This document shows positions 1-33,952 of a stretch of DNA of 33,952 nt, in pieces; within the stretch, counting starts at the first letter, position 1, and each line of letters opens with the position of its first letter. The notes under the pieces are model-generated. The model did no database searches. It saw only the letters and a list, made by a program, of their open reading frames with translations, and was not told where the DNA came from. Source of the stretch: Terriglobia bacterium (GTDB lineage Bacteria; Acidobacteriota; Terriglobia; Acidiferrales; UBA7541); contig JAIQGC010000004.1 in the NCBI GenBank assembly GCA_020072805.1, positions 1 to 33,952 of the forward strand, in the 5' to 3' direction. Made by a program: the position numbers and the translations under genes.

Positions 1-1088
1 AGATATCCCTCGATCAAAAAGTCCGGGCCGAACTGCCGCAGGCGCACACCGCTCATGGCCGGCTGCGTGAGCGCCCCGCGCGCAAAGGGCACGCCGGTTT
101 CCCCGGCCACCCGCGGCGCGTAAAACAGCGCCAGCTTGTGCACCACCCCCGCGGCCAGCGCCGAGCCGTTCAGCGCGCTGCCCGCTTCCAACAGCACGCT
201 GAGAATATCCCGCCGCCCCAGCTCCTGCAAAACCTTTTCGAAAGGAATGCGCCCGCCCTTCCCGCGCAGCGAAATCACTTCCACTCCCGCTCGCTCCAGT
301 TGCCGAGCCTTGGACGATTGCCGGTCCGCCAGCGTAAAGACCAGCAGGTCGCGCCCGGCCGTCTCCACAATGCGCGAGCGCAGCGGCAGCCGCAGCTTCG
401 TATCCAGCAGCACACGCAGCAGCGGCCTCCGCCGCGGCTGCCCGCTGCGGTCGGTCATCAGGGGGTCGTCGGCCAGCACCGTGCCGATGCCGGTCAGCAG
501 GGCATCGCTCGCATGGCGCATGCGGTGAACTTCCGCGCGCGACTCCTCGCTGGTAATCCAGGTCGCGCTGGACTTTTTCTTTTTCGCCTGCGGCAGCGCC
601 AGTTGCCCATCGAGCGTCAGCGCCGATTTCAGCGTCACATACGGCTGCTTGGTGCGAATCCAGCACGCGAACGCCTCGTTTAGCCGCCGCGCTTCTTCCT
701 CGAGTACTCCGTGCTCCGCTTCGATCCCCGCTCCGCGCAACTGCCCCAATCCGCGCCCCGCCACCACCGGGTTGGGATCGCGCATCGCCGCCACCACGCG
801 CTTCACTCCCGCGGTAATCACCGCATCGGTGCACGGCCCGGTACGCCCGGTGTGGCAGCAGGGCTCCAGGCTGACATACAGCGTCGCCCCGCGCGCTTTT
901 TCTCCCGCGGACTTCAGGGCAACAATTTCCGCGTGGCTTCCCGCGGCGTACTGGTGATATCCCTCGCCCACCAGTTCGCCATCGCGCACCAGCACCGCCC
1001 CCACCATCGGATTCGGACTGGCCAGGCCGGCGCCCTTGCGCGCCAGCGCCAGCGCGCGCTCCATGAACGGAATGTCGTAGCGCTCCAT
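1..1088 (-). CDS. ribD: Bifunctional riboflavin biosynthesis deaminase/reductase RibD (3' end cut off)
   Basis: RibD deaminates the pyrimidinone product of GTP cyclohydrolase II and then reduces its ribosyl side chain in riboflavin synthesis. Reading leftward from the ATG at 1088, the protein starts MERYDIPFMERALALARKGA. It shows the cytidine-deaminase zinc site: the HAE motif (in GSHAEIVAL, about residue 50) and the two-cysteine motif SLEPCCHTGRTGPC (about residue 75). The C-terminal half carries reductase-type segments (TLKSALTLDGQLA, then ADDPLMTDR). The frame is open to the window edge after about 362 codons, close to the usual full length of 360-380, so only a few residues and the stop codon should be missing. 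The gene lies 29 bp downstream of ftsY on the same strand and may be co-transcribed with it. Identification is secure; the end is not visible. Confidence 0.95.
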   Translation of the reverse strand, partial: MERYDIPFMERALALARKGAGLASPNPMVGAVLVRDGELVGEGYHQYAAGSHAEIVALKSAGEKARGATLYVSLEPCCHTGRTGPCTDAVITAGVKRVVAAMRDPNPVVAGRGLGQLRGAGIEAEHGVLEEEARRLNEAFACWIRTKQPYVTLKSALTLDGQLALPQAKKKKSSATWITSEESRAEVHRMRHASDALLTGIGTVLADDPLMTDRSGQPRRRPLLRVLLDTKLRLPLRSRIVETAGRDLLVFTLADRQSSKARQLERAGVEVISLRGKGGRIPFEKVLQELGRRDILSVLLEAGSALNGSALAAGVVHKLALFYAPRVAGETGVPFARGALTQPAMSGVRLRQFGPDFLIEGY

Positions 1089-1117
1089 GTTGTGCTTTCC
1101 CAGATGCCCTCGGATGC

Positions 1118-2086
1118 CTAATCGAACAGCGAATCCACGTACGTCCTGGCGTCAAACGGCGCCAGATCGCCGATCTGCTCGCCGGTCCCCACGAAGCGGA
1201 TCGGCAAACCCAGTTCGCGCGTAATGGCCACCACGATGCCGCCCTTGGCCGTGCCGTCCAGCTTGCTCAGAATAATTCCCGTGACGCCCACCGCGGAAGT
1301 GAACTGCCGCGCCTGCGCCAGTCCGTTCTGCCCGGTCGTTGCGTCCAGCACCAGCAGCACATCGTGCGGCGCTCCCGGAATCACCTTGGCTGCCGTGCGC
1401 TTCATCTTTTCCAGCTCGGCCATCAGATTCGATTTCGTGTGCAGCCGCCCCGCGGTATCCACGATCACCGCATCCACGCCGCGCGATTTCGCCGCGGTCA
1501 CCGCGTCAAACACCACCGCCGCCGGGTCCGCCCCCGATTTCTGCTTGATCATTTCCACGCCGTTGCGCTGCGCCCAGATTTCCAGTTGCTCGATGGCCGC
1601 CGCGCGAAAGGTGTCCGCCGCGCACAATAGCACGCTGCGCCCTTCCTGGCGCAGGCGGTTGGCCAGCTTCCCGATGCTCGTGGTTTTCCCCGCGCCGTTC
1701 ACCCCCACGATGAACAACACGCGCGGGCCGTCTCCGTTGGCCGCGGCGCCCGCTCCCGCCGCAGCCGGGGAGCTCTCCGCCGCCTCGAAGATGCGCAGCA
1801 GTTGTTTCTTCAACTCGCTTTTCACCTGCCCCGCATCGCGCAACGCCTCGCGGTCCATCTTCTCCCGCACCGCTTCCAGCGCCTCGCGCGTCGTGGCCAC
1901 TCCCAAGTCGGCCGAGAGCAGCGCCGTCTCCAGTTTTTTCAGCAGTTCCGGGCTGATCTGCCGGTCGCCCAGAAAAATATTCCCGGCCGCCGCCGAAATC
2001 GCCGCGCGCGTCTTGCTCACCGACTCCTTCAGCCGGCCCAGCAGCGACGGTTCCAGCTCATCCTTTTTCTTGAATAGTCCGAACAT
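1118..2086 (-). CDS. ftsY: Signal recognition particle receptor FtsY
   Basis: FtsY is the membrane-associated GTPase that docks the SRP (Ffh) with its ribosome cargo at the Sec translocon. The 322-residue protein has a short lysine/acidic N-terminus (MFGLFKKKDELE), a helical N domain, and the SRP-type G domain. Visible motifs are the P-loop GVNGAGKTTSIGKLA, the CAADTFRAAA segment, DTAGR (G3) and SKLDGTAKGG (G4 region; serine replaces the common threonine). The ATG at 2086 is preferred over an upstream in-frame start at 2164. It is preceded by a GGGAAG ribosome-binding sequence, and it gives the normal short form without the long acidic A domain. ribD follows 29 bp downstream. Confidence 0.97.
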   Translation of the reverse strand: MFGLFKKKDELEPSLLGRLKESVSKTRAAISAAAGNIFLGDRQISPELLKKLETALLSADLGVATTREALEAVREKMDREALRDAGQVKSELKKQLLRIFEAAESSPAAAGAGAAANGDGPRVLFIVGVNGAGKTTSIGKLANRLRQEGRSVLLCAADTFRAAAIEQLEIWAQRNGVEMIKQKSGADPAAVVFDAVTAAKSRGVDAVIVDTAGRLHTKSNLMAELEKMKRTAAKVIPGAPHDVLLVLDATTGQNGLAQARQFTSAVGVTGIILSKLDGTAKGGIVVAITRELGLPIRFVGTGEQIGDLAPFDARTYVDSLFD

Positions 2087-2200
2087 AGGCTTCCCGCCAA
2101 AGTATAGGGTTAACAATAAAGTGTAACAGAATCGAAGAAGCGCGCGTGCGGAGCCGGCGCGCACCCCGGTCAGATTTCTGCCGCGATTCAGAAAACTGTT

Positions 2201-4402
2201 TTACTCATGCCCTGGCCCCGGCTCCTCCGCCAGCACTCCCGTGTATTCCCCTGAAGGACCGGCGTTAATGCTCACTTTGCCCTCAACGCCGGCCTCCACA
2301 ATGGAGGGCACTTGCCCAACACTCACGCTCCCGCTATGGCCCAATTCGACTTCCGGGGGATTCAAATGCTCGGGTAAGTTGACGCCCAGCTCGGCTTTCG
2401 CCTCGACCTTCACTCCCACATCCGTGACCCCGCCGTTATCATATTCGATGAATACGCCGGCCCCGATCTTGGCCTCTGCCTTCAACGGACCGGCGGGCAG
2501 TTCAGCGAAGGCGGTGGAGATCATGATCTCCATGTTGCCTCTCAGGGTTTTTCCCGTATTCAAATCGTCCACTTGCTCGCCTTTGATGAAAATCGCGTTA
2601 TATTTCAGCGTGGCCTTGTTGCACTCGAAATCTCCACTCACCACAATAAAATTAAATGTGACGCGGTTGGGGCAGTGGAGATCCTCGAAATCGGCCAGCT
2701 TGAAGCGGCCGGGATCTTTCACCTCTTTCGGCGGGGGGCAAATGACCACACCGCAATCGGCGCACCAGGGCACCGCTGTTAAGCCGAGCAATGTATCCAG
2801 ATAACTTTTCCGGGCTTCCAGCTTGGCCACTTCAAACGAGGCGTCGTCCAGAAGATACTGCAAGCCGTAAGTCGTCTCGTTGATGAACCGGCGGTTGCCG
2901 GTGAGCATGTCCGAATTCGATTCTTCCATGAGGACATTGGCGGTGTGAAGGAATTTGTTGACGAACGGCGTCTGTTCCGCGCATTCGGCATCGTCCATCC
3001 CCTCGATCTCCGGCATTTCCGCATACCGGGCAACGATTTCGTCGACGGGTCCGTTCATGCCCGCTTCCAAATCCCGAAGCTGCTTGTTGAGGGAAGCCTG
3101 CTGGCCGGCAAATTGCCTTTGGAACCGGGCAAAATCTTGCGTCGCCTCGCTGACGATCCTCTGGCCCTTTCGGGCATACGGTGAATAGGGAAGAGCTCCC
3201 CCGGATTGTCCCCGCGCGGCGGCCTGCAACGCCTCCAAATTCTTCTGCTCGCCGAGTTCGGCCTTGGGTTGCAGCCTTCGGATCTGCTCGTAAATGGTGC
3301 TTGCTTCCGCGGAAACGGCGGCGTGAAAACTGTCCCATTCCTTTTCCAGCGGTTTCACTTCTTCCATTTTATGGGGATACCGCGGAACCATGAACTTGTG
3401 CAATCCCAGCGGATCCTGCGGCATGTGAAACGCGGCATGCAGCTCTTCGGAGCTTAGCGACCTGCCCAGTCGCTGCAACTCCGCCTCTCGTTCCTGGCTG
3501 TAAGATTCCCGCAGCGAATTCCTTATCGCCGCAATTGCGGCCGGTTTGTTTCCCTTGGCTTCCTCGATCAGCGCCTCCGTGTAATTGGCCTGCGAGTGCA
3601 CCGCAAAAAAACGACTGGCTTGATCCAGGTATTTCTTCGACTGCTCCAGATCGCCCAGGCCAAACCAGGCCTGCCCGATGTTATTCAGAATGGTGCTGTT
3701 GTCCGGGAATTGCTGATTGAGCTTCATGAGCAGCGGCAAGGCCAGTTGCTCCCCTCCGCTCATCACCAGAAATGCGCCATAGTTATTCAGATTATCTGGG
3801 TTGGCATCTTCCAACACCGCCTTTCCCATCATCCACAACGCCATTTCTGTCTGGCGGGAAATCCACAGGCCGTTGGCCGAAGCCGCCACCTCCTTCGCCG
3901 AGGCGGGATATTTTTCCTTCAGGGCATGATAAATCTGCTCGGCCAAAGTCCTCTTTTTCGAAGCAATCTTCTTTTGCACGAACGCGCGCACCTTGGCCAA
4001 GTGGGCCTTCAACTCCGTGTCGGTGAGAATGTTTCGCGGCACGCTGGCAATCCGCGCCGCATCCTTGCGGGGGATTTTCCCGGCGGGTCCGGCGGCCTCC
4101 GCCGCCCTTGCCCAATCCTTCGGCCCCGCGTTTTGCATTTTCTTCAGGCCACCCTGCAGGGCGGGCAGGTTTTTCTTCATCATGTCCAGTTGCTGCTGCA
4201 ACTCCTGCGCTTCCTCGGTCTTGTTCTGCTTTTTCGCCGCGGCAATCTCCCTTTCCAGATCGGCCATCTCCTTCTTCATCTCTTCCATCCCGCTCTGCAT
4301 CTCGCTCTGCACATCCTCTGCCGGCTCTTGCTGAGCGGAAGAACGGGCGGGGAGCAACAACGCGATCAGCAGGATCGGGAAGATTCTCGCGCACTTCGGC
4401 AA
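2201..4402 (-). CDS. Large secreted TPR/coiled-coil protein of unknown function (start possibly frameshifted)
   Basis: I do not recognise this 733-residue protein as a named family. The N-terminus has a signal-peptide core (IFPILLIALLLPARSSA) with a cleavage-like SSA-QQ. A strongly charged coiled coil follows (about 30-85). The middle (about 130-290) contains TPR-like helical repeats with segments such as LNNIGQAWFGLGDLEQSKKY. Next is a mostly helical stretch, then a cysteine-bearing region (WCADCGVVICPPP, later cysteines near LHCPN and DFECN), and finally a glycine/valine-rich tail of alternating beta-like segments. It is probably periplasmic or outer-membrane associated. The only in-frame start is TTG at 4402 with no Shine-Dalgarno sequence. 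An ATG at 4436 behind a perfect AGGAGG is out of frame by one base, which suggests an indel or a sequence error. The gene is transcribed divergently from the TPR/NHL gene at 4771. Confidence 0.75.
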   Translation of the reverse strand: MPKCARIFPILLIALLLPARSSAQQEPAEDVQSEMQSGMEEMKKEMADLEREIAAAKKQNKTEEAQELQQQLDMMKKNLPALQGGLKKMQNAGPKDWARAAEAAGPAGKIPRKDAARIASVPRNILTDTELKAHLAKVRAFVQKKIASKKRTLAEQIYHALKEKYPASAKEVAASANGLWISRQTEMALWMMGKAVLEDANPDNLNNYGAFLVMSGGEQLALPLLMKLNQQFPDNSTILNNIGQAWFGLGDLEQSKKYLDQASRFFAVHSQANYTEALIEEAKGNKPAAIAAIRNSLRESYSQEREAELQRLGRSLSSEELHAAFHMPQDPLGLHKFMVPRYPHKMEEVKPLEKEWDSFHAAVSAEASTIYEQIRRLQPKAELGEQKNLEALQAAARGQSGGALPYSPYARKGQRIVSEATQDFARFQRQFAGQQASLNKQLRDLEAGMNGPVDEIVARYAEMPEIEGMDDAECAEQTPFVNKFLHTANVLMEESNSDMLTGNRRFINETTYGLQYLLDDASFEVAKLEARKSYLDTLLGLTAVPWCADCGVVICPPPKEVKDPGRFKLADFEDLHCPNRVTFNFIVVSGDFECNKATLKYNAIFIKGEQVDDLNTGKTLRGNMEIMISTAFAELPAGPLKAEAKIGAGVFIEYDNGGVTDVGVKVEAKAELGVNLPEHLNPPEVELGHSGSVSVGQVPSIVEAGVEGKVSINAGPSGEYTGVLAEEPGPGHE

Positions 4403-4436
4403 TTTCGCTGCGCAGCCGTGACGCTCTTCTCAGCAT

Positions 4437-4770
4437 GATTCCTCCTGCGGTCCCTTCGGGGCTTGCCCGGATTGGTGCGGAACCAGGCCGCCTCTTTCTT
4501 TCGCCGCGGCGCAAGCGGGGCGCGAAGGCCGGGTTTCGGCGGCGCGGAAGAACATGGCGCCACTCCGCTGCTCTATTAGCACAGCGAGCAGAAAAACAAA
4601 ACTCATTTTCAATTGCTTCGCCCGACGCTGGCGTGCGCATGCCTGATGCGCGGAGGCCATGCTCATCGGCCTTGCGGTTCGTTCGGGTGTGCGATATACA
4701 TGGCGCATTCAGCCCGCGCGAGATGCTCCGCTGCGGGTCAAAGCTGTCCCGCGGGAAACAGGAGGACCCC
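4437..4770. other. Divergent intergenic region, 334 bp
   Basis: This non-coding stretch separates two divergently transcribed genes for secreted TPR proteins. On the minus strand it holds the AGGAGG sequence at about 4440-4445, just upstream of the out-of-frame ATG at 4436. On the plus strand it holds a possible sigma-70 promoter (4672-4700) and the GGAGG ribosome-binding site at 4761-4765. Long open frames run through it in several directions, but they look like high-GC shadows because they lack ribosome-binding sites and recognisable motifs. No tRNA, repeat or terminator was recognised. Confidence 0.5.
4672..4700 (+). promoter_or_regulatory. Candidate sigma-70 promoter for the TPR/NHL gene
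   Basis: TTGCGG at 4672-4677 is separated by exactly 17 bp from TATACA at 4695-4700. This would start transcription near 4707, about 64 nt before the ATG at 4771. The -35 element is weak and the -10 is moderate, so this is a plausible site rather than a firm call. Confidence 0.4.
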
Positions 4771-6345
4771 ATGGCGAAGAATCGAGCGAGTCTGCTTGCC
4801 CTGGCCATCGTCGCGCTGCTCTGTGCGGGATCGGCCCTGACCATCGTGTCCATCCCCGCCGCCAGCCAGTCTTCGACCGACGAGGCCATGAAGGATTATG
4901 AGGAGACCATCAAGAAAGGCGATGCCTACTTCGAAGCGGGGAACTATTCCGAAGCCGTGCTCTCCTACGAACGGGCCCGCCGCGTCGCCTACAACAATAA
5001 ACTCAGGACTGATTCCGCCGCCCTTGAGAAAAAACTGGCGCGGGCCCGCGATGCCCACGCAGGCAAAGTGCCCGGAACTTCGACCCCCGCCCCCATCACC
5101 TACTTTGAGCTCACCGCCAAACTCGCTGACGGGCCGCGCGTTGTGACGAGCCGCACCGTGCCGCAAGGCGACGCCCATCAGTTTGGCCCCGAGAATCCGC
5201 GCGCGCGCTGGAACGTCACCAACCCCTATCTTCCCGTGGATCGCAATTTCTTTGCCAGCATCCCGAAGATGGCCTGCGCCGCCGACGGCACCCTCTACCT
5301 CGCCGCCGACAGCATTGTGCCCGCCGCGCAAATGAAGCGCGAGCCGCGCGCGAATCACGACTATTACGCGGACAATGGCAGCGGTGTCTGGCGCGTGGCC
5401 CCCGACGGCCAGGTGACCGTCTTTGGCGTCAGACCCTACGGCAACCAAGTGGGGTGGGGCGATGAAAAGGGCAAATGCAATGTGCGTGCCGCGGATGCGG
5501 GGATCCGTATCGCGGATTGGCGCGGCATGCTGGTGGACCCCAACGGTGACATAATCTTCAGCGACCACAATCTCCACATGATTCTGAAGCTGCGCAAGGA
5601 CGGTTTAGTCGATCAAGTCGCCGGCGGCGGACCGCAGGCCTGCAAGTATGACCGCTGGAAGCCCCCGCAACAGGCCGGGTATCAAGACGGGCCCGCCAAG
5701 CAGGCCCTATTCAGCGGACCGCAGGCTCTGGCGTACGATCGCGATGGCAGCCTGTTGGTGGCCGACATAGGCAACTGTGCCCTACGCCGGCTGGATGCCG
5801 CGGGCAACGTGACCACCGTGCACAAAGGCTGCCTGTTTGATCCAAACATTCACGGCGATCCTGCGAACAAGATCGTGTACGGGTTCGTAGCGGTGGATCC
5901 GGAAGGACTGCCGGTGGTGGGCGGCACGCTGAACGTCCCCGGCGTGAACGCATTTTCCAATCTCTACCGGTTTCATCCCGACGGAAAAGTGGAGCGGCTT
6001 CTGGAGGGGCGCTTGCTCCCCTCCAAGCCCACCCAGCAGAGACTCGGTTGGATTACCGATTTGCGCTATATTGACGGCAAACTAGTGATTTCCGAGGGTG
6101 TGGAGGAGTTCAGCGTTCTGCACGAGGTCCGCGGGGGCCGCCTGAGCAAATACCTGGGCGTTGGAATCGAACATCAGGATGACTGGGCTGACGCGGACGG
6201 GCCCGCGTCAACCACCAACGTCCTCGGCTCAGCAGGCTTCTGCCGCAGCGCCGATGGCACGCTCTTCCTCCTGCCGTACCACAACCGTCACGCCGTCCGC
6301 AAAGTTGACCCGAAGACCAAGATCGTCAGTACCTGGGTGTACTGA
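4771..6345 (+). CDS. Secreted TPR plus NHL-type beta-propeller protein
   Basis: The 524-residue protein has an N-terminal signal sequence (MAKNRASLLALAIVALLCAG and following), then one TPR-like unit at about 45-75 (GDAYFEAGNYSEAVLSYERA). A long beta-propeller of NHL or SMP-30-like repeats follows. Recognisable blade segments include ADGTLYLAADS, DGSLLVADIGNCALRRLD and NLYRFHPDGKVERLL. Such propellers usually bind ligands or partner proteins, and some are lactonases. No catalytic set can be assigned here, so function is unknown. The ATG at 4771 has a clear GGAGG six bases upstream; longer upstream frames have no signal. It is the only plus-strand gene in the left 23 kb. Its coding strand is C-rich like the plus strand of its surroundings, so its base skew follows position rather than transcription. 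Confidence 0.85.
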   Translation: MAKNRASLLALAIVALLCAGSALTIVSIPAASQSSTDEAMKDYEETIKKGDAYFEAGNYSEAVLSYERARRVAYNNKLRTDSAALEKKLARARDAHAGKVPGTSTPAPITYFELTAKLADGPRVVTSRTVPQGDAHQFGPENPRARWNVTNPYLPVDRNFFASIPKMACAADGTLYLAADSIVPAAQMKREPRANHDYYADNGSGVWRVAPDGQVTVFGVRPYGNQVGWGDEKGKCNVRAADAGIRIADWRGMLVDPNGDIIFSDHNLHMILKLRKDGLVDQVAGGGPQACKYDRWKPPQQAGYQDGPAKQALFSGPQALAYDRDGSLLVADIGNCALRRLDAAGNVTTVHKGCLFDPNIHGDPANKIVYGFVAVDPEGLPVVGGTLNVPGVNAFSNLYRFHPDGKVERLLEGRLLPSKPTQQRLGWITDLRYIDGKLVISEGVEEFSVLHEVRGGRLSKYLGVGIEHQDDWADADGPASTTNVLGSAGFCRSADGTLFLLPYHNRHAVRKVDPKTKIVSTWVY

Positions 6346-6389
6346 GCCAGCCCGCCGCGGAGCGTTTGCGGATCGGCGCAAGCGGCCGG

Positions 6390-6926
6390 TTACTTGCTGC
6401 GAACGAATTCCACGAAATCGCGGCCCATGTAGAGCCGATACGTGCCAGCCGAAGGAGCGCTCACAACCTGGAGAGGCACCGGCCGCTTCATCTCCGCATC
6501 TTTGGCGGAAGCAACCTGGAAGAGGTCGTGCGCACCGAGATCCATCACCACGAACTTGCCTTCCTTCGGGAACCCAATGCCATACGCACCAGCCGGCAGC
6601 TTCTGTCCGCCGATTTCCAGCGCAACTTCGCTGATCAGGTAGGCCTGCCATTTCTCGCGAATTCCGCTGGAATAGCCGGAAGCGTCGACCACCCCCGCCA
6701 GGGTGTAGGCCTCATCGCTAAAACGGATTCCGCCGGTATTGCGCAGCTGCACGGACGTAACCTGCCCATGGAAGAAGATTTTTTCGGGAAAGAGTTTTGC
6801 GCCAATATCGCCGGCCTTGAGGATGGCCTCGCTCGCCGCAGGAGAGGCGCCTGCAAACGGAATCTGCGGCAACGAAGCAAGAAGCAGCAGCAGAGCGAAC
6901 CCGGTCAAAAGTTTCACGCGTGTCAT
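6390..6926 (-). CDS. Small secreted protein of unknown function
   Basis: This is a 178-residue protein with a classical signal peptide (MTRVKLLTGFALLLLLASLP, cleavage probably after AGA or nearby). The mature part is predicted beta-rich, with the segment VALEIGGQKLPAGAYGIGFP followed by KFVVMDLGAHDLFQV. The phrase pattern of KLPAGAYGIGF loosely resembles DUF2911-type secreted domains, but I would not assign the family on that basis. The ATG at 6926 is chosen because GGGAGA lies about seven bases upstream; a TTG at 6944 is the only longer option. It converges with the NHL gene ending at 6345, with 44 bp between the stops. Confidence 0.8.
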   Translation of the reverse strand: MTRVKLLTGFALLLLLASLPQIPFAGASPAASEAILKAGDIGAKLFPEKIFFHGQVTSVQLRNTGGIRFSDEAYTLAGVVDASGYSSGIREKWQAYLISEVALEIGGQKLPAGAYGIGFPKEGKFVVMDLGAHDLFQVASAKDAEMKRPVPLQVVSAPSAGTYRLYMGRDFVEFVRSK

Positions 6927-7091
6927 TCTGTGATCTCCCTTCAATTGGAATTCGATTTCAAATCAAGCTCATGGTTCTGCGGCAGCGCGGTGCACCTGGA
7001 ATCTCCATCTTGGACTCCCGGCGGCCGTCAGTTTATACGCTTTTCTGTTCACTCGGGTACTTCTAGCCCAGGGAGAGCCGGCGCGAAGCGG

Positions 7092-8879
7092 CTAGACCTG
7101 CACTTCCACCGCGGTCAGCTTCAACTTGCCCTTCTGAATCGTGTTTTCCAGCGCGGTTACTACCGTGCCGTCGAATTTCGTCCCCGCCAGGCCCTTGATC
7201 TTGCCCAGCGCGAACTCCGTATCCATGGCCGTCTGATACGGCCGGTTGGTGGTCATGGCGTCAAACGTGTCGGCCACCGCGATGATCCGCGCCATCAGGG
7301 GGATCTGATGCGCCTGCAATCCGTAGGGATACCCGCGCCCGTCCAGGTGCTCGTGGTGCAGTTCGATGCCCGGCAGCATGTCCTTGAGCTGCGAAACCGG
7401 ACGCATGATGTTGGCGCCTTTCACCGTGTGCTGCTTCATCAATTCGAATTCCTCGGCGGTCAGCGCTCCCGGCTTCTTCAGCACCCGGTCGTCCACCCCG
7501 ATCTTGCCCACGTCATGCAGCAGCGCCGAGATCTTCAACCGGTCCAGGTCCGTCTCGTTCATCCCCAGTTCCTGCGCGATCAGCGTCGAATATTTGGCCA
7601 CGCGCCCTGAATGGCCTCGCGTGTACGGGTCCTTTTCGTCGATCGCCGCCGCCAGCATGCGGATGGATCCAAGGAACAGCTCGCGGTTTTCTTCCGCCGC
7701 TTCCTTCAGCCTCTCGATGTACTCCTCGATGTCCCCGGCCATCTTGTTGAAGGTTTCCGCCAGTTCGCTGATTTCCGCCGCGCCGTGCACTTCCGTCCGC
7801 TGCCGGAAATTTCCCGCGCTGATGGCCCGCGTCGAATCCGCCAGTCCGCGGATCGGATCGCTGATGCCCACCGCGAAAAAATATCCCACCAGGATGGCCA
7901 CCACCGTCACCACCAGCATGAACAGCAACGCCTGCCGGTTCAGTTCCTTTACCCCGGCGTCTTCCCGCGCCTGATCCAGGCTGCGTTGCGCCACCACCGC
8001 CCAGTTGATATCGGGAAGCGTGCTGTACGTCCCGATCATTTCCACCGCGCGGTTCCGTTCCTTCTGAAAGAAGCGCATGTTTACCGTGGTGCGCAGTTCC
8101 TGCGGCAGGGAACGAATCTGCCCAACGATCGAGGATTGTTCGCTGAGGTCCACGCCGGGCACCACGTCATTTCCAGAGGGATGCGCCACCACGTGTCCTG
8201 AATGATCCACGATGAACACGGTGCGCCCGCGCACGCTCGTTTCCTTTAGCCGCCGCATCACCGGTTCCAGCGTCACCACCGCCGCCAGCATCCCCGCGAA
8301 ATCGTCTCCCACTTTCAGCGGCACCGCCACGATGAACGCCGGGCTGTTCGACGATCCCAGCGCCAGCGGATCGCTCCGGTACTTCAGCGTCTGCGGCTGC
8401 TGGCACGCGGAGAAGGCCCGCTGCAATGCCTTGTTGATGAAGGGGTCCTGCTCCTGGTGGAAACTGCCCTGCGCCGCGCTCGTTCCTTTTCCGCTTCGCC
8501 CGATGGCCGTCAGGTACAGAAAGGTGTTCCGGTTGCTGTCCACCAGATTTTCCAGCAACTGCGTGACCTTGGCCGCCACCGTCGGATCATCCACGTTCTG
8601 CACCATATCCGTCAGCGCCAGAATCTGCCTCTGGCTGATCAGCTGCTGCGTCAGATTCGAATCAAACAAATTGATTTCGTCCGCCAGCGACCGCGTCAGC
8701 TCCGTCTGCTGCACTCCCTCGGTGTCCACCAGTTTGTCCTGGCTCATCTGCAGCACCTGCCGGTGGTACAGCGCCATCGGGAACGTGCTGATCAGCAGCA
8801 TCGCTCCCAGCACCAGCCACAGCAGGCGCACTCGTCCCGAGCGAAGTTTCTTCCAATGGCTGGCGAAGGTCGACGACAT
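7092..8879 (-). CDS. Membrane receptor with extracytoplasmic sensor, HAMP and HD-GYP domains
   Basis: HD-GYP domains hydrolyse cyclic di-GMP, lowering its level to change motility and biofilm behaviour. The protein has a transmembrane helix near the N-terminus (LLWLVLGAMLLISTFPMALY) and a large periplasmic region of about 280 residues resembling a Cache-type sensor. A second helix (ALLFMLVVTVVAILVGYFF), a HAMP linker (SDPIRGLADSTRAISAGNF) and the catalytic domain follow. Both signature motifs are intact: HDVGKIG, and HHEHLDGRGYPYGL. Three in-frame ATGs (8924, 8891, 8879) are possible. I use 8879 because GGGGA lies just upstream of it, giving 595 residues; no ribosome-binding site precedes 8924. 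The signal sensed cannot be read from sequence. It is downstream of gpsA but separated by more than 100 bp. Confidence 0.93.
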   Translation of the reverse strand: MSSTFASHWKKLRSGRVRLLWLVLGAMLLISTFPMALYHRQVLQMSQDKLVDTEGVQQTELTRSLADEINLFDSNLTQQLISQRQILALTDMVQNVDDPTVAAKVTQLLENLVDSNRNTFLYLTAIGRSGKGTSAAQGSFHQEQDPFINKALQRAFSACQQPQTLKYRSDPLALGSSNSPAFIVAVPLKVGDDFAGMLAAVVTLEPVMRRLKETSVRGRTVFIVDHSGHVVAHPSGNDVVPGVDLSEQSSIVGQIRSLPQELRTTVNMRFFQKERNRAVEMIGTYSTLPDINWAVVAQRSLDQAREDAGVKELNRQALLFMLVVTVVAILVGYFFAVGISDPIRGLADSTRAISAGNFRQRTEVHGAAEISELAETFNKMAGDIEEYIERLKEAAEENRELFLGSIRMLAAAIDEKDPYTRGHSGRVAKYSTLIAQELGMNETDLDRLKISALLHDVGKIGVDDRVLKKPGALTAEEFELMKQHTVKGANIMRPVSQLKDMLPGIELHHEHLDGRGYPYGLQAHQIPLMARIIAVADTFDAMTTNRPYQTAMDTEFALGKIKGLAGTKFDGTVVTALENTIQKGKLKLTAVEVQV

Positions 8880-9001
8880 ATGATTCCCCATTGTATGCGG
8901 AACAAGCTCCTCGCGGCTCGCCATGTGGCGTGTCTGTCACCGATTGCCAAATAGGACTGTGGTACTACCCCCGGCCCGCCGCTCGCGGCTTTCCATCTCC
9001 C

Positions 9002-10006
9002 TTACTCCCTCTTCAGCGGTCTCTCCAGGATCGCCCGGATCGCTTCCCGCGCCGGAGTCTTTCCGTGCAGCGTGTCATACACCTGCTCGGTGACGGGCAT
9101 TTCTACTCCCAGCGCGATTCCCATCTCCCGCACCGCGTCCGTCGAATGAATTCCCTCCGCCACCATGCGCATTCCCGCCAGGATCTCCCCCAGCGCCCGC
9201 CCCTTCCCCAGTTCAATGCCCACGTGGCGGTTGCGGCTTGGCCCTCCCGTGCAGGTGAGCACCAGGTCGCCCAGCCCCGCCAGCCCGCGCAGCGTTTCCG
9301 CCGCGCCTCCCAGGGCCACGGCCAGCCGCGTCATCTCCGCCAGCCCGCGCGTGATCAGCGCCGCCAGCGTGTTCGAACCCAGCCCCATCCCCGGGCAGGC
9401 TCCCGCCGCGATGGCGATCACGTTCTTCATCGCCCCGGCGTATTCCACGCCCTTCACGTCCTCGTTGGTGTACAGCCGGAACGACGGCCCGGAAAGCCGT
9501 TCCTGCAGCCGCGCCGACAAGTCCGCGTCCCGGCACGCCAGCACCACCGCCGTCGGATCTCCCCGCGCCGCTTCCGAAGCGAACGACGGGCCGGAAAGCA
9601 CCGCCACGCGCGGCGCAAACCGCGGCGCAAACACCTGCTCGATCACTTCGCTCATCCGCGCATGCGTGCGCAGCTCCAGCCCCTTCGTCGCGCTGACAAA
9701 GGCCATCTCCGGCCTTACATGCTCCCGCATCCGCGTGTAAACGCTGCGCGCATGCGTCGAAGGAATCGCGCACAGCACAATCTCCGCTCCCGCTAGCGCT
9801 TCGCCTTCCTTGCTGGTGACCAGCACTTCTTCGGGAACCCGATACCCCGGCAGGTACGTCTTGTTCTCGCGCTCGCGCCGAATCTCTTCCGCCAGCTTCT
9901 CATCGCGCGCCCACAGCCGTACCTCATGCCCCTTCCCGCTGCCCGCCTCCAGGATCGCCAGCGCCGTTCCCCAGCTTCCCCCTCCCAGAATCGCGATGCG
10001 CGTCAT
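9002..10006 (-). CDS. gpsA: NAD(P)-dependent glycerol-3-phosphate dehydrogenase GpsA
   Basis: GpsA reduces dihydroxyacetone phosphate to sn-glycerol-3-phosphate, the backbone of phospholipids. The 334-residue length is typical. The N-terminal Rossmann motif is GGGSWGTALAI. The family segments SATKGLE, VLSGPSFASE and AGAMKNVIAIAAG (carrying the active-site lysine) are present, followed by the C-terminal LAGLGDLVLTCTG and SRNRHVG. Its ATG overlaps the plsY stop codon by the four-base ATGA arrangement, indicating translational coupling. The product feeds directly into PlsY acyl transfer, so adjacency makes biochemical sense. Confidence 0.97.
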   Translation of the reverse strand: MTRIAILGGGSWGTALAILEAGSGKGHEVRLWARDEKLAEEIRRERENKTYLPGYRVPEEVLVTSKEGEALAGAEIVLCAIPSTHARSVYTRMREHVRPEMAFVSATKGLELRTHARMSEVIEQVFAPRFAPRVAVLSGPSFASEAARGDPTAVVLACRDADLSARLQERLSGPSFRLYTNEDVKGVEYAGAMKNVIAIAAGACPGMGLGSNTLAALITRGLAEMTRLAVALGGAAETLRGLAGLGDLVLTCTGGPSRNRHVGIELGKGRALGEILAGMRMVAEGIHSTDAVREMGIALGVEMPVTEQVYDTLHGKTPAREAIRAILERPLKRE

Positions 10007-10644
10007 TCGCTCTTGTCCTTGTTGCGGCCGATCGTGAATCGCGGCTCTTGGCCCGCCAGCAGCCGCCGGATGTTGGCCTCATGCTTCCAGATAATCAGCG
10101 CCCCGGCCAGCAAAGTTCCCAGGCTCACCGCCACCGGCGGCGCATGGCGCGGCGCCCACAGTAAATACACCAGCAGGGGCATCGCCGCCGCCGCCGCTAT
10201 CGATGCCAGCGCCACGGTCCGCCACACGCTCACCACGAAAGCGAATACCACTATCGCCGCTCCCATCGCTTCCGGGCACAGCATCCCGAATACTCCCGCT
10301 GCCGTGGCTACCCCTTTCCCGCCCTTGAATTTCAGCAACACCGGAAAACAGTGGCCCGCCACCGCCGCCAGCCCGGCCATCATCCTCCACGTCGCGCTGC
10401 CGCCCGTCAGCGCCCCGGCCATCCAGACCGTCAGCGCCCCTTTCGCCGCATCCAGAACCAGTGTCAGCACGCCCGCCCACGCTCCCGCGGCCCGGGCCAC
10501 GTTGGTGGCTCCGATATTTCCGCTGCCCACGCTGCGCACGTCTTTTCCGGTGAAAAATTTTCCCAGCAGCAGCCCGAACGGTATCGAGCCGCTCAAATAC
10601 CCGGCCAGGGGAATCGCCAGATGCACCAGGAAGGTTTGGTCCAT
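10003..10644 (-). CDS. plsY: Glycerol-3-phosphate acyltransferase PlsY
   Basis: PlsY transfers an acyl group from acyl-phosphate to glycerol-3-phosphate in the inner membrane, making lysophosphatidic acid. The 213-residue protein is hydrophobic with several predicted membrane helices. It contains the conserved cytoplasmic loops: SGSIPFG near the N-terminus, GSGNIGATNVAR, GHCFPVLLKFKGGKGVAT in the middle, and WKHEANIRRLLAGQEPR near the end. Its start overlaps the thpR stop by one base (TAATG), and its own stop overlaps the gpsA start. The three genes are therefore almost certainly one transcript with coupled translation. Confidence 0.97.
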   Translation of the reverse strand: MDQTFLVHLAIPLAGYLSGSIPFGLLLGKFFTGKDVRSVGSGNIGATNVARAAGAWAGVLTLVLDAAKGALTVWMAGALTGGSATWRMMAGLAAVAGHCFPVLLKFKGGKGVATAAGVFGMLCPEAMGAAIVVFAFVVSVWRTVALASIAAAAAMPLLVYLLWAPRHAPPVAVSLGTLLAGALIIWKHEANIRRLLAGQEPRFTIGRNKDKSE

Positions 10645-11216
10645 TACGCGCTGTCCCCGGCTCCGTTCAATGGCCAGCAGGCCAGCCGCGTGTATTTCGA
10701 CCCGCCCTGCTGCAATTCGCTCTGGTAAAGGCAGAATTCCCGCGCCGTGTGCCGGCCGTGGCTGCGCTTGCCGTATTCGTCCAGCGCCGCCTGCAATTTC
10801 CGTGCATCCCCCGGCCCCTGCGGAAAGCGCGCCACGGTCAAGTGCGAAGAAAATTCCCGCTGCTCCCGCCCGAATTCCAGCGGCTCCAGCGCATCTTCAA
10901 TCCCCGCCGCCAGCCGCGCCAGCTCCGGTCCCGCCGCCGCGTCCACCCACAGCACCCGCGCGCGCCGCGCCTCTGGAAAACAGCCCAGCCCGCGAAACTC
11001 CATCTCTACCGGCGCAACCGTCCGCACCCCCGCCAGCGCCGCGCGGATTCCCTCCATCTTTTCCAGCCCGGCCTCGCCCATGAATTTCAGCGTCACGTGC
11101 AGGTTCTCCGCGCGCAACCACCGCGCCTGCGCAATCCGTCCCCGCAGCTCGTCCATCAGCGCCGCAAGATTCTCCCGCACTTCCCGGGAAATCTCCAGTG
11201 CAACGAACAGGCGCAC
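10644..11216 (-). CDS. thpR: RNA 2',3'-cyclic phosphodiesterase (2H family, LigT/ThpR)
   Basis: This is a 190-residue member of the 2H phosphoesterase superfamily, which opens 2',3'-cyclic phosphates on RNA ends. It begins RLFVALEISREVRENL and carries the two catalytic HxTx motifs, HVTLKFMG (about residue 44) and HLTVARF (about residue 130). The arrangement matches ThpR/LigT. The start codon is GTG at 11216, three bases after the cinA stop. The physiological substrate in bacteria is not well settled, and its place in a lipid/cinA operon does not clarify it. Confidence 0.95.
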   Translation of the reverse strand: MRLFVALEISREVRENLAALMDELRGRIAQARWLRAENLHVTLKFMGEAGLEKMEGIRAALAGVRTVAPVEMEFRGLGCFPEARRARVLWVDAAAGPELARLAAGIEDALEPLEFGREQREFSSHLTVARFPQGPGDARKLQAALDEYGKRSHGRHTAREFCLYQSELQQGGSKYTRLACWPLNGAGDSA

Positions 11217-11219
11217 GTT

Positions 11220-12497
11220 CTAGCCCCGCCCCGGCTCTTTGCCCGCGCTCTTCGCCGCGCCGCCGTACAGATAATGCACCCGCACCATATCCAGCGCGGT
11301 CTGCGAAGCCTGCCAGCGGATCATTTCCCGGTCGCCCGGAAAGCGCAGCGCGCGCTCCTTGATTCCGCCCGCGCTGGCCAGCGCAATGTGCACCGTCCCC
11401 ACCGGCTTTTCCTCCGTTCCTCCGCTGGGTCCCGCGATTCCCGTGATCCCCAATCCAAACGTGCTTCCCGCGCGCCGCCGTATTCCCTCGGCCAGCGCCG
11501 CGGCCACTTCCGCGCTCACCGCTCCCTTGGTCTGAATCATCTCCGCGGGCACGTCCGCCCACGCGCTCTTCAATTCGTTGCTGTAGCACACCACCCCGCC
11601 CAGAAAATACGTCGAGCTGCCCGCGACGCTCGTCAGCCTCTGCGCCACCAGCCCTCCCGTGCAGCTTTCCGCTGCTGCGATCGTGGCTCCGTTCATCGTC
11701 AGCAGCCGCGCCACCACTTCCTCGAGCGGCTCCCCCTTCTTCGTGAAGATCCGCTCGCCCAGCGCCATCTCCAGCGCTTCGCTAGCTTCTCCCAGCGTCC
11801 GCTCGGCCGCCTCCGCATCCGCCGTCCACATCCGCAGATGAAGTTGCACCTCGCCCGGCGCCGCCAGGATCGTCGTGGTCACCTCGCCGTAGCGCTTGTA
11901 AATCGGCGCGACAATCTGCTCCACGTGCGATTCCCCCATCCCCGCCACGCGCAGTTCCCGCGCAAACATGCGCACGTTCGAAACCCGCCGCTCCAGGCGC
12001 GGCAGGATCTGCTCGCGGAACATCGGCTTCAGCTCCCGCGGCGGCCCCGGCAGCAGCGCCACCATGCGCTCCCCGTCCTCAATCCACAATCCCGGCGCCG
12101 TCCCCCGCGGATTGTCCAGCGCCTCCGCTCCCTCCGGCACCATGGCCTGCCGCACATTGATTTCCGGCATGGTGCGCCCGAAGCTGCGGAACCGCGCTTC
12201 GATCGCCCGCACAATCGCGTCGTCGCGCACCAGCTTGCGCCCCAGCAGTTCCGCCACGGTCTCCCGCGTCAGATCGTCCTCCGTCGGTCCCAGCCCGCCC
12301 GACGAAATGATCAGAGGCACGCGATTGAGCGCGTCGCGAAACGCCTCTGCCAACAGTTGGCGATCGTCGCCCACAATCGTCTTGCGCACCACTTCAATTC
12401 CCAGACGGTTCAGTTCTTGTGTGAGATAGAGGGAGTTTGTATCCGTACGGTCCGGCGTCAGCAGCTCCGAACCCACCGCGATGATTTCCGCTTTCAT
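11220..12497 (-). CDS. cinA: CinA family protein: competence/damage-inducible domain plus NMN deamidase-like domain
   Basis: The 425-residue protein has the full two-domain CinA layout. The N-terminal MoCF-type domain (about 1-170) starts MKAEIIAVGSELLTPDRTDTN and includes SSGGLGPTEDDLTRE and LPGPPREL. The C-terminal domain (about 260-420), which in characterised relatives deamidates nicotinamide mononucleotide, shows AAAESCTGGLVAQRLTSVAG, FLGGVVCYSN and GITGIAGPSGG. The ATG at 12497 is preferred because it gives the standard family N-terminus; a TTG two codons upstream (12503) is possible. It lies 36 bp after the propeller gene and 3 bp before thpR, in the same run of minus-strand genes. Confidence 0.95.
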   Translation of the reverse strand: MKAEIIAVGSELLTPDRTDTNSLYLTQELNRLGIEVVRKTIVGDDRQLLAEAFRDALNRVPLIISSGGLGPTEDDLTRETVAELLGRKLVRDDAIVRAIEARFRSFGRTMPEINVRQAMVPEGAEALDNPRGTAPGLWIEDGERMVALLPGPPRELKPMFREQILPRLERRVSNVRMFARELRVAGMGESHVEQIVAPIYKRYGEVTTTILAAPGEVQLHLRMWTADAEAAERTLGEASEALEMALGERIFTKKGEPLEEVVARLLTMNGATIAAAESCTGGLVAQRLTSVAGSSTYFLGGVVCYSNELKSAWADVPAEMIQTKGAVSAEVAAALAEGIRRRAGSTFGLGITGIAGPSGGTEEKPVGTVHIALASAGGIKERALRFPGDREMIRWQASQTALDMVRVHYLYGGAAKSAGKEPGRG

Positions 12498-12533
12498 GTT
12501 CAAGCAGCCTCGCGCAGTCCGATTCGGCCGTGT

Positions 12534-13577
12534 CTATCCGTGCAGCGGCAGGCCGACTACGTCCCAGTCCAGCGTGTACACCGCGCCTGTTGTCGCCACG
12601 ATGGCCCGCCCGGAAGACTGTAACGCCAGCCCCACGATGCCCGCTCCGCTCAGCACCAATTCCGCCTGTCCCTGCGGCGTGATGCGCACGACTCCCCGCC
12701 GCCCGCCCAGCGAAGCCGCCGCGTAAAGATTCTCCTCACGGTCAAACGCCAGTCCCTGCGGCCGCCCCAGCCCGCGATAAAACGTCTGCACTTCGCCCCC
12801 CGGCGTGACCCGGTAAATTTTGTCGAAGCTGGAAGTCGTCGGCCCGGAAACGTAGAGATCCCCCGACGGATGAAACGCCAGATGATAGGCCGAGATGGAC
12901 GGCTCGATCGTGGCGAAGACCATGATTTCCCGCTTTGGCGTGATGCGAAACACCGTTCCGCTGCGGTCTCCCACGTACAGATTTTGCTCCCGGTCAAACG
13001 CCAGCCCCGTGGCGATGCCCATCCCCTCCAGCCACTCTTCGGCTCGGCCCTCCGGCGTGATGCGGTGAATCGTCCCGTCGTTGCGGCAGGAAACAAAAAG
13101 ATTTCCCGTGCGGTCCAGCGCCAGCCCGCTGGGATTCACCAGCGAGGTCACGAACGGTTTTACATTGTAATTCGCCGTGATTTTATAGAGCGATACCGGC
13201 ACGCGCTCCCCGCGCGGCCCGCTATAGGTGATGTAAATATTCCCCTCGGCATCCACCGCCGGATTGGCCACCGGATGCAGATTGTCCGCCACTTGAATCC
13301 CAATCGCGATCGGATGCGGCTGGCTTTCCCCCGCTCCCGTCGCCACGCGCACCGTTCCTCCCGCCGCTCCCTCCGGCACGCGCGCGATCAGCCGGTTCTC
13401 CGCCGCCAGCAGCAAACTCGCTTCGGCCTCCCCAAAACGAACCAGCGGCCGCGCTTTTCCCCGCGCCGCAAATCCTGCCCCTTGAATGGCGATCTCTCCG
13501 CCCGGAATGGCCGCGCCGGGCGAAACCCGCTCGATTCGCGGTACGCCGTTCTTCCCCGTGATGTCTGCCATGCTCAT
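12534..13577 (-). CDS. IPT/TIG-domain plus NHL-type beta-propeller protein
   Basis: The protein (347 residues from the ATG at 13577) opens with an IPT/TIG-like immunoglobulin fold: PRIERVSPGAAIPGGEIAIQ, then GAGFAARG and VRFGEAEA, at about 10-90. A propeller of NHL/SMP-30-like blades follows, with repeating PSGLALDRTGNLFVSC, ATGLAFDREQNLYVGD and PQGLAFDREENLYAA. There is no clear signal peptide, so it may be cytoplasmic, which is unusual for this fold. The start is uncertain. A TTG at 13589 overlaps the pgpA stop (TTGA), and ATGs exist at 13577 and 13571, none with a strong ribosome-binding site, which suggests coupling to pgpA translation. Function is unknown; lactonase or carbohydrate-binding activity is only a family-level possibility. 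Confidence 0.85.
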   Translation of the reverse strand: MSMADITGKNGVPRIERVSPGAAIPGGEIAIQGAGFAARGKARPLVRFGEAEASLLLAAENRLIARVPEGAAGGTVRVATGAGESQPHPIAIGIQVADNLHPVANPAVDAEGNIYITYSGPRGERVPVSLYKITANYNVKPFVTSLVNPSGLALDRTGNLFVSCRNDGTIHRITPEGRAEEWLEGMGIATGLAFDREQNLYVGDRSGTVFRITPKREIMVFATIEPSISAYHLAFHPSGDLYVSGPTTSSFDKIYRVTPGGEVQTFYRGLGRPQGLAFDREENLYAAASLGGRRGVVRITPQGQAELVLSGAGIVGLALQSSGRAIVATTGAVYTLDWDVVGLPLHG

Positions 13578-13585
13578 ATTGATTT

Positions 13586-14302
13586 TCAAATCAGGCCCAG
13601 GTGAATCACCACTCGCAAAACCACCGCCGCATAAATCCCCGCCATCCAGTCATCGGCCATGATACCCCACCCGCTCGGCAATTTTTCCAGTTGCCGCACC
13701 GGAAACGGCTTCCAAATATCGAACACCCGAAAAAGTATAAAACCCAGCAACAAGTATTTCCAGTTGAGCAGAAGCATGCTGGATGTGAAATAGACGGCCA
13801 GTTTGCTTCCAGCTTCAAGGTTGCCCATTATATGCGTCGGAAACGCAACGGGAATGAGAGGAAGGAAAAGCGTTAGCAACTGCCCGGAGACTTCATCAAT
13901 AACCACGTATTGCGGATCCTCGATATTTGCATACAACGCAGTTTTCTTGGCGCTCCAAACCCCCAGCCAGGCGATCAGAATCAATAAAAAAAAAGTTGGC
14001 AACTGCAAGATCCAAGACCCAAGCACCGGAGCCGGCCGGCCCATGAACATGGGCATGTCAATCCCCCACGCCATCGCGAAGTCCGTTCCCATTCCAATCG
14101 CGACAAGGGCAAGAAGAGTAAGTGGATTCAACAAGGGGGCCAGCGCCACCCCCACAACCGACCCGCACGTCCCCGGCGCCTTCGGCGCATACCCAATTCC
14201 CAAAACCGTCGCCAGCGCCAGAGCCACTCGCGGTTTCTTTCCCTTCACGATTTTCTCTGCGCCTGCGCCCGGCATCTCACTGTTCGGATTCATTGGGCTC
14301 AT
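13586..14302 (-). CDS. pgpA: Phosphatidylglycerophosphatase A
   Basis: PgpA removes the terminal phosphate of phosphatidylglycerophosphate to give phosphatidylglycerol. The 238-residue membrane protein contains the family signatures ATVLGIGYAPKAPGTCGSVV near the N-terminus, EDPQYVVIDEVSGQLLT (metal-binding acidic motif) in the centre, and FRVFDIWKPFPVRQLEKLP followed by GWGIMADDWMAGIYAA at the end. It is longer than the E. coli protein, with an extra hydrophobic segment in the first half. The ATG at 14302 overlaps yacG by 26 bp; in-frame ATGs at 14293 and 14275 are alternatives. It joins plsY and gpsA to give three phospholipid genes in this run. Confidence 0.95.
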   Translation of the reverse strand: MSPMNPNSEMPGAGAEKIVKGKKPRVALALATVLGIGYAPKAPGTCGSVVGVALAPLLNPLTLLALVAIGMGTDFAMAWGIDMPMFMGRPAPVLGSWILQLPTFFLLILIAWLGVWSAKKTALYANIEDPQYVVIDEVSGQLLTLFLPLIPVAFPTHIMGNLEAGSKLAVYFTSSMLLLNWKYLLLGFILFRVFDIWKPFPVRQLEKLPSGWGIMADDWMAGIYAAVVLRVVIHLGLI

Positions 14303-14495
14303 CCAGGTCCAGCGTGAACGTCTTTCCGTCGCCGTCCTCTAGATCGTCTTCGTTGAAAACCGGCTCGGACACCACATACTTCTCCGTCGCCCAATTCCCC
14401 AAATCCCGCTCCCGGCAGCGCTCGCTGCAAAACGGAAAATCCGCGTTCTTCTCCGAATTCGTCGCCGCCTTGCAAATCGGGCATCTATGCTTCAT
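14277..14495 (-). CDS. yacG: Zinc-binding YacG (DNA gyrase inhibitor family)
   Basis: This is a 72-residue protein with the four-cysteine zinc site CPIC near the N-terminus and FCSERC about fifteen residues later, followed by RDLGNWATEKYVV. This matches YacG, which in E. coli binds GyrB and inhibits gyrase. The tail is acidic and unstructured. The ATG at 14495 has a GGGAT sequence upstream. It overlaps the start of pgpA and is the first gene of the packed run leading down to gpsA. Confidence 0.93.
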   Translation of the reverse strand: MKHRCPICKAATNSEKNADFPFCSERCRERDLGNWATEKYVVSEPVFNEDDLEDGDGKTFTLDLDEPNESEQ

Positions 14496-14506
14496 ATCCC
14501 AGCCGT

Positions 14507-14590
14507 TGTAGCCACCCTCTTCAGAGGGCTGGCTTTACTCCCCCTCGGTTTCGATCGAAAAGGCCCGCAGTCTAAAGACTGCGGCTACAG
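14507..14590. repeat. Inverted pair of CTRAAG-core palindromic elements
   Basis: Two hairpin units face each other between rimO and yacG. The left unit has the stem CCCTCT/AGAGGG (14515-14528) inside flanking GCCA/TGGC. The right unit has CCGCAGTC/GACTGCGG (14565-14584) around TAAA. Both units start at their outer end with TGTAGCC (14507-14513 on plus; its reverse complement GGCTACA at 14583-14589) and end inward with GGC(C)TTT. After orienting them the same way the two align along their length, while their stems differ in sequence but stay self-complementary. This is the pattern of a dispersed palindromic repeat family. Confidence 0.75.
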
Positions 14591-14601
14591 CATATCGCAA
14601 C

Positions 14602-16044
14602 TTACCCGATCACCCGCAGCGCCGCCCCCGTCGCAATCCGGGTCACTGTCTCCGCCGCCGCAACGCCCTGCGTCGCCCGCGCCGCCAGTCGCGGCAGAAT
14701 CTCCACCACCTCGCCGATTAAATCATACGCATCCGTCTTGGTAATTTTCACCCGCACTGCATCGCCCGCTTCCGCCGTCCGCCCTTCCACCTCGATGTCC
14801 GTCAGAAAAACCTTCCCGTCAATCTCCGGCGCCATCCCTTCCAGCCGCGCCTCCCACACCAGCGGATTTTCCTTGGAAAGCCCCTCCACTAGCGCGATCT
14901 GCTTCGACCCCTTCGCCGCACGCAATTTCTTTCGCGAAATCCGCTTCTGAATCCCCATCAATTCTTCGCGCCGCCCGCGCATCGTCTCCGCATCCACCTT
15001 GGCGTCAAGCGCCGCGCTCTCCGCCGTTTCCACGTCCGAATATTCGAATACGCCCATCCAGTCGAACTCCGCCGCGCTCACAAAATCGCACAGCTCGTCG
15101 AAATCCGCGTCCGTCTCCCCCGGAAATCCCACGATGAACGACGTCCGCAGCGACACCCCGGGAATCGTCCCGCGTATCCTCTCCAGCAGCTTCAAAAACG
15201 CTTCGCCGTTCGACCCCCGCTTCATCCGCGCCAGCACGTTGCGGCTGGCATGCTGCAGCGGCATATCCATATACTTGGCGATGCGCGGCTGCGCCGCCAG
15301 CGTCTCCAGCAGCTTCTGCGTCACCCGGTTGGGATACGCATAAAGAAACCGCACCCACAGCAGCTCCGGCGTTTGCGCCAGCTTTTCCAGCAACTGCGCC
15401 AGCCCGTCGCGCAATCCCAGATCTTCCCCGTACGAAGTCGTGTCCTGCCCGATCAGCGTGATCTCCCGCGCCCCCGCCGCAACCAGATTTTCCGCCTCGC
15501 GCACCACCGATTCGAATCGCCGGCTGCGGAATTTTCCGCGCAGCTCCGGAATGATGCAGAACGTGCACGGATGATCGCAGCCCTCGGCAATTTTTATATA
15601 GGCCGCATGCCGCGGCGTCGTCACCACCCGCGGCGTCAGATCGTGATAGAGAAACGTGGGAGCAGCCTCCGCCGGCAGCACCCGCAAATCCCCGCGCACC
15701 GCTTCCAGTATCCGCTCCACCTCGCCCGTGCCCACCACCGCGTCCACTTCCGGAATATTTTCCAGAATCATCGTGCGAAACCGTTCCACCAGGCACCCGG
15801 CCACGATCAGCTTTTTTGCCATGCCGAACTTCTTGTGCTCGGCCATCTCCAAAATCGTGTCCACCGACTCTTTTTGCGCCGGCTCGATGAAGCTGCAGGT
15901 GTTCACCACCAGCACGTCCGCCTCATTGGCATTCGGCGTCAGCTCATACCCGCCCTGCTGCAAAATGCCCATCATCACCTCGCTGTCCACGAGGTTCTTC
16001 GGGCATCCCAGGCTGACGAATCCGACTTTGGGTGTCTTGCTCAT
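14602..16044 (-). CDS. rimO: Ribosomal protein S12 methylthiotransferase RimO
   Basis: RimO is a radical-SAM enzyme that adds a methylthio group to an aspartate of ribosomal protein S12. The 480-residue protein has an N-terminal UPF0004 domain (VGFVSLGCPKNLVDSEVMMG, then VNTCSFIEPAQKESVD). The radical-SAM cluster motif is EGCDHPCTFCIIP (CxxxCxxC). Other family segments are LIGQDTTSYGEDLG, SFIVGFPGETDADF and a C-terminal TRAM domain. The LGCPKN and DMPLQH segments favour RimO over MiaB. The ATG at 16044 gives the normal N-terminus; a TTG at 16071 is less likely. About 35 residues follow the TRAM-like part, slightly more than in most homologues. Confidence 0.95.
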   Translation of the reverse strand: MSKTPKVGFVSLGCPKNLVDSEVMMGILQQGGYELTPNANEADVLVVNTCSFIEPAQKESVDTILEMAEHKKFGMAKKLIVAGCLVERFRTMILENIPEVDAVVGTGEVERILEAVRGDLRVLPAEAAPTFLYHDLTPRVVTTPRHAAYIKIAEGCDHPCTFCIIPELRGKFRSRRFESVVREAENLVAAGAREITLIGQDTTSYGEDLGLRDGLAQLLEKLAQTPELLWVRFLYAYPNRVTQKLLETLAAQPRIAKYMDMPLQHASRNVLARMKRGSNGEAFLKLLERIRGTIPGVSLRTSFIVGFPGETDADFDELCDFVSAAEFDWMGVFEYSDVETAESAALDAKVDAETMRGRREELMGIQKRISRKKLRAAKGSKQIALVEGLSKENPLVWEARLEGMAPEIDGKVFLTDIEVEGRTAEAGDAVRVKITKTDAYDLIGEVVEILPRLAARATQGVAAAETVTRIATGAALRVIG

Positions 16045-16319
16045 CCGGTAAGTTCGCGCTCCACGCCGCAAACATCTAGTCTAGCACGCACCGGGAAAAC
16101 GCCTGCGCAAGGCGCGCCGCAGCCCGCATTTTGCGTAGGGGCACGGCTTGCCGTGCCCGCTGCAGCACTGGTGGATTGCGCGTTCAGCCGCGCGCATTTT
16201 GGCAAGAATCCCTGCAAATCCCGCAAGCCTCTTCTGCCCGCGCAGTCTCGCGTGATTCCGGTGCGCATGCGAAATGTGCCGTCTCTCGAAGGAGCAAAAG
16301 CTAGATACGGAGCGAGGGC
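16045..16319. other. Intergenic stretch with a GGGCACGGC hairpin
   Basis: The 275 bp between rimO and the lipoprotein gene carries a perfect inverted repeat, GGGCACGGC at 16139-16147 and GCCGTGCCC at 16150-16158 with a two-base TT spacer, preceded by GTAG. Nothing else was recognised. The hairpin lacks a T tract on either side, so it does not look like a standard intrinsic terminator. Confidence 0.6.
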
Positions 16320-16985
16320 TTATTTTTTTACCATTGCCTCTTCGTAGTGATCTTTGTGGACGCTGCCATCTTTGAGATGCATTTCGGAGTCGATGGAGAT
16401 TCTCACGGGGCAGCCTTGCGAGGTGACCCAAATGCCGCCCTTTTCGAAGCCGCCCGGCCCCAGAGTATTGCTATAGAGGCTGCTTTCCCCGCCGGAAGCG
16501 CGGGCTGTGTCAACGGAGTATCGGATTGCGTCGTAGCCGTTCACTTTTTCGGCGCCCTCGCGGACCGTGGCCGAGCTATTCCTCACGAGCGCCATGGTGC
16601 TGGACATTCCCGAGATGCCCATCAGGCTCATCCCCGCGCCCTGCCAGCTTGGCTGGTCCGAGCGATCGCCGTGAAACGAGCGGGAAACGTCATTGTTCTT
16701 GAATGTGCCATCAATCGTCTGCGGGGTGATATCCGCTTCCTCGTCCACGGAATTGGACCCATCGTGCTTGTAGGAATAGTGAAACGCTTCCGGCGGATTT
16801 TGAATACGATCCATGATGCAATTGAGGTCAATGCCGGGATCGGTGGCGTTTCCCGCATTCGAAGCCGCCTTCTGTTCCGCCTGTTTCGGTGACGGGCCGA
16901 AATTACACGCGGAGGCAGCGAGTAACAAGAATCCCGTCGCCGGATAAATCAACCATCTTGAAAGAAATTTGCCTGTTGGGTTCAT
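16320..16985 (-). CDS. Putative lipoprotein of unknown function
   Basis: This is a 221-residue protein with a type II signal sequence: a positive start (MNPTGKFLSRW), a hydrophobic core and a lipobox-like ending (LLLAASAC) placing the lipidated cysteine at about residue 26. The mature part begins with a low-complexity charged linker and continues with a mixed beta-rich domain. I recognise no family. Segments such as VREGAEKVNGYDAIRYSVDT and GGIWVTSQGCPVRISIDSEM resemble outer-membrane-lipoprotein-type beta folds that carry ligands, but this is only an impression. The ATG at 16985 has GGAGG five bases upstream, so the start is firm. A longer frame to 17033 has no support. Confidence 0.8.
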   Translation of the reverse strand: MNPTGKFLSRWLIYPATGFLLLAASACNFGPSPKQAEQKAASNAGNATDPGIDLNCIMDRIQNPPEAFHYSYKHDGSNSVDEEADITPQTIDGTFKNNDVSRSFHGDRSDQPSWQGAGMSLMGISGMSSTMALVRNSSATVREGAEKVNGYDAIRYSVDTARASGGESSLYSNTLGPGGFEKGGIWVTSQGCPVRISIDSEMHLKDGSVHKDHYEEAMVKK

Positions 16986-17028
16986 CACTGCCTCCAATCT
17001 GGCTTCCGCGCTGCAATAGAAAGCCCGG

Positions 17029-17054
17029 CCCACGCGGAAATTTCCGCGCGTGGA
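17029..17054. repeat. Imperfect palindrome upstream of the lipoprotein gene
   Basis: The arms CCACGC-GGAAA and TTTCC-GCGCGTGG are complementary over 11 bp with a two-base bulge, centred at 17040/17041. It sits 44 bp before the lipoprotein start and about 180 bp after the transglutaminase stop. It could be a protein-binding site or a weak transcription end; the sequence does not decide. Confidence 0.4.
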
Positions 17055-17232
17055 CGCAAGAAAAGTGCCGATACCATTTCAGAGTTCGGCTTTAATACGC
17101 GGGATAATAGCATGGGCTATTTCAGGCGCAAGTAATTTCCATAGCCGCTTCTCTTGATGATTGCCGTTCCCTGTGTTCTCTGCCAAGAGGCGCATCGCAA
17201 TAGCCGTCTCGAATCGCAAATCGACCCACCGC

Positions 17233-19497
<2,265 letters not shown>

Positions 19498-19604
19498 GGC
19501 GCAGTCTTCATCCTAGCACCGCGGCCCGCGGCGCGGCGCCCCGGGCGCCCGCGCCGTGACCTTCGCGCAACCCCCTGGCCGGAGCGCCTGGGCGAATGCG
19601 ATGT

Positions 19605-20732
19605 TTAGCGCGCCAGCGCGGCGCGGGCAATCTTGCGGGTCAGCCCGGAAACGGCCAGCGAGTGCAGTTTGTTCATGGGCAGAACGCGGCCGGTTCGCGC
19701 GCCAGGCAGTTCTTTCACGCGCACCACAAACGCCGTAATCGTGATTTCCCGGTAAGTCACCGCATGGCGCAACGGCGGCAGAGGAAGCAATTTCGCGGCG
19801 GAAATCATTTGCATGCCCCCGACGGTTTGCAGATGCCGGCGCAGTTCCGTGCGCGCGTCCTTGCGCACGGCCGCGGCGGGAAAATGCCACAGGCGCGAAA
19901 ACAGGGCGGAAAGCTCCGAGTTTCGTTCTTCCTTCTTGCGCGAAGCCGCCTTCGCCGGCGGAAATAAAATTGTCTTTCCCGCAGGATCGAGAAAAACCGC
20001 AACAGCAAGGTGAACTTTTTCCGGTGCGCGCTTGCGGCGCTTTTCCGGAAGAGTTTCCGTAAGCCCCAGCTTGCGCGCGCGGCACGATTCCGCCACCGGG
20101 CAGACCGCGCAATTTGGCGCGCGCGGCGTGCACACCGTCGCTCCCAGTTCCATCATGGCCTGGTTCCAGTCGCCGGCATGGGAAATGTCCAGCAAACGGC
20201 CGGCGGAAGTTTGCAGCGCTCGCCAGCGGCTCCCCTCGCGCAAATCTCCGCGAATCGCTTCCAGACGCGCAATCACTCGAGCCACGTTGCCGTCCAGCAC
20301 CGCATGCGGCGCGCCGTGCGCAATGCTCAGAATCGCCGCCGCGGTGTAATTTCCGATTCCCGGCAGCGCCAGCGCCGCCGCAAAATCGCGCGGGAATTCG
20401 CCGCCGTGCCGCTCCACGATTTCCCGCGCCGCCCGCTGCAAATTCCGCGCCCGGCTGTAATAACCCAGCCCCGCCCAGAGACGCAGCACGTCCTCTTCCT
20501 CCGCGCCAGCCAGCGCGCGCACGCTTGGAAATGTTTCCAGAAAACGCTCGTAGTAGGGAATCGCTGCCGCCACCCGCGTCTGCTGCAGCATGATTTCCGA
20601 AAGCCAGATGCAATAAGGATCGCGCGTGCGCCGCCACGGCATGTCGCGCTGGTGGCGGTGGAACCAGCCGAGCAATTTGCTCCGGAATTTTTGCAGGTCC
20701 TGGTCGCTATGAGGCACGCGCCATTCTCGCAT
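19605..20732 (-). CDS. mutY: A/G-specific adenine DNA glycosylase MutY
   Basis: MutY removes adenine mispaired with 8-oxoguanine. The 375-residue protein has the N-terminal helix-hairpin-helix glycosylase with the catalytic glutamate in WLSEIMLQQTRVA, the HhH motif LALPGIGNYTAAAILSIAHG and the catalytic aspartate in VLDGNVARV. The [4Fe-4S] cluster ligands follow the usual C-x6-C-x2-C-x5-C spacing in CTPRAPNCAVCPVAESC. The C-terminal third is the NUDIX-like domain that recognises 8-oxoguanine, with LWHFPAAAV and RHAVTYREITITAFV. It is placed between the DUF58 and transglutaminase genes of an otherwise standard moxR cluster, on the same strand, 32 bp after DUF58. Confidence 0.96.
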   Translation of the reverse strand: MREWRVPHSDQDLQKFRSKLLGWFHRHQRDMPWRRTRDPYCIWLSEIMLQQTRVAAAIPYYERFLETFPSVRALAGAEEEDVLRLWAGLGYYSRARNLQRAAREIVERHGGEFPRDFAAALALPGIGNYTAAAILSIAHGAPHAVLDGNVARVIARLEAIRGDLREGSRWRALQTSAGRLLDISHAGDWNQAMMELGATVCTPRAPNCAVCPVAESCRARKLGLTETLPEKRRKRAPEKVHLAVAVFLDPAGKTILFPPAKAASRKKEERNSELSALFSRLWHFPAAAVRKDARTELRRHLQTVGGMQMISAAKLLPLPPLRHAVTYREITITAFVVRVKELPGARTGRVLPMNKLHSLAVSGLTRKIARAALAR

Positions 20733-20764
20733 ACCCTGGCCAGGCGGCAGGAGTCAGTTGCTGC

Positions 20765-22084
20765 TCACAACTCGGGCAGAAAGACGAAGTAAGCGGAATT
20801 CCACAAATCCTCGGGAAGGCTGCCCGGGGGGCGGCTGGTGAGCACGACTTTGGACAGTTCGCTTTCGCCGCGCAGCGATTCGATCAGGTCGGCCCCGGCG
20901 GAATGTGCCTGCGGTTCGATCAGCGCGAGCAGGCGCAGCACGTCCCAGATGATTTCTCCCGCCGGAGCCAGCGGAGTTTCCGCGCCGGCGGTGCGAAAAC
21001 GCAGCATGGCGTTGGTTTCGTGGAAATACCAGGCGATGCTGGCGCAGAGGTTCACCGCGCGTTCGAATTTTTCCGTGGGCCGCTCCATTCCTTCCGGCAA
21101 GGCGGGGTCGAGCACCAGCAGCACACGGCGGTCATCCTCGCGGCTGAATTCACGCACCTTGAGCGTGCCGCTGCGCGCCGAAGCTTTCCAGTGAACGTGG
21201 CGGGCGCTGTCGGTCGTCTGGTAATCGCGCAGGGTGTGCAGGTCCTGCCCGCGGCCTTTTTTCAAGCTTTCCACGGAGCCTTGCAGCGCGGGAAGGACGG
21301 CGCGGAAATCCTGCGACGGTTCGACCGAAGGATAAACCAGAACCTCCGTGCGCAGATTCACGCGGCGCGCTTTTTCCAGAAAGCCGAAGGGAAACCGGGT
21401 GACCACGCGCAAGGCTTCCTGGCTGTAGACGCCGCGGCGCGGAAAAACCAGCGGAACCCATTGGCGCACGGAATCGTGCCGTGGCAGATAGGGAAAATAG
21501 ACGGGAGTTTCGAGGACGGCGGCGCGCGTGGAATCTTTTCCGGGCACTCCTTCGACGCGGAGAGAGAAGGAGGGCAGAGTGAGCTTTTCGTTTTCCAGTT
21601 CGACGCCGGCGCGAACGGTTTCCCCGGCAAAAATCTCCGCGGGAAGATCGAGAGTCACGCTGATGCCGGTGAGCGTGATGGTGGAAAGAATTCCGGACAT
21701 AAGAACGACGGCCAGCAGGCTTGAAAGAATCAGGAAGAGGAGATTGTTGCCGGTGTTCAGCGCGGCCAGGGCCACCACGAAAATTCCCGCGATGTAAAAC
21801 CATCCCTCGCGCGTCAGCCGGTATTCCATTTTGTAAGCCAGCCAGCGCAGCGGAGTGCGCCGGGCCAGCACGGGAACCAGGGTGACGCCCACCCATCCGG
21901 CGAGGACCAGCGAAGAGAGCGCGGTGACTGCGGCGAGGACCAGATTGCCCATTTCGGCAGCAACTCCGGAATAGAGCGCGAGCAGGAGGGCGACGGTGAG
22001 GGTGAGGAGGGAGAGGAAGAACGCGCGGACGCCGGGGCGGTCCGATTTCACCAGAAGTTGCGACAGGATGGCGCTGATGTTCAC
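20765..22084 (-). CDS. DUF58 domain membrane protein (MoxR partner)
   Basis: This is a 439-residue protein with two N-terminal hydrophobic regions (AFFLSLLTLTVALLLALYSG and a second around WFYIAGIFVVALAAL), then a beta-rich part. The DUF58 signature region is LHTLRDYQTTDSARHVHW, followed by KASARSGTLKVREFS and a VWA-like beta segment (RRVLLVLDPALPE). DUF58 proteins accompany MoxR AAA+ ATPases in envelope or metal-cofactor maturation systems. The start is GTG at 22084, whose bases overlap the moxR stop (GTGA), so translation is coupled. The frame stays open far upstream through moxR, but that part is a shadow. Confidence 0.92.
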   Translation of the reverse strand: MNISAILSQLLVKSDRPGVRAFFLSLLTLTVALLLALYSGVAAEMGNLVLAAVTALSSLVLAGWVGVTLVPVLARRTPLRWLAYKMEYRLTREGWFYIAGIFVVALAALNTGNNLLFLILSSLLAVVLMSGILSTITLTGISVTLDLPAEIFAGETVRAGVELENEKLTLPSFSLRVEGVPGKDSTRAAVLETPVYFPYLPRHDSVRQWVPLVFPRRGVYSQEALRVVTRFPFGFLEKARRVNLRTEVLVYPSVEPSQDFRAVLPALQGSVESLKKGRGQDLHTLRDYQTTDSARHVHWKASARSGTLKVREFSREDDRRVLLVLDPALPEGMERPTEKFERAVNLCASIAWYFHETNAMLRFRTAGAETPLAPAGEIIWDVLRLLALIEPQAHSAGADLIESLRGESELSKVVLTSRPPGSLPEDLWNSAYFVFLPEL

Positions 22085-23070
22085 AGCGGTACGCGTACGG
22101 AATCCACGATTTCCTGGAGAAAAGCTTCGGCCCAGTCGGCGCGCTTGAGGGTGGCGGACTGCCCGGTGTGCTTGGCGCCGGCGATGATGCGATGCGCGAG
22201 GACGGGAATGACCAGGCGCTTGAAATCGTCGGGGAGGCAATAGTCGCGGCCGTCGAGATAAGCGCGGGCCTGCGCGGCGCGCTGCAGCATGAGGGAGCCG
22301 CGCGGGCTGACGCCGAGCGCGAGTTCGGGCGCCTGGCGCGTCTTGCCGATAATTTGCAGCGCGTAATCGAGCAGGCTCTCCTCCACGCGCACGTGGATGA
22401 CCTCCTCCTGCATGGCCAGAATGTCGCTGGCTTGCGCGACGGGGGCGATTTCCTGCAGCGGATCTGCGGCGGATTTTCCGGAGCGCCTGCGCAGGATCTC
22501 TTTTTCGGTTTCGAGCGAGGGGTAGCCCATGCGGATGCGCATGAGGAAGCGGTCCAGCTGGGATTCGGGAAGCGGGTAGGTGCCGTGATGCTCGACGGGA
22601 TTCTGCGTGGCGACGACGAGAAAGGGGTGGGGCAGCGTGTGCGTCTGGCCGTCCACGGTGACCTGAGCCTCGTTCATGGCCTCGAGGAGGGCGGACTGGG
22701 TGCGCGGAGTGGTGCGGTTGATTTCGTCGGCCAGGATGACGTTGGCAAAAATGGGTCCGGTGCGGAATTCGAACTGGTGAGTTTCGGGATTGTAGACGCT
22801 GACGCCCAGGACGTCGCTGGGGAGCAGGTCCGAGGTGAACTGGATGCGCTGGAAGGAGCACTGGAAGGAACGCGCGATGGCCTGTGCGAGAGTGGTTTTG
22901 CCGACGCCGGGAACGTCCTCGATGAGGATGTGTCCGCGGGCAAGAAGCGAGACGAGGGCGAGATCGATGGCTTCGTCCTTGCCGTGAATGACGCGCTTGA
23001 TGCTGCGCTGCAATTGAGCGGCGATCTGGGCGGTGGCTGCGGGCATCGGTTGAATCTCCCCGGGGTTCAT
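22081..23070 (-). CDS. MoxR-family AAA+ ATPase
   Basis: This is a 329-residue AAA+ ATPase of the MoxR/RavA group, thought to act as a chaperone that matures partner proteins. Walker A is GVPGVGKTTLAQAIA (about residue 40) and Walker B is ILADEINRTTPRTQSALLEA. Sensor 1 lies in FLVVATQNPVEHHGTYPLPE and the arginine-finger region is in ESQLDRFLMRI. The C-terminal lid includes LGVSPRGSLMLQRAAQARAY. The ATG at 23070 gives a normal family length. It lies only 23 bp from the divergent tRNA-Val gene, so its own promoter must lie in or beyond that tRNA. It is the first gene of the moxR/DUF58/mutY/transglutaminase run. Confidence 0.95.
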   Translation of the reverse strand: MNPGEIQPMPAATAQIAAQLQRSIKRVIHGKDEAIDLALVSLLARGHILIEDVPGVGKTTLAQAIARSFQCSFQRIQFTSDLLPSDVLGVSVYNPETHQFEFRTGPIFANVILADEINRTTPRTQSALLEAMNEAQVTVDGQTHTLPHPFLVVATQNPVEHHGTYPLPESQLDRFLMRIRMGYPSLETEKEILRRRSGKSAADPLQEIAPVAQASDILAMQEEVIHVRVEESLLDYALQIIGKTRQAPELALGVSPRGSLMLQRAAQARAYLDGRDYCLPDDFKRLVIPVLAHRIIAGAKHTGQSATLKRADWAEAFLQEIVDSVRVPL

Positions 23071-23078
23071 GTTACAAA
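23050..23078 (+). promoter_or_regulatory. Candidate tRNA-Val promoter inside the moxR 5' end
   Basis: TTGAAT at 23050-23055 and TACAAA at 23073-23078 are separated by exactly 17 bp, giving a start near 23085, nine bases before the mature tRNA 5' end. The -35 element and most of the spacer lie within the first seven codons of moxR on the opposite strand. Confidence 0.5.
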
Positions 23079-23093
23079 AGCAATGGACACTGT

Positions 23094-23170
23094 GGGCGAC
23101 TAGCTCAGTTGGTTAGAGCGCTCCCCTCACACGGGAGAGGTCAAAGGTTCAAGTCCTTTGTCGCCCACCA
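23094..23170 (+). tRNA. tRNA-Val (anticodon CAC)
   Basis: The 77-nt cloverleaf is complete. The acceptor stem is GGGCGAC paired with GTCGCCC. The D arm contains GCTCAGTTGGTTAGAGC. The anticodon stem CTCCC/GGGAG encloses the loop CTCACAC, giving anticodon CAC for GTG valine codons. The T arm is AAAGG-TTCAAGT-CCTTT. The CCA end is encoded (23168-23170). A short T-rich stretch follows (TCTTTTTATA). It is divergent from moxR and 45 bp upstream of the DUF4149 gene. Confidence 0.97.
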
Positions 23171-23215
23171 TCTTTTTATAGAACGCCCAACCTCAATACT
23201 AGCGGATTTCAGCCC

Positions 23216-23695
23216 ATGTCAACCTTCCTGCGTAGCATCGAGTTTCTATGTTTGAGCCTGTGGCTGGGGGGCGATGTGTTCCTCAGTTTTGTGGTGGCGC
23301 CGGGAGCGTTTGCGGTGCTGCCGGGGCGGGATGTGGCGGGGTCGATGGTGGGGTATGCGCTGGGGCGGCTGCATATTTGGGCGATGGTGTGCGGGGTGAT
23401 TTTTCTGGTGGCGCGGGTGATCAGGACGCGATCGCTCGGCAGTCTGGTTGCGCCAGTGGCGGTGGTTGTGGTGCTGATGCTGGCGCTGACGGCGTATTCG
23501 CAGTTGGGAGTGAGCGCGCGGCTGGGGCGATTGCGGGCGGAGATGGGGTCGGTGCAGAGCACGCCTGTGGAAAGTCCGCTGCGGCGGGAGTTTGACCGGC
23601 TGCACCGGGTTTCGGTGATGATCGAGAGCGGAGTGTTGTTGTCGGGGATGGCGGCGGTGTATTTCCTGGCGCGGGAGATGGCGGCGCGGCCGTGA
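23216..23695 (+). CDS. DUF4149 family integral membrane protein
   Basis: This is a 159-residue protein with four predicted membrane helices. The N-terminal part, LCLSLWLGGDVFLSFVVAPG followed by AFAVLPGRDVAGSMVGYALG, and the later FDRLHRVSVMIESGVLLSGM are typical of the DUF4149/TMEM205-like family. That family has no established function. The ATG at 23216 is the best start. It follows tRNA-Val and converges on the alkA-type gene across an array of hairpin repeats. Confidence 0.85.
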   Translation: MSTFLRSIEFLCLSLWLGGDVFLSFVVAPGAFAVLPGRDVAGSMVGYALGRLHIWAMVCGVIFLVARVIRTRSLGSLVAPVAVVVVLMLALTAYSQLGVSARLGRLRAEMGSVQSTPVESPLRREFDRLHRVSVMIESGVLLSGMAAVYFLAREMAARP

Positions 23696-23743
23696 AATTG
23701 AACGCCGAAGTTACCTGCAATGTGATTCGGATCGTGGGGCAGG

Positions 23744-23877
23744 GCGGGCCTGAAAGGCCTGTGGGACAACCCGAAAGTCAATTCCTCAGCGGCTAAAGCC
23801 GCATTGAAAAGAAAACATTTATGTCGGAGCTAAAGTTCCGACCCCCTTTGAATACAAGAGCGGGCCTGAAGGCCCGC
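23744..23877. repeat. Tandem array of four CTRAAG-core palindromes
   Basis: Four hairpins lie in 134 bp between two convergent genes. (1) GGCC-TGAAA-GGCC at 23747-23759. (2) GCGGC-TAAA-GCCGC at 23789-23802. (3) GTCGGAGC-TAAA-GTTCCGAC at 23823-23842, with one G:T pair. (4) GCGGGCC-TGAA-GGCCCGC at 23860-23877. Each has CTAAAG or CTGAA(A)G at its centre while the stems differ. The last hairpin ends three bases from the stop codon of the minus-strand glycosylase gene, so the array could also help end transcription from both sides. The same core occurs in the two elements at 14507-14590. Confidence 0.75.
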
Positions 23878-23879
23878 CC

Positions 23880-24605
23880 CTATAGGGATTTGCGGGAGTT
23901 TCTGCGCTTGCGGCGTGGTTTCTTTGTGGGGGCGCGGCCGATCTTGCGGGCTTTGGCGGCGTTTTGGTGGACGGCGCGCCACATGTACCAGGAGGCCACG
24001 GTGCGGTAGGGGCGCCAGCGTTCGCCGAATTTGAGCAGATCCTTGGGCTTGGGGATGAAGCGTTTGCCGTAGGTGACGGCGTAGCCTTTTTGCACGCCGA
24101 GGTCGTGGATGGGGAGAACGTCGGGGCGGCCGAGGCGGAAGATGAGGAACATCTCGACGGTCCAGGCGCCGACGCCGCGGACGGAGATGAGGCGGGCGAC
24201 GAGCTGCTCGTCGGAGAGTTTTTCGGCTTCGGCGCGGGAGGGGACGACGCCCTGGAGAGTTTTTTTGGCGAGGTCTTTCATGGCCAGGACTTTGGCGCCG
24301 GAGAGGCCGGCTTTGCGGAGTGCGCGGGCGGGGATTTGCAGCATTTGATCGGGCGAAGGGGCGTGGCCGTTTTTGCCGAGGGTTTTCACTCGATTGAAAA
24401 TGGTTTCGGCGGCTTTGCCGGAGATGGACTGGTAGGCGATGGATTCGAGGAGGACTTCGTAGGGGGTGTCGGCGCCGGCGGTTTCGACTTCGATGCGGAA
24501 TTCCTGCGTTTCGGCGATGAGGCGGGCAAGGCGGGGGTCGCGGGAGGCGAGGGTGTCCATGGCGAGGCGGAGGTCGAAGGGCGGGAGGCGGAGTTCTTTG
24601 GGCAC
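23880..24605 (-). CDS. AlkA-type DNA-3-methyladenine glycosylase (HhH-GPD)
   Basis: The 241-residue protein belongs to the HhH-GPD superfamily and excises alkylated bases. The segment ESIAYQSISGKAAETIFNRV resembles the conserved AlkA-family region with QxLS/QQIS-like residues. The helix-hairpin-helix is LISVRGVGAWTVEMFLIFRL and the catalytic aspartate is in LPIHDLGVQKGY. No iron-sulfur cysteines follow, which separates it from MutY and Nth. The C-terminus is a lysine/arginine-rich tail (KPRRKRRNSRKSL), probably aiding DNA binding. The start is GTG at 24605 with a strong GGAGG five bases upstream. Its coding strand is poorer in G than in C, opposite to the mutY side of the window. Confidence 0.92.
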   Translation of the reverse strand: MPKELRLPPFDLRLAMDTLASRDPRLARLIAETQEFRIEVETAGADTPYEVLLESIAYQSISGKAAETIFNRVKTLGKNGHAPSPDQMLQIPARALRKAGLSGAKVLAMKDLAKKTLQGVVPSRAEAEKLSDEQLVARLISVRGVGAWTVEMFLIFRLGRPDVLPIHDLGVQKGYAVTYGKRFIPKPKDLLKFGERWRPYRTVASWYMWRAVHQNAAKARKIGRAPTKKPRRKRRNSRKSL

Positions 24606-24858
24606 GGGTTCCTCCGGGTGAGAGAGGCAAGCTTAGCAGGAAGGATATTGCTTTGCCCAGCGCTTGGAAGACGGTGGCGTGGCGCTGGAAATCAGCGGTT
24701 GCTGTCGTACCAACTGCGCCAGGCAATTTGGGGGATCGCTCTTCCATGTGATAGCTGTCACTGACTTTGAGCAAAAAAGAGATTTAAATAAAGGATGGGT
24801 CTATCGAAGCCAAACGACGCGATTCCACCCGATTTGAGATTTTGCCTGGAGGTGCGTT

Positions 24859-25314
24859 ATGAAGTGGATGAGTTTTGCCGGGGCAATCCTGCTGTTGAGT
24901 TTGACGCTGGCCGTGAGATCGCAAGAACCGGCTGACGGGACAGGGCAGAAGAAGGTCATTGAGAAAGTGCCGATGAAAGCTACCGCGGCGCATTCGGGGG
25001 AAGAGATGTACATGGAATATTGCGCGGTGTGCCACGGGAAGACGGGAAAGGGAGACGGGCCGGCGGCTTCCGAACTCAAGACGGCGCCGACCGACCTCAG
25101 CGTTTTGGCGAAGAACAATGGGGGGAAGTATCCTTCGGCCCATGTGGCCGCAGTCTTGCGTTTTGGCACGCCCGTGCCGGCGCATGGAACCAGCGACATG
25201 CCGATCTGGGGGCGGGTGCTGGGAACGTCGTCGGCCACAGGAACGGACGGAGCCGAGATGCATCTGCGGATTCATAATTTGACGGAATACATTGAATCGC
25301 TGCAGGTGAAATAG
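24859..25314 (+). CDS. Secreted monohaem cytochrome c
   Basis: This is a 151-residue protein with a signal peptide (MKWMSFAGAILLLSLTLAVR) and one haem-binding motif CAVCH at about residue 55. A methionine in DMPIWG at about 115 is the likely sixth haem ligand. The segment GKTGKGDGPAASELKTAPTD is typical of small class I cytochromes c. It should be a periplasmic electron carrier. The ATG at 24859 has TGGAGG seven bases upstream. It is a single-gene unit, with an AT-rich stretch upstream (24771-24790) that may hold its promoter and a strong terminator 54 bp downstream. No oxidase or reductase gene lies beside it, so its partner is unknown. Confidence 0.92.
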   Translation: MKWMSFAGAILLLSLTLAVRSQEPADGTGQKKVIEKVPMKATAAHSGEEMYMEYCAVCHGKTGKGDGPAASELKTAPTDLSVLAKNNGGKYPSAHVAAVLRFGTPVPAHGTSDMPIWGRVLGTSSATGTDGAEMHLRIHNLTEYIESLQVK

Positions 25315-25367
25315 GGAATTTGGATTTCAGGACTGCAGAAAGACAAATCTGGCTTTAGAAAGCACGG

Positions 25368-25403
25368 AAACTCGCCGCGCCAGGCAGGGCGGCGAGTTTT
25401 TTT
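25368..25403 (+). terminator. Rho-independent terminator after cytochrome c
   Basis: AAACTCGCCG at 25368-25377 pairs with CGGCGAGTTT at 25390-25399, extended inward by a C-G pair. A run of seven T residues (25397-25403) overlaps and follows the right arm. It ends the cytochrome c transcript. Confidence 0.88.
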
Positions 25404-25505
25404 GCGGTGGGTAGGAAGGGTGGGAGGCCAGAAGAGTGTAGTGTCTAATGGGGTTCTTAGAGCGGGCTTTAGGCAAGTACTCTCTTCCACTAACATGATC
25501 TTGGG

Positions 25506-25534
25506 TTGAACTGCAGGACTGCTTCCTCTATACT
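25506..25534 (+). promoter_or_regulatory. Sigma-70-type promoter for the FG-GAP gene
   Basis: TTGAAC at 25506-25511 and TATACT at 25529-25534 are separated by exactly 17 bp. Transcription would start near 25541, about 45 nt before the ATG at 25586. The perfect palindrome CTTAAC-GA-GTTAAG (25543-25556) lies right at the predicted start and could be an operator. Confidence 0.6.
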
Positions 25535-25585
25535 CCCAGCATCTTAACGAGTTAAGTATTAAACACACACCGAAAAGGGCGGCCA

Positions 25586-26788
25586 ATGAGTGGTTTCCGG
25601 GAAACGGCAAGAAGCCGGATTGTTCAAGCGTGTACGTTCCTCTTGGCAGTGGCCTTCTGCGGATGTGGAGGCAGCGCGCCTCTCCCGCCTCCCCCCAATT
25701 CTTTGGCTTTTTCGCCCGTCGTAAACCTTTCTTCCGGTGGAACCAAACCGGGTTCCGTCGTGCTGGGTGACTTTAACGGCGACGGGACGCTGGATATTGC
25801 CGTGTCTAATTTCACCTCCAACACTGTTGCCGTTTTCTTGAACAATGGCAACGGAACATTTCAGAGTCCGATTGTGTCGCCGGTACAAATCTCGGCCATG
25901 GGGATAGGCGCGATTGCCGCGGGAGATTTCAACCAGGACGGAAAGGCCGACCTGGTTATTGGAACGATGGGGGGTGCCCAGGCCGACATCGTTTTGTTAA
26001 GCAAGGGGGATGGCACTTTCACTGAACTGGCGCCTATTCCCAATTCTTTTGGCTTCTTCCATGCTCGGGTCGCGGACCTCAATGGTGACGGACATCAGGA
26101 TCTGGTTACCGGCGGCAATGGGAATATTTCCGTCTTTCTGGGACATGGTGACGGGACGTTCACGGGGGGAGCGCTCTCACCCGCCGCTTCTTTCCCGGGA
26201 GCGTATTTTGGAATCGATGTCGGAGATTTTAACGGGGACCATAAGCCGGATATCGTGGTTTGCGACAATGGTTCCACGCCGACTGGAACGCTGGTGTTCT
26301 ACGCTGGCAATGGAGACGGCACATTGCAATCAGCGACTACGGCGCCGCTCGTTTCCTCTTTCCCCGGATCGCTGGCTGGCGGAGACTTCCAGGGCAATGG
26401 AAAGAGGGACCTGTTGATCGGCTTCTTCAGTGAAGCTTTCATCTCATTGGGAAACGGTGATGGAACATTTCAGTCATCCCTGAGTTCTCTTATCCCTGTG
26501 TACAGCAACAGCAATCCGACGCCAAGCGATTGGGTAACTGTGCAGGCTGCGGATCTTAATCAAGATGGCAAGCTCGACGCTCTGGTTGCGGACTATGGAG
26601 CGGGGATACTTAATCTGACGTTGAACGGCGCGCTTGGCAAGGTTGCTCCGGCCACGGGGGTCTACCAATTTACGTTAGCACCGGGACTGAGCGATATGGC
26701 GGTAGGGGACCTGAATGGCGATGGCCGTCCGGACATTGTCATTAGCAATTCATTGACCAACCAAATCTACATCCTCCTTTCTCAATAA
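25586..26788 (+). CDS. Secreted FG-GAP/VCBS-repeat beta-propeller, probable lipoprotein
   Basis: This is a 400-residue protein. After a basic start (MSGFRETARSR) and hydrophobic core comes AFCGCGGS, which gives a likely lipidated cysteine, then a proline-rich linker. Seven integrin-alpha-like FG-GAP units follow, each with a calcium-binding loop: DFNGDGTLDIAV, DFNQDGKADLVI, DLNGDGHQDLVT, DFNGDHKPDIVV, DFQGNGKRDLLI, DLNQDGKLDALV and DLNGDGRPDIVI. Together they should form one seven-bladed propeller. Such proteins act in surface adhesion or carbohydrate binding, but the ligand is not predictable. The coding sequence is visibly lower in G+C than its neighbours (one sampled 60-bp line is 53 percent against 67 percent in ychF), hinting at different ancestry. 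It is a single transcription unit with its own promoter. Confidence 0.9.
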   Translation: MSGFRETARSRIVQACTFLLAVAFCGCGGSAPLPPPPNSLAFSPVVNLSSGGTKPGSVVLGDFNGDGTLDIAVSNFTSNTVAVFLNNGNGTFQSPIVSPVQISAMGIGAIAAGDFNQDGKADLVIGTMGGAQADIVLLSKGDGTFTELAPIPNSFGFFHARVADLNGDGHQDLVTGGNGNISVFLGHGDGTFTGGALSPAASFPGAYFGIDVGDFNGDHKPDIVVCDNGSTPTGTLVFYAGNGDGTLQSATTAPLVSSFPGSLAGGDFQGNGKRDLLIGFFSEAFISLGNGDGTFQSSLSSLIPVYSNSNPTPSDWVTVQAADLNQDGKLDALVADYGAGILNLTLNGALGKVAPATGVYQFTLAPGLSDMAVGDLNGDGRPDIVISNSLTNQIYILLSQ

Positions 26789-26942
26789 GAATAATCGGTG
26801 GGTAATTGCTCCAGCCGCCGGGCGGAGCCGCGCGAATGCTGAGTGCATATTGAGCAAAAGTACGCCCATTGGAAGGTGAACTGCTGCGTAGAGGCTTGAG
26901 TGCGAGGCCTGCGGGGACGTGGTGTGCTAGGATTATGTGCTT

Positions 26943-28019
26943 ATGCAAACAGGAATTATCGGACTACCACAGGTAGGGAAAACGACGCTGTTCCGGATCC
27001 TGACGAAGACGCACGTCGAGGGCAAGGCTGGGGCACAGGGAACGCACGTGGGCGTGGCCAAGGTGCCGGAGCCGCGGCTGCTCGAGTTGGCCAAGCTGTA
27101 TAACCCGAAGAAAATTACGTATGCCACGGTGCAGTACGTGGACGTGGGCGGGATGCAGAAGGACCGCGCGAAAGATGCGGCGGTACTGGCCCCGCTGCGC
27201 GAGGTGGATACGATTGCGCATGTGCTGCGGGTGTTTGACGATCCTTCGGTGCCGCATACGGCAGGGAGCATTGATCCGCTGCGGGACGCGACGAATCTGG
27301 AGCTGGAGCTGATTTTCGCGGACCACGACCAGATCACGCGGCGGCTGGAGCGCCTCGAAAAGGATTTGAAGAAAAAGAAGGACCCGGTCCTGGAGAACGA
27401 GAAGACGCTGCTGGAGAGGTGCAAACTGCACCTGGAGGCGGAAAAGCCGCTGCGGGAGCTGGAGATGACTCCCGAGGAGAAGAAGTCGGTCAGCGGGTAC
27501 CTGTTTTTGTCGCAGCGGCCGATGCTCTTCGTGCTGAATCTGGGGGACGAAGAGGCGGCGGAGATGGACACGGCGGTGGAGCGGCACAAGCTGAGCGCGC
27601 TGGTGGGGCGGCCGAACACGGCGGTGATCGCGGTGTGCGGGCGGCTGGAAGCGGAACTAGCGGAGATGAAGGAAGAGGAAGCGGCGGAGATGCTGGCGTC
27701 GTATGGATTGAAGGAGCCGGGACTGAACCGGCTGATCCGGGCGACATATGATTTGATGGGGCTGATTTCGTTTTTCACGGCGGGGGAGCCGGAAGTGCGC
27801 GCATGGACGATCCGCAAGGGCAGCACGGCGGCGAAGGCGGCGGGGGAGATTCACAGTGACATCGAGAAGGGTTTCATTCGCGCGGAGGTGGTGCGCTGGA
27901 ACGATTTGCTGGAGTTTGGCAGCGTGGCCGCGGCGAAGGAGAAGGCCAAGGTGCGGCTGGAAGGGCGGGATTACATTGTGCAGGAAGGGGACGTGATCCT
28001 CTTCCGGCACAGCGGCTGA
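26943..28019 (+). CDS. Divergent YchF/OLA1-like P-loop NTPase
   Basis: YchF proteins are OBG-family ATPases/GTPases linked to ribosomes and stress responses. The 358-residue protein has the P-loop GLPQVGKTTLFRIL, a coiled-coil insertion rich in lysine and glutamate (about 125-175), and a clear YchF C-terminal TGS-like domain (FTAGEPEVRAWTIRKGS, then EKGFIRAEVVRWNDLLEFG and YIVQEGDVILFRHSG). It departs from standard YchF in two places. The switch II region reads DVGGMQKDRAKDAAVLAPLR in place of DIAGLVKGASKGEGLGN, and the base-recognition motif is NLGDE in place of NVxE. A GTG at 26937 is a possible earlier start. The ZIP gene follows six bases after its stop. Confidence 0.9.
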   Translation: MQTGIIGLPQVGKTTLFRILTKTHVEGKAGAQGTHVGVAKVPEPRLLELAKLYNPKKITYATVQYVDVGGMQKDRAKDAAVLAPLREVDTIAHVLRVFDDPSVPHTAGSIDPLRDATNLELELIFADHDQITRRLERLEKDLKKKKDPVLENEKTLLERCKLHLEAEKPLRELEMTPEEKKSVSGYLFLSQRPMLFVLNLGDEEAAEMDTAVERHKLSALVGRPNTAVIAVCGRLEAELAEMKEEEAAEMLASYGLKEPGLNRLIRATYDLMGLISFFTAGEPEVRAWTIRKGSTAAKAAGEIHSDIEKGFIRAEVVRWNDLLEFGSVAAAKEKAKVRLEGRDYIVQEGDVILFRHSG

Positions 28020-28025
28020 GGCGCT

Positions 28026-28769
28026 ATGGAACACGCCGTAGCAATGCGGATGGTGATGGCGGCCGGGCTGGGGCTGGTGGCGGCGGCGGGGAATCTGACG
28101 GGCGGGTATTTTGTGGTGCGGCGGGAATGGCCGCGGCAGTATCTGCATTATTTTTTGGCGCTGGGCGGGAGTTACATGTTGTCGGTGGCCTTCCTGGAAA
28201 TACTTCCGGAATCATTGAAGCTGGGTGGAGAGCCGGCGCTGCTGTGGGTGCTGGGAGGGTATTTCCTTGTGCACCTTTTTGAGCACACGCTGGCGCCGCA
28301 TTTTCATTTTGGGGAAGAGACGCACGCGGAGCAGATGCGGCACGTGCATGCGAGCACGACGGCGCTGCTGGGGCTGGGGATCCACACGTTTTTTGACGGT
28401 GTGGCGATTGCGGCGGGGTTTTTGGTTTCCACGTGGCTGGGCATGGTGATTTTCGCGGCGGTGTTTTTGCACAAGCTGCCGGAGGGATTTACGGTGGCTT
28501 CGGTGGTGATGGCCAGCGGGCAGGGGAAGAGGCGGGCGCTGCTGGCGGCGGGCGGGCTGGGAGCGGCGACGCTGGCGGGAGTGGTGCTGACGAGCGTGTT
28601 GAGCGCGCATTTACAATATGCGCTGCCGCTCTCGGGCGGGGTGACGATTTACGTGGCGGCGACGGATTTGCTGCCGGAAGTGAACCGGGCGCCGGGATGG
28701 CGGACGGCGTTACTGGTGTTTTTGGGTGTGGGTAGCTTGTTGATATTGAAGTATTTAGGGCATTTTTAG
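28026..28769 (+). CDS. ZIP family metal transporter
   Basis: This is a 247-residue membrane protein with about eight predicted helices. The two signature helices carry the metal-binding motifs: GIHTFFDGVAIAAGF (HxxxD) in helix 4 and FLHKLPEGFTVASVVM (HKxPE) in helix 5. A histidine-rich loop (HTLAPHFHFGEETHAEQMRH, with more histidines following) precedes helix 4. ZIP proteins move zinc or other divalent metals into the cytoplasm. The ATG at 28026 has GAGG five bases upstream and follows the YchF-like gene by six bases, so the two are co-transcribed. No zinc-type regulator site was recognised. Confidence 0.92.
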   Translation: MEHAVAMRMVMAAGLGLVAAAGNLTGGYFVVRREWPRQYLHYFLALGGSYMLSVAFLEILPESLKLGGEPALLWVLGGYFLVHLFEHTLAPHFHFGEETHAEQMRHVHASTTALLGLGIHTFFDGVAIAAGFLVSTWLGMVIFAAVFLHKLPEGFTVASVVMASGQGKRRALLAAGGLGAATLAGVVLTSVLSAHLQYALPLSGGVTIYVAATDLLPEVNRAPGWRTALLVFLGVGSLLILKYLGHF

Positions 28770-28839
28770 GTTTTCCGCAGGGCCTCTTTCCGCACAACTT
28801 AAAACGCAACTTTATCGGCTGGGATGGGTTAATTGTAGT

Positions 28840-29451
28840 ATGTGGGCGATGGCTCAAACCGACGTCCAGTTGATGCTCGAAGTGAAGGCGGGCGACGAGC
28901 AGTCGTTTGCGCTGCTGCTGCACCGGTACCGGTCGCCAGTGATCAATTTTCTTTACCGGATGGTGCGGAACCGGGCGCAGGCGGAGGATTTGGCGCAGGA
29001 GGTTTTTCTGCGAGTGTACCGGGCGCGCGGGGGGTATGAGCCGAGCGCGAAGTTCAGCACCTGGCTGTTTCGGATCGCGACAAATCTGGCGCTGAATTCG
29101 GTGCGGGATACGCGGCACCAGAAGCAGGAGATTTCCATCGAGCAGCCGGCGGGGGAGACGGAAGAGGGCGAGGAGAGGCCGCTGGACGTGGAGGAGCGGA
29201 GCGCGAATATCGAGCAGCATCTGGTGGAGGAGGCGCGCAGCCGGATGATTCGCGAAGCGGTGGAGAGGTTGCCGGAGAAACAGAGGGCGGCGGTGCTGCT
29301 GCATAAGTACGAGGAGTTGAGTTACGGGGAGATTGCCAAGAGTTTGCGGTGTTCGGAGAGCGCGCTGAAGTCGTTGTTGTTCCGGGCATATGAGACGTTG
29401 CGGGTGGAGTTGGCGCCGCTGGTGGGGCAAGGGCCCAAGGCGGGAAGTTAG
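28840..29451 (+). CDS. ECF (sigma-E type) RNA polymerase sigma factor
   Basis: This is a 203-residue sigma factor. Region 2 includes FALLLHRYRSPVINFLYRMV, AEDLAQEVFLRVYRAR and FSTWLFRIATNLALNSVRD. Region 4 includes LPEKQRAAVLLHKYEELSYG followed by EIAKSLRCSESALKSLLFRA. The linker between them is long and acidic. The ATG at 28840 is used; 28849 is also possible and neither has a strong ribosome-binding site. Fifteen bases after its stop comes the anti-sigma gene, so the pair is typical of a membrane-signal response. No autoregulatory promoter could be called with confidence. Confidence 0.93.
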   Translation: MWAMAQTDVQLMLEVKAGDEQSFALLLHRYRSPVINFLYRMVRNRAQAEDLAQEVFLRVYRARGGYEPSAKFSTWLFRIATNLALNSVRDTRHQKQEISIEQPAGETEEGEERPLDVEERSANIEQHLVEEARSRMIREAVERLPEKQRAAVLLHKYEELSYGEIAKSLRCSESALKSLLFRAYETLRVELAPLVGQGPKAGS

Positions 29452-29466
29452 GAAGGAAGGGAAGTC

Positions 29467-29949
29467 ATGAACTGCGGGAAGATGGAAAAATATATTTTGG
29501 GGTACGTGGATGGTCGGCTGGAGGCGCGGGAGTTGCGCAAGGCGGAGGCTCATCTGGCGGGATGCGCGGAGTGCGGGCGGAGGGTAACGGAGTTTCGCGC
29601 GGTGAGCGGGTTGCTGGAAGAGATGCCGAAGATCATGCCGACGGAGGGGTTTGATGCGCGGTTGCAGGCGCGGATAGCAGTGGAGGCGGCGAGGGAGAGT
29701 TGGTGGGCGTGGCTGGCGCCTGCGCCGCGGGTGGCGTTTGCGGCGGCTCTGCTGGCGCTGCTGTGCGTGTGGGTGGGGTCGCGGCCGCGGGACGTGGATG
29801 CGTATCCGCACTACGCGGGGGCGGAGATGCGCGCGGAGGATCAGATGCGGATGGTGAAGGATTTGCCGGTGCTGGAAGATTTCGATGTGCTGGAGAATTT
29901 CGAGCCGCTCGCGGATCTGCCGCCGGCGGTGCAGGCGGAGGGGAATTAG
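29467..29949 (+). CDS. Zinc-finger (ZAS/zf-HC2) transmembrane anti-sigma factor
   Basis: This is a 160-residue protein. The N-terminal anti-sigma domain has the zinc-binding HxxxCxxC in AHLAGCAECGRRV plus an upstream cysteine near the start (NCGKMEKY). One membrane helix (VAFAAALLALLCVWVGS, about residues 88-105) separates it from a short acidic periplasmic tail. It should hold the sigma factor inactive at the membrane until a signal releases it. The ATG at 29467 has GGAAGGGAAG upstream. It is 15 bp after the sigma gene and 19 bp before the DUF3106 gene. Confidence 0.92.
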   Translation: MNCGKMEKYILGYVDGRLEARELRKAEAHLAGCAECGRRVTEFRAVSGLLEEMPKIMPTEGFDARLQARIAVEAARESWWAWLAPAPRVAFAAALLALLCVWVGSRPRDVDAYPHYAGAEMRAEDQMRMVKDLPVLEDFDVLENFEPLADLPPAVQAEGN

Positions 29950-29968
29950 CGGGCGGGAAGAGCGGGAG

Positions 29969-30883
29969 ATGAGCGGACGAATCCAATTCGTGAGAGGGGC
30001 GGCGCTGGCGGCGGCGTTGCTGGGAATTGTGTTGGCGGCAGGAGCGGCGCAGCGTCCAGAGGCGGAGAAGAAGGAGACGCGCAAGGCGGAGCGCGGAGCG
30101 AGCGCAGGGAAGACGGAGCGGCGGGCGCCGGCGGCGGCGCAGAGGCGCGAAGGGGTGAGGGAAGAGCGGAGAGTGGAGCGGCCGGTGGTGCGCGGGGCGG
30201 ATCGTCCCGCGGATCGCGCCACAGGGGCGCTGGGGCATTCCACGGAAGGGACGAGCGCGAGACGGGGAGCGGGTGGAGCGGATCGTCCTTCGGGTGCGGC
30301 GGGACATTCGCCCGAGGGAACGAGTAGGGGACGGGGCGCGGATGCGGGGCGCGCGACGGATACTTCCCGTGCGGGAAATGGCGGGCGGGGGATTGCAGGA
30401 CAGGAGAATCGCAAGGAGCGGACGGGGACGGGAGACCGGCCGCCGTGGGCGGAGCATTTGCGGGGAATGCCGGCGGAGGAGCGCGAGCGGGTTCTGGAGA
30501 ACGGCCAGAAATACAACGCGCTGCCGCCGGAAGGGCAGGAGAAGATCCGGAAGAGATTCGAAAAGTGGGACAATCTGCCGGCGCGCCAGAGGGAAGAGTT
30601 GCGGGAGCGGGAGCGGGTGTGGAGGCAGATGACGCCGGAGCAGCGGGAGCACGTGCGCAAGGATGTGCTGCCGAGGTGGCAGGGAATGCCGGCGGAGAGG
30701 CGGCAGGCGATCCAGAAGAGATTGAACGTGCTGCGGGAAATGCCGGAAGGGGCGCGGAACCGGCGGCTGGGGGATGCGGACTTCACGCGGGGGATGAGCG
30801 CAGAGGACAAGGCGCTGCTGCGGGATTTGAGCCATCTGCACGTGGGCGGTGCGCCGGACCCGCCGGGGGAACAGCCGCACTGA
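29969..30883 (+). CDS. Secreted DUF3106 protein
   Basis: This is a 304-residue protein with a signal peptide (GRIQFVRGAALAAALLGIVL, cleavage near AGA-AQ). A long low-complexity arginine/glycine/alanine region (about 35-155) follows and contains a duplicated unit beginning ADRP and ending GHSTEGTS or GHSPEGTS (two copies). The C-terminal DUF3106 domain is rich in short helices with repeating LPxxxR/PAExR patterns: WAEHLRGMPAEERERVLENG, KWDNLPARQREELRER and MTPEQREHVRKDVLPRW. DUF3106 has no known function but commonly follows sigma/anti-sigma pairs. The ATG at 29969 is 19 bp after the anti-sigma gene. It may be the periplasmic sensor or a regulated target of that pair. Confidence 0.85.
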   Translation: MSGRIQFVRGAALAAALLGIVLAAGAAQRPEAEKKETRKAERGASAGKTERRAPAAAQRREGVREERRVERPVVRGADRPADRATGALGHSTEGTSARRGAGGADRPSGAAGHSPEGTSRGRGADAGRATDTSRAGNGGRGIAGQENRKERTGTGDRPPWAEHLRGMPAEERERVLENGQKYNALPPEGQEKIRKRFEKWDNLPARQREELRERERVWRQMTPEQREHVRKDVLPRWQGMPAERRQAIQKRLNVLREMPEGARNRRLGDADFTRGMSAEDKALLRDLSHLHVGGAPDPPGEQPH

Positions 30884-30997
30884 GGGAAGGCGCGGGATTG
30901 CCTGCGTTGACAATCCGGGGCGATTCGCACATCGTAAAACGGGGGCTGAGGCAGCTCCCGCGATTCGAACAAACATCCGGGCAAATTTTGGGTGAGG

Positions 30998-32233
30998 ATG
31001 AAACTTCAGGTGAGCGCGCGCTTTCGCGCATTGCAGCATCGCAATTTCCAGTTATTTTTCGCCGGTCAGCTGACGTCGCTGTGCGGGACGTGGATGCAGA
31101 CGACGGCGCAGCTGTGGCTGGTGTACAAGCTGACGGGTTCGGCGGCGCTGCTGGGGTTGTTTGGATTCGCCAGCCAGATACCGATTCTGCCGCTGGCGGC
31201 GGTAGGCGGGTACGTGGCGGATCATTACGACCGGCACCGCAGCGTGATTTGGACGCAGGCGGCGTCGATGGCGCTGGCATTCTTGCTGGCGGCGCTGACG
31301 CTGACGCACACGGTGCGGGTGTGGCACCTGATCACAATCGCGTTTCTGCTGGGGATCGTGAATTCTTTCGACGTGCCCATCCGGCAGGCTTTCATCGTGC
31401 AGATGGTGGGGAAGGAGGATCTGCCGAACGCAATTGCGCTGAATTCCTCGATCTTTAACGGGGCACGGGTGGTGGGGCCGGCGGTGGCGGGGTTGGCGAT
31501 TGCGTGGGTGGGGGAAGGCTGGTGCTTTTTTCTGAACGGGCTGAGTTTCCTGGCGGTGATCGGGGCGCTGGCGGCGATGCGTCCGGCGCGGGTGGCGCCG
31601 AGTTCCGGTGAGGGATCGCCGTTGCGCAACTTCATCGAGGGATTCCGGTTTGTGTGGGGAGACCGGGCGGTGCGGTCGGCGCTGCTGCTGCTGAGTCTGC
31701 TGAGCCTGCTGGGGTTGCAGTATTCGGTGTTCATGCCCATTTTTGCGAATGACATTCTGCACGGGGGAGCGCAGGGACTGGGATTCTTGATGAGCGCGGC
31801 GGGAGTGGGGGCGGTGTTCGGGGCGCTGCATTTCGCGGCACGCACGAGCTACAAGGGATTGGCGCGGTTTACGGCAGTGACGGCGGTGATCTGTGCGCTG
31901 GGGTTGGTTGCTTTTTCGCAGTCGAAGATCTTCATGATTTCGGCAGGAGTGCTATTCGTGGTGGGATTCGCGGCGACGGCGCAGATGGCGGCGACGAATA
32001 CGATTGTGCAGAGCCGCGTGCCGGATGAGCTGCGCGGGCGGGTGATGGCGGTGTATGCCTCGATGTTCATGGGAGTGCAGCCGATCGGGGCGCTGATCGC
32101 GGGGCTGGTGGCGCGGCATATCGGAGCGCCGCGGACGCTGGCGATATTCGGGACGATGTGCCTGGCAGGAGCACTGGTCTTTATTTTCCGGGTGCTGCTG
32201 CGGTTGGAGAGGCCAGGAGTGGCAGCGGCTTAG
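30998..32233 (+). CDS. MFS exporter (MFS_3/EntS-like)
   Basis: This is a 411-residue transporter with about 12 membrane helices. The N-terminal segment FQLFFAGQLTSLCGTWMQTT and the loop GGYVADHYDRHRSVIWTQAA carry the MFS loop 2-3 motif. NSFDVPIRQAFIVQMVGKED and GARVVGPAVAGLAIAWVGEG are characteristic of the EntS/MFS_3 group, which exports siderophores or drugs. The substrate is unknown. The ATG at 30998 is used; a GTG at 30992 is possible. It lies 114 bp after the DUF3106 gene and converges with the PqqD-like gene, with four bases between the stops. Confidence 0.92.
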   Translation: MKLQVSARFRALQHRNFQLFFAGQLTSLCGTWMQTTAQLWLVYKLTGSAALLGLFGFASQIPILPLAAVGGYVADHYDRHRSVIWTQAASMALAFLLAALTLTHTVRVWHLITIAFLLGIVNSFDVPIRQAFIVQMVGKEDLPNAIALNSSIFNGARVVGPAVAGLAIAWVGEGWCFFLNGLSFLAVIGALAAMRPARVAPSSGEGSPLRNFIEGFRFVWGDRAVRSALLLLSLLSLLGLQYSVFMPIFANDILHGGAQGLGFLMSAAGVGAVFGALHFAARTSYKGLARFTAVTAVICALGLVAFSQSKIFMISAGVLFVVGFAATAQMAATNTIVQSRVPDELRGRVMAVYASMFMGVQPIGALIAGLVARHIGAPRTLAIFGTMCLAGALVFIFRVLLRLERPGVAAA

Positions 32234-32237
32234 GCAA

Positions 32238-32516
32238 TCATTCAAAAATGAGCGCGTGCTGGCTGTGGAGCATGGCCAGATAGCCGAGAATGTCGTCCTG
32301 CATTTTTTGGGGATTGGCGCGGGAATAGAGCTTGTGCAGTTCCGCGATGATCTGCTGCACGGTGTGGTTTCCGTCACAGAGTTCGATGATTTCGATGCTG
32401 GGACCCTGCAGGCGGAGATCGCGGCCGGGCATGTGCAGAACACGGAGCTGCTGCGGAGCGTCGCTGACGCGGCAACCGGGAGCGAGGCGCGGTTTGCTGT
32501 GCAGTTCCGGGGTCAT
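32238..32516 (-). CDS. Orphan PqqD-like (RiPP recognition element) protein
   Basis: This is a 92-residue protein matching PqqD in length and pattern. It begins PELHSKPRLAPGCRVSDAPQ, then LRVLHMPGRDLRLQGPSIEI, a helical DGNHTVQQIIAELHKLY, and a final helix YLAMLHSQHALIFE. PqqD folds bind precursor peptides and deliver them to radical-SAM enzymes in PQQ and other RiPP pathways. No pqqA, B, C, E or other maturase is visible nearby, and no convincing precursor peptide was found. The ATG at 32516 has AGGAG nine bases upstream, so the gene is real. An alternative is a PqqD-like domain used as a general peptide-binding or regulatory module. Confidence 0.82.
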   Translation of the reverse strand: MTPELHSKPRLAPGCRVSDAPQQLRVLHMPGRDLRLQGPSIEIIELCDGNHTVQQIIAELHKLYSRANPQKMQDDILGYLAMLHSQHALIFE

Positions 32517-32798
32517 GGGGAATTCTCCTGGGGAAGAGATACGCCGGGGACAGGCCAGGCGGTGGAAACGCGGAAGAAGTATAACGCGGCGCGGGAGAAG
32601 AAGGCCTCTTCGAGAAAAAAATTAAGGGAGAGGGCGATGGCCGGGAAGGTTTTGTTGGAAGAAGCGCACCGCGAAGATTAGTTGTCGAGAATAGGACCGA
32701 CCACAAGCTGTAGCGATTTTTGCCCTGGCGAGATATGGCCTGCCTAAAGGGAAGCAGAGGGCACCCCTAAAAAAAGTAGCTCAAAATGAGAATTCTGC

Positions 32799-32826
32799 TT
32801 GACAAGGAGGAAAAGCGGGTTAGGAT
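32799..32826 (+). promoter_or_regulatory. Promoter of mraZ and the division/cell-wall cluster
   Basis: A perfect -35 element TTGACA (32799-32804) is followed after 16 bp by TAGGAT (32821-32826). Transcription would start near 32833, about 117 nt before the mraZ ATG. The start point falls inside the TGGR repeat array that begins at 32828. Confidence 0.7.
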
Positions 32827-32827
32827 G

Positions 32828-32871
32828 TGGGTGAAAGTGGAGTGGAATGGGAGTAGTTGGAAGGAAGTAGA
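32828..32871 (+). promoter_or_regulatory. Putative MraZ-binding repeat array
   Basis: TGGG, TGGA, TGGG and TGGA begin at 32828, 32838, 32848 and 32858, each exactly 10 bp apart, with a degenerate TAGA at 32868. MraZ of E. coli and mycoplasmas binds direct TGGG-type repeats with 10-bp spacing upstream of its own gene. The array lies directly downstream of the -10 box, where binding would repress transcription. Confidence 0.65.
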
Positions 32872-32949
32872 TGGGAGTAGGGCGCGGTAGGAGCTTCTGA
32901 ATGGCGGGCTGGAAAGAACGCAAAAGCAGCCAGGAAGCAAGAGAGCGGC

Positions 32950-33390
32950 ATGAAACTGCGGGGAAATTGTCCGGCGAAGATCGACGAGAAGGGGAGATTG
33001 AAGATACCCGCCGTGTTTCTAGATGCCGTGAAGGAGTATGGGAATCAGTTCTACATTACGAGCACGACGGGAGAATCGGCGCGGATTTATCCGATGAAGG
33101 TGTGGTCAGAGATTGAAGACAAGCTGGCGCGGGTCTCGTCGCAGAACCGGGCCAAGCGGAAATTTTTGATGCGGACGAGTTATTTCGGGCAGGCGGTGGA
33201 AGTGGACGGGCAGGGACGGGTGCTGGTGCCTGCGGTGCTGCGTGAGGCGGCGAGGATGAAGGGCGAGGTGGACGTTTTTGGGAGTCTGGACCATCTGGAA
33301 GTGATGAACCACAGCAAGGTGGTCGAAGACATGAAGAGCGCGCCGTACACCGAGGAAGACGACAAGGCTTTGGAAGACCTGGGGATATAA
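32950..33390 (+). CDS. mraZ: Transcriptional regulator MraZ
   Basis: MraZ forms a ring that binds repeats in the promoter of the division and cell-wall cluster and controls it. The 146-residue protein has the two SpoVT/AbrB-like repeats of the family: CPAKIDEKGRLKIPAVFLDA near the start and EVDGQGRVLVPAVLREAA in the second half. The C-terminal tail is acidic. The ATG at 32950 has a weak AGAG-type ribosome-binding sequence. It is the first gene after the TTGACA promoter and TGGR array, and rsmH follows three bases after its stop, as in most dcw clusters. Confidence 0.96.
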   Translation: MKLRGNCPAKIDEKGRLKIPAVFLDAVKEYGNQFYITSTTGESARIYPMKVWSEIEDKLARVSSQNRAKRKFLMRTSYFGQAVEVDGQGRVLVPAVLREAARMKGEVDVFGSLDHLEVMNHSKVVEDMKSAPYTEEDDKALEDLGI

Positions 33391-33393
33391 GAA

Positions 33394-33952
33394 GTGACGG
33401 AAGACCGGCGAGAGGCGAGGACAGGGCCGCACACGCCGGTGATGATGCAGGAGGTGCTGGAATGGCTGGACATCAAGCCAAGCGGAATCTACATCGACGC
33501 CACGCTGGGCGCCGGCGGGCATTCGGAAGCGATTGCGGGACGGCTGACCTCCGGGCGGCTGATCAGTTTGGAGCGGGACGAACGGGCGCTGGAGCTGGCG
33601 GGGGAGCGGCTAAAGAGTTTTGGGGAGCGCGTTACGCTGATCCACAGCCCGTTTTCGAGGATTGCGACGGTCGTGCAAGAGCAGGGGCTGCCGGGAGTGG
33701 ACGGCATACTGGCCGATCTCGGGGTGTCGAGCATGCAGCTTGACCAGGCGGCAAGCGGATTTTCGTTTCGGGAGGCGGGGCCTCTGGACATGCGCATGGA
33801 CCAGAGCGAAGAGCTGACCGCGGAAGAGATTGTGAATCGCTGGCCAGAGAAGGAACTGGCCGATTTGCTCTACGGGGCAGCCGAAGAGCGCGATTCCAGA
33901 AGGATCGCCAGGGCGATCGTGAGGGCGCGTGCGACCCGGGACACGGCCCACC
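33394..33952 (+). CDS. rsmH: 16S rRNA (cytosine1402-N4)-methyltransferase RsmH (3' part missing)
   Basis: RsmH (MraW) methylates N4 of cytidine 1402 in 16S rRNA. The visible 186 codons run off the right edge and cover a little over half of the usual 300-320 residues. Seen are HTPVMMQEVLEWLDIK at the N-terminus, the SAM-binding IYIDATLGAGGHSEAIAGRL, ISLERDERALELA, and the signature DGILADLGVSSMQLDQAASG followed by FSFREAGPLDMRMD. The start is GTG at 33394, three bases after the mraZ stop, with GGGGAT upstream. It is co-transcribed with mraZ; ftsL and the penicillin-binding protein gene would be expected beyond the window. Confidence 0.95.
   Translation, partial: MTEDRREARTGPHTPVMMQEVLEWLDIKPSGIYIDATLGAGGHSEAIAGRLTSGRLISLERDERALELAGERLKSFGERVTLIHSPFSRIATVVQEQGLPGVDGILADLGVSSMQLDQAASGFSFREAGPLDMRMDQSEELTAEEIVNRWPEKELADLLYGAAEERDSRRIARAIVRARATRDTAH

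Follow-up and report, generated by a model that had tools for sequence, protein, structure and literature searches.

Among the closest described systems is the Marinomonas REPtron Mb (Group 3 TnpAREP/REP). According to the accessible sections of that study, positions 1, 2 and 4 of the TTTA loop recognized by TnpAREP (T12-T13-N14-A15) must be T, T and A, position 3 accepts any base, stem swaps have a moderate effect and stem mismatches are harmful (PMC8266576). The hairpins described here resemble this system in their GTAG foot, short perfect stem and T-T-x-A loop. They differ from it, as far as those sections go, in a third loop position that is T or C, in stems of mostly 6-8 bp instead of 5, in a loop that is common to several REP families and to RAYTs across the deepest split of the RAYT tree, and in the additional occurrence of GTGG feet or no clear foot. 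The GTAG REPs, REPtrons and TIRYT genes of Acidobacteria are likewise GTAG-tagged palindromes tied to RAYT-like genes, and such genes have been noted in Koribacter and other Acidobacteria; unlike the present work, the accessible text of that paper reports neither a common CTRAAG loop nor insertion into REP tips for Acidobacteria (PMC3733652). The class 3 TnpA-Y1 repeats of Solibacter are also high-copy structured repeats tied to Y1 genes of Acidobacteria, but are given a CnGA foot and atypical structures, in contrast to the CTRAAG hairpins found here (PMC6006769, accessible part).

The second component of our locus is a gene-less element of ~118 bp, which we call B. SMR-A of Haloquadratum walsbyi resembles it in being ~110 bp long, with prominent inverted ends, no transposase and a high copy number. 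In the sections of PMC3119063 available, SMR-A inserts in palindromes of IS605-type elements, whereas B sits in RAYT REPs; SMR-A is haloarchaeal and is reported to make no target duplication, whereas B carries a RAYT doublet and has a duplicated tip, so that the absence of target duplication does not apply to it. REPs are the preferred target of ISRm22, ISPsy8, IS1397 and ISPpu9/10, as they are of B; ISRm22 makes 6-bp direct repeats and ISPsy8 enters a predicted hairpin at its symmetry axis (PMC1525189, accessible text). These insertion sequences are autonomous, whereas B is gene-less, 118 bp long and from another phylum. Nothing on REPs was found in the accessible part of a MITE review (PMC10969869), and a literature search mostly outside subscription journals returned no paper on CTRAAG hairpins in Acidobacteria. 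Each kind of element is known; as a variant, their nesting at the loop in Acidobacteriota seems to be new.

The window, i.e. the whole stretch of DNA analysed, comprises 33,952 nucleotides of contig JAIQGC010000004.1 of a Terriglobia bacterium (assembly GCA_020072805.1, 3.98 Mb; G000). A preliminary description had pointed out six hairpins with CTRAAG-type tips at two loci. Their positions were correct, and five are strict C-TRAA-G hairpins with a stem score of at least 5 (Table 1); 200 dinucleotide shuffles gave 0.33 on average and never more than 4. The sixth, around 23751, has a 5-nt loop (TGAAA) and a weaker stem, with a score of 5.6 over 7 positions; a junction, at which the REP left half with CTGAAA abuts B's left inverted end, is the better reading of it. 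The four hairpins at 23744-23877 had been described as a tandem between convergent genes. The genes are convergent, but the hairpins form one nested composite rather than four independent copies. The hairpin at 23860-23877 touches the stop codon of the convergent HhH-GPD gene, just as had been observed. At the other locus, the two REPs form an inverted pair with outward-pointing GTAG feet, a REPIN-like form; a REPIN consists of two inverted REPs making one mobile unit. The REP at 14508-14533 is like family A (see below), a stem variant that is absent from the genome matches of that family. At Rfam gathering thresholds, the whole window yielded a tRNA and nothing else; a tRNA-Val (CAC) gene lies at 23094-23170, upstream of the composite.

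Table 1. Hairpins of the window and proposed parts of the composite (positions are those of the window; parts of B and of its host REP were assigned from sequence)
Feature	Position	Strand	Details
REP	14508-14533	+	GTAG foot + CCACCCTC-TTCA-GAGGGCTGG; GTAG and TTCA both on + strand
Hairpin of the REP at 14508-14533	near 14520	-	AGCCCTC-TGAA-GAGGGTGG
REP, family A	14562-14588	-	GTAG-CCGCAGTC-TTTA-GACTGCGG; 1 mismatch to the family pattern
Hairpin	14565-14584		CCGCAGTC-TAAA-GACTGCGG; stem score at least 5
REP left half with left tip copy	23742-23755		GGGCGGGC + CTGAAA (23750-23755); by comparison with other copies
B, left terminal inverted repeat	23756-23770	+	GGCCTGTGGGACAAC; consensus AGNCTGTGTGGCAAC
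First hairpin of the RAYT-type doublet of B	23784-23802	+	CCTCAGCGG-CTAAAG-CCGC
Hairpin	around 23794		GCGGC-TAAA-GCCGC; stem score at least 5
Second hairpin of the doublet	23823-23842	+	GTCGGAGC-TAAA-GTTCCGAC; one G-T pair in stem
B, right part	23843-23865		Right inverted repeat missing (comparison with other copies)
Hairpin	23860-23877		GCGGGCC-TGAA-GGCCCGC; stem score at least 5
Right tip copy with REP right half	23866-23884		CTGAAG (23866-23871) + GCCCGCCCCTATA

We searched the source genome for the REP patterns. Family A, GCCCGC(CC)TCTRAAGA(GG)GCGGCTACAGA, was found at 58 places with up to 2 mismatches and a second REP family, GCCGGGCTRAAGCCCGGCNTCTAC, at 40 places with up to 3; the reversed patterns gave 0 in both cases. 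This was the check named in the preliminary description for hairpins in chance numbers, and chance is excluded because the motif is multicopy. On the opposite strand, both families read GTAG - stem - TTYA - stem. The suggestion that the stems differ yet stay paired was borne out mainly between families and between genomes, but inside each REP family most copies have one stem. The remaining family A copies include compensated CTCTC, CGGTC and CAGTC arm variants, and the compensated stems of the second family include GCCGGAC/GTCCGGC, GCCGGCC/GGCCGGC and GCCAGGC/GCCTGGC.

The tip is not confined to these families. In a sample of the source genome (perfect stems of at least 7 bp, 4-nt loop), the top loops among 55 hairpins, 3 of which were runs of N, were TGAA (10), CAAG (7) and TAAA (6). 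By the same definition, 931,398 bases sampled across 21 genomes of this class gave 169 perfect tetraloop hairpins, of which 42 had TGAA (29) or TAAA (13), followed by CAAG (11); 28 different 7-nt arms occurred among the 42. This class sample is partly non-random, containing an own-genome stretch (C140) and several relatives' contigs picked from earlier hits, and this selection raises the background in the Y1-locus test and the CTRAAG-site hairpin test below. Given the excess over shuffles, the class loop counts and the 28 arms, the combination of a fixed tip with variable stems is genuine and extends across the class. At a score of at least 7, we counted TGAA 33, TAAA 15, TCAA 6 and TTAA 0, with control loops AAAA 9 and CGAA 4; TCAA was therefore no more frequent than the controls. 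The window also holds a perfect hairpin with another loop at 16139-16158, GGGCACGG-CTTG-CCGTGCCC; CTTG/CAAG is the third commonest tetraloop in the class sample (11/169), and hairpins with this loop are possibly another REP family.

The foot was scored in 67 TRAA hairpins with a score of at least 6 in the sampled sequence. It lay on the TTYA strand (CTAC or CCAC 3' of the TRAA hairpin) in 26 and on the other side (GTAG or GTGG 5') in 2; the motifs were CTAC 20, CCAC 7 (one hairpin has both), GTAG 0 and GTGG 2, and in 39 hairpins the GTRG foot was missing from both strands of the region scanned. As in REPs, a foot that is present is tied to the TTYA strand. Families A and R1 carry a GTAG/GTGG foot; the first hairpin of the doublet of B is without one. 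Several REP families with GTAG/GTGG feet exist here that have the loop alone in common. Three features of GTAG-type REPs were found, namely a multicopy palindrome, GTAG or GTGG 5' of the hairpin on one strand and an adjoining RAYT gene. The CTRAAG hairpins are REP elements: they are multicopy, have a fixed loop, paired but differing stems and strand-locked feet, and include RAYT-adjacent copies.

The search for a RAYT-like transposase, proposed in the preliminary description, was successful. The source genome has three Y1 transposase matches, two of which are RAYT-like genes. RAYT1 (L004) scored 104.9 bits with NCBIfam NF047646 (cut-off 80) and matched the solved E. coli TnpArep (PDB 4ER8) with an E value of 2.3e-6. 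It lies (C103, 92878) between exact CTRAAG REP copies of the second family (C103:92663-92686 and 93336-93359), with a variant third hairpin between the gene and the first flanking copy. Its relatives L141 (Candidatus Acidiferrum typicum, 54% identity) and L142 (49% identity) adjoin GTAG...TTYA hairpins with other stems, and no such hairpin was found close to the other two Acidobacteria matches of the RAYT1 relative scan, L143 and L144. In further genomes, TRAA hairpins lie next to the RAYT/IS200-type genes L264, L272, L275, L276, L283 and L284. The second own-genome RAYT-like gene, L005 (C117, 893-1332; 76.5 bits, just below the NF047646 cut-off), is flanked by GTGGCACAG hairpins that have GTGG and, instead of TTYA, loops of the TTCY or RGAA type. 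One of these hairpins lies within the reading frame. TTYA loops are therefore not universal. At L284 (G083), an IS200-type gene, the flanking hairpins read CCCAGGCG-TRAA-CGCCTGGG, with TRAA kept and the closing pair reversed. The strongest Y1 match of the genome, the IS200-like L003 (G000:C114:238-597, 137.7 bits), lies on a 5.4-kb contig.

Of the 53 Y1 matches, 30 were entered in a count of neighbouring hairpins. A TRAA hairpin lay within 400 bp at 8 of the 30 loci, compared with 5.0% of random placements (binomial p 8e-5), and was absent within this distance at the other 22; one of the 8, L003, probably has its hairpin by chance. A motif filter yielded protein for 17 of 36 loci, and the RAYT tree was built from these 17 (L141, L264, L284 and others lie outside it). 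Its deepest split (support 100/99) divides the six TTYA-flanked rows, with L004, L142 and L283 among 7 rows on one side and L272, L275 and L276 grouped (87/93) on the other. The proposal that a RAYT reads a constant loop while the stems covary has good support, and some RAYTs elsewhere adjoin CTRAAG hairpins with other stems. We conclude that the hairpins are probably recognized by a single-strand transposase through the four-letter loop; recognition of TTYA is inferred from one studied system, that of Marinomonas (PMC8266576, accessible sections).

The composite at 23742-23884 was compared with related copies. A 161-base query returned 24 further places in the genome, of which 23 were full or partial copies (79-91% identity) and one was a short match to the last hairpin only; among the 23, L047-L049 have other ends. 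In the usual layout, a left REP half with CTRAAG is followed by B of ~118 bp with AGNCTGTGTGGCAAC ends and by CTRAAG with the right REP half. B typically measures 116-119 bp, has 15-bp terminal inverted repeats and contains no gene, and thus has the form of a MITE. In the window copy, GAGCGGGC (23858-23865) occupies the place of B's right inverted repeat and pairs with the right REP half. The comparison shows the composite to be a nest, in which a REP is split at its CTRAAG tip by a ~118-bp inverted-end element carrying a RAYT-type hairpin doublet.

B-like matches were obtained in 64 of 121 genomes (about six candidates scored per genome), and 8 of 89 genomes of the family contained exact matches to AAGAG plus the end. 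In other genera, B sits in differently stemmed REPs, CACAGG/CCTGTG in G063 and GGCATGG/CCATGCC in G083 and G091, and its tip duplications mostly match. A second subfamily, B3 (129 bp), has the ends of B and no doublet and is found in G063 at sites like those of B; when 299 genomes of the class were searched with it, matches occurred in G063 and G046 only (best two candidates per genome). Longer copies of B (L214, L215, L218, L223, L227 and L238) have extra palindromes inside B-hairpin loops; in L214, L215, L218 and L223 these inserts are mostly of the TCCCGAC...GTCGGGACGC type and lie in CTRAAG loops of B hairpins, which makes a third nesting layer. In L238 and L311, one tip is common to two elements.

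In G000, 16 of the 17 copies with both ends have one orientation relative to the tip, as if derived from one founder. This would be expected if B were an enlarged REP copied whole by a RAYT, with the flanking CTRAAG pairs belonging to one long imperfect palindrome. However, the two flanking CTRAAG are direct repeats and not inverted ones, and in L040, where the REP is reversed, both read CTTCAG. Moreover, B lies elsewhere in unrelated stems (GCCGGG, CACAGG, GGCATGG) with mostly matching duplications, and B3 occupies the same kind of site with the same ends and no doublet. We consider such an origin of B unlikely.

The doublet inside B consists of CTCAGSGG-CTRAAG-CCS and a TRAA hairpin with an 8-bp stem, at near-fixed spacing; the distance is 21 nt in 45 of the 80 distinct doublets. 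Stems were analysed in the 45 of these 80 that are gap-free, in register and 61 nt long. For the second hairpin there were 13 forms, and 99.0% of cells were paired, where the best of 500 shuffles reached 84.6%; double changes were seen in 6 of its 8 pairs. The first hairpin had 9 forms with 97.2% paired (1 of 500 shuffles as high). Since the doublets were selected for paired stems, these percentages are inflated, and the informative result is the number of stems at a fixed place. In a sliding control, hairpin 1 was 10.6-46.1% paired over the full run and hairpin 2 was 25.0-36.9% paired at offsets of -3 to +2. Doublets of the type found in B flank the RAYT genes L272, L275 and L276 (genomes G035, G068 and G136), and neither placed own-genome RAYT belongs to this clade of the tree. 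The host REP at 23742-23884 is of the RAYT1 type, and the doublet of B is a two-hairpin REP that belongs to another RAYT clade.

Flank duplications were scored for 68 elements (69 rows, as L304 has two possible right ends); the window copy, with tips CTGAAA/CTGAAG, lacks the right end and is outside this set. Identical 6-bp flanks were found in 41 elements, one mismatch in 14, identical 7-bp flanks in 3 and neither in 10. The tip duplication was perfect in 44 of the 68, in a set that came partly from a pattern requiring AAGAG at one end and is thus enriched for one duplication side by design; shifted registers gave just 0 or 1 identical pairs. The 17 both-ended G000 copies, which were found by similarity, had 8 perfect duplications, 8 with one mismatch and 1 with two, and at the other G000 similarity places one end was unrecognized or of another type. 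The 7-bp duplications were CTTCAAG, CTTTCAG and CTGGAAG, two of them stem-flanked, i.e. at 5-nt tips. The duplication of B reads CTRAAG, and the outer C/G may equally be end bases of B itself, leaving the 4-nt loop; the true length is ambiguous from sequence within 4-6 bp, with 5 nt possible in three copies.

Perfect-duplication sites lay in a hairpin with a stem of at least 4 in 30 of 44 cases, compared with 62 of 794 sampled CTRAAG sites (odds ratio 25). In G063 alone, the numbers were 17 of 24 duplication sites and 4 of 37 background sites. No flanking stem of 4 was present at 14 of the 44 perfect sites, so sequence alone may sometimes suffice for insertion of B. When flanks were permuted within genomes, the number of stems was 34.8 on average with a maximum of 41, compared with 41 observed; the permuted count comes this close to the observed one because copies within one genome have REP stems in common.

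B has a RAYT-type doublet and targets RAYT REPs, and an autonomous element with exactly its ends was not found, as would be expected if the RAYT/HUH machinery itself moved B in place of a double-strand transposase. Against this stand the perfect target duplications of the 44 copies, the subfamily B3 without doublet and the DDE transposase of the sister-ended element described in the next paragraph. Target duplications are not known from Y1 HUH transposition. We regard movement of B by a RAYT as very unlikely.

Short AGGCTGCNGAAAA-ended elements, several of them with a doublet, were observed at L047-L049 (G000), L115, L120, L128, L189 and L209. By their ends, they form a sister family of B. Among the 19 DDE_Tnp_1 loci examined, L247 (G136:C98, 1331-2615) has sister ends: it is an insertion sequence of 1285 bp with AGGCTGCGGAAAAA ends on both sides and a gene of 362 aa, whose product scored 238.1 bits with the IS5-family model NF033581 (cut-off 140) and 208.7 with the IS1182 model (cut-off 270). 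On the left, L247 is preceded by GGCACGGCTGAAG, which is the arm plus CTGAAG tip of a doublet hairpin; on the right, the contig ends after GT. At 12 sister-ended places, with one extra base per end allowed, the 4-bp flanks were identical in 5 (CTAA in L047, CTAG in L115, TAAA in L128, TTTA in L189 and TAAA in L209), differed in 6 and were not judgeable in L247. The duplicated TAAA of L209 is the loop of a doublet-type hairpin, CAGCGG-C-TAAA-G-CCGCT, and sister copies also occur at CTAA or CTAG sites outside CTRAAG tips. IS5 elements have a 4-bp YTAR-like target habit.

Neither the loci compared, nor the DDE_Tnp_1 loci, nor the B3 scan of the 299 class genomes (best two candidates per genome) yielded an autonomous copy with the ends of B itself. 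TIR pairs more than 1 kb apart (L034, L188 and L231) were considered as autonomous B and rejected, as the long reading frames that they enclose resemble host genes by eye. L247 is an insertion sequence of the IS5/IS1182 type (NF033581, NF033551); its sister ends, of which the left one lies at the tip of a CTGAAG hairpin, hint at the mover of B. B differs from it in having other ends (AGNCTGTGTGGCAAC) and no gene, and what links the two is only that their ends and their target are alike. Presumably, a transposase of the IS5/IS1182 type, such as that of L247, moves B in trans.

We also considered whether the hairpins could act as transcription terminators or RNA stability elements at gene ends, in which case a stable tetraloop would explain the fixed loop. 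They are intergenic, the composite lies between a DUF4149 gene (+) and the HhH-GPD gene (-), whose stop one of its hairpins touches, and 14508-14588 directly follows the stop of a radical-SAM gene. However, neither element contains a terminator-like U-run, and a strand-locked foot and nearness to some RAYT genes would be unexpected. The orthologous sites also speak against this role. The HhH-GPD gene is present in 35 of 36 genomes of the genus, with the DUF4149 neighbour in 24 of the 30 loci examined. The doublet occurs in the gap of these 24 loci in G000 only; the composite is missing from all 23 other genus loci having both flanking genes. L336 and L354 have one or two other TRAA hairpins, and in L333, L334, L350 and L358 the matched ends are separated by 11-20 bp that contain no hairpin. 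At the remaining 6 HhH-GPD loci, the 330 nt that follow the gene are free of TRAA hairpins. The absence of the composite from those 23 loci makes it unlikely that it acts as a site-conserved terminator or regulator, and the comparison argues for mobile DNA over site-conserved regulatory DNA. Incidental effects of the hairpins on transcripts are possible; as an explanation of the hairpins, a function at gene ends is very unlikely.

Taken together, our data are best explained by REPs spread by RAYTs, one of which, at 23742-23884, was entered at its tip by B, presumably moved in trans by an IS5/IS1182-type transposase; we put the probability of this reading at about 0.82. A RAYT, an HUH single-strand nuclease, would bind the folded strand, read the foot and the T-T-x-A loop but chiefly the pairedness of the stem, and spread the element. 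A fixed loop with freely compensating stems would follow because the RAYT reads loop and pairedness and not stem sequence. B inserted at the CTRAAG tip of a RAYT1-type REP and duplicated the tip, and the transposase moving it in trans would be of the kind encoded by its sister element L247.

More tentatively, B and its sisters may target the DNA hairpin itself, which we regard as possible rather than probable. An IS5/IS1182-type transposase would cut an extruded hairpin, present as a cruciform or as a folded single strand, at the two bases of its loop and duplicate just the loop, giving 4 nt at tetraloops and 5 nt at pentaloops; CTRAAG would be seen since the closing C-G pair is regenerated. 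Such self-made targets would nest: every element carries a pair of new hairpins that end in this tip, so a stepwise nesting of REP, B, doublet and loop palindromes across Acidobacteriota would be accounted for.

The proposed origin would explain a class of palindromes that is common in these Acidobacteriota genomes and is named in no paper that we searched. The T-T-x-A loop rule, which was measured for a single RAYT of Marinomonas, would also come to apply in a distant phylum and to several REP families there, and the extended rule would predict which RAYT is paired with which repeat. For a possible hairpin-tip-targeted miniature transposon, the copies of B supply natural insertion data, with exact duplications at dozens of sites, two subfamilies and a transposase-bearing sister family, and duplication length may track loop length. 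With such data, the question of whether sequence or structure is targeted becomes directly testable.
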